From positions 378,377 through 442,376 of the forward strand of contig JAHFRU010000001.1 of assembly GCA_023266115.1 (NCBI GenBank): a stretch of DNA of 64,000 nt. Direction: 5' to 3'. The notes beneath the pieces were generated by a model. The model did no database searches. It saw only the letters and a list, made by a program, of their open reading frames with translations, and was not told the DNA's origin. Positions within the stretch are counted from its first letter, which is position 1; each line of letters begins with the position of its first letter. This DNA is from Gammaproteobacteria bacterium (GTDB lineage: Bacteria; Pseudomonadota; Gammaproteobacteria; VBWC01). The position numbers and the translations under genes were made by a program. Shown one piece after another: positions 1 to 64,000 of this stretch.

Positions 1-584
1 AGAATCTTCCGTTGGTGGCGCAGGAGCAAACGCTGATCGATCGGGCGCTCGCTACTCGTCCGCTGCTGGCTGCACAGCAGCGGCAGGTCGATGCCGCTGC
101 CGCGCAGGCCGACCTCGCGCGCAAGGACTACCGTCCTGATTTCATGGTGGGCGCCAATTACGAGTGGCGCGACGGCAGTACGGACATGAAAAGCGCGATG
201 TTTGCAATGAGTCTGCCGTTGCGACCGGGCAGCCGGCAGGATCGTGTCGTGAGTCAACGTAACGCGGAACTGTTGATGCAGCGCTACGGACTCCAGGATC
301 TTGAGGCGCGACTCGCAGCGGATGTAGCGGCCGCGCGTGCCGATTACGAGCGCGCCCGCGAGCAGGTGGGTTTGGTCAAAAACGGTGTATTGCCGCAGGC
401 GTCGCTGATGGTCGCATCGATGCTCGCCGGCTACCAGGTGGGCAAGGTGGATTTTCTTAATCTTGCCGGGGCCCAGATCACCGTATTCGAATACGAGATC
501 CGTTACTGGCGGGCGTTAGGCGACGCATGGACCGCGCTGGCGCAGCTGATCGCAACGGTAGGCGAGGAGCAGGTGTATGAATAG
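1..584 (+). CDS. TolC-family outer membrane efflux protein (CusC/CzcC-like), 5' truncated by window edge
   Basis: Frame open to window start; coiled-coil TolC-like C-terminus (LIDRALATRPLLAAQQRQVDAAAAQADLARKDYRPDF); overlaps the RND adaptor gene start. Confidence 0.85.
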   Translation, partial: NLPLVAQEQTLIDRALATRPLLAAQQRQVDAAAAQADLARKDYRPDFMVGANYEWRDGSTDMKSAMFAMSLPLRPGSRQDRVVSQRNAELLMQRYGLQDLEARLAADVAAARADYERAREQVGLVKNGVLPQASLMVASMLAGYQVGKVDFLNLAGAQITVFEYEIRYWRALGDAWTALAQLIATVGEEQVYE

Positions 585-1920
585 ACAGATTTTCGTTGTC
601 GCGCTGTTGACTCTCGCGCTCGGTGCCGCTGGCGGTTACCGGTTCGCACGGATGGATACGTCGCACGATATCGCGGCATCCCAACCGTTGCCACCGGCTA
701 CGCGGCAGCCGCTGTTTTACCGCCACCCGATGAAACCCGAGATTACGTCGCCGGTGCCGGTGAAGGACAACATGAACATGGACTATATCCCCGTCTACGC
801 GGACGACGCACCGGGTCCCGCCGGGACAGTGAAAATCGATCCGGTCACCGTGCAGAACATCGGCGTGCGTACCGCGCGCGCAGAACGGCGGACGATGGGC
901 AATACCATCCGCGCAGTCGGCCGGGTCGATTACAACGAGGAACGTCTGGCTCGGCTCAATCCCAAGACCGAGGGTTGGGTGGACAAGCTGATGGTCTCCA
1001 CGACCGGGGAGCGCGTGCGCCGTGGCACGGTGCTGCTCAGCCTGTATTCCCCGCAACTGGTGACCGCGCAACAGGAGTATCTGCTCGCGCTGCAGAATCG
1101 CGCGGCGCTGAAGGACAGCGCCTCCCCGGAGCTGCAACGCAATGCGCAACAACTGGTGGACGCAGCGCGCGGCCGTCTTGAACTGCTCGACATGCCCGAG
1201 CATCAAATCCTCAAACTTGAACGCAGCAAAGAGGTGATGAAGAATCTGCACATCCACTCGCCCTTCGACGGTGTCGTGGTCAGTATCGGCGCACGGCCCG
1301 GTCAATTCGTCACTCCGGGTACCGAGTTGTACCAGATCGCCAATCTCGATCGCCTGTGGGTATACGTGGATATCTATGAAAACGAATTGCCGTGGGTGCG
1401 CGTTGGCGACAGCGCCGAGATGCGCGTCAATGCGGCGCCGGGCCGCGTCTTTGAGGGCAAGGTGACCTATCTGTATCCGATGCTGGACGCGAAGACACGC
1501 ACGGCGCGTCTGCGTCTCGAGTTTTCCAATAGCGACAGGCTGCTAAAGCCCGAGATGTTCGCCGAGGTGACGGTGCGCGGCGGACGCACGCTGAATGCCA
1601 TCGCCATTCCGAGTGAGGCAGTGGTGCGTTCCGGTATACGCGAACAGGTATACATCGTGCGCACGCCCGGCAAGTTCGAGCCGCGTGAGGTGCAGCCCGG
1701 CGTCAGCGCCGACGGATGGACCGAGATTCGCGCCGGCGTGAGTGTTGATGACGTCGTGGTGACGTCGGCGCAGTTCCTGATCGATTCCGAATCGAAGCTG
1801 CGCGAAGCGGTCGGCAAGATGCGTGAACCCGCGCCGGTTGCGGCGCCGGCGGCCGCGCTCGATATGTCGGACATGGATATGGGCAACGCCGGCGTCGCCG
1901 GGGGCCAGCCATCGCCATGA
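577..1920 (+). CDS. cusB: RND efflux periplasmic adaptor, CusB-like, with N-terminal heavy-metal-binding motif
   Basis: YRHPMKPEITSPVPVKDNMNMDYIPVY metal-binding motif plus HlyD/MFP core; operonic with RND pump. Confidence 0.85.
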   Translation: MNRQIFVVALLTLALGAAGGYRFARMDTSHDIAASQPLPPATRQPLFYRHPMKPEITSPVPVKDNMNMDYIPVYADDAPGPAGTVKIDPVTVQNIGVRTARAERRTMGNTIRAVGRVDYNEERLARLNPKTEGWVDKLMVSTTGERVRRGTVLLSLYSPQLVTAQQEYLLALQNRAALKDSASPELQRNAQQLVDAARGRLELLDMPEHQILKLERSKEVMKNLHIHSPFDGVVVSIGARPGQFVTPGTELYQIANLDRLWVYVDIYENELPWVRVGDSAEMRVNAAPGRVFEGKVTYLYPMLDAKTRTARLRLEFSNSDRLLKPEMFAEVTVRGGRTLNAIAIPSEAVVRSGIREQVYIVRTPGKFEPREVQPGVSADGWTEIRAGVSVDDVVVTSAQFLIDSESKLREAVGKMREPAPVAAPAAALDMSDMDMGNAGVAGGQPSP

Positions 1921-4900
1921 TCAACGCGATTATCGACGCGGCCCTGCGTAACCGTTTCCAGGTATGGCTTGCCACGTTATTGCTGGTTGCCGCCGGCGTC
2001 TGGGCGTTGCGCACGCTGCCGCTGGACGCGATACCCGATCTTTCCGATGTGCAGGTGATAGTGTTTACCGACTACGCCGGTCAGTCGCCGCAGGTCGTCG
2101 AGGATCAGGTGACCTATCCGCTCACAACGGCATTGCTTGCAGTGCCGCATGCCAAGGTTGTGCGCGGCTACTCGCTGTTCGGCATGTCGTTCGTCTATAT
2201 TATTTTCTCCGATGGCACAGATCTGTACTGGGCGCGCACGCGCGTGCTGGAGTACCTGAACTACGTGCGTGACCGGCTGCCGCAGGGCGTGAACCCGACG
2301 CTGGGTCCCGATGCGACCGGCGTCGGCTGGGTGTATGAGTACGCGCTGGTGGACACGAGCGGGCAGCACGACCTGGCGCAACTGCGCTCGTTGCAGGACT
2401 GGTTCCTGCGTTACCAGTTGCAGACCGTGCCAGGCATCGCCGAGGTCGCGTCCATCGGCGGTTACGTCAAGCAATACCAGGTCGAGGTCGACCCGCGGCT
2501 GTTGGCGTCATACAACATTCCGCTGGATAAGGTGCGTGCGGCCATCGCCCGCTCGAACAGCGACGTCGGCGGCCGCGTCATCGAGCTTGCCGAAACCGAG
2601 TACATGGTGCGCGGGCGCGGCTATCTCAACGGTATCGCCGATCTGGAAGGTATTCCGCTCGACGTCAACGCACGCGGCGTGCCGGTACGGTTGCGCGACA
2701 TCGCCACGATCCACCTCGGCCCCGAGCTGCGTCGCGGCATCGCCGAACTTAACGGCGAGGGCGAGGTGGCGGGCGGCGTGGTAATCATGCGTTACGGCGA
2801 GAATGCGCTGGCGGTGATCCGTCAGGTGCGTGCGAAACTCGCGGCGCTGGCGACTAGCCTGCCGGCTGGTATCGAGATCGTGCCTGTCTATGACCGTGGC
2901 GCGCTGATCGAACGCGCGGTCGGCACGTTAAGGCGCGCGCTGATCGAGGAGTCCATCGTCGTGGCACTGGTGTGCATGTTGTTTCTGTTGCATGTGCGTT
3001 CGGCACTGGTCGCGATTGTGTCGTTACCGCTGGGTATCCTGGCGGCGCTGCTGATCATGCGCTGGCAGGGTATCAATGCCAACATCATGTCGCTCGGCGG
3101 CATCGCCATCGCGATCGGCGCGATGGTCGACGGTGCGATCGTGATGATCGAGAACGCCCACAAACATCTTGAACGTACAGCGCGCGACAAAGGCGACGCG
3201 TTGAACAACGGCGAGCGCTGGCAGGCGTGCAGCGCCGCGGCGCGCGAGGTCGGGCCGGCGCTGTTCTTCTCGCTGCTGATCATCACCGTGTCTTTTTTTC
3301 CGGTGTTTACACTGCAGGCACAGGAAGGCCGGTTGTTTGCGCCGCTGGCTTACACCAAGAGCTATGCGATGGCGGCCGCGGCGGTGCTGGCGATCACGCT
3401 GGTGCCCGTGCTGATGGGTTACTTTATCCGTGGCCGGATATTGCCCGAGGCGAACAATCCGATCAGTCGCGCATTGCATCTGCTGCACGCTCCAGTGCTG
3501 GATCTTGCGCTGCGGTGGCGCAGCATTACCATCGCGCTGGCGGTGGTAATGCTAGCGGTTACCGCCTATCCGGCCGCAAAGCTCGGCAGCGAGTTCATGC
3601 CGCCGCTCGACGAAGGCGACATACTCTATATGCCGACGATGTTTCCCGGTGCATCCATCACCAAGGCGCGGGAGATTGTGCAGCAGACCGACAATATTCT
3701 GAAGACCTTTCCCGAGGTGCGTTCTGTGTTCGGCAAGGTCGGGCGCGCCGAGACCGCGACCGACATGGCGCCGCTGTCGATGCTGGAAACCACGGTGCAA
3801 TTAACGGCACGTGAGCAGTGGCCACAGCCGGCCAAGACCATCGAGCAGCTGGTACAGGAGATGGATGCGGCGATCCGCTTTCCCGGTGTGACCAACGCGT
3901 GGACGTCGCCGATCAAGAATCGCATCGATATGCTGGCTACCGGCATCAAGACGCCGGTTGGTATCAAGGTCAGTGGCCCCGATCTCAATGTGTTACAGGA
4001 TATGGTGACACGCATCGAGCAGGCACTGAAGGAACTACCCCAAACCCGCTCCGCCTTTGGTGACCGCGCCGTCGGCGGTTATTACCTGGACTTCGACATC
4101 CAGCGCGAACAGGCGGCGCGCTACGGGCTGACGGTCGGTGACATTCAGGACGTGATCCAGACCGCCATCGGCGGTATGAACGTCACGCAGACGGTTGAAG
4201 GCCTGGAGCGCTATCCGGTGAACCTGCGCTATCCGCGCGAGCTGCGCGACAACCCGGAACAGTTGCAGCGGGTGCTGATCCCGACGCCGACCGGCGCGCA
4301 GATTCCGTTATCGCTGGTCGCCGATCTGAAGCTGCGACGCGGTCCGCCGGATATCAAGAGCGAGAACGCGCGGCCCAATGCGTGGATCTACGTTGACATA
4401 CGCACGTCCGATATCGGCGGTTATATCGCGCGGGCGCGGGAAGCGGTGGCGCGTGAGGTCGCGATGCCGCCCGGATATACGCTCGCTTGGTCCGGGCAGT
4501 ACGAATACATGGAGCGCGCCGCGCAACGGCTCCGGATAGTGGTGCCGGCTACGCTGCTTATTATTTTTGTGCTGTTGTACTGGAACTTCCGCAACTTCAT
4601 CGCGCCGCTGGTCGTGATGCTGTCGATCCCGTTTGCGTTAATCGGCGGCGTCTGGCTGGTCTATCTGCTCGGCTACAACCTGTCGGTCGCGGTCGCCGTC
4701 GGTTTTATCGCGCTTGCCGGTGTGGCCGCCGAGATCGGCGTACTGGTGCTGACCTTCATCGATCATGAAGTGGCGCGCCGCCGCGCCGCAAGCGACACGG
4801 TGCCGGATCTCGCGATGTTCATGGTCGCCGCGCGGGTCGGCGCTGCTGAGCGCGTGCGCCCCATCGCGATGACGGCGACGGCGATCATCGCCGGTCTGTT

Positions 4901-5087
4901 GCCGATTCTGTGGGGCAGCGGCACCGGTTCAGAGGTCATGCACCGCATTGCCGCGCCGATGATCGGCGGCATGATCAGCACGACACTGCTTTGTCTGGTT
5001 GTGCTGCCGGTGGTGTACGGCATGGTGCTGCATGCGACAGCACGTTTTGAGCGCGGCGGTTCGGTAACGACCGCGACGCCGGAGTAA
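1917..5087 (+). CDS. cusA: Heavy-metal efflux RND transporter CusA/CzcA family
   Basis: 1056 aa RND protein (FQVWLATLLLVAAGVWALRTLPLDAIPDLSDVQVIV...), HME-RND organisation. Confidence 0.93.
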   Translation: MINAIIDAALRNRFQVWLATLLLVAAGVWALRTLPLDAIPDLSDVQVIVFTDYAGQSPQVVEDQVTYPLTTALLAVPHAKVVRGYSLFGMSFVYIIFSDGTDLYWARTRVLEYLNYVRDRLPQGVNPTLGPDATGVGWVYEYALVDTSGQHDLAQLRSLQDWFLRYQLQTVPGIAEVASIGGYVKQYQVEVDPRLLASYNIPLDKVRAAIARSNSDVGGRVIELAETEYMVRGRGYLNGIADLEGIPLDVNARGVPVRLRDIATIHLGPELRRGIAELNGEGEVAGGVVIMRYGENALAVIRQVRAKLAALATSLPAGIEIVPVYDRGALIERAVGTLRRALIEESIVVALVCMLFLLHVRSALVAIVSLPLGILAALLIMRWQGINANIMSLGGIAIAIGAMVDGAIVMIENAHKHLERTARDKGDALNNGERWQACSAAAREVGPALFFSLLIITVSFFPVFTLQAQEGRLFAPLAYTKSYAMAAAAVLAITLVPVLMGYFIRGRILPEANNPISRALHLLHAPVLDLALRWRSITIALAVVMLAVTAYPAAKLGSEFMPPLDEGDILYMPTMFPGASITKAREIVQQTDNILKTFPEVRSVFGKVGRAETATDMAPLSMLETTVQLTAREQWPQPAKTIEQLVQEMDAAIRFPGVTNAWTSPIKNRIDMLATGIKTPVGIKVSGPDLNVLQDMVTRIEQALKELPQTRSAFGDRAVGGYYLDFDIQREQAARYGLTVGDIQDVIQTAIGGMNVTQTVEGLERYPVNLRYPRELRDNPEQLQRVLIPTPTGAQIPLSLVADLKLRRGPPDIKSENARPNAWIYVDIRTSDIGGYIARAREAVAREVAMPPGYTLAWSGQYEYMERAAQRLRIVVPATLLIIFVLLYWNFRNFIAPLVVMLSIPFALIGGVWLVYLLGYNLSVAVAVGFIALAGVAAEIGVLVLTFIDHEVARRRAASDTVPDLAMFMVAARVGAAERVRPIAMTATAIIAGLLPILWGSGTGSEVMHRIAAPMIGGMISTTLLCLVVLPVVYGMVLHATARFERGGSVTTATPE

Positions 5088-5149
5088 TGTCTTGACTCCT
5101 GCGAAACGCTTACCGGTCTTTGTTTTCAACAACACATAGGGAGCCCAGA

Positions 5150-5596
5150 ATGAAAATCATGTTTGTCTTCCCGATTCTCGTCGCCGCGGTCGTATCCGGG
5201 TGGGCACCGCCAGGCAGTGCCGCGGAAGAAAGTCGCGCGATGAAAAAAAAAATGGCTGCGCCGGTACCGTCCGCAATGCTTGAACAGCAACAGGACATTG
5301 ACGGTTACCAGGTGACGTTTCATGTCATGGCGGCAGAGCCTGGCAAGACGATGGGTGGTAGCCATGACGTCATGATCAAGGTTGAGCAGGACAGCAATGT
5401 CGTCGGTGATGTCCAGATCAATTCAAAGGTGGTGCATCCGGACGGAAGCTCGGAAACCAAAATGATGATGAACATGGGCGACTGGCATATGGCCGGATAC
5501 GATCTTGGCCATGCCGGTCAGCATCAGGTGATGATTCTGTTCAAGACAGCCGACGGCAGCAAACACAAGGGCGGGGTTCACTATCCCGATAACTGA
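5150..5596 (+). CDS. Small secreted His/Met-rich protein, probable copper-related periplasmic protein
   Basis: Signal peptide then Met/His-rich sequence; directly downstream of cusA. Confidence 0.55.
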   Translation: MKIMFVFPILVAAVVSGWAPPGSAAEESRAMKKKMAAPVPSAMLEQQQDIDGYQVTFHVMAAEPGKTMGGSHDVMIKVEQDSNVVGDVQINSKVVHPDGSSETKMMMNMGDWHMAGYDLGHAGQHQVMILFKTADGSKHKGGVHYPDN

Positions 5597-5996
5597 CGCC
5601 AGTGCGGCAGGACCCGGCGTAGTACTCCACTGTTGAGAGCATGGCAGTCACATCAGCGGCCCGTGGCCACCGACTGCCGCAAGGCTGTTGATCGCGGACA
5701 GTCTTTATCAAGCAAGGTGGCCGCCATCATTTGAACCGAGGCGCTGGAGCGGGTCGAAAAGCGGTTGCAGGAAAGGCGAAAGTCCGTATCGCGCTCGTGC
5801 CCGCGGCGCAGCGACGGGTGTGGATCTGTAGCGGCGAGGCGGCCTGCGGCTTTTCGCTAACGAGCGCGATAGTGCTCGAGATGAGCCCCGACGGTATCGG
5901 GTTCTTGTGACCATACCGCTGTTGTCCATTGCGGCCGGATTATCAGGAATTATTGATTATTGAGAATTACCAGATTACGTGACAACACATCGCGAC

Positions 5997-6128
5997 CGTC
6001 ATTCCGGGCGGAGCGCAGCGGAGACCCGGAATCCAGCGGTTGTGAATGGCACTGGATTCCTCGGCGGCTGTTCCCGACGCCGCCCTGCCTCCGGCATCCA
6101 TGCAGTCGCGCTTTCGCGGGAATGACAG
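5997..6128. repeat. Intergenic repeat copy 1 (CGTCATTCCGGGCGGAGCGCAGCGGAGACCCGGAATCCAG...)
   Basis: Strongly similar to 12040-12176; flanked by inverted GAGAATTACC/GGTAATTCTC. Confidence 0.8.
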
Positions 6129-6146
6129 CCGTTGGCCGTGTCACGC

Positions 6147-7565
6147 TTATAGGTAATTCTCGATAGAACGCGTTGGCGATGCGGGTAACGTGATCCGGAA
6201 CTGTGTGCGGCTCTCCACGGAAATGACTGTGATCGTTCCACGATGAACATCGACGATTGATTTGACGATCGCCAGTCCCAGGCCGGCCCCGTCGCCGCTT
6301 CGTTGTCGTGACGCGTCGACGCGATAAAAGCGTTCGAACAATCTTGGAATATGCTCCGGCGGAATAGTTGGGCCGGGATTCTCGACGGCGATGATTACTT
6401 CGTCGCCGTCGGACCGTTCGAGGTACACATGCACGGTTTGCCCGGAGGGCGTATGGCGGATCGCGTTGGATAGCAGATTGCCGAGCGCGCGCCGTAACAT
6501 CAGTTTGTCTCCGGCGACTGTTGCGTCACCGTCCAGCACCAGCGACACGCCGCGTTCTTCCGCCCAGGCCTCGTAATAGTCGAAGAGTTCCTGTACTTCC
6601 TGCGCGAGATCGATATCGGTGGTGTTCAACTCGTACAGTCCGTTGTCCGCTTTGGCGAGGAAGAGCATGTCGCCGATCATCTGTGCCATGCGTTCGTACT
6701 CTTCGCTGTTGGAGTAGAGGATTTCGCGGTACTGGTCGATAGTGCGCGCCTGTGAGAGGGCCACCTGGGTCTGGGTCATCAGGTTGGTCACCGGTGTCCG
6801 CAGCTCATGGGCGATATCGGCGGAATAGTTCCAGAGCCGCTGAAAGGCTTCCTCCATGCGCTCGAGCATTTCATTGAACGAGGCCGCGAGATCGGTGAGT
6901 TCCGCGGGTACCGTTTCGGGAGATAGACGGGTGTCCAGCTGATTCGCGCTGATGCGGCGGATACGGGCGACAATATCGTGGAGCGGCGCATGCCCTTGCC
7001 GTACCGCGATCCATCCCATGAGACCCATGACGGCGACGGCGATGGCAACCAGCAGCCACAAGGTGCGGCGGAAGCTGTCGAGAAAGCTCAGATGGTGATC
7101 AATCGGCACCGCGACCGTCACTGTGTAACGCTGGCTGTTCGCCGGCGGGCTTTTGCTCATCGGTTGGAGCAGCACCCGGTAGGTGTGATCGGCGTCCGTC
7201 CACTGGCTCACCAAGCCATTACCGTGATCACCGTCGACTTCGCGCGCGATTACGGCAAGGTCCGGGCCCGGGCTGGCATAGGTGACGTCTCCGTCCAGTG
7301 CAGCGATATACAGCGAAGCGCCGTGATGTCCGGCCAGAATGTCTTCGAACCTTCGTTCAAGTAGCGCGAGACCGGTGTCGGGCCGGGCGGCGGCCAACGC
7401 ACGCTGCACTGCATCGACGATGACCTGAAGTTCCTTGCTGTCTTCAGCTTCGAAGTGGTTTTCGATCGAGCGGCCGATGATCCAGCCGAACGCCGAGAAC
7501 ACGATCACCGCCGCGATGCCGAAGAGCAGCGTCAGGCGCAGCGCGAGAGATGGAGGACGCCGCAT
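6147..7565 (-). CDS. cusS: Heavy-metal sensor histidine kinase, CusS-like
   Basis: Two TMs, HAMP, H-box (YSADIAHELRTPVTNLMTQTQVAL), HATPase (GDGAGLGLAIVKSIVDVH). Confidence 0.88.
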   Translation of the reverse strand: MRRPPSLALRLTLLFGIAAVIVFSAFGWIIGRSIENHFEAEDSKELQVIVDAVQRALAAARPDTGLALLERRFEDILAGHHGASLYIAALDGDVTYASPGPDLAVIAREVDGDHGNGLVSQWTDADHTYRVLLQPMSKSPPANSQRYTVTVAVPIDHHLSFLDSFRRTLWLLVAIAVAVMGLMGWIAVRQGHAPLHDIVARIRRISANQLDTRLSPETVPAELTDLAASFNEMLERMEEAFQRLWNYSADIAHELRTPVTNLMTQTQVALSQARTIDQYREILYSNSEEYERMAQMIGDMLFLAKADNGLYELNTTDIDLAQEVQELFDYYEAWAEERGVSLVLDGDATVAGDKLMLRRALGNLLSNAIRHTPSGQTVHVYLERSDGDEVIIAVENPGPTIPPEHIPRLFERFYRVDASRQRSGDGAGLGLAIVKSIVDVHRGTITVISVESRTQFRITLPASPTRSIENYL

Positions 7566-8248
7566 CAGTCCTTGTCCGGAGCATCGAGCATGTAGCCCAT
7601 GCCGCGTATGGTGTGGATGAGCTTGGGTTCGAAACCGTCATCGATTTTTGCCCGTACCCGGCGGATGGCGACGTCGATAACATTAGTATCGCTGTCGAAG
7701 TTCATGTCCCACACCTGCGAGGCGATCAGGGAACGCGGCAATACCTCGCCCTGACGACGCACCAACAGTTCCAGTAGTGCGAATTCCTTGACGGTGAGCA
7801 GGATGCGATGACCTGCACGTGTGACACGGCGGCGCATCAGGTCGAGTTCGAGATCGGCAACCTTGAGCGTCGTTTCGGTTGCAGGGGCCGTGCCGCGCCG
7901 CAGCAGCGTGCGCACCCGCGCCAATAATTCAGCGAAGGCGAACGGTTTGACCAGATAGTCGTCGGCGCCCAGTTCCAATCCGGTGACGCGCTCGTCAACG
8001 CTGTCGCGCGCCGTCAGGAACAATACCGGTACCTTGCTACCCATCTCGCGTAGTGACTTCAGGATACGCCAGCCATCCATGTCCGGGAGCATCACATCGA
8101 GAATGATCAGGTCGTAGGGTTCGGTCACGGCGAGGTGATGGCCGTCCAATCCGGTTCGGGCGAGATTCACCACGAAACCGGCCTCGGTGAGCCCTTGGCG
8201 GAGATAGTCGCCGATCTTGGTTTCGTCTTCGACAATCAGAAGTTTCAT
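7565..8248 (-). CDS. cusR: OmpR-family response regulator, CusR/CopR-like
   Basis: [27 protein letters not shown] receiver plus winged-helix C-terminus; overlaps cusS. Confidence 0.9.
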
Positions 8249-8376
8249 GCGTGGTCCATAGCGGGTTTGACGTGGAAGCCAGCCAGGCGAATTCGTGTTG
8301 CGCTCGTGACGGTGGGCCGCCGTCGCCATTCATATGTCGAGGTTACCTGAGAGGGTTGTTTGCAAGATGACAGGAT

Positions 8377-8394
8377 CATTACAAGATTGTAATG
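8377..8394. promoter_or_regulatory. Candidate CusR/CopR box CATTACAAgaTTGTAATG
   Basis: 8-bp inverted repeat with 2-nt spacer in the cusR/copA intergenic region; core ACAAnnTTGT as in the known CusR box. Confidence 0.6.
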
Positions 8395-8527
8395 GGGTTG
8401 TCACGCGGCGGACAGCGGGCCAGCGCTAATGTATGTCTCACCATGGCGGTTCAGCGTCGTTAACGGCGTTGGAGGGATCGCGGCCGGCGCGGGCTGAACA
8501 CGATGTTTTGCTGGAGGATCCACCGAG

Positions 8528-10297
8528 ATGAGGCCATTGTTCCCGACTACACTAGTTTTACCGAATCTGCCGCGCCGGCGTTTTTTGCAGGGTCTCGCTG
8601 CAGGCGGAGTTCTGCTCGGATTATCGCCGTTGATCAAGCCCGCATGGGCGCGTGAGGGTGAAGGGACGGTTACCGGGTCAGCCCCGGTGCTCAGCGGTAC
8701 GGCGTTCGATCTCACTGTCACCGAAACGGCAGTCAATTTCACCGGTACGCCGCGGATGGCGACGGTCATCAACGGCTCGCTGCCGGCGCCGACGCTGCGG
8801 TTCCGTGAAGGCGATACCGTTACGCTGCGCGTGACCAACCGCCTGGCGGAGATGACCGCGATCCATTGGCACGGGTTAATCCTGCCGTTCGAGATGGACG
8901 GCGTGCCGGGCGTCAGCTTTCATGGGATCGCACCCGGTGAGACGTTCACGTATCGCTTCAAGGTGCGGCAGGCCGGCACTTACTGGTACCACGCCCATAC
9001 CTTCCACGAACAGACAGGGCTGTATGGCGCCATCATTATCGATCCCGCTCAGAGCGATCCAGTCCGCGCCGATCGCGATTACGTCGTGCAACTGTCCGAC
9101 TGGACGGATGAAGATCCGATGACGATCTTCAAGAAACTCAAGAAACAGAGCGATTACTTCAACTTCCATCAGCCGACCGCGGTCGATTTTTTCCGAGACG
9201 CCGCTGACAGTGGCATTGCGGCCGCCCTCGACAAGCGCAAGATGTGGAACCAGATGCGCATGAACCCGACGGATCTGACGGATATTTCGGGTTACACCTA
9301 TACCTACCTTATGAATGGCACCACGCCCGCCGGCAACTGGACAGGCCTGTTCAAGCCCGGCGAGCGCGTGCGTCTGCGCTTTGTCAACGCGGGAACCGCG
9401 ACTTTCTTTGACGCGCGTATCCCGGGGTTGGCGATGAGCGTGATTCTGGCCGACGGTCAGAACGTCGAGCCCGTCACGGTGGATGAACTCCGCATCGGTC
9501 CCGGAGAGACCTACGACGTGGTGGTCGCACCCAAAGATGGCGCGTACACGATCTTTGCGCAATCCATGGATCGCAGTGGTTACGCGCGCGGTACACTCGC
9601 TCCACGGCCGGGCACGGCAGCCGAAGTGCCTGCCATGGATAAACCCGAATGGCTCACCATGACCGATATGATGGGCGAGATGGGTGACAGCGCTCATGGC
9701 AGTATGGCAATGAGTAGCCCGGCTGTGCGCGTGCGCCACGCCAGCAGCGAGTACGGCCCCAGTGTCGACGCGCGCGTCGACACGCCACGTACCAACCTCG
9801 ATGATCCCGGTATCGGTCTGCGCAACAACGGCCGCCGTGCAGGACGCACAAGTGCCGCGGGAGCCATGGATGGCGGGAGCGGCCGGCGAGTGCTCACCTA
9901 TGCCGATCTGCACACGATCGGTGGGCCGCTGGATGAGCGCGATGCCGGGCGCGAGATTGAGATGCATCTCACCGGCAACATGGAGCGCTACGCCTGGTCC
10001 ATCGACGGCCTTGAGTTCGGAAAATCCACGCCTATCCACTTCCGGCATGGCGAACGCCTGCGGGTCATTATCCATAACGACACGATGATGACCCACCCGA
10101 TGCACCTGCACGGCATGTGGAGCGAACTCGAAGATGCGCAGGGAAAATTTGTCGCGCGCAAGCACACCATTAACGTGCAACCGGCGCAGCGCATCAGCTT
10201 TCTCGTCACGGCCGATGCGCCCGGCCATTGGGCCTGGCATTGCCACCTGCTGTACCACATGGCGGCGGGCATGTTTCGCCAGGTGTTCGTGGCGTGA
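8528..10297 (+). CDS. copA: Periplasmic multicopper oxidase CopA (copper resistance)
   Basis: Tat-like signal (RRRFLQGLAAGGVLLGLSPLIKPAWA), cupredoxin copper sites HWHG, HAHTFHEQ, HPMHLHGMW, HWAWHCHLLYHM. Confidence 0.93.
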   Translation: MRPLFPTTLVLPNLPRRRFLQGLAAGGVLLGLSPLIKPAWAREGEGTVTGSAPVLSGTAFDLTVTETAVNFTGTPRMATVINGSLPAPTLRFREGDTVTLRVTNRLAEMTAIHWHGLILPFEMDGVPGVSFHGIAPGETFTYRFKVRQAGTYWYHAHTFHEQTGLYGAIIIDPAQSDPVRADRDYVVQLSDWTDEDPMTIFKKLKKQSDYFNFHQPTAVDFFRDAADSGIAAALDKRKMWNQMRMNPTDLTDISGYTYTYLMNGTTPAGNWTGLFKPGERVRLRFVNAGTATFFDARIPGLAMSVILADGQNVEPVTVDELRIGPGETYDVVVAPKDGAYTIFAQSMDRSGYARGTLAPRPGTAAEVPAMDKPEWLTMTDMMGEMGDSAHGSMAMSSPAVRVRHASSEYGPSVDARVDTPRTNLDDPGIGLRNNGRRAGRTSAAGAMDGGSGRRVLTYADLHTIGGPLDERDAGREIEMHLTGNMERYAWSIDGLEFGKSTPIHFRHGERLRVIIHNDTMMTHPMHLHGMWSELEDAQGKFVARKHTINVQPAQRISFLVTADAPGHWAWHCHLLYHMAAGMFRQVFVA

Positions 10298-10332
10298 GGC
10301 GGTTGCTGTCGCATGACGGGAAGGAAATAACA

Positions 10333-11265
10333 ATGTGTAACCGAAATATATTGGTCGTCGTTGCGATGGTAATGGCCGGTCTTTCGCCCGCGTGGGCGAC
10401 CGATACGCACAACGCGCACGCGTCGCCTGACGCCGCCACGGAGCCGATGAATCATGGAGCCATGCCCGGGACGGATCATGGCTCCATGTCAGGGACGGAT
10501 GAAATGAACATGGAAGGTATGCGGATGAATCACGATGCGATGCCTGATGAAACGCCATCGTCCGGTCTTCGCGATCCCCGCGCCTGGTCGGACGGTTACG
10601 ATTTCAGCCAGTTTCCGATGCGGCACGAGGGCGGCGGTGTCAAGTTCGGTTCGCTGCGTGTCGACCGGCTCGAAGCAGTGCGCGTTGACGGCAACACCTT
10701 TACGACGTATGACCTTCAAGCCGGATACGGCGGCGATTTTGATCGCGCCGTAGTGAAGGCTAAAGGCGATATCGATGGCGGTAAACTCGAGGATGCCAGT
10801 ACCGAACTGCTGTGGAGCCATGCCATCGCCGCGTTCTGGAATAGGCGGATCGGTTTGCGTCACGATAGCGGCGCGGGCCCGGATCGGAGCTGGCTGGCGG
10901 CCGGCATCCAGGGAATCACGCCTTATTGGTTCGAGGTGGATGCCACGGCGTATATCGGCGAAGAAGGGCGTACTGCGCTGAACCTTGAAGCCGAATACGA
11001 GTTGCTGCTGACGCAGAAATGGATCTTGCAGCCGCGCCTCGAAGCAGATTTCTATGGCGAGGATGATGTCGGGCGCGCGCTGGGTTCCGGTTTGTCTGAC
11101 CTGGCAGTCGGGGTTCGGTTGCGCTACGAGATTCGCCGCGAGTTCGCGCCCTATGTCGGCATAGAATGGGCGGGCAAGTTCGGCGGCACGGCCGATTACG
11201 CCCGCACGGCGGGGCAGGAAACCGCTCAGGCGCGGGCCATGGCCGGTGTACGCTTCTGGTTCTGA
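10333..11265 (+). CDS. copB: Copper resistance protein B
   Basis: Met/His/Asp-rich N-terminus then CopB outer-membrane domain (QAGYGGDFDRAVVKAKGDIDGGKLEDASTELLWSHAIAAFWNRRIGLRHD). Confidence 0.9.
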   Translation: MCNRNILVVVAMVMAGLSPAWATDTHNAHASPDAATEPMNHGAMPGTDHGSMSGTDEMNMEGMRMNHDAMPDETPSSGLRDPRAWSDGYDFSQFPMRHEGGGVKFGSLRVDRLEAVRVDGNTFTTYDLQAGYGGDFDRAVVKAKGDIDGGKLEDASTELLWSHAIAAFWNRRIGLRHDSGAGPDRSWLAAGIQGITPYWFEVDATAYIGEEGRTALNLEAEYELLLTQKWILQPRLEADFYGEDDVGRALGSGLSDLAVGVRLRYEIRREFAPYVGIEWAGKFGGTADYARTAGQETAQARAMAGVRFWF

Positions 11266-11292
11266 ACAACGTTAATCTGAAAGGAAGGTCGT

Positions 11293-11883
11293 ATGTTCGA
11301 AATCATTCCCGACTGGCACCCCATCTTCGTACATTTCACTGTGGCGTTGTTTTCGTTGGCGGCGGGGCTCTTTGCAGTGACGCTGTTCGCGAGATCACCC
11401 TTGACCGGCCTGACGGGACTCTATGCCTACAACACCGTGACCCGCGACACGCTCTCTCTTGCCGCGATGACCCGGCACCGCAATTGGGCCATCGTCACCA
11501 TCACACTGATTCTGACGCTGGCAGTCGGGTCCTTCGTACGTGTGCGCTGCAGCCAGGCGCTGAGTTCGGTGTTTATCGCGGCAATGTTGGTCGCTGGTGG
11601 CGTGTTGGCCTCGACGGCCTGGTACGGAGGCGAGCTCGTCTATCGTCACGGATTGGGCGTTATGTCATTGCCCAAGACCGACGACCACGAACACGAATAT
11701 GGCAATGCCGCTCCGGCCCGTGATCACCACGAAGGTAACGACGATCATCACGTCGCGGAAGCGACAACGACTATCGATGAAATCGATTCCAGCAACACGG
11801 CCGTCGAATCCGGACTCGCGGGCGAGGCAACGAAGGGCGCCGCCGAACAGGATAACGGTCACAGTCATTCCTCCGACGATTGA
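11293..11883 (+). CDS. DUF2231-like membrane protein with His-rich C-terminus
   Basis: MFEIIPDWHPIFVHFTVALF motif; paralog at 13434. Confidence 0.7.
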   Translation: MFEIIPDWHPIFVHFTVALFSLAAGLFAVTLFARSPLTGLTGLYAYNTVTRDTLSLAAMTRHRNWAIVTITLILTLAVGSFVRVRCSQALSSVFIAAMLVAGGVLASTAWYGGELVYRHGLGVMSLPKTDDHEHEYGNAAPARDHHEGNDDHHVAEATTTIDEIDSSNTAVESGLAGEATKGAAEQDNGHSHSSDD

Positions 11884-11928
11884 TATGGAGGCTATTTCAT
11901 TTATGGAAGATCTGATCAAATGGCCTCT

Positions 11929-12018
11929 TGTCATTTCGACCGAAGCGAGAAATCCTGATATGGTGGAATCGCCTCGAAGTTTTCACAACTAGGATTTCTC
12001 GCTTCGCTCGAAATGACA
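11929..12018. repeat. Inverted-repeat (hairpin) element TGTCATTTCGACCGAAGCGAGAAATCCT...AGGATTTCTCGCTTCGCTCGAAATGACA
   Basis: ~28-bp nearly perfect arms. Confidence 0.75.
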
Positions 12019-12020
12019 CT

Positions 12021-12203
12021 TAAGGAAGCTCTGATGTATCGTCATTCCGGGCGGAGCGCAGCGGAGACCCGGAATCCAGTGCTTTCGAAACAGTGTGTTG
12101 CTGGATTCCTCGGCGGCCGTTCCCGACGCCGCCCTACCTCGCCCGTCCATGGGCTCGCGCTTTCGCGGCAATGACAACAAAGCGATTAATCAGAGCTTCC
12201 TTA
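12021..12203. repeat. MITE-like element with 15-bp terminal inverted repeats TAAGGAAGCTCTGAT/ATCAGAGCTTCCTTA, enclosing repeat copy 2
   Basis: Perfect 15-bp inverted termini; internal region homologous to 5997-6128. Confidence 0.7.
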
Positions 12204-12224
12204 TTTAATAAATGGAGCGTCGAC

Positions 12225-12815
12225 ATGACGACAATTACAACTGCACCCGGTCACCGGTTTCCGTGGTATGTCCGGCTGTTCTTCTGGAACCAGAAACGCC
12301 GATATGGCGCCGTACTTGAACCCGCGCGTTTGTGGGGCAGAACGCCCAGGGTATTTATCACGCTTGCGCTGCTCTACGGTGCGCTCGACCGGCGTTCGTC
12401 GCCGATTGAACCGCCACTGCGCACACTGGTCACGGTGCGCGTATCGCAGATCAACTGGTGTCCGTTTTGCGTCGACATCAATTCTGCCACCGCGCTGAAG
12501 CGAGGTATCAGCGAGGAAAAACTGCTGGGGCTGGCCGATTTTCGCGACAGTGAAATGTTTAGTGGCCGTGAAAAAGCAGCGCTGGTCTATGCCGAGGCTG
12601 TGACTTTTACCGACAGGCAGCCGACCGATGCCCACTTCGAGCACTTGCGGCAGTATTTTGACGATGACGCGATCATCGAATTGACCGCGATCATTGCGTT
12701 TCAGAACCTTTCCAGTAAATTTAATGCAGCGCTGGGCGTGAAACCGCACGGTTTCTGCGCGGTGGCGCCGTTACCGGATACCACGCTGCGTTCCGGATCG
12801 GAAGGACAACGATGA
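12225..12815 (+). CDS. Carboxymuconolactone decarboxylase / AhpD-like family protein
   Basis: VRVSQINWCPFCVDINSATALKRGISEEKLLGL motif. Confidence 0.75.
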   Translation: MTTITTAPGHRFPWYVRLFFWNQKRRYGAVLEPARLWGRTPRVFITLALLYGALDRRSSPIEPPLRTLVTVRVSQINWCPFCVDINSATALKRGISEEKLLGLADFRDSEMFSGREKAALVYAEAVTFTDRQPTDAHFEHLRQYFDDDAIIELTAIIAFQNLSSKFNAALGVKPHGFCAVAPLPDTTLRSGSEGQR

Positions 12816-13318
12816 AGCCACACAACAAACCACGCTGTCCGGTCTGTGACATGGAGGTCACGGATGAACGCTACACGACGGTGTACCAGCAGATGAATTT
12901 TGTCTTCTGTTCTGCCCAGTGCCGGGACAATTTTACTGCGCACCCGCATCTCTATATCGGGATACCGGGACAGAATTCGCCGCGGCAGGAAGGCCAGGAG
13001 GCGCTCAAGCGCCGGCGGATACATCTGGCCGGATCGCTGGATGCCACGGAAGAAACAGGTGTGCAGGATGCCTTGTCCCGATTGATGGGTATCAAAGACG
13101 TGGTTTTTGAGCGCGACTGTCTCGCTATTGTCTATGACCTGTTGCAGGTAACCGAAGCGCAGATCGAGACGGCGCTCGTTGACGCCGGCGCGCGGCTTGG
13201 CGGCGGATGGAGCGAGCGACTGCGGCGCGGCTGGGTTCACTATGTCGAAGAGACCCAGCTGGAAAGCATGGAGGTTACGCCGTCCACCTGTTGCAACCGG
13301 CCACCGCAGGGTCGCTGA
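12812..13318 (+). CDS. YHS/TRASH-domain plus HMA-like metal-binding protein
   Basis: CPVCDMEVTDERYTTVYQQMNFVFCSAQCRDNFTAHP. Confidence 0.75.
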   Translation: MKPHNKPRCPVCDMEVTDERYTTVYQQMNFVFCSAQCRDNFTAHPHLYIGIPGQNSPRQEGQEALKRRRIHLAGSLDATEETGVQDALSRLMGIKDVVFERDCLAIVYDLLQVTEAQIETALVDAGARLGGGWSERLRRGWVHYVEETQLESMEVTPSTCCNRPPQGR

Positions 13319-13433
13319 TCGGAGGAGCACCATGCAATTCAGCAAGGTTACCGCCATTGTGCGTAACCAGATATTCGAGCAGGTGGAATAGAGGTCATGA
13401 TTTTTCAGCGTGATAATTATGAGGAGAGCAATA

Positions 13434-14132
13434 GTGATAGAGATTATTCCGAACTGGCATCCGATATTCGTCCATTTTACCGTTGCGCTGTTGTCGGCAG
13501 CGGTCGGGTTTTTCCTGCTTGCGACGATTTTCACCGGCCATCGCTGGCGTGAGCAGTGGCTGAACGTGGCGTACTGGAATCTGTGGGCGGGCGGCGCGGC
13601 ATCGATATTGACCGTCGCGGCGGGTTGGTACGCGTTCAATACGGTGACCCATGACACGCCATCGCATGACGCGATGACCGAGCACCGCAACCTGGCGCTG
13701 GTGACGCTTGCGGTGCTGTTGCCGGTCGTCATCTGGTCGGTACGGAATTACACGCGACAGCAGCGTGTCAGTACGATGTTTCTCGGCACGATGTTGCTGA
13801 TTGCCGGATTGTTGCTGTCGACGGCATGGCACGGTGCCGAGCTGGTCTACCGTCATGGTCTTGGCGTGATGTCGCTGCCCAAACCGGAGACCGGCGCGGA
13901 CGGGCACGGTCACAGTCATGGCCAGGCAGCCGGTGCCGCAGAATCGGGATCGCCTGCCGACAGTCCGCATCATGACGCGGGTCAAACGGGGTCCATGGAT
14001 ATGAAAATGACAGGTGACGACGCGACGGCAACCCATGACGACGATCATGATCATGACGCGATGGATCCCGGTGATATGGAGACTATGGATGAGCCGGCCG
14101 TAACGGATCACGACGACGATCATGCCCATTGA
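13434..14132 (+). CDS. DUF2231-like membrane protein, His/Asp-rich tail (paralog of 11293 gene)
   Basis: GTG start with GAGGAG Shine-Dalgarno; VIEIIPNWHPIFVHFTVALL aligns with paralog. Confidence 0.7.
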   Translation: MIEIIPNWHPIFVHFTVALLSAAVGFFLLATIFTGHRWREQWLNVAYWNLWAGGAASILTVAAGWYAFNTVTHDTPSHDAMTEHRNLALVTLAVLLPVVIWSVRNYTRQQRVSTMFLGTMLLIAGLLLSTAWHGAELVYRHGLGVMSLPKPETGADGHGHSHGQAAGAAESGSPADSPHHDAGQTGSMDMKMTGDDATATHDDDHDHDAMDPGDMETMDEPAVTDHDDDHAH

Positions 14133-14176
14133 TCCGGCGCGGTGGCGGCGATGGCAAGGACAGCACGAGCAAGGAA

Positions 14177-14341
14177 ATGACGATGCAGGATCGCCAGCAG
14201 ATGATGGAGCGTCGCATGGACATGATGCAGGGCATGATGGAACAGATGATGGAGCAGATGCTGGCGCAGCAGGGAGGCGCAAAGCCGGGCAAGCAGGACA
14301 GCAAGGCAGAGAAGGAGCACGATCACAAGGACAAAAAGTGA
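14177..14341 (+). CDS. Small Met/Gln-rich protein, possible copper-binding
   Basis: MTMQDRQQMMERRMDMMQGMMEQMMEQMLAQQ, AAGGA upstream. Confidence 0.5.
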   Translation: MTMQDRQQMMERRMDMMQGMMEQMMEQMLAQQGGAKPGKQDSKAEKEHDHKDKK

Positions 14342-14399
14342 TCGATCCCGATGAAGGCGGTTTCCGGAGAGCGCCACATCCGGGTGACAGGAGCATGAC

Positions 14400-16811
14400 A
14401 TGAACAAAGTAGCCGATCCGGTGTGTGGCATGGAGGTGGCGGCGGACGCCACGCACCGGTATGAGCACGCCGGTAACGTCTATCGCTTTTGCAGCGAGCG
14501 CTGTCTGCAGAAATTCCGGCAGGCCCCGGATAAATATTTGTCCGGGGCACCATCAAAGAAAATGTCCGGTGCACCGGCAGCAGCGGCCGTCTATACCTGT
14601 CCGATGCATCCGGAGGTTCGTCAGCAAGGTCCCGGCAGCTGTCCGAAATGCGGCATGACACTGGAACCGGCGTCCGCACCGGTGGCCGCGGCACGGGAGA
14701 CCGAGTACGTCTGCCCGATGCACCCGGAGGTGGTGCGGGATCATCCGGGGAATTGCCCGAAGTGCGGCATGACACTCGAGCCGCGTACCGTCACGGCTGC
14801 GGAAGATACCCGCGAGCTGGATGCGATAACGCTGCGCTTCTGGGTAAGTACGGCGCTCGCCATCCCGACGTTTTTCAGCGCGACGATGGCCGAGTTCCGG
14901 CCGGAAGCCATCGCGGTGTGGATAGAGCCGCACTACCGGCAATGGCTCGAAATGGCGCTGGCCACGCCGGTGGTATGGTGGGGCGGCTGGATATTCTTCA
15001 CGCGCGGCTGGCAGTCGTTGCGCACGCGCAATCTCAATATGTTCACGCTGATAGCTCTGGGCGTAGGCGTGGCGTGGACCTACAGCGTGGTCGCGGCGGT
15101 ATTTCCCGGCGTCTTTCCGCAGTCAGTATTTAACGAGATGGGTGTGGTGCCGGTTTACTTCGAGGCCGCCGCGGTGATTACCGCGCTGGTATTGCTTGGA
15201 CAGGTGCTTGAGTTGCGCGCGCGCAGTCAGACCAACGCCGCGATCAAGTTGCTGCTCGGGCTCTCACCGAAGACGGCGCGCATCGTTCGAGATAACGGTG
15301 CGGAAGAGGATATCCCGCTCGGGCACGTGCAGCCCGGCGATACGCTGCGCGTACGCCCTGGCGAAAAGATTCCGGTGGACGGAACCGTGACCGAGGGCGC
15401 CAGTTACGTCGATGAGTCGATGGTGACCGGTGAACCGGTACCGGTGCCGAAATCCGCCGGCGAGCGACTGATCGGAGCCACCGTCAATGGTACGGGCAGC
15501 CTGCTGATGAAGGCGGAGAAGGTTGGCGCGGATACACTGTTGTCGCAGATCGTCAAGATGGTCGCCGAGGCCCAGCGCTCGCGCGCGCCGATACAGAAAC
15601 TGGTTGACATTGTGTCGGGCTACTTCGTGCCGGCGGTGGTGCTCGTCGCGGTCATTACGATGATCGTCTGGGGTCTGTGGGGCCCCGAGCCGCGCCTGGC
15701 ACATGCTGTTATCAACGCTGTTGCCGTGCTGATCATTGCCTGTCCGTGCGCGCTGGGTCTGGCGACGCCGATGTCCATCATGGTCGGTACCGGCAAGGGT
15801 GCGATGGCTGGTGTGTTGATCAAGAACGCCGAGGCGCTCGAGATCATGCGCAAGGTCGATACGCTGGTCATCGACAAGACCGGCACGCTCACCGAAGGAA
15901 AACCGAAACTCGTCGTCGTGATCCCGGTTAACGACTTTAACGAGCAGGACGCGCTGCGATTGGCCGCGAGTCTGGAACAGGGCAGCGAACATCCGCTGGC
16001 CGAGGCGATCGTGCGCGGTGCCAAGGAAAAGAAAGTCGGGCTGTCCAGGACGGAGGATTTTCAATCGGTCACCGGTCAGGGGGTGACCGGCAAGGTCGAC
16101 AATTGTCCTGTGGCGCTCGGCAACATTAAATTGTTCGAAGGTCTTGGTATTGATGCCGGCGATCTGCCGCAGCGCGCCGACGCGATGCGCGCCGAAGGGC
16201 AGACCGTGATGTTTCTGGCCATCAATGGCAAGGCGGCCGGTCTCATCGGTGTGGCGGACCCGATCAAGGAATCGACGCCGGAGGCAATCAGCGATCTGCA
16301 CAAGGAAGGGATCAAGATCGTCATGTTGACCGGCGACAGCCGCAAGACCGCGGAAGCAGTCGCCGGAAAACTGGGTATCGACGAGATACAGGCTGAAGTG
16401 CTGCCGGACCAGAAGGCGGCGGTAGTCAAGCAATTGCAGGCCGAAGGCCGGGTGGTCGCGATGGCCGGCGACGGTATCAACGATGCGCCGGCACTGGCGC
16501 AGGCGCACGTCGGCATCGCGATGGGCACCGGCACCGATGTCGCGATGGAAAGCGCCGGCGTCACACTGGTCAAGGGCGATCTGCGCGGCATCGTGCGGGC
16601 CAGACGCCTGAGCAGGATGACGATGCGCAACATCCGCCAGAACCTGTTCTTCGCATTTGTCTACAACACACTCGGTGTGCCGGTGGCGGCCGGCGTACTG
16701 TATCCGTATTTCGGGTGGCTGTTGTCGCCGATGATTGCGGCCGCGGCGATGAGCTTCAGCTCGGTCTCAGTGGTAGTGAATGCGCTGCGCCTGCGACGGG
16801 CGCCGCTGTGA
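14400..16811 (+). CDS. Copper-translocating P1B-type ATPase with YHS and two heavy-metal-binding N-terminal domains
   Basis: CPC motif ([12 protein letters not shown]), [11 protein letters not shown], two copies of [17 protein letters not shown]. Confidence 0.95.
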
Positions 16812-16847
16812 GAGTGTAATGACTAGTTCAGCAAAGCGAATAGAGCG

Positions 16848-17213
16848 ATGGTCTGGAAGCAACTGATCGCTGCCCTGTCGATTGCGGTCGTTGTGGGCGG
16901 CGCTTTGGCGGGCTGTGACCGGGGGAGTGCCGGTGGTCACATGGGTCAAATGATGGGCGGCGGCATGACGGGACGAATCCCTGCCGGTGATAACGATCCA
17001 CCGTTGCCGGAGGCGCAATCGCCAGGCGCGAAACTGATTCAGCAATACTGCAGTCAGTGCCATGCGCCGCCGACGCCGGCAGCCCACTCCGCGCAGGTGT
17101 GGCCTGCCTTGGTTGCCCGCATGAAACAGCACATGGTCACCCAGGCCGCCGCGGTGCCGGATACTGAGCAGCTTCAGGAAATAATCGCGTATCTGCAGCG
17201 GCATGCAGGCTGA
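16848..17213 (+). CDS. c-type cytochrome-like lipoprotein
   Basis: Lipobox (LAGC) and CSQCH heme motif. Confidence 0.65.
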   Translation: MVWKQLIAALSIAVVVGGALAGCDRGSAGGHMGQMMGGGMTGRIPAGDNDPPLPEAQSPGAKLIQQYCSQCHAPPTPAAHSAQVWPALVARMKQHMVTQAAAVPDTEQLQEIIAYLQRHAG

Positions 17214-17379
17214 ACGAGGGGTGTAGGGAAAAGGGAATGAAACACAAGCGGCAATGGAAAGCACCTTTGTAAGCCATGCATATATATGAGGAGAAACAGT
17301 CATGACTCAGCAAACGCAGACACACAGCGAGAAATCAACGGTAACGAGAACGGCGGCGAAAGAAACGCCCGGCAGCAAG
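17205..17379. repeat. 175-bp direct duplication, copy 1 (contains truncated 5' end of the DUF2934 gene)
   Basis: Near-identical to 19824-19998. Confidence 0.9.
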
Positions 17380-17461
17380 TCATCGACGCCGCGGCGATGG
17401 CGCTGAGTTCGCTACCGGTGATCGTCAACTCGGCCATGCTCAAACGCGCGAGGCTAAGGCC

Positions 17462-18460
17462 ATGAGCGCGCCGCGCAGGGAAGAGCGGAAGCGAAGGGTT
17501 CTGCCAGTGTCGCACGAGACACGAGCCCAAGGGTGGGCGAAGGTAGAACAATGCAGGAGCAATTGTCGAGGACGCCGGGAGCGACCGCCGCACAGCCCCA
17601 TTGCAGGCAAGTTATGCGCGGCTGCCGCCGTTATCTTCGCGGCTATTGTCTTGCGCGTGTGGGGCGTCACGCCGTTCACGCTGTTGCTCGCCATCATCGC
17701 CCTGAGCTATCCCGCCGTGAGGCTGTATGGCTGGTGGCTGTCGCGCCGGGCACTGGCTGTGCTCGATGAACCGGCGACGCACACTCACGGCATGACTATG
17801 AACTATGCAGCGCCGGTGTACGACTTTTACTGTCCGCTGCTGGGGCTCGGCGCGGAATTCCGCCAGGAAACGCTGCGCCATGCGGACTTGCAGCCGGGAC
17901 AGCAGGTGCTGGATGTCGGTTGCGGCACCGGTGTGCTGATACGCCTTGCAGCGCGGATGGTGGGGGATACAGGTGAAGCGGTTGGCATCGATCCTTCGCC
18001 CGCCATGCTGCAAGTTGCGCGGCGCAATGCAAGCGCCGACGGCTCCAGGGATGGAGGAGTTAGAGCGAAGCAGGAAGCCAGAGCCGAGGCGAACTGCGCG
18101 ATGTTCAAGGTGGCCGCCATCGAGGCCTTGCCCTTCGAGGCAGGGCGGTTCGATGTCGTGTTCTCCAGCTGCATGCTGCACCATCTGCCGCCGGACGTGA
18201 AACGCGCAGGACTCGCCGAGGTATACCGCGTACTCAAACCCGGCGGCCGCTTCGTGATCGTCGATGTCGACCGCCCCGCAACCTGGTGGGTGTGGTTGAT
18301 CGTCTGGCCTTTGCTGTTCATGCCGATGACCGCGGTTAATCTGCGCGGCGAGATTCCCTCATATTTGCGCGCCGCCGGTTTCGAGCCCGTGAACGCTAAA
18401 GGGCGCTGGATAAAATTGCTGAGTTTTTGGGTGGCCGCGAAACCACCGGCCGTGCCGTGA
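17462..18460 (+). CDS. SAM-dependent methyltransferase (class I) with N-terminal membrane segment
   Basis: VLDVGCGTGVLIRLAARMVGDTGEAVGIDPSPAML; true start uncertain. Confidence 0.75.
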   Translation: MSAPRREERKRRVLPVSHETRAQGWAKVEQCRSNCRGRRERPPHSPIAGKLCAAAAVIFAAIVLRVWGVTPFTLLLAIIALSYPAVRLYGWWLSRRALAVLDEPATHTHGMTMNYAAPVYDFYCPLLGLGAEFRQETLRHADLQPGQQVLDVGCGTGVLIRLAARMVGDTGEAVGIDPSPAMLQVARRNASADGSRDGGVRAKQEARAEANCAMFKVAAIEALPFEAGRFDVVFSSCMLHHLPPDVKRAGLAEVYRVLKPGGRFVIVDVDRPATWWVWLIVWPLLFMPMTAVNLRGEIPSYLRAAGFEPVNAKGRWIKLLSFWVAAKPPAVP

Positions 18461-18481
18461 TGCACTCATCAAAAAAACAGG

Positions 18482-18630
18482 TTGTGTGCTGCGCACGCTT
18501 GGTGGGCACAAACAACGTGCCCACCCTACATCTGATTGCTTCGCCGCTCCAAGCGAAGCGCAACCATAAATGTAGGGTGGGTTAGGCGCGTTTTTTGCGC
18601 CGTAACCCACCAAGCGTGCGCAGCACACAA
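18482..18630. repeat. Nested palindromic MITE-like element (25-bp perfect outer arms, inner CCCACCCTACAT/ATGTAGGGTGGG arms)
   Basis: TTGTGTGCTGCGCACGCTTGGTGGG ... CCCACCAAGCGTGCGCAGCACACAA. Confidence 0.85.
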
Positions 18631-18668
18631 ATTGTTTCTTTAACGTATTTAATTGTCGAGGTGGCGCT

Positions 18669-18881
18669 ATGCCTGATACATATGAACACCATTCACCGCG
18701 CGGCGGCAAGAGCAGGGTCAACTGGATATTGACCGGCTTTTTCGCCATCGCCGCGTTTTTCCTTTTCAGCGAGCATCGCGCCCATGCGCTCGGTCTGTTG
18801 CCTTATCTGTTGCTGCTCGCTTGTCCGTTGATGCATCTCTTCATGCACCGTGGCCATGGTGGAGGGCACAAACATGACTGA
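18669..18881 (+). CDS. DUF2933-like small membrane protein
   Basis: Short TM protein with His-rich tail (MHRGHGGGHKHD); typical neighbour of copper/isoprenylcysteine methyltransferase genes. Confidence 0.6.
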   Translation: MPDTYEHHSPRGGKSRVNWILTGFFAIAAFFLFSEHRAHALGLLPYLLLLACPLMHLFMHRGHGGGHKHD

Positions 18882-19518
18882 AACCGCGCCCGCCTACGGC
18901 CTGTGGTCGCTGGTGATCATCAATTCCGCGATTTTCATCTTCTTTGCGTTCAGCTTTTCCAAGCCGCAGACGAAACGTGACTGGCGTTCATTCAGCGCCT
19001 TCTCGGCGTTTCTCGTTGCGCTGTTCACTGAGATGTATGGTTTCCCGCTGACTATCTACTTTCTTTCCGGCTGGCTGCAGACCAACTATCCGCAGGTGGA
19101 TTGGCTTTCCCATGATGCAGGGCATTTGCTGGAGATGCTGTTCGGCTGGCGTGCCAACCCGCACTGGGGACCGTTTCATATTTTAAGCATGGTGTTCATC
19201 GGAGGTGGTTTCTGGTTGCTCGCTTCTGCATGGAGTGTGCTTTACGCCGCACAGACCACAGGCACGCTGGCGACGACAGGCCCTTATGCGCGGATACGCC
19301 ATCCGCAATACGTCGCATTTGTGATGATCATGTTCGGCTTTCTGCTGCAATGGCCGACGATCCTGACACTCGCGATGTTTCCGCTGCTGGTTTACATGTA
19401 CCGGCGACTTGCCCGACGCGAGGAGGCAGAGGTACGTCAGGCGTTCGCCGCAGAGTATGCGCGCTATGCGGCGCATACTCCCGCCTGTATCCCGGTCTTT
19501 GGGGCGGCAAGGGAATAA
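18874..19518 (+). CDS. Isoprenylcysteine carboxyl methyltransferase / phospholipid methyltransferase family membrane protein
   Basis: TTGPYARIRHPQYVAFVMIMFGFLLQWPT motif. Confidence 0.75.
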   Translation: MTETAPAYGLWSLVIINSAIFIFFAFSFSKPQTKRDWRSFSAFSAFLVALFTEMYGFPLTIYFLSGWLQTNYPQVDWLSHDAGHLLEMLFGWRANPHWGPFHILSMVFIGGGFWLLASAWSVLYAAQTTGTLATTGPYARIRHPQYVAFVMIMFGFLLQWPTILTLAMFPLLVYMYRRLARREEAEVRQAFAAEYARYAAHTPACIPVFGAARE

Positions 19519-19577
19519 CCGTGGCGGCAACCGGCAGCCGTACGCTGATGTAGCTGTGGATGCCGTTGTCGACGATG

Positions 19578-19832
19578 ATCAACGGAGGGAATGTGTGGTT
19601 TGTTGATGGACAACACGGCTGGTTGATGGTAATCGGGATATTGCACCTGCTGATTCTCTGGGTGCTCGCGATACTCGGGAGTTTTGCGTTGTGGAAATGG
19701 TTTTTTGGTGATACGGCGGTCAGTCGGCCTGCGCCGGACAAAACGCCTTTGCAGATACTCCAGGAACGCTACGCCCGTGGTGACCTGGATCGTGAGGCGT
19801 ACGAGGAGACAAAACGGGATTTGGCAGGCTGA
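19578..19832 (+). CDS. SHOCT-domain small membrane protein
   Basis: C-terminal PLQILQERYARGDLDREAYEETKRDL. Confidence 0.7.
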   Translation: MNGGNVWFVDGQHGWLMVIGILHLLILWVLAILGSFALWKWFFGDTAVSRPAPDKTPLQILQERYARGDLDREAYEETKRDLAG

Positions 19833-19998
19833 ACGAGGGGTGTAGGGAAAAGGGAGTGAAACACAAGCGGCAATGGAAAGCACCTTTGTAAACCATGCAT
19901 ATATATGAGGAGAAACAGTCATGACTCAGCAAACGCAGACACACAGCGAGAAATCAACGGTAACGAGAACGGCGGCGAAAGAAACGCCCGGCAGCAAG
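19824..19998. repeat. 175-bp direct duplication, copy 2
   Basis: Near-identical to 17205-17379. Confidence 0.9.
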
Positions 19999-20190
19999 AC
20001 GGCTGACACCGGGCGCCGGGCAGCGGGACGCAAGGCGGCGCGGGTACTTACCCCGGAGGAGCGGCATGGCTTGATTGCCGAAGCGGCGTATCTGATTGCG
20101 GAACAGCGCGGTTTCCGGGGAGAAGCAGCACTGGACGACTGGCTGCAGGCGGAGACGGAAATCGACATGCGCCTGTTCGGATCGGCGTAG
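19921..20190 (+). CDS. DUF2934-like protein
   Basis: LTPEERHGLIAEAAYLIAEQRGFRGEAALDDWLQAETEI. Confidence 0.65.
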   Translation: MTQQTQTHSEKSTVTRTAAKETPGSKTADTGRRAAGRKAARVLTPEERHGLIAEAAYLIAEQRGFRGEAALDDWLQAETEIDMRLFGSA

Positions 20191-20485
20191 GACACCGTCG
20201 CGTCCGCGGCCGGTACCTTCTGGCATGAGCGGTGCATTGCGCTTCTCGACGGAGATCGCGCTACGTAACGATATTCCGACCGAGGCATGAGGACCGGGTG
20301 TCCTTGTCACGGATACCCGGCGTTCCGCGGCCGGTATGGACGTGCGGCTGGTGGCGGTTCCCCGATGACGCGCTCTGGCTGTGGTGCCCATAGGGTGCTT
20401 GGCGGAAACGGCCGCCATGACGCACGGCGACATACAGGGATCCGGTCTGCGGGAGGGAGATCGAAAGGGAAAAGGCGGCAATCCA

Positions 20486-20604
20486 CTAAAAGTATAGACA
20501 CGTATTACTTCTGCTCAGCGTCCTGCCACGATAAGTTCAACGGTTCGCCGCAGGCGTATGCCGGGAAGGAAGCGGGCGGACACGCGCACAAAGGGCGCGG
20601 TTAG
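20486..20604 (+). pseudogene. Remnant of YHS-domain gene
   Basis: Translates to KSIDTYYFCSASCHDKFNGSPQAYAGK in an otherwise noncoding-looking ORF. Confidence 0.5.
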
Positions 20605-20910
20605 CGCTCCGTATTTCGCCCCGGGAATTGGGTCAGTCATGCGGCTCGTCACGCTGCCGCGCCGAGATCTGATTCGGAATAGCCAGAACGCCGACAAACC
20701 CCAGGCAAAGAGACATCAGGCGCTGACACGCAGACAGCTTTTCGGAGGAGATCGCCAGGGTCTTGATCCCTTGACGGCCGTCGACGCAACCTAGGCCTCG
20801 ATCCCGCGGAAATGATTTGGTCTTTTGCGTCTTGTCCTCGTCTCCTGCGGTGTCTTGAAGTATCTCAGGACTAGCAGTCGGATCGCGATCTCCGATCAGG
20901 GGGATATTAT

Positions 20911-21861
20911 CTATGCCCGGTTTTGCTGTTCGGGCTCTTGCTGCGCGCCATCCGGATGCCCGTGCCCATGTTCGTGTTGATGACCGTGCGGGTGAGAGTG
21001 AAGCAACTCGCCGTGACGATGGAGGTGTTCATGCAGTGCGCGCCGCTTGCGCAGGAGGTATATGGCGCCGACCATGCAGAATATTGCTGCACCGAATAGT
21101 ACGATGGTAGCCCCGGAGGCGGCGTTGAACAGATAGCTGGCATACATGCCGCCTACGCCCATGACGGCGCCGATCGCCGTTGAATAAATCAGCATGCGGC
21201 TAAAACTGTCGGTCATCATGCGGGCAGTGACGGCGGGTATGACCAGCGTGGCCGCGATCATGGTGACGCCGACGATATTCATCGACGCGATGATGGACAA
21301 TGTCAGAATGACGGAGAACACCAGTTGCATGCGTCCGGTACGGATGCCGAAGATATTGGCCGTCTCGGCGTCGAAGGTGGAGAACAGCAGGGGTTTGTAC
21401 ATGAAAAATATCGTGAGGCCAGTAATCAGCGTGACACCCGCGATGATCCACAAATCGTCCGTGGTTACGCCCAGAATGTTGCCGAACAGGGCGGCATCGA
21501 AGCTCTTGGTAAATTTACGCACACCACTGATGATGGCGACGCCCAGCGCAAAAAAGGCAGTGGTGACTATGCCTATCGCCGCGTCCGACTTTATCTTGCC
21601 GCCCTTGCTGACCTGATTGATCAACAGCGCCGCGAGCAAACCCATGGCCCCCGCACCGACGTAATAGTTGAGGTTCATGGTAAAGCCGACGACCGCGCCG
21701 CCAAAGGCGGCGTGTGACAAGCCGTGACCGATATAGCTCATGCCGCGCAACACGATGTACACGCCAATGAGGCCGCACAGCATCCCGACCAACAGCGCGG
21801 CGATCAGGCTGTGGCGGAAAAACTCGTATTCGAAAGGGGCGAAGAAGGCGTCCACGGTCAA
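20911..21861 (-). CDS. Metal (Zn/Mn/Fe) ABC transporter permease, ABC-3 family, with His-rich C-terminus
   Basis: GLIGVYIVLRGMSYIGHGLSHAAFGGAVVG; HSHPHGHQHEHGHGH tail. Confidence 0.9.
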   Translation of the reverse strand: MTVDAFFAPFEYEFFRHSLIAALLVGMLCGLIGVYIVLRGMSYIGHGLSHAAFGGAVVGFTMNLNYYVGAGAMGLLAALLINQVSKGGKIKSDAAIGIVTTAFFALGVAIISGVRKFTKSFDAALFGNILGVTTDDLWIIAGVTLITGLTIFFMYKPLLFSTFDAETANIFGIRTGRMQLVFSVILTLSIIASMNIVGVTMIAATLVIPAVTARMMTDSFSRMLIYSTAIGAVMGVGGMYASYLFNAASGATIVLFGAAIFCMVGAIYLLRKRRALHEHLHRHGELLHSHPHGHQHEHGHGHPDGAQQEPEQQNRA

Positions 21862-22649
21862 TGCCCCGCTTCGCCAATGTGTAACGGGGTGCTGTTGGCA
21901 ATCAGAAAATGGCCTTCGTACTCCACGATCACGATATCGCCGCCGAAGGTGCGCGTCAGGATCGAGCTGGTGAAGATGTCGCGTGGCTTGCCTTGTGCGA
22001 CGAGTCCATTGTTAAAGCAGACGACCCACGGCAAATGTGAAGCTATGGCGTTCAGATCGTGCGTGGTAAGCAGTATCGTAATGCCCTCGTCGGCGTTGAG
22101 ATCGCCCAGCAAGTGCAGCACGTCGTGCTGCGTCTTGATATCCACGCCAGCGGTGGGTTCGTCGAGGATGAGTAGTTTGGGTTCGCTAATCAGCGCTCGC
22201 GCCAGAAAGGCGCGCTGTCGTTGTCCGCCGGAAACGTTGATGATGTGATGATGCAGGCAATCGTGGATGCCCAGGCGTTTTGCCAGTTCCTCAACCGCCG
22301 CGCGCTCGGCACGCGATGGCCATGGCCATATATGGCTGTTGGCGTACAAACCCATCAGAATGACTTGTTCGACCGTGACAGGAAAGGTCCAGTCGACGCT
22401 TTCGAGTTGCGGTACATATCCTATGGTACCTGCGGGTACCTTATTGTGGCGGTGGCCGAACACCGATACACGGCCCGCGAAGCAGGGTTGTGTGCCGAGT
22501 ATCGTCTTGAGCAGGGTGGTCTTGCCGGAACCCGTGGGCCCGACGATGCCCGCGAAACGGCCTGCCGGGATATCCAGTTTCAGACGGCTAAAAATAAGTT
22601 TGTCGTCGTAACCGACCGTGACATCGTCAAGCTGAATCGCTAGGGTCAT
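21858..22649 (-). CDS. Metal ABC transporter ATP-binding protein
   Basis: Walker A GPTGSGKTTL, signature VSGGQRQR, Walker B LLILDEPTAGVD. Confidence 0.92.
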   Translation of the reverse strand: MTLAIQLDDVTVGYDDKLIFSRLKLDIPAGRFAGIVGPTGSGKTTLLKTILGTQPCFAGRVSVFGHRHNKVPAGTIGYVPQLESVDWTFPVTVEQVILMGLYANSHIWPWPSRAERAAVEELAKRLGIHDCLHHHIINVSGGQRQRAFLARALISEPKLLILDEPTAGVDIKTQHDVLHLLGDLNADEGITILLTTHDLNAIASHLPWVVCFNNGLVAQGKPRDIFTSSILTRTFGGDIVIVEYEGHFLIANSTPLHIGEAGH

Positions 22650-22767
22650 AACGTATTAATCCTGCCGTATTCCGGACAATCTCGCCGCATTGTGCGGCGA
22701 GGATACACCAGAAGTATCGGTTGGGTAACGACATTGGTTGTGGCTCATCGGTATCCTGGCTCGTCGG

Positions 22768-23742
22768 TCACGGTGCCGGGACAATATTGGTGGCATCGAC
22801 GTGTGTCACACAGTCCTTGTTTCCGCCCAGCGCTGCGGCCATATACGCCATGTTGCCTTTCATCATGCCGATAAAGGTGTGTTCGGAACTACCGGCGGGG
22901 CCGGGCAGCTCGTCATCGGCGAGCTGATCCACGTATGTGGTGTTGGCCTCGCGTGCAATCTGCTCCAGCACGCGGCTGGGAAATACTTCAGAACCGAAAA
23001 TTGCCGGTACTTTTTCCTTCTTGAGCTGATCGATAATGCGCATCACCTCGCGCGGGCTGGGCTCGTGAAAATCGGCGGGCTGAATCGCGCCGATCACTGT
23101 CATGCCGTAGCGCGGAGCGAAATAGGCGAAGGAGTCGTGATAGGTGACCAACTTGCGTTGCCCCGCGGGAATACTCTTTACGCACGTGAATATGGCTTCG
23201 TCGAGTTTCCCGAGTTTGGCGAGATAGGCGGTGGCGTTTGCGGAATAGCTGTCTTTATGCGCGGGATCGAGGGCGATCAGCGCATCGCGCGTAATCTCCG
23301 CGTAGCGCATGGCCATCGCGATGTTCGGCCAGAGATGCGGATTGGGGTGACCTTTTCCCCTGGGGAAGCTGAAGTCGTACATCCAGTCTTTTTTTTCAAT
23401 AGTGCGGGTGGCCAGTTCGACGATGGGGGTGTTCTTCTTTCTTACCTTTTCGGCGAGATGGATGGTAGGGGTTTCCAGGTCCAGGCCGTTCATGATGATG
23501 ATGTCGGCAGCACTCAACAATTTGGCATCGGTGGGTTGCGGTTCAAAGGTGTGCGAATCCGTACCGTCCGGCACTATGCCCGTGACACTGACATTGTTGC
23601 CGCCTACGTTCTGGACAATGTTAGTGATCGGTGCGACCGAGGTGACGACGTTGAGCGTGTCCGCCGCAGTCGCGGGGGGTGTGACGAAACCCGCTGCCAC
23701 AAGTAACACGATAAGGGTGAATGTATTGCGAGAGAACAGCAT
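22768..23742 (-). CDS. Metal ABC transporter substrate-binding protein (ZnuA/TroA-like)
   Basis: Signal peptide; DGTDSHTFEPQPTDAKLLSAADIIIMNGLDLE, HPNPHLWPN, cluster A-I SBP. Confidence 0.88.
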   Translation of the reverse strand: MLFSRNTFTLIVLLVAAGFVTPPATAADTLNVVTSVAPITNIVQNVGGNNVSVTGIVPDGTDSHTFEPQPTDAKLLSAADIIIMNGLDLETPTIHLAEKVRKKNTPIVELATRTIEKKDWMYDFSFPRGKGHPNPHLWPNIAMAMRYAEITRDALIALDPAHKDSYSANATAYLAKLGKLDEAIFTCVKSIPAGQRKLVTYHDSFAYFAPRYGMTVIGAIQPADFHEPSPREVMRIIDQLKKEKVPAIFGSEVFPSRVLEQIAREANTTYVDQLADDELPGPAGSSEHTFIGMMKGNMAYMAAALGGNKDCVTHVDATNIVPAP

Positions 23743-23878
23743 GAAACACCTCCAATTATTGTTGAGAAATAAAGCGCGGTTGCGATAGTCGCCCCGGCAC
23801 GGGAACAAAAACGCGCGCGAGTCTGCAGACCTGGGCCTGTGCGGCGGCGCCCACCGCGGTGCCATTCGGGAAACCCCG

Positions 23879-25459
23879 CTAAAAATGAGACTGCAACCGG
23901 ACGCCATACACGAAAGTCGGGTCAATGTTGTCGTTACCGCCGGGATTGGCGACAACCTGAAGGTCCGGGGAAAGATGGAATCCGGTGGTCGATCCGTCGC
24001 CGCTTAACACGTATTTGTAGTAAACCTCCAGGTATTGCTCGGTTTTTGAAAACCCCGTGGCATTCTTGTAGCGGTCGCTCGGGAACGTGGCGCCATACCC
24101 CAGCGCGAGCGAATCCTTCGGCCGTCCCGCGAATATATGGGTTCTGACGACGCCAAACTGCAGGGCTTTGTCGAACTGCGATACGTCTTTATCCTGGTAT
24201 CCTAACCGACCCCACACGCCCAGCGAATCCGAAATCTCCTGGTCAAAGCTCATGCCCGCGCCCTGGTTGCTGTCCTTGATCTGCACCTGATCCGCGACGG
24301 GAATCAAGTCACAATTCAGGAGCATTTCGGGGGCGCTCGCATTCATGCAATGCGGGGTATTCCGCTTCCAACCATAGATGCGGTAGTTCCCGCCTCTTCC
24401 TTCCCAAAGATGGCTGCCTATCGCGACCTGAGCGCCTATCCAGGGATTATCGAAGTAATTGATGTAGTTTCCGTTGCCTTCGAAAAGGAGCAGCGAGGCG
24501 GTTACGTTATTTGTCATCCTGGCATCTATAACAGCGCCGCCGCCGAAGAAATTGCCGCTGCCGCCCCAGTCGATGGTTGGGTTATTGTTGAATTGCTGTG
24601 TGATGTATTGAATCGTCTCCTTGTTCGCGAAGTTATTTTGGTCAAAATAGGAGGTGAGGTCGATCTGTCCTATGGTGAAAGTGAGGCTGTCCTGGAGCCA
24701 CCGCTGCTCGATCCGGGCCTCGTTGATATTCAATGACTCCGGGTTGGTGTACGACTCCAGGTCGTTGTTAGTGCCATTGGTATTTCCGTCGGCGTTCGTG
24801 AAAACCGGAGGGAGACGCGTCAACCCCGCCCCCTGCTGCACATCGAACCTCAACAGGAACGCCCCATGCTCACCGATAGGACCCTCCATGTACAGGTCGG
24901 TTGAATAAGCGGTTTCCGCGCCATTTCCACCGAATTCTGCGCGGTTGTTTGCGCTGCCCTGAGCAATAACGGTGATACCTCCGCTAAGCGAAAGCCCTCT
25001 GGCGCTATGTACCGGATGGCGCTCGTGGCCAATGCCATCTTGTGGAATGTTGCTGGTCCCCGCGGCCGGAGGATTTTCCGCGGGCAGATTGAGCAGCAAG
25101 CCTTTGCTATCGCCATGATCGTGTTTAGCCGCCTCTTTAATTGTGTCCTGTTCCCGCTCGAGTTGGTCAATCCGTTCCTTGAGTCGCTCAACCTGGTTTA
25201 CCAGCTCGTGCGCCTGATCGGATTGGTCCCCGCCCGCGCTCGCGGCGACCTTCAGCTCACCCAGCGGCACCGCCGCGGCCGATTCAGGTTGAGAGTCATT
25301 ACTCGCTTCGTTGTGGGCAACGACGACCGGACCAGACATACCTGAGCCGTGCATTTCCGTCTTTTCGGTATTGGGCAGTGCCGCCACTACCGCAGCCATG
25401 GCTGCGCCAGAGGATTGCATAAATCCAAGTAATATAAGGAGAAGATATTTCTGTGCCAT
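23879..25459 (-). CDS. OprB-like porin with N-terminal coiled coil
   Basis: Signal peptide, coiled coil, beta-barrel ending in YGVRLQSHF. Confidence 0.7.
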   Translation of the reverse strand: MAQKYLLLILLGFMQSSGAAMAAVVAALPNTEKTEMHGSGMSGPVVVAHNEASNDSQPESAAAVPLGELKVAASAGGDQSDQAHELVNQVERLKERIDQLEREQDTIKEAAKHDHGDSKGLLLNLPAENPPAAGTSNIPQDGIGHERHPVHSARGLSLSGGITVIAQGSANNRAEFGGNGAETAYSTDLYMEGPIGEHGAFLLRFDVQQGAGLTRLPPVFTNADGNTNGTNNDLESYTNPESLNINEARIEQRWLQDSLTFTIGQIDLTSYFDQNNFANKETIQYITQQFNNNPTIDWGGSGNFFGGGAVIDARMTNNVTASLLLFEGNGNYINYFDNPWIGAQVAIGSHLWEGRGGNYRIYGWKRNTPHCMNASAPEMLLNCDLIPVADQVQIKDSNQGAGMSFDQEISDSLGVWGRLGYQDKDVSQFDKALQFGVVRTHIFAGRPKDSLALGYGATFPSDRYKNATGFSKTEQYLEVYYKYVLSGDGSTTGFHLSPDLQVVANPGGNDNIDPTFVYGVRLQSHF

Positions 25460-25506
25460 GGGTTTGGTGTATTTCCCCTGCTTTGTACCGAATGTCGCGA
25501 ACCCAG

Positions 25507-25537
25507 TAGTATTACGTATTTTTTTATCGTAATACTA
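25507..25537. promoter_or_regulatory. Candidate operator: 10-bp inverted repeat TAGTATTACG-N11-CGTAATACTA upstream of the porin gene
   Basis: Perfect arms, ~50 nt 5' of the minus-strand porin start. Confidence 0.45.
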
Positions 25538-25712
25538 TTTCCTTTGGCGCGCAAGCTGTGAATACCGGATGCGAATTTGACTGGCATTTACGATAGTCAT
25601 CGGTTCAAGACGGCGGCGATCGCCAGTCGCGATTTCGTTCAGCGGGAAATGGGCGTATATCCGGGGGCAGGCGGGGTTTCGGTGTCGAGCGGCGCTTGAT
25701 CAGCGCGAGTGG

Positions 25713-25946
25713 TTGACGGGCCCGTTATTTGAGCCGGAATACTGGTCGCCGCCGAGTCTGTTTGATCTTGCCGTTAACACGGGCTTCGATATCGAAAGCC
25801 TGATCTTTTGTTTCGGTATCGGTGGCATCGCGGCAGTTTTTTATAACCTTTTTACCGGCAGGGTGTCGAACACTATTGCGGCGGTGGTATTGTTTTCACC
25901 CGGCAGGCGGATGACACACCGTTATCGGGCGAATGCGACGACGTGA
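25713..25946 (+). pseudogene. Truncated lycopene-cyclase-domain-like protein fragment
   Basis: PEYWSPPSLFDLAVNTGFDIESLIFCFGIGGIAAVFYN resembles the N-terminal part of this membrane family; coding homology appears to end before fbpC. Confidence 0.5.
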
Positions 25947-26992
25947 TCCGCCGCGATGCGGACATTGATCATGGCGCCGATGTCGTATTGTTCGTGGCTC
26001 GGAAATACGGACATTACGCTGGCGCCGTTCGGCAGTTGCAGCGTGTACATTACATCTTCGCCCTTGAAGACCTTGTTGACGATCTTGCCGTGCAGTGGTC
26101 CGTGCTCGTCGGGGACAACGTCATCCGGTCGTACCAGGACATCGACCGACGTGCCGACAGGCCATTCGAGCGGGGAGTCCCCCTGGATCACACCCGCTTC
26201 AGTGTCTACGGAATCCGGCGTCAGTACATTGCCCTGCAGGAATACGCCCTGGCCGATAAAGGTAGCGACAAAGCGGTCGGCGGGTTCGTGATACAGGTTG
26301 AATGGCGTGTCCCACTGCAAGATACGTCCGTGGTTCATCACGCCAACCATGTCACACATCGCGAACGCCTCAAGCTGATTATGCGTCACGAGAATCGCGG
26401 TAATCTTTTGATCCTTGAGTATTTCCCGGACCTCGAAGCTCAGGCGTGCGCGCAGCTCGACATCCAGGCTCGAGAACGGTTCGTCCATCAGCAGCAGGCG
26501 CGGTTTCACGGCGAGCGCGCGCGCGAGCGCGACACGTTGCTGCTGTCCGCCGGAAAGTTCGTGCGGATAGCGTTTGTTGTAACCGGGTAATCCGACCATG
26601 GTCAGCATTTCATCGGTGACACGAATTTGTGCGCGGTTGCTCAGACCGCGCAAACCGAAGCAGATGTTTCTCTGTATCGTCATGTGCGGAAACAGCGAGT
26701 AGTCCTGGAACACCATGCCGAGGCGGCGTTTCTCCGGCGGAACGACGTAGCCCGGATAGGACATTAATTGATCGCCAAGAAAAATTTCTCCCTCGCGGAC
26801 AGGCTCAAACCCCGCGATCGCGCGCAATATGCTGGTCTTGCCGCAGCCGCTCGGCCCGAGCAGGCTGACAATTTCGCCTTCGTTGACATGAAACGAGAGG
26901 TCAGAGGTTACCACCGTATTCTTGTAACGGATCTCGACGACGTTGACTTGCAGCAGAGGCATCAGCGTCACTTTAATATATTCAGCATCCAT
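25922..26992 (-). CDS. fbpC: Fe(III) ABC transporter ATP-binding protein, FbpC-like
   Basis: Walker A GPSGCGKTS, LSGGQQQRVALARALA, C-terminal TOBE-like domain. Confidence 0.9.
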   Translation of the reverse strand: MDAEYIKVTLMPLLQVNVVEIRYKNTVVTSDLSFHVNEGEIVSLLGPSGCGKTSILRAIAGFEPVREGEIFLGDQLMSYPGYVVPPEKRRLGMVFQDYSLFPHMTIQRNICFGLRGLSNRAQIRVTDEMLTMVGLPGYNKRYPHELSGGQQQRVALARALAVKPRLLLMDEPFSSLDVELRARLSFEVREILKDQKITAILVTHNQLEAFAMCDMVGVMNHGRILQWDTPFNLYHEPADRFVATFIGQGVFLQGNVLTPDSVDTEAGVIQGDSPLEWPVGTSVDVLVRPDDVVPDEHGPLHGKIVNKVFKGEDVMYTLQLPNGASVMSVFPSHEQYDIGAMINVRIAADHVVAFAR

Positions 26993-27004
26993 ATTGACAC
27001 CTGT

Positions 27005-28750
27005 CTATGCCGGCTGGGCCGTCAACCTGCCTGTTTCCGCGATCGCGGTTCTACCCTGCGGCGCAGATCGGGAAAGTGTAATCGAACGGCTCAGCAGGAT
27101 CACCGGTAGTATGCCGGCGGCCACGATGGCGACCGCGGCAGAGGACGCATCCATCAGCCGTTCGTCTGTCGCCAGTTCGTAGGCGCGCACCGCCAGCGTG
27201 TTGAAGTTGAACGGCCGCAAGATCAAGGTCGCCGGCAATTCTTTCATGACGTCGACGAACACCAGCAATATCGCGGTCAATATACTGCCCCGCATCAGCG
27301 GCAGATGTATCCTGCCCAGTACCTCGAACGGGCGATGCCCGAGCGAGCGCGCAGTTTCATCCATCGATGGCCGGATCTTGCAGAGTCCGGCCTCAACGGT
27401 CTGCAGCGATACGGCGAGAAACCGCACCATGTAGGCAAACATAACGGCGAACAATGTACCGCTGAGCAGCAGCCCGGTGGAAACGCCGAACGTCTCGCGT
27501 GCCCATGCATCGATCGTGTTATCGAACCAGCCGAACGGCAGCATCACGCCCACGGCGATCACGGTCCCCGGTATCGCATAACCCATGGCAGCCAGTCGTA
27601 CCGCCGAGTTGGTCCCCATGCCGCCGGTGAGGCGTTTGCTGTAGGCCATGTATAGCGCCAGCAATAACGCGAACAGCGCGGCTGAACCGGCGAGCGTGAT
27701 ACTGTTGAACACGAGTTGCCAGAAGCGTTCATCCACCACATATGCCGCCGTCGCCATGGACCAGCTGACCAGCAGACCGCCCGGTAACAAAAAGCCCAGC
27801 GCCAAAGGCAGGCCGCACGCAAGCCACGCCAGACAAGTTTTGCCGATGCGCAGCCGGTACGTCGGCAACGGCGTCGAGCGCTGGCCGGTCATGTGATAGC
27901 GCGCGCGCGAGCGCGACCAGCGTTCGATCACGATCAGCGTGAACACGAATGTCATCAACAGTGCGGACAGCTGTGCGGCGGCCGCAGCGTCGCCGAGGCC
28001 GAACCAGGTGCGAAATATACCCGTCGTGAAATTACTGACACCGAAATACTGGACGGTGCCGTAATCAGCAAGGGTTTCCATCAGCGCGAGCGACAGACCA
28101 GCGATGATCGCGGGGCGCGCCGAGGGCAGCGATATCAGCAGGAAACTGCGCCACGGGCCGCAGCCGAGCATGCGGCTCGCGTCCATCGCGTGCGACGACT
28201 GCTCGAGAAACGCGGCGCGCGACAACAGGTATACGTACGGATACAGCACCAGCGACAGCATGACGATGGCGCCGCCGATCGAGCGGATCTCGGGAAACCA
28301 GTAATCGCCGTACGACCAGGCAAACCACTCGCGCAAGGTGGTCTGCACCGGTCCGGCAAAATCCAGCAGGCCGGTATAGGTGTAGGCGATGATGTAGGCC
28401 GGGAATGCCATCGGCAGCAATAGTGCCCACTCGAAAATGCGGCGGCCGGGAAAGCTGCACATGGTTGTCAGCCACGCGGTGCTGACGCCGATGATCAGCG
28501 TGCCGGCCGCGACACCCGCCATTAATATAAGGGAGTTGACGATGTAGTCCTGCAGGACGGTGGCGACGAGATGATCCCAGACCTCGCCGGCGGGAACGAA
28601 GATGAAACTTGTAACGGTAATGACCGGCAATGCGATCAAGGTCGCGATCGCGACGGTCCCGGCCACCCATGGGTTCGGCGCGTAACGCCGCCAGCGCGGG
28701 CGCGGGACAGGGCGAGGCTTCCGTTGGTTTGGTGACAGTGCCTTTTCCAT
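27005..28750 (-). CDS. fbpB: Fe(III) ABC transporter permease, FbpB-like (two fused permease domains)
   Basis: 581 aa, two BPD_transp_1-like EAA loops. Confidence 0.9.
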   Translation of the reverse strand: MEKALSPNQRKPRPVPRPRWRRYAPNPWVAGTVAIATLIALPVITVTSFIFVPAGEVWDHLVATVLQDYIVNSLILMAGVAAGTLIIGVSTAWLTTMCSFPGRRIFEWALLLPMAFPAYIIAYTYTGLLDFAGPVQTTLREWFAWSYGDYWFPEIRSIGGAIVMLSLVLYPYVYLLSRAAFLEQSSHAMDASRMLGCGPWRSFLLISLPSARPAIIAGLSLALMETLADYGTVQYFGVSNFTTGIFRTWFGLGDAAAAAQLSALLMTFVFTLIVIERWSRSRARYHMTGQRSTPLPTYRLRIGKTCLAWLACGLPLALGFLLPGGLLVSWSMATAAYVVDERFWQLVFNSITLAGSAALFALLLALYMAYSKRLTGGMGTNSAVRLAAMGYAIPGTVIAVGVMLPFGWFDNTIDAWARETFGVSTGLLLSGTLFAVMFAYMVRFLAVSLQTVEAGLCKIRPSMDETARSLGHRPFEVLGRIHLPLMRGSILTAILLVFVDVMKELPATLILRPFNFNTLAVRAYELATDERLMDASSAAVAIVAAGILPVILLSRSITLSRSAPQGRTAIAETGRLTAQPA

Positions 28751-28791
28751 TCGAATAGGGTTTATGGAAAAGGCGAGGCGTCAGTATGGCG

Positions 28792-29838
28792 CTACTTCCA
28801 TCCCGCCCGGTCCATGAGTTTGACTGCTGCCGCGTTGTATTCCCCCAGCTGTGACAGGCTTATGGTATCAGCTTTGAATCGGCCCCATGCCTTGATCAGC
28901 GCCGGACTCTCGGGAATACCGGGTTTGGCCGGATATTCGTTATTCACCTGCGCATACCATTCCTGCGCTTCGTCGGTGATCAGGTATTCCAGCAGTTTGA
29001 CCGCGGTATCACGATGGGGTGCCCAGCGCGTCACACCGGCACCGCTGACGTTGACGTGAACGCCGCGGTCTTTCTGGTTCGGCCAGAAGATGGCGATCTT
29101 TTCTGCCGCTGCGCGCTCGCTCGGGTCTCTGGAATGCAACATGCCGCCCAGGTAATAGGTGTTTGCGATGGTGATGTCGCACTGGCCGGCAGCGGCCGCC
29201 TTGATCTGATCCTCGTCACCACCACGCGGTGGCCGCGCCAGGTTGTGTACCAGGCCTTCCGCCCATTTTTCGGTCGCTTCCTCACCATTGGCGACGATCA
29301 TCGAGGCGACCAGGGACTGGTTGTAGATGTTTTCCGAGGACCGGACGCAGATGCGACCTTTCCACTTCGCATCGGCGAGCGCCTCATAGGTCGATAATTC
29401 CGCCGGATCGAGCCGACCCTTGGCGTACATGATCGGCCGTGCGCGTAGCGACAGGCCGAACCAGTATCCCTTGGCATCGCGGAATTCAGCGGGAATATTC
29501 TTTTCGAGCACTGGCGACGATATCGCCTGCAGCACACCCGCCGCCTTGGCGCGGTGCAGGCGCCCGGCATCAGTAGTAACGAACATGTCCGCCGGCGTGT
29601 TCTTTCCCTCGGTTTCCAGGCGCTTCAGCAACGCATCGGCCGAGCCGGTGACGAGATTGACCTTGATCCCCGTTTTGGCAGTGAATTTATCGAGCAGCGG
29701 TTTGATCAATTCTTCCTTGCGCGCCGAATACAGGTTGACCTCTTCGGCCGTCGCGCTTTGCCCGGGACCGACGCACAGCACGACGCCGAGCAGCATCGTG
29801 AGTCCGACAAGATGTGTAGGCCGCGCCATGTGAGTCAA
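28792..29838 (-). CDS. fbpA: Fe(III) ABC transporter substrate-binding protein, FbpA-like
   Basis: Signal peptide; EEVNLYSARKEELIKPLLDKFTAKTGIKVNLVTGSADALLKRLETEG; NEYPAKPG near C-terminus. Confidence 0.9.
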   Translation of the reverse strand: MTHMARPTHLVGLTMLLGVVLCVGPGQSATAEEVNLYSARKEELIKPLLDKFTAKTGIKVNLVTGSADALLKRLETEGKNTPADMFVTTDAGRLHRAKAAGVLQAISSPVLEKNIPAEFRDAKGYWFGLSLRARPIMYAKGRLDPAELSTYEALADAKWKGRICVRSSENIYNQSLVASMIVANGEEATEKWAEGLVHNLARPPRGGDEDQIKAAAAGQCDITIANTYYLGGMLHSRDPSERAAAEKIAIFWPNQKDRGVHVNVSGAGVTRWAPHRDTAVKLLEYLITDEAQEWYAQVNNEYPAKPGIPESPALIKAWGRFKADTISLSQLGEYNAAAVKLMDRAGWK

Positions 29839-29901
29839 ATTCGTTACCTCCGGAAAATTAGGATAGTGCAGAGACCGGGAACAGGCGGATTATAGCGGGG
29901 A

Positions 29902-30612
29902 TCAGTACTTGGGGTCGACCCCGGTGCCCTGTTCCTCGAGCGCGGTGGCGCGCTGGAAATGCTCGATTGCCTTGGCGCGCTTGCCTTTGATCTCATAGGA
30001 AAACCCGAGCGCGCGGTGCAATTTGGGAATATCGGGCCGCAGCTCGAGCGCCTGCTCAAACCAGTCGATGGCCCGGTCATGCTGTTTCAGGTTGTCGTGA
30101 CACACGCCGAGTTTGTAGCGAATCTTGTAGTCGTCGGTTTTTTTTGCGGCAGCGAGTTCGAGGTAGTCCGCGGCATTCTGGTAATCTTCCGCATCGAGAT
30201 AGGTGATGCCCAGGATCATCGCCGTTTTTGTGGAACGCGAGCTGGCTTCGTGCGCCTTTTTTAACAGGTCGATGCCATGGTCCGACTGGCCGACCTTGGT
30301 GTAGCACAGCCCCAGATGCACGAGTATTTCGGGGTCGTCGGGCATGTCCTTGAGCACTTTTTCCAGAATTGGAATGGCCCTTCTGTAAAACCCGCTGCGC
30401 GTATATTTGATGCCTTTTTCAAGGAACAATCCTTCGCGCAGGCTGCCATTGAACTGAAACGCGGCGCGAACACCCGACGCGACGTTGACCACGACGTGTT
30501 TGGCAACCCGCGCGCCATATTGCGAATACAACTCCACTCTGTCGAAGAGCGTCATTTCGCCGATGGGTGTTTCGTGGTGATCCGAACTCATATCGCCGAC
30601 CTCCTGGTGCAT
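29902..30612 (-). CDS. Second MamA-like TPR protein, upstream of and co-oriented with fbpABC
   Basis: Aligns with MamA of 43632-44282 over most of its length (YKLGVCHDNLKQHDRAIDWFEQALELRPDIPKLHRALGFSYEIKG vs YKLGVAYDHLKQHDKAIECFKAALELRPNESKLHRAIGFAYELQG). Confidence 0.85.
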   Translation of the reverse strand: MHQEVGDMSSDHHETPIGEMTLFDRVELYSQYGARVAKHVVVNVASGVRAAFQFNGSLREGLFLEKGIKYTRSGFYRRAIPILEKVLKDMPDDPEILVHLGLCYTKVGQSDHGIDLLKKAHEASSRSTKTAMILGITYLDAEDYQNAADYLELAAAKKTDDYKIRYKLGVCHDNLKQHDRAIDWFEQALELRPDIPKLHRALGFSYEIKGKRAKAIEHFQRATALEEQGTGVDPKY

Positions 30613-30651
30613 GCGCCGTCAACGTACGGAACCGTTCGTCTTGCCCGAGGG

Positions 30652-30666
30652 TAATAATGATTATTG
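30652..30666. promoter_or_regulatory. Candidate Fur-box-like site TAATAATGATTATTG
   Basis: 12 of 14 specified positions match the 7-1-7 consensus TGATAATnATTATCA; ~40 bp 5' of the mamA-like/fbp gene start. Confidence 0.45.
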
Positions 30667-31322
30667 ATCAACTGGGTCGCCTGTGATTATCGCTGCACAC
30701 GTACCGAGTCGTTTCCTGACTCGAGTGTTCCGCGGTACGGCCCGACCGCTTGCGGGATCCTGATTGCAGTGACCGCGACTACGCGAATTTCGTGCATGCA
30801 TCAAGAGTTGCACACATTAGGTTACCAAAACAGTGGGTTTCTTCAAGCCAAGTGATTGCAAGGTTATTCGCGCCGCGTATCGCCTCGACGCCGACACAAT
30901 TATCCTGCGGTCTTTGCATGCAGATTGCCGACGAACGCTGACCGATCGGAATTCCGTCATCCGTTGAACGCCTCGCCGTGACGAAAGTTAATTGCGATTG
31001 AAAATGGTTCGCACTTTTCTTTAGAAATTGCGCGAGCTTGCGTTGTTTACAGGCCCGTGGAATGTGCTTATGATGCAACTGACTCGTGACTTGACGTACT
31101 ACAGAATACAAAAATCTGTTGGAGAGTGCTGAAGCAGTTTTCGCCGCGTTGCGAGCGGGCAGATCTTGTGGTCTCTGCCGTTCGCGTACAGGTCGAAATA
31201 ACCGTGACGGTGAAGACACCATAAACCATGCCACTACCGAAAATTCATTGCCGTACCGTATGGCCACGCCTTGGCTGTGTTGCAGTCTCTCCAGGGCCTC
31301 ACAGGATTTGGAGAAACGACCA

Positions 31323-31525
31323 TGAATAACATCATCATCGGTTTGCTTGGCGTATCGTTCGGGTTATGGGGCCTGGCTGTATGGTGGTGGTCGTTTGCCG
31401 AGTTACTGCGCGGACTGGTGCCACTTATCCTGATTGTCTTCGGTGTTGTCGCGCTCGGTGCAGGCGTTTCGCAGATCCGCACCGGCAAAAAAATCGATGA
31501 TGATCTTGTCAGCGACAAAGAGTAG
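31323..31525 (+). CDS. mamI: MamI-like magnetosome membrane protein (copy 1)
   Basis: MNNIIIGLLGVSFGLWGLAVWWWSFAELLRGLVPLILIVFGVVALGAGV, typical MamI two-TM protein. Confidence 0.9.
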
Positions 31526-31530
31526 CGCCG

Positions 31531-34230
31531 ATGGGAATGCTTAATTTCGGTATCTCCGACCGGTGCGGCCTGGAAACGCGCCGTTACCTCTACGTCCTCG
31601 GGGCAGCCGCGATTCTCATCGTGCTCGGCAGCTACTGGTACGTTAATTTCTTCAACAAGGGCATACATGTCGATCTGTCAACGAGGCCGGTGGCCAACGA
31701 TGCCGCCGGTGCTCAGGCGGCAATGCCGGCGTTCGCAATGCAAAACCAGATGCCCGCCAACGCGATGAATTCGATGCCGGGCATGGGCGATCCAATGCCC
31801 GCGTTTGCCAACGCGCAGCCGATGCCGAATGGCGGCGGCAATTTCCCGCAACAGCAAATGCAGCCGCGCTGGACCCCCGAGTCCCTGGCGCCGGCGGCCA
31901 GTATGCCGGTCGGCATTCCGCCCGGTGATCTGGCGATGCTGTCCACGAGCCGGTTTGCGCCGGTGGCGGAACAGATGCGTTTCAGCGTCGTGAATATCAA
32001 CGTTACGCGCTCGGCGTCGGTGGCGGCACAAGAGACTGTTGCGCCTGGTGCGGCATCGGCGGGCGTGCAGTTTACCAGCCCGGCAACCGGCACCGGCAAC
32101 GAAAGTATCGGCTCCGGCGTCATCGTCCACTCGGACGGTTATGTCATTACGAATTTTCACGTGGTGCGTGGTGCCACGGCAATCTACGTGACCGTATTCC
32201 ATGACTCGGGTACGCAGCGTTATCTCGCGCAGATGGTCAGGCTGGATGAAGGTATCGATCTCGCGCTGCTGAAAATAAATTCCCGGTTGCCGTTGCGAGC
32301 GGCAAAGCTAGCCGATAGCACGAAGATTCAGGTGGCGTCATCCGTGCTGGCGTTCGGCAGCCCGTTTGGTCTCGATCAGACGGTCAGTCGCGGCATTGTG
32401 TCGGGGCTGCGTAAATCGCTGACCATCGAGGGGGTCACCCACGGTGATTTGATTCAGACGGATGCCGCCGTGAATCAGGGCAACTCCGGCGGCCCGTTGG
32501 TGAATGATCAGGGCGAAGTGATCGGCATCAACACCGCGATATACACGCCGACCGGCGCATTCTCCGGTGTCGGCTTCGCAATTCCATCGAACCGGGTCAG
32601 GCAGTTCGTGCAGACCGAAGTCGTGTTGCCGGCGGTATTTCCGGACGCGATGGCGAGTCAGCAGCCGATGGCGCAGCTGGTGGCAATGCAGCAGATTGCG
32701 ATGCAACCGCCGGGTAACCAGGTCGGTCCGACGCTGGCGGCCGGGACAAGGTCGCCGCATACAGATGGCCGTGAGCGTATGGATTGCCAGATGTGTCATC
32801 AGATCGTTGGCGGCCAGCAAGCAGGCGCCAATGCGGTGGCGACGCAGCCGATGATGCAACAGATCGCGCGGCAAATCCGGCCAGACCCGGGCCCGGCGAT
32901 CATCGCCGGCACACCGGCGCCGCATACGGATGGCCGCGAGCGGATGAACTGCACGATCTGTCACCAGCTGCTTCCGGCGCAGCAGGGTATGAACCAGATC
33001 GGCATGTTGATGGGCACGCAACCGGTAATGCAGCAGATCGCGCGGCAAATCCGGCCAGACCCGGGCCCGGCGATCATCGCCGGCACACCGGCGCCGCATA
33101 CGGATGGCCGCGAGCGGATGAACTGCACGATCTGTCACCAGATGCTCCCGGCACAGCAGGGAATTAATCCGGGCGGCGTTAACGCGATGGCGATCGCGAT
33201 GCCCCAGTATCAGTTCGCGCGGCCGCCAGCGACGTTGGCAATGAACGTCAATCAGGACCGCCGTCTTGAAAACCAGAATGGCGCCATGGCGCCCGGCATG
33301 ATGGGCATGGGCCAGGGTATGGCCGGCCAGGACATGATTGGCATGAACATCAACCAGGATCGCCGTCTTGAGAACCAGAATGGCGGGATGCCCGGTATGG
33401 CGGGGATGAATCAGGGCGTGGCGGGCATGAACGTCAATCAGGACCTGCGCCCCGAAAACCGTGGCGTGGCGCCGAACGCGATGATGCCAGGCAACGGGCA
33501 GGGCATGATGATGGCGCCGCCGGTCCCGATGGGACAGGCAGGCAGCATGGCGCAGATGCCGGGAATGCCTATCGATACTCTGGCCGCCGCGGAACCGGAG
33601 GCGCGTGTGATACTCGGTGCAACGGTAATGCCGGTATCGCCGTTTCTGGCGACGCAAATAAATCAGCCGGTAGGCAAGGGCGTGTTTGTCAGTTCGGTCG
33701 TGCCGCGTTCGCTGGCCGAAACGTCCGGCCTTGTGGCGGGTGATATCATCCTGAAAATCGACGGAAAACGGGTTCGTACGCCGGATCAGCTGGCGCGTGA
33801 ACTGAACGCGCTGCAGAGCGGCGATCGGCCGCGGCTGAATATCGATCGGAACGGAGCGGGTCAGAATGTTCGGCTGGATATGATTGTGGCGAATGGCGAC
33901 CAGGTACCGGCGCCGCTACCGGGCCGGGGGCTTAGAAACGAAGTTAACTGGTTAGGGATGGAGCTTAAGGTTGTTCGTCAGCCTGTGGCCGGTGCGGTCG
34001 GCGGACTGCCGGGAGTCGGGCCGCTGATGGGGGCACAGGTCAAGGAGGTCCGCCGCGGTTCGCGTGCCATGCAGGCTGGCATACAGAAGCGGGATGTGGT
34101 TATTATGATCAACAATCAGCCGGTAGGGACTCCGGAGTTACTGGACCGCGCAATAGGCAATGCGGCGAACGAACCCAACGTATTGTTTAAACTTAACCGT
34201 AACAATCGAGAGATTTTTGTCACGCTTTGA
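31531..34230 (+). CDS. mamE: MamE-like HtrA protease with two PDZ domains and three magnetochrome CXXCH motifs
   Basis: TNFHVV, GIDLALLK, GNSGGPL triad motifs; CQMCH, CTICH, CTICH. Confidence 0.95.
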   Translation: MGMLNFGISDRCGLETRRYLYVLGAAAILIVLGSYWYVNFFNKGIHVDLSTRPVANDAAGAQAAMPAFAMQNQMPANAMNSMPGMGDPMPAFANAQPMPNGGGNFPQQQMQPRWTPESLAPAASMPVGIPPGDLAMLSTSRFAPVAEQMRFSVVNINVTRSASVAAQETVAPGAASAGVQFTSPATGTGNESIGSGVIVHSDGYVITNFHVVRGATAIYVTVFHDSGTQRYLAQMVRLDEGIDLALLKINSRLPLRAAKLADSTKIQVASSVLAFGSPFGLDQTVSRGIVSGLRKSLTIEGVTHGDLIQTDAAVNQGNSGGPLVNDQGEVIGINTAIYTPTGAFSGVGFAIPSNRVRQFVQTEVVLPAVFPDAMASQQPMAQLVAMQQIAMQPPGNQVGPTLAAGTRSPHTDGRERMDCQMCHQIVGGQQAGANAVATQPMMQQIARQIRPDPGPAIIAGTPAPHTDGRERMNCTICHQLLPAQQGMNQIGMLMGTQPVMQQIARQIRPDPGPAIIAGTPAPHTDGRERMNCTICHQMLPAQQGINPGGVNAMAIAMPQYQFARPPATLAMNVNQDRRLENQNGAMAPGMMGMGQGMAGQDMIGMNINQDRRLENQNGGMPGMAGMNQGVAGMNVNQDLRPENRGVAPNAMMPGNGQGMMMAPPVPMGQAGSMAQMPGMPIDTLAAAEPEARVILGATVMPVSPFLATQINQPVGKGVFVSSVVPRSLAETSGLVAGDIILKIDGKRVRTPDQLARELNALQSGDRPRLNIDRNGAGQNVRLDMIVANGDQVPAPLPGRGLRNEVNWLGMELKVVRQPVAGAVGGLPGVGPLMGAQVKEVRRGSRAMQAGIQKRDVVIMINNQPVGTPELLDRAIGNAANEPNVLFKLNRNNREIFVTL
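32854..33160 (+). repeat. Internal 174-bp-period tandem duplication in mamE (magnetochrome module)
   Basis: 32854-32986 and 33028-33160 nearly identical. Confidence 0.9.
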
Positions 34231-34299
34231 TGTATAAATCGGTTCTAAATCTCCATTACCGAAAATAAGCTAATCGAATCAGGTTCGCGGGAGGTAGGG

Positions 34300-35892
34300 G
34301 TGGCTAATAAAAGGTCGCGGGCCGCATCCGCGAAGAAAAGAACAATCAAGGCTACGAAAAAGACAGCTCCGAAGGCCGCTCGCAAAAAGACGGTTGCCCG
34401 TACGTCGATGAAGAAGGCGAGGCCTGTCGCTTCCAGGGGCGCTGTTGCGAAGGCATCCGTCAGCGGAAAGCCGTCCGCGATCCTGAAGAATAAGGGCTCA
34501 GCGATCCAATCCAGAACTCTGCGCAGGACCACGGTCAACCGGGCCGATGTCGCGGCGCCTGAAGGATCTTGGCTAAGTGTATTTGACGCGTCACCGTGGG
34601 CCAATCCAAAACGTAGCGCGACGCCGTCTGTGCCGGCACCAAAAAAACCTGCTGGTCATGGCGGTAGCGAGCCCGGTTCGGCAACGCTAAAGAAAAAGGC
34701 CGCGAAAGCATCGGCCGCAGCATCCACAAAAAAGGCGGCTGCAACCGCGACGGCGGTAGTGTATATAGAGAAGCCTGACAGCAAGCATGTTCCGCAGGCG
34801 ATCGGCGCTTCCGCCGGCCAGAGTCTGGGCGAGATACTGAATGCATCGCCGTGGGCGAGTCGATTGAGAACGGGCGCGGCGTCCGCTGCCGCGCACGATA
34901 CACGCGGCGATCATGGGCGCCGTCCCGTTGGCGACAAGTCGGCCGTGTCCGCGGAGTTTTCCGATTTGATGGCGGCGTCGCCGTGGGCGACCCGGCCGAC
35001 GCCGGCGTTCAAGCGTCGCTCGATGCCGGAAAGCACTGGCGTGTCCCGCGCGGCCCCGCAGGTGATAGCTTCACGGGCGACATCGCCACATGTAACAGAT
35101 CCACCGACGGCGGTGCCGCCGCCGGCGCCGGTGGCGATATCGGCGAGCAGCACGAAACGTGGAGTAGAACCGCGGCGCAGCGCCGCCCCCGTTCCGATGA
35201 TGGCGCAGGACGCGTCGGTTTCACCGCCGCCGTTGCGCCGGATGCCGGATGTACAAGTTCAGGCTCCGTCGCGTCCGGCAGCGGACGCCCCCCAACAGGA
35301 ACGGCCGTCGTTCGCGCCGCGGCCAGCACCGGTTAGTCGTCCCGCTCGCGAGGTTCAGCGCGACGAACTGGGTGAGGCGATACGCGAGCTCGCCGGCGCG
35401 GTAGCCGAAAGTCAATTCGTGGTCAAGAAGCCGGATACCGGCGGAATCTCGGATGCCGACCGTCTCAAGATGCGGCTGGCGGAGCGGCAACGTGCGGTTT
35501 CGCGTGTCGCCGAGGAGCCGTCGCCACGATTTCGGCCGAAGCAACGGGCGCCGATACCGAAGCGCCCCGTCGTTACCGGTGCTGCGGAGGTTGGCAGTCA
35601 GCCGCGCGTGCCATTCGATGCCGGTGCAACGCCGCAGGCAACCGTAGCAGCCAGCCGGGCAACGGCAGCAACATCCTCCTCGAGTAGTGAGGCGGCGCAG
35701 AAAAAAAAACTGGAGAAAACGATACTGATCGAGGGCTTGGGGAGAGGCGTTTTCAACGCGCTGGGCAACGGGGTGGGCCGGATAGTCCACGTCGGAATGC
35801 AGTCCGTATCGGGAATCGCGTTGGGCGCGAAAGATGGCGCGAGATTGGTCAGTGGATTCTTCAAGGAAAAAAAATCGACGACGACTGAGTAG
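34300..35892 (+). CDS. Protein at the mamJ position: Lys/Ala-rich basic N-terminus, three 'ASPWA' repeats, Gly-rich amphipathic C-terminus; unknown
   Basis: GTG start with GGGAGGT upstream; FDASPWANP, LNASPWASR, MAASPWATR; lies between mamE and mamK. Confidence 0.75.
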   Translation: MANKRSRAASAKKRTIKATKKTAPKAARKKTVARTSMKKARPVASRGAVAKASVSGKPSAILKNKGSAIQSRTLRRTTVNRADVAAPEGSWLSVFDASPWANPKRSATPSVPAPKKPAGHGGSEPGSATLKKKAAKASAAASTKKAAATATAVVYIEKPDSKHVPQAIGASAGQSLGEILNASPWASRLRTGAASAAAHDTRGDHGRRPVGDKSAVSAEFSDLMAASPWATRPTPAFKRRSMPESTGVSRAAPQVIASRATSPHVTDPPTAVPPPAPVAISASSTKRGVEPRRSAAPVPMMAQDASVSPPPLRRMPDVQVQAPSRPAADAPQQERPSFAPRPAPVSRPAREVQRDELGEAIRELAGAVAESQFVVKKPDTGGISDADRLKMRLAERQRAVSRVAEEPSPRFRPKQRAPIPKRPVVTGAAEVGSQPRVPFDAGATPQATVAASRATAATSSSSSEAAQKKKLEKTILIEGLGRGVFNALGNGVGRIVHVGMQSVSGIALGAKDGARLVSGFFKEKKSTTTE

Positions 35893-35951
35893 GCGTCGAC
35901 AACTCGATTGCGAATAGGTATTACGTTAACCGATAGCAGGGGACATAACAC

Positions 35952-37001
35952 ATGAGCGCCGCGCATAAAAACGATAATCAATTGCTGCTGGGGATTGATC
36001 TCGGAACATCACGTACTGCGATTATGACCAGTCGTGGCACGAGGGAGATGGTGAGATCGGTGGTGGGTTACCCCAAGGATCTGATTGGCGTGAAGCTGTT
36101 GGGCAAGCCGTATGCGGTCGGGCAGGAGGCCTTGGACAAACATTCCTATCTGGACCTGCGGTACCCTCTGGGCGAGGGCGTGTTGAAGGAATTGAGCGAT
36201 CGCGACCTGGATGTCGCCAGACACCTGATCGACTATGTGCTCCAGCTGGCGCAGCCCGAAGACGGCGACGAAATTGCAGGCGTCATCGGTATTCCCGCCC
36301 GTGCCTCCGCGGCGGACAAAACGTTGCTGTTGAACATGGCGCAGGAAGTGATGGATACCGCGCTGGTAGTTTCCGAGCCGTTTATGGTCGCCTACGGGCT
36401 GGATATTCTGCTGAATGCGATCGTCATTGATATCGGTGCCGGCACTATCGACATCGCGGCGTTGAAGGGCATGATGCCGGGACCGGAAGACCAGATCACG
36501 CTGCACAAGGCGGGTGATTATCTGGATGGCAAGCTGAAGGCGGAGTTGCAGGAGGCGTATCCCGATATCCAGTTGACCAACCTGATTGCCTCTCATATCA
36601 AGGAGCAACACTCGTTTGTCGGCGATTCCCCGGCGGGTATCATTAACGTCAATTTCCGGGCGGATGGCCGGCCGGTAGTCTATTCGGTGCAGGATCAGAT
36701 CCGTAACGTTTGCGAGTCGATCGTGCCCGATATTATCGAGAACGTGACGGCGCTGCTCCGCACGTTTGATCCGTCGGTGCAGGACGCGGTGTTGCAGAAC
36801 ATTATTTTGGCGGGCGGTGGCTCCTTGATCCACGGTCTTGACGAAATGATTGCCGATCAGCTGGCGGAGTACGGCGATACCCGCGTGGTAAAAGTGGCCG
36901 ATGCGAATTTTGCGGCCGCCGAAGGCGCCATCAAACTGGCGATGGATCTCCCGCCGATGTACTGGAACCAGCTGGGCGAAATGATCGGCGCGCCGGAATA
37001 G
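35952..37001 (+). CDS. mamK: MamK actin-like cytoskeletal protein
   Basis: LLGIDLGTSRTAIMTSRG, AIVIDIGAGTIDIAALKG, IILAGGGSLIHGLDEMI. Confidence 0.95.
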   Translation: MSAAHKNDNQLLLGIDLGTSRTAIMTSRGTREMVRSVVGYPKDLIGVKLLGKPYAVGQEALDKHSYLDLRYPLGEGVLKELSDRDLDVARHLIDYVLQLAQPEDGDEIAGVIGIPARASAADKTLLLNMAQEVMDTALVVSEPFMVAYGLDILLNAIVIDIGAGTIDIAALKGMMPGPEDQITLHKAGDYLDGKLKAELQEAYPDIQLTNLIASHIKEQHSFVGDSPAGIINVNFRADGRPVVYSVQDQIRNVCESIVPDIIENVTALLRTFDPSVQDAVLQNIILAGGGSLIHGLDEMIADQLAEYGDTRVVKVADANFAAAEGAIKLAMDLPPMYWNQLGEMIGAPE

Positions 37002-37344
37002 CCGGGGCATACTGAGTTTGTCCGCAGACCTCCCGCAGCACCTGCGATTGCGATAAAGACGCACGGTACCGTCAATGGCACGAATACTCGTGCGCATATC
37101 GCGCGGGCATGGCCCCTGCCGTGAGCCACCGTCGCAGGATTGTATTACCGTGCAGATTCTTGTAGCGATTAAGCACTGACGAGTTCTCGTTTATTGAAAC
37201 TATTCTCATTACGTTTGCATGTGGTGTGTCGCGCACAAAATTTAAAATCATTGTTTGCCACGCCGATGCATTGTAGTCCGTCGTTTCTCTCCGGTAGTTC
37301 TCACATAGCAGTCCGCGCAGTTTTGTGTTGAGCGAGCAGAAATA

Positions 37345-37363
37345 AATAACAATCGTTGTTATT
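37345..37363. promoter_or_regulatory. Palindrome AATAACAA-TCG-TTGTTATT in the mamK-mamL gap, candidate operator
   Basis: Perfect 8-bp arms in an AT-rich spacer ~97 bp 5' of mamL. Confidence 0.35.
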
Positions 37364-37459
37364 AAGTATTTCTTTTTGTTGCTGTTGTTGTTGACGGAAG
37401 CTGGCAGCACTGACAGACTAACCCGTGACAGAAAAGATACGCGCGCGCTCAACACGGTA

Positions 37460-37744
37460 ATGTTTATTTTAAGGGTAATTTTTTACTTATTAGTCATAGT
37501 CGCTATCGGCATCTTTGCGTCACAAAACATGAGTATGGTGCCGGTGTATTTATTGGTCGGGCCGCCGGTTCAAGTGCCATTGATTGTTGTTGTAGTGATG
37601 GCGTTCATCGTCGGTTATGCGTTCGCATTGCTGGCGGTCGTATTCAGGGCAGCCAAAGGAGGCCGCCGCAAGAGTGCGGGTCGCAACAGGGAATTGATGC
37701 GCGCGACCATGGGCCCGAAAGAGTTGGCTCGCAAGCGCGAATAG
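37460..37744 (+). CDS. mamL: MamL-like (LapA-domain) small membrane protein
   Basis: MFILRVIFYLLVIVAIGIFASQNMSMVPVYLLVGPPVQVPLIVVVVMAFIVGYAFALL with basic tail. Confidence 0.9.
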   Translation: MFILRVIFYLLVIVAIGIFASQNMSMVPVYLLVGPPVQVPLIVVVVMAFIVGYAFALLAVVFRAAKGGRRKSAGRNRELMRATMGPKELARKRE

Positions 37745-37903
37745 CGCATTGCCTGCGGAACGGTTTGCAGGATAACGGCAGCGTTGGACGGGATCAGTTG
37801 CTCGCTGGATGCGGTGTTTTGTGTTTTGCACGGACCGTAAATGCAACGATCAGATGTTTGTTGGTAGCTGAATGAGTGTTCGCAGCCGGAGCGATACGTC
37901 GCG

Positions 37904-38938
37904 ATGAGATATAAAGAGTGTCTGTGGTGTTTTAGATCAGTCGGCTGGGTCGGTCTGGTAACCAACTCGGCGCTGATGCTGATGAAGAGCTTTATCGGGC
38001 TGATCGCTGGTTCGAGCGCGCTGCTGGCAGACGCGATGTATTCGGCCAAGGATGTCGTGACATCGATACTGGTGATCGTCGGCGTTAATGTTTCCGGGCA
38101 GCCGCTGGATCGTGATCATCCGTATGGTCACGGAAAAATCGAATTCATTCTGTCGCTGATGATCAGCGTCGTGTTTCTGTTTATTACCGCGCTGCTTTTT
38201 ATCCATGCCTTGCAACTTCTGCTGGACAGCAGCACCCATCGTACACCGCACCTGATCGCGTTATGGGCAGCGTTGATCTCGATCGCCGTCAATGTGGTCA
38301 TGTATTACTACTCGCGCTGCGTCGCCATCGAAGCCAACAGTCCGATGGTGCGTACCCTGTCGCATCACCATCACGCTGACGCGAGTTCGTCGGCGGCGGT
38401 GGCGGTCGGTATCATCGGCGCGAACTATTTGGGTATGCCGTGGATCGATACGCTGGTCGCATTGTTCGAAACAATGCATCTGATGTTCCTTGGCGGAGAG
38501 GTTTTCCGGGATTCATATCGCGGGCTGATGGATCGCTCGGTGTCCAAGCCGATGCGGGAAAAGATCGTCGAGATCGTGAAGTCGACGAAGGGTGTACACG
38601 AGGTAAACCACCTGCGCACGCGATATATTGGTCAGGAACTCATGGCCGAGGTCGTGCTGCTCGTGGACCCTGACATTACCGTTGAGGAAGCGCACGGTAT
38701 TACCGACGTCGTACATCATAATATGAGCCGGCGCATCCCCAATCTCGGGCTGGTGCAGATCAAGTTTCAGTCAGAAACCGTGCGAAGCGTCGTGCAGGAA
38801 GCGGCGGCGATTCCTGCGGAGGCCGCGGCTGGCTGCGAGCAGGCGGCGGGCTGCAGCAAGTCGAAAGGTTGCAGCACCGCTGTGGCAACGAATCCCAGCA
38901 AGGATCTGTCGCTAGATCTGGAGAGCGTACTGGACTGA
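37904..38938 (+). CDS. mamM: MamM-like cation diffusion facilitator
   Basis: SIGWVGL-type N-terminus, LLADAMYSAKDVVTS, DHPYGHGKIEFILS, THRTPHLIALWAALISIAVNVVMYYYSRCVAIEANSP. Confidence 0.95.
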   Translation: MRYKECLWCFRSVGWVGLVTNSALMLMKSFIGLIAGSSALLADAMYSAKDVVTSILVIVGVNVSGQPLDRDHPYGHGKIEFILSLMISVVFLFITALLFIHALQLLLDSSTHRTPHLIALWAALISIAVNVVMYYYSRCVAIEANSPMVRTLSHHHHADASSSAAVAVGIIGANYLGMPWIDTLVALFETMHLMFLGGEVFRDSYRGLMDRSVSKPMREKIVEIVKSTKGVHEVNHLRTRYIGQELMAEVVLLVDPDITVEEAHGITDVVHHNMSRRIPNLGLVQIKFQSETVRSVVQEAAAIPAEAAAGCEQAAGCSKSKGCSTAVATNPSKDLSLDLESVLD

Positions 38939-40269
38939 TGAGCGCCAATGCGTTAATCGCCATCGCTATATTTGGTAGCGTGTTTGCGCTGATATTCCGC
39001 GGTATCGTTGAGCGGAAAACGGCGGTCGTGGCCGGTGCCGGTGTCATGTTGCTGTTCGGTCTTGTGTCCGGCATCTACCCGCTTGCGCAGGCGATTGATG
39101 CTATTTATTTCGAGACGCTGGCGCTGATATTTGGCATGTCTCTGGTGTCGGCGTTGCTGGCTAAATCCGGCGTGTTTGGCCTGGTCGCCAAACGTATGGC
39201 TGTCCATTCGATGGGCAACGGCTGGTGGGTGCTGGTGGTCTTCTCGCTCGGGACATACGGGCTCTCGATGCTGGTTAATAATCTCTCGGCGATGGTGGTA
39301 ATCCTGCCGGTGACCCTGGCAATCTGTCACCAGATAGAGATCAATCCGATCCCGATACTGATTGCCGAGGTTGTCGCGTCGAATCTTGGTGGCGCTTCCA
39401 CCATGATCGGCGATTTTCCCAATATGATCATAGCGTCGGCCGCTCATTTGCATTTCATCGATTTCATCAGTGGCATGATGGTGCCGTGCCTGATTCTGCT
39501 GGCGGCGATGTTTGCGTATTTTCAGTGGCGACGCGACGACATCGATATCGATGGCGGGCGCTCTCCAGGTAATGGCAAACTCGTGGCGGCGATGCGAGAC
39601 GCGGTCCGCGAGCAACCGTATGAGCCATACTTGCTGAAGGTTGGTTTGGTGCTGCTGGCGGCTGCACTGATCGGGTTTCTCGTGGCGGAGCGTTTTGGTC
39701 TCAGCCCGGCGTGGATAGCGTTGTGGACCGGATTTCTGGCGCTGTCGCTTGGACGCTTTGATCGGGATTCACTGTTTTCCGCCTGTGGCGGTGGCGACAT
39801 ATTATTTTTCACCGGTCTGTTTGTCATGGTCGGTGGCTTGGCGGCGGCCGGTGTGCTGCGGGGATTTGAGTGGTTTATCTATGGTGTAAGCGGTGGCTAT
39901 GAAGTGCTGCAATTGATTGTGTTGATGTGGCTGGCGGCGGTGGCGGCGATATTTCTGAATGCCGGTGCGGCGACAGCGTTTCTGGTGCCCGTGGCCGGCG
40001 ACATGTATCTCTCGGCCGGTGATCCGGTCGTCTGGTGGGCCTTGTCGCTGGGGATACTGGCAGGGTCGTCTGCGTCGCTGACCGGCGCGACGGCGGGGTC
40101 GGTGGCGGCCTCGCATCTCGAACGTTTTGTCGCCGCACACCCCGAAATGCGCGATGCGATGTCCGGCAATGCGACACTCGATTTCAGGAGTTATTTGCGC
40201 TGGGGCTTGCCGATCATGTTTTTGTTCCTGGTGCTGTCCACGATCTACGTCATGATCACGGTGCGCTGA
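38938..40269 (+). CDS. mamN: MamN-like ion transporter (Na+/H+ antiporter/ArsB family)
   Basis: 12-TM transporter, LVNNLSAMVVILPVTLAICHQIEINPIPILIAEVVASNLGGASTMIGDFPN; ATGA overlap with mamM. Confidence 0.93.
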   Translation: MSANALIAIAIFGSVFALIFRGIVERKTAVVAGAGVMLLFGLVSGIYPLAQAIDAIYFETLALIFGMSLVSALLAKSGVFGLVAKRMAVHSMGNGWWVLVVFSLGTYGLSMLVNNLSAMVVILPVTLAICHQIEINPIPILIAEVVASNLGGASTMIGDFPNMIIASAAHLHFIDFISGMMVPCLILLAAMFAYFQWRRDDIDIDGGRSPGNGKLVAAMRDAVREQPYEPYLLKVGLVLLAAALIGFLVAERFGLSPAWIALWTGFLALSLGRFDRDSLFSACGGGDILFFTGLFVMVGGLAAAGVLRGFEWFIYGVSGGYEVLQLIVLMWLAAVAAIFLNAGAATAFLVPVAGDMYLSAGDPVVWWALSLGILAGSSASLTGATAGSVAASHLERFVAAHPEMRDAMSGNATLDFRSYLRWGLPIMFLFLVLSTIYVMITVR

Positions 40270-40312
40270 TGAACTTGGCTGTTTTTTGAGGTTTTAGCAG
40301 GAATATTAAAGT

Positions 40313-42346
40313 ATGCAACCTGGACACAAAGCCGCTCAACTCGTCCCGAACACAGTGTTGTTCTGCAAACGCCCGTGGCGTATCCCGGCCTTCGCGCTTA
40401 CTGCGGCGCTGATACTGACATTTATCTGGGGGTTCTACCTGATACGGGGCGCGATGAACGAAGGCGAGGTGGAACTGGAGGAATTCGCCATTCGCGGTTT
40501 CTACCAGGAATCAGCCAATCCCGACATCCAGTTTCTCTACGAGGCGATTCCACCGGCGGTGGTCGGCATCAGCGGACCCGGCATCAATTCCGGCACGCTG
40601 GCATCGGGCGCGATCGTCGGTTCAGGCGGCTATGTATTGACCACGTTGCATTCGGTAGTGGAACTGCCGGCCATCAATGTGATGGTAAAAACGCCCCAGG
40701 GCGTCAAGCGGTATGACGCAACGATCGTCAAATCGATGCCCGATCATGACATCGTTTTACTGAAGATGCTGACGCAGGATCGCTTCCTCTATCTGACGCT
40801 TGCGGATACGCAGGTGTTGCAGACAGGGGATTCGGTATTCGGTTTCGGGCAGGGTGTTCAGGGGAATGCGCTGGTCAGACCCGGATCGTTGACCGGTATC
40901 AACATGACGATCCAGCCGGAGACGGTCCGTGTGTCGCACTTGCTAGCCACCAATGCCATTTACACCTGGGAGCAATCCGGCGGGCCGCTGGTAAACGGAC
41001 GTGGTGAACTGGTCGGCGTCAGTATTGCCGTGACTCGTCCCAACGGCACTGTTGAAGGATTTGCTGTTCCGTCGCATGTGATCATGGCGCATTTCCAGGA
41101 TGTACTTAAATTCAAGCTCAGCAAAGGCGCGGTTGCGCCAGCGCGCGCGCCGGGTCCGCAGGCGGCGGGGATGGGGGCCAGTAATGCGCCGTCCGTGGTG
41201 CAGGTCGCCGGCATGGTGTCACCGGCAGGCTTCGGTGGCATGACCGGCGGGGCCGCCGCGTGGTGGGCCAAGGCGCAGGCGCGGGTTTCCGGTAGTTCCG
41301 GTCCGCTGTTCGGCATGAACATCGCGGGCAATAATCCCGGTGTGCCACCTATGGCGGGCGCCGTGAGTGGCAATCCAGCGGCGGCGGCGATGATGCTGGA
41401 CCCGGGTATTTCCGCGGCGATTCTCGATCCGGAACATCTGCTCGGGCCGCGCATCGGTGGACATCCGCTCGAGAACATCCTCGGGCTGGCGTTGCTGGCA
41501 TTAATTGCCGGTATTACCGGCGGCATGATGACCATGGGTGGCGGGGTCATTCAGGTCGCCGGCATGATGGTATTTTTCGGTTACGGTATGTACCTGATCC
41601 GCCCGGTAGCCTATCTGACCAATATCTTTGTATACGGCGCCTCAGCCTATCGTAACCATAATGCAGGCCTGGTGATGTGGGATAACGTTCGCGCGCTTGC
41701 GCCGTGGGCAGTCGTGGGTGTCGTCGTCGGGTATTTCATCGGCAATTCGGTCACCGAGGTTGTGATTTACTACATGCTCGGCATTTTTGCATTGCTGATG
41801 GCAATCAAGGCGTTCATGGAGATTTTTGTCGACGATCAGGAACATATCCTGGTCAAGGACCCGGGTGATGCGCGGCGCGCCTCTGATGACGAAATCATGG
41901 ACGATCTGCTGGCAACGGGGAATGGCGATCAGGATGAGCAGGTATCGTTCATCGGCACACCGGAAAACGCAACGAGGCATGCGGTACTGGGACTGCCGAT
42001 GGGCCTGATCAGCGGTATTCTGGGTATCAGCGGTGGCGTGGTCGAGGTGCCGTTGCAGCGATATCTCGGGAAAGTGCCCCTGCGTAACGCGATCGCGAAC
42101 AGCTCCGTGCTGGTATTCTGGGCATCGGTCGGCGGCGCCATCGTGGCATTTTCGCATGGCATCAGCACCGGGCTGATCGAGTGGCAGACCCCTATTACAC
42201 TCGCGTTGATCATGATCCCGGGCGCGTATTTCGGTGGCATCCTCGGCGCTAAATTGATGAAGGTGTTGCCGATCGTGGCGTTGAAGTGGTTCTACATGGC
42301 CATCATGTTGGCGATCGCGGTCAAAATGCTTTTCTTCCGTCCATGA
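40313..42346 (+). CDS. mamO: MamO-like: HtrA-type protease domain fused to TauE/SafE-like transporter domain
   Basis: N-terminal protease-like domain (TTLHSV, DHDIVLLK, EQSGGPL) and C-terminal GGVIQVAGMMVFFGYGMYLIRPVAYLTNIFVYGASAYRN... Confidence 0.93.
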   Translation: MQPGHKAAQLVPNTVLFCKRPWRIPAFALTAALILTFIWGFYLIRGAMNEGEVELEEFAIRGFYQESANPDIQFLYEAIPPAVVGISGPGINSGTLASGAIVGSGGYVLTTLHSVVELPAINVMVKTPQGVKRYDATIVKSMPDHDIVLLKMLTQDRFLYLTLADTQVLQTGDSVFGFGQGVQGNALVRPGSLTGINMTIQPETVRVSHLLATNAIYTWEQSGGPLVNGRGELVGVSIAVTRPNGTVEGFAVPSHVIMAHFQDVLKFKLSKGAVAPARAPGPQAAGMGASNAPSVVQVAGMVSPAGFGGMTGGAAAWWAKAQARVSGSSGPLFGMNIAGNNPGVPPMAGAVSGNPAAAAMMLDPGISAAILDPEHLLGPRIGGHPLENILGLALLALIAGITGGMMTMGGGVIQVAGMMVFFGYGMYLIRPVAYLTNIFVYGASAYRNHNAGLVMWDNVRALAPWAVVGVVVGYFIGNSVTEVVIYYMLGIFALLMAIKAFMEIFVDDQEHILVKDPGDARRASDDEIMDDLLATGNGDQDEQVSFIGTPENATRHAVLGLPMGLISGILGISGGVVEVPLQRYLGKVPLRNAIANSSVLVFWASVGGAIVAFSHGISTGLIEWQTPITLALIMIPGAYFGGILGAKLMKVLPIVALKWFYMAIMLAIAVKMLFFRP

Positions 42347-42369
42347 ACTATTGGAAATGATGGGTAGAG

Positions 42370-43473
42370 ATGAAATTCGACGGCTTCTTTCCTGGCGTAG
42401 TTCTGATCATCCTGGCGGTGACCGTGATGTTTGCGTTGTATGGCGATAATTTCGTGACGCGGTCGTCGTCGAACACCGCGTTGCAGGCGGATGGCACGCT
42501 GACATCGGTGCCCGGCATCGGTGTCGGGAACTTTCCGGCGCCAGGTGTCCCGAACGACGCCGGTGCGATTGCCAACATGCAGAACATGAACCCGATGAAT
42601 GCCGCCCATCTGGATTCCGGTGGCAACGCGGCTGCAGTGCAGGCAATGTTTGGGGCGCCGCAACAACCGGGCGGCCCGCAATTTGTCGCGATCGCCAACA
42701 CGACGAACATGGGAATGAACGGTGTCGCGATGGACCCGGGTCAGCCCGCCATGGCGGGGTCGCCGCCGCCAGGCAACGAATTCAACATGGGAATGAACGG
42801 TGTGGCGATGGACCAGGGCCAACCCGCCATGGCGGGATCGCCGCTACCGGGCAACGAATTTGCGCCCGAGGTTCCGCCCAACTTTATTCCGAAAAACATG
42901 GCGGTGGACGAGGCGCACTGGATGGGCATGGATGTGCGTCGGCTCGATAGTGAATTGCGGGGCAAACTCCGGTTTCCCTCCGGTCTTCTCGGAATACTGG
43001 TCGGCCAGGTATCGATGGAATCGTCGATGTCGGGTTTACTGGGTGGCGATGTGATTACTCAAGTCAACAACATCGCGGTGTCAACACTGGAGGAATTCCA
43101 GGCTGCAACCAAGACCGTCAAGGATCTGAAGGAGTCGTCAATGACGGTGTTGCGCAAGACGAATGTGATGGATACCGCAGGGCGTTACCAGGTGCGCGGC
43201 ATGTCTCTGACGCTGCGAACCGATGCGGAACTCGGGTTTGCGCAGCTGGAAGGGGCGCCGATGATTCTGCCGGGCGATCAGCGGCCGCATCCGGATCGTG
43301 GCCCTTGTACCAACTGTCATGCGATTGGTACCGGCTGGGAGCTGACGCCCGATCCGGATATGGTTACGATGAATCCGCCGCCGATCACCAAGGCGCAGGC
43401 GGATCACAAGCAGCAACCGCATCAGGACCGCGGGCCGTGTATCGCGTGCCACATTATCAAGCTGCGTTTATAG
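42370..43473 (+). CDS. mamP: MamP-like PDZ plus double magnetochrome protein
   Basis: PDZ domain followed by CTNCH and CIACH; N-terminal TM. Confidence 0.93.
   Translation: MKFDGFFPGVVLIILAVTVMFALYGDNFVTRSSSNTALQADGTLTSVPGIGVGNFPAPGVPNDAGAIANMQNMNPMNAAHLDSGGNAAAVQAMFGAPQQPGGPQFVAIANTTNMGMNGVAMDPGQPAMAGSPPPGNEFNMGMNGVAMDQGQPAMAGSPLPGNEFAPEVPPNFIPKNMAVDEAHWMGMDVRRLDSELRGKLRFPSGLLGILVGQVSMESSMSGLLGGDVITQVNNIAVSTLEEFQAATKTVKDLKESSMTVLRKTNVMDTAGRYQVRGMSLTLRTDAELGFAQLEGAPMILPGDQRPHPDRGPCTNCHAIGTGWELTPDPDMVTMNPPPITKAQADHKQQPHQDRGPCIACHIIKLRL
42709..42864 (+). repeat. 78-bp tandem duplication inside mamP (NMGMNGVAMDxGQPAMAGSPxPGNEF x2)
   Basis: 42709-42786 and 42787-42864 nearly identical. Confidence 0.9.
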
Positions 43474-43631
43474 GATGATTGACTGGTGTTGATGAGAGGG
43501 ACGCGCGGAATGATATGTCGAGGATCGATAAGGTGGGATTCGGATGCTCCGATAGCAAACCAGTGGTCGGAGTCCGGGTCGGCGGTTGCGAACGAAACTG
43601 ATAAAAATTTACCTGTTGGAGGTAGGACGTA

Positions 43632-44282
43632 ATGACTCAGCGAATGAACATTGGTGACACGGTGGAATTGTACGCAGTGGCGAGCGCCAACGTTGCAAAG
43701 CGGGTGGCTAATGGCATGATCTCGGGATTTCACTCCCTGTTTACGATAGACGAGAACACGCGCGCCAATTTTTACCGCAACAAAGGTCTTGCCTATGCCA
43801 AGAAGAAGGCCTATGCGAAGGCCCTGCCATTGCTGGCGACGCTGCATCAGGAGGACCCGGAAGATCCAGAAATCACGCTGTATCTGGGCATGAGCTATCT
43901 CAAAACGGGGCAAATCGAAGACGGGGTCGCGCTGCTGGAGGAGGCTCAGGCGACGCACCCGGATTCCGTCCGCATCGCGTCGGTGCTGGGTATTGCCTAT
44001 ACACAGCTCGAACAATTCGACAAGGCGGTTTCCCTGCTGGAGCTGGCCAGCGAGCGGAATCCGGAAAATTTCAACCTGAAATACAAACTGGGTGTCGCCT
44101 ACGATCACCTGAAGCAGCATGACAAGGCGATCGAGTGCTTCAAGGCCGCGCTCGAGCTGCGACCGAATGAATCCAAGTTACATCGCGCGATCGGTTTTGC
44201 CTATGAGCTGCAGGGTAATCGCGAGACTGCCGTAGAGCATTACAAGCGCGCGAACGAACTTGAGGAAACGGCGGCGAAATAG
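43632..44282 (+). CDS. mamA: MamA TPR magnetosome protein
   Basis: TPR repeats, mam operon position between mamP and mamQ. Confidence 0.93.
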   Translation: MTQRMNIGDTVELYAVASANVAKRVANGMISGFHSLFTIDENTRANFYRNKGLAYAKKKAYAKALPLLATLHQEDPEDPEITLYLGMSYLKTGQIEDGVALLEEAQATHPDSVRIASVLGIAYTQLEQFDKAVSLLELASERNPENFNLKYKLGVAYDHLKQHDKAIECFKAALELRPNESKLHRAIGFAYELQGNRETAVEHYKRANELEETAAK

Positions 44283-44327
44283 TCGCTAACTCGGGCTCAT
44301 CTGATAAATTACTTGCGGTGATCGTTT

Positions 44328-45176
44328 ATGCCTCAATCATTTGACAGTTACGATGAGCTGGATAACGCCGAGTTCCGGCGCATCCAGCAGCCCGGCGCGT
44401 TACTGCGCGAGCTCTATCACGACGAGCTGAATCCGCCGGCGGTAGTCACCCGGGTGCGTAATCTCAAGGTGATGCTCTGGATCACCGTGGCGGGGTTGGT
44501 GTTGACCATGGCGATCATGGCGATCAAATTCAATCACTTTATCAAGCTGCGAGAGGACTCGATTTCGAAGAAATACAATATGGATGCTTCGTATCAACGC
44601 CGCGCGAATCTTTTCGGTAACCTTGTCAAGCTTACGTTGAGTCACGCCGAACTCGAGCATGACGTGTTTTCGACGACATCGAAGTTGCGTGCGGAAATTG
44701 TCAAGAACTCGAAGATTCCGGACGACGCGAAGACCGATCTGTTAAAACAGTTCGCTGCAGAGGGTGGTGGTGCCGGCGCGGCCGGGGCTCAGGGGTTGCC
44801 GTCGATAGATAAGGGCTTCGCGGAGTCGATGGAAAAGGCGCTGGCCGGTAGCGGCGGGATGGAATCTTCGATCGGCCGGTTGTTGGCGGTTGTTGAGCAG
44901 TATCCGAATATCAAGTCATCCGAAACATACAAACACATGATGGATTCCCTGATCGAGATGGAGGATCGCATTTCGCTGAGAACGGTCCAGTATCACGAAG
45001 CGCTCCGTATGTATAACCAGGAAATCAGCCGTTTCCCCTGGAAGATGCTGGCAGACGTTACGGGGTTCTCGCGTATGGAGTATGTTCATATGTCGTTCGG
45101 AGGCTCGGATAATCCGGTCCTCGAGCCCGAGCTGTACAGGCAATTGATACCTGCGACGCCGGAGATAACAAGATGA
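44328..45176 (+). CDS. mamQ: MamQ-like LemA-domain protein
   Basis: FNHFIKLREDSISKKYNMDASYQRRANLFGNLVKLTLSHAELEHDVFS LemA-like helices. Confidence 0.92.
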   Translation: MPQSFDSYDELDNAEFRRIQQPGALLRELYHDELNPPAVVTRVRNLKVMLWITVAGLVLTMAIMAIKFNHFIKLREDSISKKYNMDASYQRRANLFGNLVKLTLSHAELEHDVFSTTSKLRAEIVKNSKIPDDAKTDLLKQFAAEGGGAGAAGAQGLPSIDKGFAESMEKALAGSGGMESSIGRLLAVVEQYPNIKSSETYKHMMDSLIEMEDRISLRTVQYHEALRMYNQEISRFPWKMLADVTGFSRMEYVHMSFGGSDNPVLEPELYRQLIPATPEITR

Positions 45177-45424
45177 TCTGGACAGCCCTGGTGCGCGCCG
45201 GCGCGGTGCTTTCGATGATCGTCGCGGTCAAGGATCTGCATGACCTGTCGACGCGAGAGATCAAGCCGCACAGAATTTATAACACGGCCGACGTCGCGCG
45301 ATTTCTGAATACGGACCGGCGTAGTGTCATCAGGTTGCTGCGCGCAGGAGAAATGCGTGGCAAGCAGGTGGGTGGGAACTATCGGGTCCCCGGGCAGGCG
45401 ATACTGGAATATTTGCACAAATGA
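45173..45424 (+). CDS. mamR: MamR-like helix-turn-helix/excisionase-type protein
   Basis: IYNTADVARFLNTDRRSVIRLLRAGEMRGKQVGGNYRVPGQAILEYL; overlaps mamQ and mamB. Confidence 0.88.
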   Translation: MIWTALVRAGAVLSMIVAVKDLHDLSTREIKPHRIYNTADVARFLNTDRRSVIRLLRAGEMRGKQVGGNYRVPGQAILEYLHK

Positions 45425-46353
45425 GATACGAACGTTGCAAGCTATGCCGGGACGAGGTCGTGTGGTGGGCGTTATTCGTCAACATCGGCTTGGTATTTTA
45501 CAAGGGCGCCATGGGAATCATTACCGGCAGCGCGGCCCTGGTGGCAGATGCCGTTCATTCAGGCGCTGACGTTGTGGCAACGTCGGTTACGTTATTCAGC
45601 CTGAAGCTGTCGTCGCGACCCCCGGACGAGGATCATCCCTACGGTTACGGAAATATCCAGTACATTTCGTCGTCGATTGTCGGGCTGATTCTGTTCTTTG
45701 GCGCGCTGTATATCATGTACGAATCGCTGCACGCGATTATTATCGGCAATCTCTCGTCCCCCAACGCCTTTGCGATGCTCGGCGCCGGCGTATCGGTGCT
45801 GGTGAATGAGTTGATGTTTCGTTACCAGGGTTGCGTAGGCAGGGAGAACAACAGCCCGGCGATCATTGCGAACGCCTGGGACAATCGTTCCGATGCGATT
45901 TCCTCGGTCGCCGTGTTGATCGGGATCGTGTTCGCGGTCTCGGGATTTCCGATCGCCGATGAGATTGCGGCGATTGGTGTCGGAGTTCTGGTTGCCAAGA
46001 TCGGCATCGAACTTAATATGGATGCGGTGAAGGGATTAATGGATTCGTCGGTCGATATCGACGTGCTCAGGGACGTCTATCGCATCGCCAAGGAGCATCC
46101 GAAGGTTGACGGTGTCTGCTATCTCAGGGGGCGGAATGTCGGTGAGGATACCCATCTTGATATCAACCTCTATATCAACCGCGGCATCAAGGTCAGCGAA
46201 AGCGACCGGATAGCGGCGGAGATCCGGCAGCGGATATTCGATGAGATTCCCCACGTGCGCGATGTTATCGTTTCGGTGACGCCGGTCGAGGCAGGTCAGA
46301 AGCCACGGCGGAGTTTCCGTCGCAAGGCGTCCGTGCCTGCGATGGCCGAATGA
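45421..46353 (+). CDS. mamB: MamB-like cation diffusion facilitator
   Basis: N-terminal CKLC, GSAALVADAVHSGADVVATSVTL, DHPYGYGNIQYISSSIVGLILFFGALYIMYESL. Confidence 0.95.
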   Translation: MRYERCKLCRDEVVWWALFVNIGLVFYKGAMGIITGSAALVADAVHSGADVVATSVTLFSLKLSSRPPDEDHPYGYGNIQYISSSIVGLILFFGALYIMYESLHAIIIGNLSSPNAFAMLGAGVSVLVNELMFRYQGCVGRENNSPAIIANAWDNRSDAISSVAVLIGIVFAVSGFPIADEIAAIGVGVLVAKIGIELNMDAVKGLMDSSVDIDVLRDVYRIAKEHPKVDGVCYLRGRNVGEDTHLDINLYINRGIKVSESDRIAAEIRQRIFDEIPHVRDVIVSVTPVEAGQKPRRSFRRKASVPAMAE

Positions 46354-46399
46354 CACCGGCGAGTTTCGTCCAAGTATAACGACGTTCGGTTGTAGAGAG

Positions 46400-47059
46400 A
46401 TGAAGCCGGAGCAGTGGATCACCAGCCTTGGTATTATTTTTGTAATCGGGCTTATCATTGGAGCCTTGCTGCCGGATAATTTCTGGGACCGTCAGCATCA
46501 GGGCAATCGCAACGTCGTCGGGCATCGCCTCGCGCATGTGGTTCAAGACGCCGGTCCGGTAGATGCGCCCCAGGCGCCTGACACGCAGCAGCCGGCCGCT
46601 GTCCAGGCCGCATGGCCACAAACGAGTACCACTCCGGACGCGACGGGTGGTGGTATGCAGCAGTTTTCAGGGGTGGCCACGGCGCCGGCCGCGCCGGTCC
46701 AGGCAAGGAATATCGCTGCGGTCGGATTAGTCCCCTTTGAAGCCGGAACCACCCGCCGCTACGAGGGCCAGGTTCAGCAGATTATGGTGCGCGGTGCGGA
46801 TGTGGACTGGAGCCAGGTCCATGTCGTTGTCGCGGACCCGGCGGGAGCGGCGCGCGAGATCTCGCTGGCACCGGACTGGTACCTGCTGTACTTGGGCTGC
46901 ATGGTGAACCCGAACACGCCGGTAGCGGGGATCGCCTTTCAGTTCGACAGAGTGACGTCCAATCCGGTCCTGTATGCAAAGGACATCGTCATCAGTGGCC
47001 GGAAGTGCCAGCTGCGCAATGATGAAGGCCTTGCGCTCTGGTCCAATCAATTAAGGTAA
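46400..47059 (+). CDS. mamS: MamS-like magnetosome protein
   Basis: Single N-terminal TM, C-terminal EISLAPDWYLLYLGCMVNPNTPVAGIAFQFD; mamB-S-T order. Confidence 0.85.
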   Translation: MKPEQWITSLGIIFVIGLIIGALLPDNFWDRQHQGNRNVVGHRLAHVVQDAGPVDAPQAPDTQQPAAVQAAWPQTSTTPDATGGGMQQFSGVATAPAAPVQARNIAAVGLVPFEAGTTRRYEGQVQQIMVRGADVDWSQVHVVVADPAGAAREISLAPDWYLLYLGCMVNPNTPVAGIAFQFDRVTSNPVLYAKDIVISGRKCQLRNDEGLALWSNQLR

Positions 47060-47078
47060 CTTCGGGAACGCACGGGGC

Positions 47079-47627
47079 ATGCGTTGGCTGGCAAATCTTG
47101 CGCACAATCTGGCGGCGAATCCGACCGTAATTTTTTTCATCGTGCTTATCGTCGCCGGTCTTTTGTGGAAATCGTACGGCGAGCGCATGGTCGGCGGTAA
47201 TCCGGCCTTATCCAGTCGGGTCGCCGCGGGTGTCTTTCAGGGCCGTATACCCGGTCCCGCGGAACAATCGCTGACCGAGTCGGTGCGGAACACGGTGAGC
47301 CCGCGTCGCGAATACCGGTTGATGACGATACGTCATATTCCACGTATCGCGCCGGGTGAGCCGATGCCACACCCGTTTGTCGGCGAGTGCACTAACTGCC
47401 ATTTGATCGAGGGCGGCCCGCCGGCCGGCAGCCAGCCGATCACCCCGGTGGGTGAAATGTTACAGAGGGCCTCCGAGGTCAAGAAACTCGGTCCACCGAT
47501 CCTGCCCACGTCGCAGCGGCCGCATCCGCCTGCCGGCCGCTGCATTAAATGCCACGATATCGTTGTGCAGGTGCCGGTTGAAAAGAAAGAAGATGGCTTG
47601 CGATGGGTGTTGAACGGAATGCCGTAG
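47079..47627 (+). CDS. mamT: MamT-like double magnetochrome protein
   Basis: N-terminal TM, CTNCH and CIKCH. Confidence 0.92.
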   Translation: MRWLANLAHNLAANPTVIFFIVLIVAGLLWKSYGERMVGGNPALSSRVAAGVFQGRIPGPAEQSLTESVRNTVSPRREYRLMTIRHIPRIAPGEPMPHPFVGECTNCHLIEGGPPAGSQPITPVGEMLQRASEVKKLGPPILPTSQRPHPPAGRCIKCHDIVVQVPVEKKEDGLRWVLNGMP

Positions 47628-47727
47628 TGTTTTCATGGCGTGCCGATAGACGAGTCGTTATTATGGAGCGCCATTACGCCAGCAACGATGCCGCACATCC
47701 GACTATAACCTCCGGTCCCGCAACCAC

Positions 47728-48876
47728 ATGACAGACGCCACCGATCAGACTGACCGCTACCGCGCGTCACGTCAGGTTACCATTATCGGAGCGGTCATCA
47801 ACCTGGTGCTTTCCGCGCTCAAAATTGTATTCGGTATCATCGGACAGTCGCAGGCGCTGGTTGCCGACGGGATTCATTCCTTCTCCGACCTGCTGAGCGA
47901 TTTTCTGGTGTTATTTGCGGCCAAGCAAGGCGCCAAGGATGCTGACAGCGCACATCCCTACGGTTACGCAAGAATAGAAACGGTGGCGACCGTTGCCGTT
48001 GGCGGGCTGCTGATTGTCGTGGCGATAGGCATCATCGTCGCGGCGGGGGATCGCATCATGAATCCGGGCATGCTGCTCCATCCAGGCATGCTGGCACTCG
48101 TGATCGCCTTTGTTTCCGTGGCGGCGAAAGAGGCGATTTACCACTACACCGTGCGCGTCGCCAATCGACTCCGGTCAAACCTGCTGCGCGCCAATGCGTG
48201 GCATCACCGCAGTGATTCCGTATCGACGCTGGTCGTGATCGTTGGCATCGTCGGTACCATGGCGGGACTGTCGTATCTCGACACCATCGGGGCGATTATT
48301 GTTGCTGTGATGATCGGCAAGATGGGCTGGGAGCTGGGCTGGCAGAGTATTCGCGAGTTGATGGATGCCGGCCTCGATCAGGACAAGGTAGCGCAAATCA
48401 GGGGCACGATACTCGCGGTTGAAGGCGTGCGCGAGCTGCACCTGTTGCGCACGCGGCGCACCGGTGCCAACGCGTTTGTCGACGTGCATATCCTTGTCGA
48501 TCCCAAGGTGAGTATTTCGGAAGGGCACCAGATATCGGAGACCGTCTCGACAAGGTTGACGAACTCGATCGAGGAAGTCGGTGACGTGACGGTGCATATC
48601 GATCCCGAGGATGATCAACAGGTGCGCGCCAGCCTCGCGCTGCCGTTGCGCTCCGAGGTACTGCGAAGGCTGCGCGGGCAATGGCAGGGTATCGACGAAA
48701 TCAACGCGATAAAAACCGTCACATTGCATTACCTCGGTGGCCGATTGCATGTCGAGATCGTGCTGCCATTATCGGTGGCAGGAACGGTTGAGCGTGCCAC
48801 GACACTGACCGAGCGATTGACGACGGCAGCGAACGCATTACCGGACGTTGGTAGCGTCAAAATACTGTATCAGTGA
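47728..48876 (+). CDS. Third cation diffusion facilitator, mamV-position, FieF-like with extended C-terminus
   Basis: QALVADGIHSFSDLLSDFLVLFAAKQGAKDADSAHPYGYARIETVATV; HHRSDSVSTLVV; extra ~75-aa C-terminal domain. Confidence 0.88.
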   Translation: MTDATDQTDRYRASRQVTIIGAVINLVLSALKIVFGIIGQSQALVADGIHSFSDLLSDFLVLFAAKQGAKDADSAHPYGYARIETVATVAVGGLLIVVAIGIIVAAGDRIMNPGMLLHPGMLALVIAFVSVAAKEAIYHYTVRVANRLRSNLLRANAWHHRSDSVSTLVVIVGIVGTMAGLSYLDTIGAIIVAVMIGKMGWELGWQSIRELMDAGLDQDKVAQIRGTILAVEGVRELHLLRTRRTGANAFVDVHILVDPKVSISEGHQISETVSTRLTNSIEEVGDVTVHIDPEDDQQVRASLALPLRSEVLRRLRGQWQGIDEINAIKTVTLHYLGGRLHVEIVLPLSVAGTVERATTLTERLTTAANALPDVGSVKILYQ

Positions 48877-49460
48877 ATGATGGGGGCGGTGGCACGTGCG
48901 CCGGGAGTCATTTGACGCGGAACGCAAGCGCATGAAATGAGTTGGGCTGGCATCCTCATTTTCGCGTACAGCATCCGGTATCGAAACAAAAAAGTCGTCG
49001 TCCGATGATTAAAGAAAGCGCTCAAATCAGCCGTTATTTTCTTGTCCGTTTCTGACTGGCAGTCCTTTGCTGCGACAGAGTTTACGCCAACGCTGTTCGT
49101 GTTTGTTGTGCCGAGGCGTCGCAGTTTTTCCGGCAAGGTAGTTTCGAAATCGGCGGGGTTCCTGAATGATAGTAGTTATCATTTGCCGTGGAGTAATCGA
49201 TGATGCCGATGCAGGTACTTTTGCTTGAAAAAATCCCCTGGTTGTGGAAGGCTACGCGTAGGGAATTCTCTTTTATTTGCGCCGCGATCGATACGGTGAA
49301 TGTAACGAAATCGAAGTGGCAACAGACAAGGATAAAGATTGTAAGTTTGAAATTGAAAGATGCGCACCATCAGGATTTTTTTGTAACAGTTTTTGTTTCG
49401 AGTCGCTGACGGTTTGTCACGACAACAGAACAAAAGATCGAGCAGATAAGGAGGTGTAAC

Positions 49461-50207
49461 ATGGCGGCAGATAATATCGCGGTGGCCGGTGCCGGAATGG
49501 TGCGTAGAGAACTGGAGAACGAGGCAAACCGTCAGGCCATGGGTGCTAACGCCATGGCTCGCGGTGGTGATGCTGCCCAGGGTAATGCGATGGCCGGCAA
49601 CGCCGAGAACGTACGCGAAGCCGCTGAAGGCAAGGCCGTGGTCGGCAAGGCGATGGGCGGGAATGCCGAGAATGCCCGTGAAGTCGTCGAAGGCAAGGCG
49701 CTGGCGGGCAAGGCGCTGGGTGGCAAGGGTGCTGCTGCCGGAAAGGCCGCCGCCGGTAAAGGCGCGGCATGCCAGGGCGCGGGAATGACGACGATGAAAG
49801 GTGGTGCAGGCGTGAACGCAGCTGCCGGCAAGGGCAGCGCACTGGGCATGAATATCACGTCGACCGAAGCGACCGCCGGTGCTTCCAAGGCGGCGAGTTC
49901 GGGTATGACGGCCGCGGGCAAGAGCGCCGCATCCAAGGGTGCAGTCGCCGCCAAGACCGCCGTATCTTCCGGTGGTGCTACCTTGAAGACCGCCGCGGCT
50001 GGTACGATCTGGACCGGCAAGGGCGCCAGTCTGGGCCTGGGTCTCGGACTTGGCATCTGGGGCCCGATCATTCTCGGTACGGTAGGGGCGGCCGCCGTTT
50101 ACGGTTATGTCAGAAGCCGTAAGTCGGAAGAAATGCAGAATGAGGAAGAGTCCGAGTTGCAGTCGGCTCTGGATATGGAAGACCAGCTGGTGAGGACACA
50201 GGAATGA
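49461..50207 (+). CDS. mms6: Mms6/MamD-like magnetite crystal-associated protein
   Basis: C-terminus GTIWTGKGASLGLGLGLGIWGPIILGTVGAAAVYGYVRSRKSEEMQNEEESELQSALDMED matches the Mms6 pattern; GGAGGTG Shine-Dalgarno. Confidence 0.88.
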   Translation: MAADNIAVAGAGMVRRELENEANRQAMGANAMARGGDAAQGNAMAGNAENVREAAEGKAVVGKAMGGNAENAREVVEGKALAGKALGGKGAAAGKAAAGKGAACQGAGMTTMKGGAGVNAAAGKGSALGMNITSTEATAGASKAASSGMTAAGKSAASKGAVAAKTAVSSGGATLKTAAAGTIWTGKGASLGLGLGLGIWGPIILGTVGAAAVYGYVRSRKSEEMQNEEESELQSALDMEDQLVRTQE

Positions 50208-50527
50208 ATACAGCAGTGTTGCATACCACGGGCACGTTGAGATCACGGATACTCGCGTCGTTCAGTTACCTGGGCGTCCTTTGCTTTGTGCCATTGATCA
50301 TTAATGGTGAAGATGAGTACGTGTATTTCCACGCCAAGCAGGGTCTGATTATCTGGATGTGGGGCGTGTTAGCGGCGTTCTCCCTCGTCATCCCGGGCCT
50401 TGGCAAGGTGTTCTTCAGTTTCTCGATGCTCGCCGTGCTGCTGTTGTCGGTGGTTGGCCTGGTTTCTGTCATGCTCGACAAGGCGTGGAAGTTGCCGGTG
50501 GTCTATCCGCTGGCTTCCAGAATCTGA
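50204..50527 (+). CDS. mmsF: MmsF/MamF-like (DUF4870) membrane protein
   Basis: SYLGVLCFVPLIINGEDEYVYFHAKQGLIIWMWGVLAAFSLVIPGLGK. Confidence 0.9.
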   Translation: MNTAVLHTTGTLRSRILASFSYLGVLCFVPLIINGEDEYVYFHAKQGLIIWMWGVLAAFSLVIPGLGKVFFSFSMLAVLLLSVVGLVSVMLDKAWKLPVVYPLASRI

Positions 50528-50913
50528 GCGCCCGTTACGGCCGACCTCCGGTTATTCAGAAGGTGTGGGCGATGTGCGGGCGTGTCCGTTGTCATTCCGC
50601 CGATGTTGCCTGTGTCTATCAAGCCTTTCCCGTTTGCGTTGTTTGCAGATTCCGGGCTAGGCATGTGATTGCTGCGTCGGTGCCGGTTTCCGCGGCCGAT
50701 CGAATCGAGAATACGACTGTTAATCATTGACTACTCCCATGTGTGATCACGATGGCTCATCGTATTTTGCGACGCTGTCTGGAGTTATACTGTGAATGCG
50801 CATAAGAGAGGGTCAGAAAAATTGGTTTCGTGTGTCGTGCTACATCCGGCAGCTACTTCAGTGTCCCGTGCAGAGACAGGGTGACCATTGTGCCTCGTTC
50901 ACGTTAACAAGTT

Positions 50914-52224
50914 ATGCGAGATCAATCGTTGCAAGGCTCGGCACAGGAACATCATCAGAATGCACTGTACCTGATCTCGGCGGTGTGCATGATTTTCATG
51001 ACACTGGAGATTGCGGTTCAGCCGCTGTATCTGCGCAATTTCCTGAATATTCCGTTTGCAAATGCCGGCGCAATCAATGCCGGCGTGAACGTAATTACCG
51101 AAGTCCTTGATCTGGTGTTGATCGGATATCTGGGATATCTGTCCGATCGTTACGGGCGTGTGCCAATCATTACGTACGGGTTTTTTGCTGCCGCCATCGG
51201 CGCATTTCTGTCGCCTTTCAGTCTGGAGATTGGCGCGTTCTTCGGGTTGAGCGGTCTTACCATCTACTTCCTGACGCGGGTCGTCATGTCCCTGGGCACC
51301 GGTGGCGTATGGCCGCAGCTCGCGACCCTCGCCGGGGATTTTTCCAATGCCGAGAATCGGCCGCGCCTGATGGCCAACACGGCGTTCATGATGGCACTCG
51401 GTGCGACGATTGTGTATTTGGTGCTGATGCAGATACCGAAACATACTGGCCTGATCGCGGTCATGAGCATGATCGGCGTTGTCGGGCTGATCGGCGCATG
51501 GCTTACGAAGACCTGTTTGATCGATGTGGCGCCGCGTCTGGTAAAAACCGAGGTGCCGCTCCGCCGTATCTGGAATCTGGTCCGGAGCGAGCGTCATTTG
51601 CGTCTGACGTTTATCACCGCGTTCTTTTCCCGTAACGACATGGTGCTGGTCGGGCTGTTTCTGATGATGTGGTACATCTATTTTGCCGATGTGGTTGGTA
51701 TCAGCCAGGTGGACGCTGCGGCGCATGCCGGTATGATTCTGGGCCTGGTCGGTATTGTCGTGCTGATCACGATCCCGCTGTGGGGTATATTTATTCAGCA
51801 TTGCGGTCGTGTCGCAGCGATTGCGGTGGGCCTGGCGCTGTCCGGTATCGGATTTGTCGGTCTGGGATTCGTTGTGAATCCGTTCGATTTTTGGATACTG
51901 CTGCCCACCGTGTTATTCGCGACGGGACAGGCAGGGTGCCTGGTGGCGCCACAGGTGTTGACCGTCGATCTTGCGCCCAGGGAGCTGCGAGGTTCGGTGA
52001 TCGGCGCATTCAATACGATAGGTACAATCGGCATCGTATTCTTCATTCTGATTGGCGGTATTCTGTTCGACGCCATCGGCCCGCATGCACCATTCGTATT
52101 CACCGGCGCGGCGAATTTGCTGATCGTTGGTTACGCACTCAGGGTGCTCAATACCGATCTGAAGAACCGCAAGAGGTCGGAAGACGAAATTCTGGCGTGC
52201 GATCTGTCGGCGGACGATATCTAG
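50914..52224 (+). CDS. mamH: MamH-like MFS transporter
   Basis: 12-TM MFS protein, AVCMIFMTLEIAVQPLYLRNFLNIPFANAGAINAGVNVITEVLDLVLIGYLGYLSDRYGRVP. Confidence 0.88.
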   Translation: MRDQSLQGSAQEHHQNALYLISAVCMIFMTLEIAVQPLYLRNFLNIPFANAGAINAGVNVITEVLDLVLIGYLGYLSDRYGRVPIITYGFFAAAIGAFLSPFSLEIGAFFGLSGLTIYFLTRVVMSLGTGGVWPQLATLAGDFSNAENRPRLMANTAFMMALGATIVYLVLMQIPKHTGLIAVMSMIGVVGLIGAWLTKTCLIDVAPRLVKTEVPLRRIWNLVRSERHLRLTFITAFFSRNDMVLVGLFLMMWYIYFADVVGISQVDAAAHAGMILGLVGIVVLITIPLWGIFIQHCGRVAAIAVGLALSGIGFVGLGFVVNPFDFWILLPTVLFATGQAGCLVAPQVLTVDLAPRELRGSVIGAFNTIGTIGIVFFILIGGILFDAIGPHAPFVFTGAANLLIVGYALRVLNTDLKNRKRSEDEILACDLSADDI

Positions 52225-52285
52225 CATTAAATTGATTTACATTGGATAATGCGTTAGAAACATATTTTTTATCGGGAAAAACGGG

Positions 52286-52495
52286 ATGAACAGCATCATA
52301 CTTGGATTGATATCGATCTCATTCGGCATGTGGGGGCTTACCGTCTGGTGGTGGTCGTTCGCCGAGCTGCTGCGCGGTCTGACCCCGGTTATCCTGATTC
52401 TGATCGGCGTGCTGGCGCTGGCGGCCGGCGTTTCGCAGGTGCAGAAGGGTGGTGCCAAGTCACGTAAACAGCCGTTGGGTGACGACGACCTCTAG
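52286..52495 (+). CDS. mamI: MamI-like protein (copy 2)
   Basis: MNSIILGLISISFGMWGLTVWWWSFAELLRGLTPVILILIGVLALAAGVSQVQ, paralog of 31323 gene. Confidence 0.88.
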   Translation: MNSIILGLISISFGMWGLTVWWWSFAELLRGLTPVILILIGVLALAAGVSQVQKGGAKSRKQPLGDDDL

Positions 52496-52602
52496 ATGGG
52501 TCCGCCCTGCGGGGCATGACGCACCGGTTCCCCAATAGTTTCGTGTGGTCGTGCGCGCCAACCCGCGACAAACCCATCGCAAGTGTTCCTGGACGGATTC
52601 GC

Positions 52603-53073
52603 ATGCAAATTGCCGGAATCACACTGTTATGTTTTATAGGGGCGGTACCGTTGCTCGTCGGCTGCGAACGCGCGAGTGACTCGACAACGGTCGAGACCAT
52701 GGCCGGCAGCAGTGTCAAGCGTATCAATGATCCAGAGCAGATCGCCACGGGTCAGCAGGTCTACCAGGCCAACTGTGCCGGATGTCACGGCGAAAACGCG
52801 GCTGGCGCGACCAACTGGCGCCAGCCTGGGGCGGACGGCCGGTACCCCGCGCCACCGCTCGATGGCTCCGGCCATGCGTGGCATCACTCCACCGCCGTTT
52901 TGATCCAGATGATCAGGAACGGTAGCCCGGATGGGCAGGGCAATATGCCCGCATGGGGCGACAAATTGTCGGAGCAGGACGTCCGTGCGGTGATCGCGTG
53001 GTTCCAATCGCTGTGGCCGGACCCCGTCTACGCCGCGTGGTACGACATGCAGCAACGCTCGCCAAGTGAGTGA
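52603..53073 (+). CDS. c-type cytochrome lipoprotein
   Basis: Signal/lipobox VGC, CAGCH heme motif, distal M in NMPAWG. Confidence 0.85.
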   Translation: MQIAGITLLCFIGAVPLLVGCERASDSTTVETMAGSSVKRINDPEQIATGQQVYQANCAGCHGENAAGATNWRQPGADGRYPAPPLDGSGHAWHHSTAVLIQMIRNGSPDGQGNMPAWGDKLSEQDVRAVIAWFQSLWPDPVYAAWYDMQQRSPSE

Positions 53074-53130
53074 CGAGTGCTCGACCTGGCTTTCGAGCCG
53101 CTGGCCAGGTAACCAGCGACGATGTGAGCG

Positions 53131-53913
53131 CTATTTGAGCCAGTTGATCTCGGCAGCGGTGACCGCGCCGATCAATGTCTGACCCGGATTTCCGGGGATT
53201 TCCGCATTCGTCTGTGAAAGCGGTATCCGGCCGCCCATGATCTCCGCCTTGCTCTGCGGATACAGCGGTTGCTTGTCCGGTTCCGCAAAACCTGCCGGGT
53301 GTATCGGCAGGTTGGTGCGCATATCGTATTTGTCCGTCGCGCCGACCGTGTGCAGCAGTTCGTGCGCCATGACCACGTTGTTCTGCCCCTCAAGCCGACG
53401 ATCCGCGAACGCATTGACGACGCCGAGCAAGCCCTTTTGCAGGCCGAACGAATGCTCGAGCCGGTCATACTGCTTCGGGTCGTGATACACGACGAACATC
53501 TGGATGTCCGCCGACGGGCCTTTAAACGTATCGTTTTTCCACGCCCAATACCGCATCTTCAGGCTCCAGGTCATTACGCCGAGCGTGTCGCCGTTCGGCG
53601 GCGGTTTGGGTGGAAACTTCGTGACCGGCGGCGCCAGTTTCATGGTGACCGGATTCGCCAGTTTCAGACCGTGACGTTGCGCCTCGCGTGCCATGAATTC
53701 CTCAATCGGCACAAACGCCTCGGCGCGCAGATCGCTGATATAGCGGGCCGAGGCATCGCTGCCATCGCCATTGACCGGATACACCACCACCCACAACGGC
53801 CGGTCCCAGGCAGTGGAACGCGCCTTCGCGAGCCAGCTGCTTAATGCGACGAACAGCAGGACGAGGAGTAGAAGAAAAATACGGAACGTACGGAAGGTGC
53901 TGCGGGTCGCCAT
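53131..53913 (-). CDS. Membrane-anchored or secreted putative zinc metalloprotease
   Basis: N-terminal TM; MAHELLHTVGATDKYD (HExxH). Confidence 0.6.
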   Translation of the reverse strand: MATRSTFRTFRIFLLLLVLLFVALSSWLAKARSTAWDRPLWVVVYPVNGDGSDASARYISDLRAEAFVPIEEFMAREAQRHGLKLANPVTMKLAPPVTKFPPKPPPNGDTLGVMTWSLKMRYWAWKNDTFKGPSADIQMFVVYHDPKQYDRLEHSFGLQKGLLGVVNAFADRRLEGQNNVVMAHELLHTVGATDKYDMRTNLPIHPAGFAEPDKQPLYPQSKAEIMGGRIPLSQTNAEIPGNPGQTLIGAVTAAEINWLK

Positions 53914-54157
53914 GATTTCTATAACCTAGCACATTATGCATAAACTGTTGAGAAGCGGCTGAGTGCGAATAAAATAGTGACCGTTATCGCAGGTGAGTTT
54001 TCGCATTAATTCTTCCGTGGGGGATTCGAATTTCTTGATTGCTACGGACCCTGTCGCTACGACTCTTTAGCAGATAACGCGGGGATCATGTACACGATAC
54101 TCTATATGCCATACAATACTTGGCGGACAATTTTTAACCTTTAAACTAGGAGCAACA

Positions 54158-54448
54158 ATGAGGATGCGTTATCTATTGTTAGCGATGCTCGTAATGTTAT
54201 TTTCCAGTAGCGCTCTATTCGCGGATGCTACTGACATGAAAGAAATAAGCATATCACGCGCCATGGGCAGTACGACCTTAAATGCAAACGACATGGAGCG
54301 TGCGTTCGGGCAGGCTGTAAGCATGCCGGACGTATCTACACTCTCTACCGCTGAAATGGGCGAGATCAAAGGGGGAGCTTGTTACTATTTAATGTATATT
54401 GCTGGTCGTTACTACCAGATATCTCTTCCTAACAGTTATTGCAGCTGA
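54158..54448 (+). CDS. Small secreted precursor peptide with Sec signal, double-glycine-like motif and C-X19-C aromatic tail
   Basis: MRMRYLLLAMLVMLFSSSALFA... LSTAEMGEIKGG|ACYYLMYIAGRYYQISLPNSYCS. Confidence 0.75.
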   Translation: MRMRYLLLAMLVMLFSSSALFADATDMKEISISRAMGSTTLNANDMERAFGQAVSMPDVSTLSTAEMGEIKGGACYYLMYIAGRYYQISLPNSYCS

Positions 54449-54559
54449 GTCCCCCGACGCCTAACTTTAGATGGGTAGCAGGCGCGTTGTAATGTGACCG
54501 GGTCTACTGTTCGTTTTCCTGCGTCCTAACGTTTTTGATTATCCTTAAACAGGATTAAA

Positions 54560-55465
54560 ATGCGCTTTTCTATCGGGGCTAGTATCTTGCTCGGGCTGTG
54601 CTTGGTGGTGCGAGCAGAAGCCGACGATCAACCTCTTACCGAGGACTTGCTAACACTTTCAAAACACTGGAGTGTTGGCGCCAACCTGGTCTATGCAAAC
54701 TCCGAAAGCAGGAACAGCGAGGCGGTTGATTTTGTGCAAGTACAAACGGGGCCGGCTCAGTTTGTGCGTGTGCCGTCAGCTGTTGGTGAGCAACATACTG
54801 TCACGGACCTGATCATCTACGGCGCGAGCGCGAGCTATGGGTTGACTGAGAATACCGAGTTCTCGGTCCGCGCCAGTGCTTCCTCCAGTTATTTTCGCAG
54901 TGAATCGGCTGCTGGCACCATCGCCAGTAACGATTCCCGATTCTCTGACGCGTGGCTCGGGCTTAGCCACAGGTTTGATACCGGCCGAGAGTCCGCCAGT
55001 TTATTCGGGTTCGCGCAAACGGCGTTTGCCGAAAATTCAAATGTTAGCGGCACCAATATTGTGAGTGGCAAGTCCTGGTTGATGGGGGTCACGAGTTATC
55101 GCAAGGTTGATCCAATGCTTTTTAGCATTACCGCCGCTTATCAATACAGTATGGATAGAAATACCGATAGAGGCGTTCTTGATCCGGGCGATGTTATTGC
55201 GATTGACCCTTCGGTCAGTTTTTTGGCCAATCCGGATGTGACGTTGAGTCTCGGTACGAGCTGGAGTTCAAGGCAAGGCGATACACGTGACGGTGGCCCC
55301 CAATCCATACGCATTACACAAATGTCCCTGAATGTCGGGGTTGGTTACGCATGGTCGGAAAACACGCTGTTATTTTTCAACACTAACGCCGATATCAGCG
55401 GTGCTGGAGGTGCGAGCGTAAGTTTGTCGTTTTTATATCAGCCTCGACATGAGGCCGATCGATAA
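54560..55465 (+). CDS. Putative outer-membrane beta-barrel protein
   Basis: Signal peptide, alternating beta-strand pattern, C-terminal GGASVSLSFLYQPRHEADR; downstream of the peptide gene. Confidence 0.65.
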   Translation: MRFSIGASILLGLCLVVRAEADDQPLTEDLLTLSKHWSVGANLVYANSESRNSEAVDFVQVQTGPAQFVRVPSAVGEQHTVTDLIIYGASASYGLTENTEFSVRASASSSYFRSESAAGTIASNDSRFSDAWLGLSHRFDTGRESASLFGFAQTAFAENSNVSGTNIVSGKSWLMGVTSYRKVDPMLFSITAAYQYSMDRNTDRGVLDPGDVIAIDPSVSFLANPDVTLSLGTSWSSRQGDTRDGGPQSIRITQMSLNVGVGYAWSENTLLFFNTNADISGAGGASVSLSFLYQPRHEADR

Positions 55466-55555
55466 CGACCCGGTTGCCCGACTTCAGGGGAATTGACGAG
55501 TCCCGCAGATTGAGATACAGGCCGGAACGTGGTGCGAAAGGGGCATTCATGCCGC

Positions 55556-56230
55556 TTAGCGGTAAGGTGTTCGTTGCGCATTCCGCAACATCTTGATAGA
55601 TACCTCGCTCCATGGCTCTGGCTGGCCAAAGAAGCCCTCATTGGTGACGCTGTCGGCGCTATTGGTTTGTGGCAGCACCAAAAAGATTGTCCCGACACGT
55701 TCATCATTGCTGCCGGTTTCCCAAAGTCGCGAGAACGTGTCTGTTGGGTAGCGCTGGTTACCGCTGACCGGGTCTGCAAGCCAGATCATATCGTCGCTAA
55801 TGCCGCGTAATACCGCAAAGTGAGGGCCGGCACGCGTACGTAAAAAGACGATGGCGGGTATTTTGATTTCCTGCAATTGGCGCAGGGTCAGTGCCAGGCC
55901 AACGCCTTTATATCCAAAGCGAGGCAGAATTTGCGCCATATCGGCAAATGAAAACCAGGCGTCCTTTCCCGCGGTCTCCAGAATGTCGCTTTCGGAAATA
56001 TCCAGTCCATAGAACCCGTGGAGTATGGTGGCCAGCGAGGCCGCGCCACAGGAATAATCCAGTTGTTGCTTTATCACCTTGTCATCGCGTTGTTCATTCC
56101 ATGGCTTGAGGGCTATGCGTCCTTTCATCGTCATGGTTTGCAGCGCGACGGCACCATGGGCCTTCTCCGCTGCAAGGTTGAGCACGAGCGAGAAGATGGC
56201 GACTAACAAGGCGGGTGATTTCCGGTACAT
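55556..56230 (-). CDS. Stand-alone C39-family cysteine peptidase with signal peptide
   Basis: QLDYSCGAASLATILHGFYG, GPHFAVLRGI, WLADPVSGNQRY (C-H-D); no ABC/TM domains. Confidence 0.85.
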   Translation of the reverse strand: MYRKSPALLVAIFSLVLNLAAEKAHGAVALQTMTMKGRIALKPWNEQRDDKVIKQQLDYSCGAASLATILHGFYGLDISESDILETAGKDAWFSFADMAQILPRFGYKGVGLALTLRQLQEIKIPAIVFLRTRAGPHFAVLRGISDDMIWLADPVSGNQRYPTDTFSRLWETGSNDERVGTIFLVLPQTNSADSVTNEGFFGQPEPWSEVSIKMLRNAQRTPYR

Positions 56231-56427
56231 ACCGTTTGACCGCGTGCTATTCGATTGGCTTGTTCGTAGTCATCACTACCATCGGCCCGTCATACCGGGG
56301 CATCGCCTTTGGTGCGGCCGACGTTTTCCATCAAGCAGAGAATAACAGAGTGATCGGCGGCAGTCTTTTCCCGGTGCGAATTGACCTTTGATAGGCAATG
56401 ATACGAAACTCATAATCTCCGCTTCAA

Positions 56428-56703
56428 TCAACTATTCACGGAGCGAAAGGAGATGAAAAAATACTGTTTGCCATTCGCGGCCCTGGTGATGTTCGGTTCG
56501 AGCCGCGCCTTGTTCGCGGCGGCCACTGATTTGAATAAAGCGGGCGCATCGAGCGCGGCCACGTCGGCAATGCCTACGGACGGTCCGAACGCGCGCTCCA
56601 TGTCATGGGCGTCTAGATCATTAGTGACAGTATCATTGGCGGTCACGAGCGAGCTGCCTAAAAGCAACGTTGCGGCCCCCAGTATCTGGTGAATCCTTGT
56701 CAT
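56428..56703 (-). CDS. Second precursor-like secreted peptide (DMERAFG family), aberrant C-terminus
   Basis: Signal peptide plus LDAHDMERAFGPSVGIADVAALD matching LNANDMERAFGQAVSMPDVSTLS of the 54158 gene; GGAG upstream. Confidence 0.6.
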   Translation of the reverse strand: MTRIHQILGAATLLLGSSLVTANDTVTNDLDAHDMERAFGPSVGIADVAALDAPALFKSVAAANKARLEPNITRAANGKQYFFISFRSVNS

Positions 56704-56815
56704 GTGGTTGTTCTCCGTTGGTGGATGGATTTATCGAAACGAATGACTGGCGCCTTCGCTATGGCGCCAGCCGGTCAATCGCTGTCAGGTTTGCATTTTG
56801 TGTTGGGTTGCGTTG

Positions 56816-57151
56816 TTATTTGCAGAACTGCGGCGGCAGCGGAATCTGGTAATACAGGCCAGCCGCATACATCAGGTAATAGCAAGAACCTTTTAGCTTC
56901 AGGACAGTAATCGTCTCTATGCTTTCAACTGCCTCCACCGCAACAGGGAACTTGGGTGTGGTGGCTGAGACCCGGTTGCCCTTTTCATCGAGTATCTGCA
57001 GCTTGCCTTCGGCATCGAATCCAATACTCACCGGGGCGGTGGAGGTGTCCATCGTCGTTGCTTTCTGCCGTGGCATCTCCGCGCAGGCAGAGAGCGACAC
57101 CGCCACCAGTGCCAGAAATGCGTATATCGATGTTATTTTTTTGTTATTCAT
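56816..57151 (-). CDS. Third precursor: lipoprotein-type small protein with conserved C-X19-C tail
   Basis: Lipobox SACA; C-terminus LKGSCYYLMYAAGLYYQIPLPPQFCK matches CYYLMYIAGRYYQISLPNSYC of the 54158 gene. Confidence 0.7.
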   Translation of the reverse strand: MNNKKITSIYAFLALVAVSLSACAEMPRQKATTMDTSTAPVSIGFDAEGKLQILDEKGNRVSATTPKFPVAVEAVESIETITVLKLKGSCYYLMYAAGLYYQIPLPPQFCK

Positions 57152-57213
57152 ACTACATGCTCCTCTGCTTGTTAATGATACCTTAACCCACTTGCCCGTT
57201 TGCCGCGCTTTCA

Positions 57214-60200
57214 TTAAAACCACAATGACAGCCGCCCGAACACCAGACGCTCCGGGTACACAGACGGATGGTTCGGGTCGGGGTCGTGATAGCTGAATGA
57301 CTGATCGAATAGATTGTTTGCCTCGATCGATATCAGCCCATGACGCCCGGGCAGGCGGTATCCGAGGCTGACGTCTGCCAGCCAGAACCGATCGCTGCCT
57401 TCCGTCACCGTGCTTGTCAGCGGCGCGATGAACTGTCCTTCCTGGCGTATATGGGTCGTCGTCAGTTTTGCAAACCATCCGGAGGGATGATGATAGGCAG
57501 CGCTCAGCGGGAGCGAACGGGTTGTTAAAGAAACGGTGTCGTTGTTTCGGGGCAGGCTGATGGTTGCTTCGAGGTCTTCGTATTGGTACTCGGCGCTTAT
57601 CGATACATGGGATGTCGGGTTCCAGTAATAATAGACCCGGTGTAACTGTTCCTGCCAGTCTGCTACATTCGTTATCCCACCAACCTGAAATGGCACATCA
57701 AGGTCACGTTTGGAAAATTCTATACCGGCGTACGCTTGTTGGGATAGTTGTTGATCGATTGCGATTCCTCCACGCTTGGAATCCGTCCCCGAAGCATCGT
57801 CAAAAAACTGATTGAACCCCGCAACCTGGGTGGGCTCTATGGTCTGATTGGCAACCAAATCGCGCTTCAGGCTGCGGAACGCCGCCGTGCGAATGGTTGT
57901 AGTCTCTCGAGGCGACCAGGTTATCCCCAGTTTTGGGTTGATCTGGTCGCGATCAATTTGCGTGCCATCAAAGTTGTCTGCACTAACGCCCAGTAGCCAG
58001 TTGATGTTACCGGGATAGCGAGTGCTCGAGTAGAGGTAGGCGTTGGTGTGCCGGTTATTATCACTCGTGGTGGTCGGCGTGACTATCAGTGGGAACGGAA
58101 AACCAAGATCGACGGTTGTGGTAGTCAGGCTGTCGCTATCAGATTCAAAATAACCGGCGCCACTGATAATCGTTGTCATTTCAGTGCGATATAAATGCTG
58201 AATTTCGCTGATGGTTGCATCGTCATTACGGTCAAAATCGATAGCGACTCCTGGCGTGGGAACGTCGTCCTGGGTAAGTTTAAAATCCTGCGTGATCACC
58301 GATGCGATTACCTGTGACCGTGGTGAGAAACGGTGGCCCAGTCCCAGGCGAACGGTGTCCGCATCCTCAGTTTCACGGAAGTTCGATTTTTCGGTGCCTG
58401 GCAGAAAGCGTAGCGCCAGATCGCCCTTATCCGACTCGGCCGTGCGAAACTCGGCCTGAACAGTGGTAGAGGGCGTGAGGCTTAGTTGCGCGAACGCGTT
58501 ATAGATGTCCCGGTCGAGATCGCTGTTGGGCCGGAAACCGTCGGTTTCATAATGGAATTGCCCGAGGCTGTAGGAAAATCGGTCCTGTAGGCCGGACACC
58601 ACGATATCGTCGCCCCAGATGCCGTTGCCACCTTTTATCGCGTTGGCCTGGAACGTCGTACTGTTACGTACGAACAGCGGGTTGAACTCGTTGTATGAGG
58701 CATTGGCTGGGCCGGCGCCTTTTAGTATCGCCAGGTCGGTTTCCGCCAGTTGCGGCTGTATCGGGTTCAGGTTCAGCGGTTGTAACAACTGGGCCTGCAA
58801 AAGCTCGCTGACCCTGGCGATTTCATGGCGTGGCAATGTGGCATAGGAATCGGCCAGAAAACGGTGTGCGGAATGGTTGCCGGGGTCCGTGTTGACTGAC
58901 TTCCAGCCCTCGGCCAGTGCCAGCTGACCAAAGCCGACCTCGCTATAGATGCGTGCCAGATTCGCCGATCGCGCGGCCTGATCCTCATCCAGCAGCAGCC
59001 GTGAGCGATACACAGCGCGGTTGTCGTTGCGCGCGACTGACTCCTGTAAATCGTCGAGCGCCTCGACCGGGCGGTTGTCGCCCTGCTTGCGCAATGCGTC
59101 GTACAGCCAGGGTGTCGGGTCGTTCGGGTCAAGGTCTTTGGCCATGCTGAACTGGTCGCCGGCGAGTTTGTCGCGGCGTTCTTCGTAATAGGCCTTGCCG
59201 AGGTAGCTGCGGATCAACGAGCGGTTCGGGTCGAGGACGGCGGCGATTTCCATGTTACGCCGCCCGGCTTCCAGCTCGCCTTTCCGTATCTGCGCGAGTC
59301 CGAGTCCGAGGCGTGCCAGTGGATCTGCCTGATCGAGCGCGACCGCTTTTTCGAATGCGCTGATCGCGGCGTTGGTGTCGATCCGGATCAATTCGGCAAA
59401 GCCCAGCACGGTCTGTGTGCGCGCCAGCGACGGATTCAAGGCGACCGCCTTGTCGGCGGCCGTCTGCGCGCCATTGAGGTCATGCAGCATCAGGCGCAAT
59501 TCGGCGAGCCGCGCCCAGGCGAAAGCACTCTCCGGATTCAGGGTCGCGGCAATACGCGCATGCTCCAGCGCCATGTCGAGATGAAACGCTGCCTGATGCG
59601 CATACGACTGGGCGAGATGCGCCGCGGCGTTGTCCGGCGCCGCGGTCGTCGCCTGTTCGGCGGACTGCAGCGCCGCAGGAACGTCGTTGCGGGCGATGGC
59701 AATGACACTGCGCAGCGCGAGCGCGTCTGCGTCGTCGGCACGTAGCGCCAGCGCGTGACCGATATCGGCCCGCGCCTCGTCGACCCGGCCGACAGATAGC
59801 AGCAGGGAAGCGCGGTAACTGAAGAAGCGTGCATCATCCGGCAGTGGCTTGATGTCCTGCACCGCCGCCAGTGCCGCACGGGTATCGCCGGCGTGGGAAT
59901 GCGCGATCGATTGTGTGAGCGCTTTGGCCAGCGGTTGTGGCATGGTGGCCAGCTCGCGTTCTTCAAAATCAATCACCGGCGGGTAGTACAGTGTCCATTC
60001 GACGGCATCGCGCGGTTTGATGACGGTCTGACGCTGGGGCGCCGCACCGGATTGCGCCGTCGCCGACTGGCCGTGGGTCAGTGTGATCGATCCCGCGCGA
60101 TTATCGGCGATGACGGTTCCTTCGAATACTGCCACGAACGCGTTATCGGCGCCGGCGCGCACGACAAACTCCGTGCCCTCGACGCCGGCATTGACGAACG

Positions 60201-60612
60201 GTGTGGTGATTTTCAGATTGCGCGGCACGCGGCTGATAAAGTGCGCCGCGCCGCGCAGCATATCCAGCACGGATTCCGACTCGCGCGCCACCGCCGTCAA
60301 GGTCAGGGTCGTCGCCTGGTCGAGACGCATCACCGTCTCGTTGACGAGCATCAGCGCGGCGCGCGAACGCTCCGCGACACGGATGCTGTCGCCGGTACAG
60401 AAGCGGTCGTTGAGTTCTACGGGTTGCCAGTCGGTGTTACCGGCATGACGTGTATCGACCGAGCCTTCGACGGATACCGCCTGCGCCACCGGGTCGGCGC
60501 AGCGGCTTTCGGCCATGGCAGACCCTGGCCCGAAAATCGTGGCAGAACCAAGTAAAACGGCGAAATATCGAAGCGGGAAACGCACCATCACGGTCTGCAC
60601 TCCCTTGCCCAT
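57214..60612 (-). CDS. FecR-domain/TPR protein with C-terminal outer-membrane barrel-like region
   Basis: Signal peptide, FecR region (DRFCTGDSIRVAERSRAALMLVNETVMRLDQATTLTL), many TPRs, long beta-rich C-terminus ending LVFGRLSLWF. Confidence 0.8.
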   Translation of the reverse strand: MGKGVQTVMVRFPLRYFAVLLGSATIFGPGSAMAESRCADPVAQAVSVEGSVDTRHAGNTDWQPVELNDRFCTGDSIRVAERSRAALMLVNETVMRLDQATTLTLTAVARESESVLDMLRGAAHFISRVPRNLKITTPFVNAGVEGTEFVVRAGADNAFVAVFEGTVIADNRAGSITLTHGQSATAQSGAAPQRQTVIKPRDAVEWTLYYPPVIDFEERELATMPQPLAKALTQSIAHSHAGDTRAALAAVQDIKPLPDDARFFSYRASLLLSVGRVDEARADIGHALALRADDADALALRSVIAIARNDVPAALQSAEQATTAAPDNAAAHLAQSYAHQAAFHLDMALEHARIAATLNPESAFAWARLAELRLMLHDLNGAQTAADKAVALNPSLARTQTVLGFAELIRIDTNAAISAFEKAVALDQADPLARLGLGLAQIRKGELEAGRRNMEIAAVLDPNRSLIRSYLGKAYYEERRDKLAGDQFSMAKDLDPNDPTPWLYDALRKQGDNRPVEALDDLQESVARNDNRAVYRSRLLLDEDQAARSANLARIYSEVGFGQLALAEGWKSVNTDPGNHSAHRFLADSYATLPRHEIARVSELLQAQLLQPLNLNPIQPQLAETDLAILKGAGPANASYNEFNPLFVRNSTTFQANAIKGGNGIWGDDIVVSGLQDRFSYSLGQFHYETDGFRPNSDLDRDIYNAFAQLSLTPSTTVQAEFRTAESDKGDLALRFLPGTEKSNFRETEDADTVRLGLGHRFSPRSQVIASVITQDFKLTQDDVPTPGVAIDFDRNDDATISEIQHLYRTEMTTIISGAGYFESDSDSLTTTTVDLGFPFPLIVTPTTTSDNNRHTNAYLYSSTRYPGNINWLLGVSADNFDGTQIDRDQINPKLGITWSPRETTTIRTAAFRSLKRDLVANQTIEPTQVAGFNQFFDDASGTDSKRGGIAIDQQLSQQAYAGIEFSKRDLDVPFQVGGITNVADWQEQLHRVYYYWNPTSHVSISAEYQYEDLEATISLPRNNDTVSLTTRSLPLSAAYHHPSGWFAKLTTTHIRQEGQFIAPLTSTVTEGSDRFWLADVSLGYRLPGRHGLISIEANNLFDQSFSYHDPDPNHPSVYPERLVFGRLSLWF

Positions 60613-60667
60613 TTTATTTATTCTTTGAGCAGAAAAGTATAGGTGACCGGTCGACGGCAATGCAATG

Positions 60668-62911
60668 TTAATATTTCCCGATTTCGACCGCACCCGACCA
60701 GTGTCCGGTCGGGGGTAGCTGCCGGTACTGTTCGCACAGCGCCTGATAAAAGCGTGATGGCCCATCATTCGGCCATTGTGTCAGGATGTCGGCGATCAGC
60801 CGCTCGGCATCCTCCCAGCACTGAAGTCTGAAATACCCGATGGCGGTGCCGAAGCGTTCGATCAGCTCACGCGGTACGACAGCAATGTGGTCGGGCGAAA
60901 TAATCTCGTGTATATCCAGCGCCCTGGTTTTTCCGGGCAGAATAAACGCGCCGAGATGGCGCGTCGTGATGCCGTCAATATCCGCGATCGTCTCGCCGGT
61001 CGCGAGCAGTCGTGTGCCCAGGGTCTTGTTGAGCGCCTGAACACGATTCGATGTGTTGACGGTGTCGCCGACCGCGCGATACTCGAAGTGATCGAGCGCG
61101 CCGATGTTGCCGAGCATGATGCCGCCGCTGTGAATACCCATCCGCGTCGGCAGCGGCCGGGCCCGGTGCCGGTGATTGAACTTCTCGAGCGCGTGCTGTA
61201 TCTCGAGCACCGCGAGACAGGCATGGCGCCGGACCGTGGCTTGCTCGTGGGGCGCGGTCCATAGTGCAAGCATCGAATCGCCGACGATGTCCGATAGAAC
61301 ACCCCCGTGGCATCGTATTGGCGCGAACACCGTTTCATAGTAATCGTTCATCAGATCGGCCAGCGCCCGCGGCTCCAGCGTCTCGGACAGTGCGGTGTAT
61401 TGTTCGGCGTCGGTGTACAGGCATACGCCGTACATTTCCTTGCCGCCCGGCGAGACGTTCTGTGCGCCGCGGGTGAACTGCTCGACAACCTCGGGCGGCA
61501 GATAGTGGCTGAAGGCGCGCGTGATCGCCTGGCGCTGCCGATGGGTATCGCGGTAGCGCGACAGCGTCGCAATGCCGACCGCGAGCGGAGCCTGGATCAG
61601 CAACGGTATCACCACCGGCAGCCACAGATGCTGCGCGCCAAACAACGTGATCGACAGCCAGTAGTAGGCGGCGCCCAGCGCAATGATGACCGGATACGCG
61701 GCCGCGACCGGCAAGGCGCGCGCCAGCGTGCCGGCCGCCAGTCCCGATAGCACCAGTAGCGCGAGATACACCGGTGTGTCCGGCCGCTCGACAAACCTGT
61801 CGGTCAGCAGATTGCCAAAAACGGTTGCGGCGATCTCGACGCCCGCCAGGTCAATGCCGTCGTCGCGTGAATACACGGTATAAAACGCGTCTTTCTGTTC
61901 CTGCAAGCGGCCGTCGGCGAAGCCGACAAAGACCGCCTTGTCATGCATATCCAGCGTGCGGGAGTTGGCATCGTCGGCCAGCAGTTCATGAATGCCGATG
62001 GTTTTGATGGTGCGCGGCGGGCCGTAGAAGTTGATGTAGCGACTGCCGCTGGCGTCGCGATAGCGTTGCAGCAGCGAACGGTTGATGCGCTGCGCGCCGG
62101 TTTCGGTGCCGGTTGCGGGAGCGGCGCTATCAATGTCGAGTTGATCGGCGAGCGCGGCGTCCTGCTGCAATATACTGCGCAGCTCCGTCATCAACGCCAG
62201 CAACCCGTTACCGGTGCGCAGCATGCTGCTGTCGGCCGGCAGACGTTGTGCAAGGTCCGTCCGGTAGCTGACCAGACGCGCTCTCAGGCTGTCATAGTCA
62301 CGCAGCGCATAGGCCTGGAATGCGGCCATCGGCAGTGTCGGCACGTTACCGGCGCCAGCCTTGAACAGCCATGCCTGCTGGACCTGCACCGGCACTTTGG
62401 GTAACGGAAACGGCGCGGTGGCCAGCGCCGCATCGGCGAACAGCGCCAGCGGCGGCAGCTGCTGCTCGATGGCAAGCAGCGGGTTGTCCACGTGCGCATT
62501 ACCGGTCAGCGGCTGGCGATCGCTGACGACGTTTTCCAGTAACACGATATTGCCGGCACGCCGGATGGCGGCGGCGAACGCCTGATCGGTGGCCGGGTCT
62601 TTCGCCTCGCGAAAATGTATATCGAATGCGACGACCGACGCGCCGCGCGCGTGCAGCGTGTCGATCAGCTGCGTATGCAGCGAACGCGGCCAGCGATCCG
62701 GTTTGTTCGGCAGACCGAGCGCGTCGGCGGAGGTCTTGTCGAGCGCGACGATGACGACATCCTGCGGCGCCGGTTGCGCGCCGCGCTGCTTGAACAGCCA
62801 GTTCAGTCCGTAGCTCGATTCAAGCAGGGTACCGATCGGAGAGATGGCGACCGCGAGGCCAATGAGCGCGGTAAACAGCCCGAAGTACAGCGCCCTGGCG
62901 TATGCAGCCAT
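60668..62911 (-). CDS. CHASE2-domain class III adenylate/guanylate cyclase
   Basis: CHASE2 sensor N-terminus, TMs, cyclase domain (YGVCLYTDAEQYTALSETLEP, LSDIVGDSMLALW, RMGIHSGGIMLGNIGALDHFEYRAVGDTVNTSNRVQ). Confidence 0.9.
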   Translation of the reverse strand: MAAYARALYFGLFTALIGLAVAISPIGTLLESSYGLNWLFKQRGAQPAPQDVVIVALDKTSADALGLPNKPDRWPRSLHTQLIDTLHARGASVVAFDIHFREAKDPATDQAFAAAIRRAGNIVLLENVVSDRQPLTGNAHVDNPLLAIEQQLPPLALFADAALATAPFPLPKVPVQVQQAWLFKAGAGNVPTLPMAAFQAYALRDYDSLRARLVSYRTDLAQRLPADSSMLRTGNGLLALMTELRSILQQDAALADQLDIDSAAPATGTETGAQRINRSLLQRYRDASGSRYINFYGPPRTIKTIGIHELLADDANSRTLDMHDKAVFVGFADGRLQEQKDAFYTVYSRDDGIDLAGVEIAATVFGNLLTDRFVERPDTPVYLALLVLSGLAAGTLARALPVAAAYPVIIALGAAYYWLSITLFGAQHLWLPVVIPLLIQAPLAVGIATLSRYRDTHRQRQAITRAFSHYLPPEVVEQFTRGAQNVSPGGKEMYGVCLYTDAEQYTALSETLEPRALADLMNDYYETVFAPIRCHGGVLSDIVGDSMLALWTAPHEQATVRRHACLAVLEIQHALEKFNHRHRARPLPTRMGIHSGGIMLGNIGALDHFEYRAVGDTVNTSNRVQALNKTLGTRLLATGETIADIDGITTRHLGAFILPGKTRALDIHEIISPDHIAVVPRELIERFGTAIGYFRLQCWEDAERLIADILTQWPNDGPSRFYQALCEQYRQLPPTGHWSGAVEIGKY

Positions 62912-62966
62912 TCAGAACGCCCGGCGCGGCAACGCCGCCGGGCGGGGGATCATCGCGTCGCTAACG

Positions 62967-63611
62967 TTACCAGGCAGGCGGCAGTTTCTCACGGACGACA
63001 ATGTGCCTGCCCTCGTTGCTGATATAGCCACCGGTGGTCAGATCCTTGAGTATGCGCGTCACCATCTCGCGCGACGAGCCGACCATATTGGCGATGTCCT
63101 GATGCGTCAGCTTCTCCTGAATCACCATCTTGCCGTCGTCCGGTTTGGCGAGATCAAGCAGCGTCCGGGCGACCCGGCCGTACACGTCCATCAAGGCGAG
63201 TGACCGGACGTTTTCGGTCAATACCCGCAGGCGGTGCGACAGATCGCGGATCAGGCGGAACGCCAGCTCCGGCGATTCGCTGATGCACTTCATCAGGTCC
63301 GCCTTGGAGACGACGTTTACCGTGGTGGGTTCCATGGTGACTATCGAGGCCGAGCGTGGTTCGTCGTCGAGCAGCGCCAGTTCGCCGAAATATTCGCCCG
63401 GCCCTTGAAAACTCAGGATCACTTCCTTGCCGTTTTCATCGCGCAGGAATGCCTTGACCTTGCCCGACACCATCACATACAGCGTCTCGCTGCGGTCGCC
63501 TTCATTAATAATGTAGGCGTTCTTCGGAAACGTGCGTGCCACGGCCCTGCGCGACAGCAGGTCCAGTTCCGCGTCTTCCAGTCCTGCAAACAATGGAATG
63601 TTTTTCAACAT
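62967..63611 (-). CDS. Crp/Fnr-family transcriptional regulator
   Basis: cNMP domain (GPGEYFGELALLDDEPRSASI) and HTH (THQDIANMVGSSREMVTRILKDL). Confidence 0.92.
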   Translation of the reverse strand: MLKNIPLFAGLEDAELDLLSRRAVARTFPKNAYIINEGDRSETLYVMVSGKVKAFLRDENGKEVILSFQGPGEYFGELALLDDEPRSASIVTMEPTTVNVVSKADLMKCISESPELAFRLIRDLSHRLRVLTENVRSLALMDVYGRVARTLLDLAKPDDGKMVIQEKLTHQDIANMVGSSREMVTRILKDLTTGGYISNEGRHIVVREKLPPAW

Positions 63612-63805
63612 GGTGCCTCCCCTTGGCCATGCGATATGGGCCTATTCTAGCGCAGTTATTGTGTTGGCTACGCTGCGCCGGGTCAGATTCGGGCAGGTAG
63701 TCCCGGATAAATGGCGAATCCGTTGTGCCGGTCCACCGGTCGCGGGTCTGGGCGGGTATCCACGGGTATCCGTCGGGTTTCGATACGGCAAGGTATCCCC
63801 GAGAC

Positions 63806-63828
63806 CCCCTCTCCCTGAGGGAGAGGGG
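63806..63828. repeat. Perfect hairpin CCCCTCTCCC-TGA-GGGAGAGGGG
   Basis: Inverted repeat with 10-bp arms. Confidence 0.6.
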
Positions 63829-63888
63829 AGTAAATTCATACGGTCACCCATCGACCCCCTCATCCTGTCCTTTTCCCTTAGAGCCTGT

Positions 63889-64000
63889 TCACGATCTTTT
63901 CAAGATTAAGCTGAGAAACGCAAGCACGACCATCTGCACGCTGGTGTTCAGTTTTCGCTCGCAGTTTTTCCACAGTCGTCGACACTTTTCAAGCCACGCA
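63889..64000 (-). mobile_element. IS5-type transposase C-terminus (truncated by window edge)
   Basis: Reverse strand translates to AWLEKCRRLWKNCERKLNTSVQMVVLAFLSLILKRS*, characteristic IS5-family C-terminus. Confidence 0.85.

Follow-up and report, generated by a model that had tools for sequence, protein, structure and literature searches.

A basic protein encoded between mamE and mamK in a gammaproteobacterium is probably a divergent MamJ-type adaptor

In the window, the 64,000-nucleotide stretch of gammaproteobacterial DNA analysed here, we found that the 530-aa protein encoded between mamE and mamK is, with a probability of roughly 0.8, a divergent MamJ-type adaptor that would be anchored to the magnetosome by its C-terminus and would meet MamK with a multivalent SPW end. 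MamJ is the tether of magnetosomes to the actin-like MamK filament, and its relatives have been reported as confined to Magnetospirillum. By its slot, its C-terminal domain (C-domain) and its SPW motifs, the 530-aa protein belongs to the broad MamJ family; it is not a standard MamJ, as it misses the NCBIfam model NF040987 and has no acidic domain.

The gene and its place in the magnetosome gene cluster

The window holds a large, complete magnetosome gene cluster of a gammaproteobacterium with mamI, mamE, the 530-aa ORF, mamK, mamL, mamM, mamN, mamO, mamP, mamA, mamQ, mamR, mamB, mamS, mamT, genes for a CDF transporter, an Mms6-like protein and a MamF-like protein, and mamH; the mamL match is weak and several other cluster genes score below the curated cut-offs. 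An initial annotation, made from the sequence alone, had placed the ORF in the mamJ slot between mamE and mamK, and the ORF coordinates and the NCBIfam matches of the two neighbours bear this out. The ORF begins with a GTG start that is preceded by GGGAGGT, a ribosome-binding-like stretch. The features discussed below are:

31531..34230, + strand: mamE, upstream neighbour; best NCBIfam match NF040960 at 599 bits, below the cut-off of 800
34300..35892, + strand: putative mamJ-family gene, 530 aa, pI 11.4; from the mamE/mamK slot, C-domain profiles and dN/dS
34300..34557, + strand: H1-like K/R/A-rich basic tail, residues 1-86; weakly constrained, dN/dS 0.63
34570..34602, + strand: SPW motif 1, WLSVFDASPWA, residues 91-101; aligns with IWASLLESSPWS of MamJ
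34822..34857, + strand: SPW motif 2, SLGEILNASPWA, residues 175-186; from a motif scan
34954..34989, + strand: SPW motif 3, EFSDLMAASPWA, residues 219-230; from a motif scan
35452..35511, + strand: helix of residues 385-404; modelled with more confidence than any other part, pLDDT 82-89
35719..35835, + strand: MamJ-type C-terminal domain, IEGLGRGVFNALGNGVGRIVHVG, residues 474-512; putative equivalent of the MamJ magnetosome-membrane helix
35952..37001, + strand: mamK, downstream neighbour and proposed partner filament; NF040964 at 481.7 bits, cut-off 400
50204..50527, + strand: MamF/MmsF-like protein, 107 aa, candidate targeting factor for the C-domain; directly after the Mms6-like gene

Upstream of mamI and on the opposite strand, 29902-30612 (- strand) encodes a second MamA-like TPR protein (179 bits, just below the MamA cut-off of 200). 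In the window MamE (31531-34230), there are three CxxCH (magnetochrome-like) repeats that closely resemble one another, and the long middle is rich in Met, Gln, Pro and Gly.

The 530-aa ORF encodes a real, selected protein, because an orthologue that is 86% identical lies in the same place in the sister genome (L024, a gammaproteobacterial MAG and the only other genome of the order examined) and dN/dS between the two genes is low (0.32 overall). When dN/dS was calculated by region, it was 0.11 in the SPW blocks, 0.12 in residues 351-410, 0.19 in the C-terminal 60 residues and 0.63 in the basic tail, with each of these values resting on small counts. Neither Pfam nor NCBIfam gave a family for the protein at E up to 1, its own genome held no second copy of the gene, and we found no orthologue outside the genus among 59 related genomes. 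The reading of the gene as an orphan, with an orthologue in the sister genome only, was overturned by the mamK-anchored survey described below.

In the full AlphaFold model, the protein is mostly disordered (mean pLDDT 51), in agreement with the disordered, linker-like middle expected by the initial annotation. Helices are predicted just before SPW 1 and SPW 2 (both short), at residues 385-404 and at the C-terminus (residues 481-507), the last with low confidence (pLDDT 50-55). When the C-terminal part was modelled alone (39 sequences), it formed one long helix with a mean pLDDT of 62. The conserved core of this part is a moderately hydrophobic, Gly-rich helix with a maximum Kyte-Doolittle value of 1.1 over 19 residues, which is less hydrophobic than a classical transmembrane helix; where the C-terminus had been called Gly-rich and amphipathic, the Gly-rich helix stands and "amphipathic" is only partly apt. 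The helix of residues 385-404 is among the most constrained parts of the protein, and we recognised no counterpart in its relatives.

SPW motifs, linker charge and basic tail

To place the protein among its relatives, we used a survey anchored on mamK that covered 80 loci from 85,488 species genomes and related class genomes, and we took as the slot protein at each locus the ORF ending just upstream of mamK. A search for homologues in other magnetosome clusters had been suggested at the outset, and the survey found a slot family across the 80 mamK loci.

The three ASPWA motifs quoted in the initial annotation are present, with SPW at residues 98, 183 and 227, each within ASPWA, and all three copies are kept in the sister genome; at least two ASPWA occurred in 0 of 20,000 shuffles. 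The hydrophobic-SPW motif is present in three copies, and even one copy was seen in only 19 of 20,000 shuffles. Among complete alphaproteobacterial slot proteins, 17 of 19 carry W-x-x-[LVI]-[LF]-x-x-SPW or a hydrophobic-SPW variant of it that is a little more relaxed, where shuffles of alphaproteobacterial slot proteins give an SPW expectation of 3%. In this form, the motif was found in 0 of 26 Magnetococcales slot proteins and in neither of the 2 other complete gammaproteobacterial ones, and nearly all Magnetococcales slot proteins lack SPW as such. Over the whole slot family, PW is only modestly enriched (28 observed, 15.4 expected), as the motif does not extend beyond Alphaproteobacteria and the window's genus.

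MAFFT placed SPW copy 1 of the window protein on the MamJ copy, and in the MamJ of L040 SPW lies at residue 56. When a profile of the N-terminal SPW region was used alone, the sister protein was found at E 3.8 and the window protein was not among the matches, the motif being short; because this profile is not significant for the window's genus, we argue the SPW relationship from motif counts and position, not from E-values. In the MamK tree, the window's genus lies on the alphaproteobacterial side (SH-aLRT 99), and the best match of the window MamE outside the genus is alphaproteobacterial, so that the motif matches the history of the genes. The MamK tree neither shows nor rejects a strict clade that joins Alphaproteobacteria and the window lineage (AU p 0.135), and the SPW motif shared with Alphaproteobacteria may have come either by transfer or by shared ancestry.

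The SPW motifs had been proposed as MamK-binding SLiMs. They are the best candidate for a MamK-facing motif, and their position and conservation are what suggest the binding itself. A real, if minority, possibility is that the protein is a MamJ homologue whose SPW motifs bind a different partner on the magnetosome or at the cell pole (MamA, a MamY-like scaffold or the protein itself, for instance), with MamK contacted elsewhere, for example through the helix of residues 385-404. There are mamK-bearing relatives that lack SPW, the region of this helix is as constrained as the SPW blocks (dN/dS 0.12) and is the best modelled, and two regions of MamJ, N- and C-terminal, take part in the MamK interaction according to a review (PMC3905215). 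However, SPW sits in the N-terminal interaction domain of MamJ (residues 23-81; PMC10653835) and is the most conserved part of MamJ's N-terminal region. If SPW is the MamK contact, the SPW-less slot proteins of Magnetococcales and other Gammaproteobacteria must use something else.

In charge, the 530-aa protein is opposite in sign to MamJ (net charge +9.6 per 100 aa; pI 11.4 as compared to 4.1-4.8), a comparison that the initial annotation had called for. By pI, which spans 4.1 to 11.4, 29 of the slot proteins are acidic and 18 basic; the MamK tree requires at least 7 acidic/basic switches, and L027, an alphaproteobacterial slot protein with SPW, has a pI of 10.1. Because slot charge varies to this extent, a basic MamJ-type protein is unusual only next to Magnetospirillum, and because charge is not conserved, the linker is probably a spacer. 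The central acidic repetitive (CAR) domain and the acidic pI of strict MamJ are absent from the 530-aa protein, and the CAR domain is reported to be dispensable for chain assembly (PMC3905215).

The H1-like Lys/Ala N-terminus described by the initial annotation is present, with 24 K/R and no D/E in residues 1-75. We consider it improbable that this tail makes the protein a nucleoid tether, binding DNA and anchoring magnetosomes to the chromosome instead of or besides MamK. PhaF and AlgP have a basic Lys/Ala tail. PhaF, PhaM and AlgP are organelle tethers, as the 530-aa protein would be, and are reported to anchor PHB and polyphosphate granules to the chromosome (PMC13052382), and Lys/Ala-rich stretches are also found in the L027 and L074 slot proteins. 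However, the tail is among the least constrained parts of the protein, has no Pfam match and is missing from most relatives. We found no sequence match to PhaF, PhaM or AlgP and, by Pfam or NCBIfam at E up to 1, no histone H1-like or PhaF-AlgP family domain in the 530-aa protein; its gene adjoins mamK, an actin-like filament gene, and not a granule gene or a DNA-binding system.

The C-terminal domain

A C-terminal signature, PVExLxxG....LGxxVGGVV, recurs in the slot proteins of Alphaproteobacteria, Magnetococcales, other Gammaproteobacteria and Mariprofundus. The Magnetospirillum-type slot proteins L030, L037 and L040 (the three tested) are MamJ by NCBIfam NF040987. This MamJ equivalog (cut-off 100 bits) gave no match to the 530-aa protein even at E 1, nor to the sister protein, and the overall identity of the 530-aa protein to MamJs is about 17-25%, mostly in the linker.

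When a profile was built from 47 slot C-termini, none of them from the window's genus, it found the window protein at E 2.1e-7 (30.1 bits) and the sister protein at E 1.5e-9, as compared to 10.7 bits for the best of 6000 shuffles; all other window ORFs, among them the Gly-rich Mms6-like protein, stayed within the range of the shuffles. Because the slot pieces were chosen by a permissive motif pattern, the profile is fitted to relatives, although sequences of the window's genus had no part in it. With profiles from single groups, the window protein was found at E 5.4e-8 (Magnetococcales), 3.4e-4 (other Gammaproteobacteria) and 9.6e-4 (Alphaproteobacteria). A profile of Magnetospirillum-type MamJ C-termini alone found the sister protein at E 5e-4 and the window protein at 0.056, and it also found slot proteins of other classes. 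By these profiles, the domain of residues 474-512 is homologous to the C-terminal domain of MamJ, and a homologous, fast-evolving family fills the slot in Alphaproteobacteria, Magnetococcales and other Gammaproteobacteria.

Across whole genomes, we found the C-domain at E<1e-5 in 5 of 387 gammaproteobacterial genomes, exactly those with mamK above 475 bits. In the phylum, it was found below about 5e-6 in 47 of 399 genomes, a figure that is partly circular because some of the groups searched had also supplied slot proteins for the profile; 46 of the 47 have mamK over the cut-off, and in 44 the C-domain is followed on the same strand by mamK at a distance of 114-639 bp. The near absence of the C-domain from genomes without mamK is not circular.

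The domain was also seen at other positions. In seven Magnetococcales loci (L046, L047, L048, L051, L052, L053 and L055), a second C-domain protein of 107-152 aa is encoded directly after mamK, which is flanked there on both sides by C-domain proteins. At the start of the L029, L034 and L038 loci, about 6 kb upstream of mamK, lies a second paralogue of alphaproteobacterial type, which has APW and QPW motifs and PVEDLLGGV in its C-terminus. The slot proteins of L045 (Nitrospinota) and L061 (Nitrospirota) are basic and have a VESLGAG-type motif like the MamJ C-domain, with a C-domain match at E 9e-4 to 7e-3 in L045 and a weak one in L061; these two perhaps extend the MamJ-type family beyond Pseudomonadota.

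The initial annotation had taken the protein for an analogous connector of different origin, and had named homology to MamJ as one of the findings that would speak against this. Profiles never trained on this lineage find the C-domain, which shows such homology, whereas loss of the motif in orthologues, another such finding, is not seen in the sister genome; an unrelated basic protein that was recruited to the slot and converged on a tether is now very unlikely. The absence of an NCBIfam or Pfam match, the charge opposite to that of MamJ and the different length would fit an independent origin. However, the protein has both short MamJ modules, in MamJ's order and in its slot, the residues around SPW follow the W-x-x-[LVI]-[LF]-x-x-SPW frame of the genuine MamJs L030, L037 and L040, and the position of MamK and the MamE match on the alphaproteobacterial side are in line with the shared SPW. 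Least probable is that the C-domain match reflects convergence of Gly-rich GxxxG membrane helices and not homology: the match covers a short, Gly-rich segment of 29-45 residues, and MamD and Mms5 have Gly-rich C-terminal helices with low similarity to MamJ (PMC11628618), but the signature has non-Gly positions (PVE-x-L, N-A-L-G-D), shuffles of the same composition never exceeded 10.7 bits, the Gly-rich Mms6-like protein of the window is unmatched and the genome-wide matches cluster upstream of mamK.

Proposed function and relation to known tethers

The 530-aa protein most likely works as MamJ does. It is the C-terminus of MamJ (334-426, helix 359-379) that directs the tether into the magnetosome membrane; this part also interacts with the MamF-like proteins MmsF and MmxF, and chains do not form without it (PMC11628618). 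By homology to this tested part of MamJ, the Gly-rich C-terminal helix (about 474-507) would insert into the magnetosome membrane, which lends support to the C-terminal membrane anchor that the initial annotation had suggested. The MamF/MmsF-like protein of 50204-50527 may help this insertion; it is 49% identical to the MamF-like protein encoded beside mamK in L007/L091 and scores below the Pfam DUF4870 cut-off. Another MamF candidate in the same genome (C5:147717), which is over the DUF4870 cut-off, was dropped for its non-magnetosome neighbourhood, the protein of 50204-50527 being the better one. The long, disordered, charged middle would serve as a flexible spacer, and the N-terminal hydrophobic-SPW motifs, judging from their position and conservation, would attach to MamK filaments or to a partner that is bound to MamK. 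With three SPW copies as compared to one, a single molecule could grip several MamK subunits or filaments.

MamJ of Magnetospirillum (NF040987; L030, L037 and L040) has in common with the 530-aa protein the slot between mamE and mamK, an N-terminal W-x-x-LL-x-x-SPW, a long, disordered, repetitive middle and a C-terminal PVEDL-Gly-rich membrane-targeting helix. In contrast to MamJ, the 530-aa protein is basic, has three SPW copies and an H1-like tail, lacks the acidic repeat domain and the Cys-containing tail, and falls below the NF040987 model. The MamJ-like protein of Rhodovastum G2-11 (PMC9938234) and Mg-1g50 of Magnetovibrio MV-1 (PMC10653835) are likewise barely recognisable slot or mamK-upstream proteins, and both are reported to replace MamJ functionally in M. 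gryphiswaldense; these two, which we compared by description only, are alphaproteobacterial, and that of G2-11 is strongly acidic (pI 3.3). Magnetococcales slot proteins (e.g., L054, L062 and L093; cf. maq1, PMC6783814) share the slot and the C-domain, and many are basic; unlike the 530-aa protein, they have no SPW and usually end in a second helix that is hydrophobic and Gly-rich. In the UR-1 paper, mamJ was not found in Etaproteobacteria (Magnetococcales), the link between MamK and magnetosomes there was left unclear, and a gene in the mamJ position without homology was named in Ca. Magnetaquicoccaceae (PMC6783814). In the literature searched (subscription papers and preprints were outside the search), we found no paper that unites the slot proteins into one family.

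An extended form of the MamJ-type reading, in which the protein is a charge-reversed, multivalent MamJ whose three SPW modules cross-link MamK or occupy several subunits and whose H1-like tail is a second anchor (to the nucleoid or to an anionic membrane), is speculative and rather doubtful. If it is true, the family would be near universal in magnetotactic Pseudomonadota, the linker charge would be free to invert and the two short modules alone would be conserved.

The protein encoded just ahead of mamK carries the MamJ C-domain at most of the loci that we examined in Magnetococcales, Gammaproteobacteria and Alphaproteobacteria, and these slot proteins are named, testable candidate tethers for most magnetotactic Pseudomonadota. 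Taken together, these data leave two short modules as the putative functional core of MamJ and suggest that the acidic character that defined MamJ is not essential to the family.
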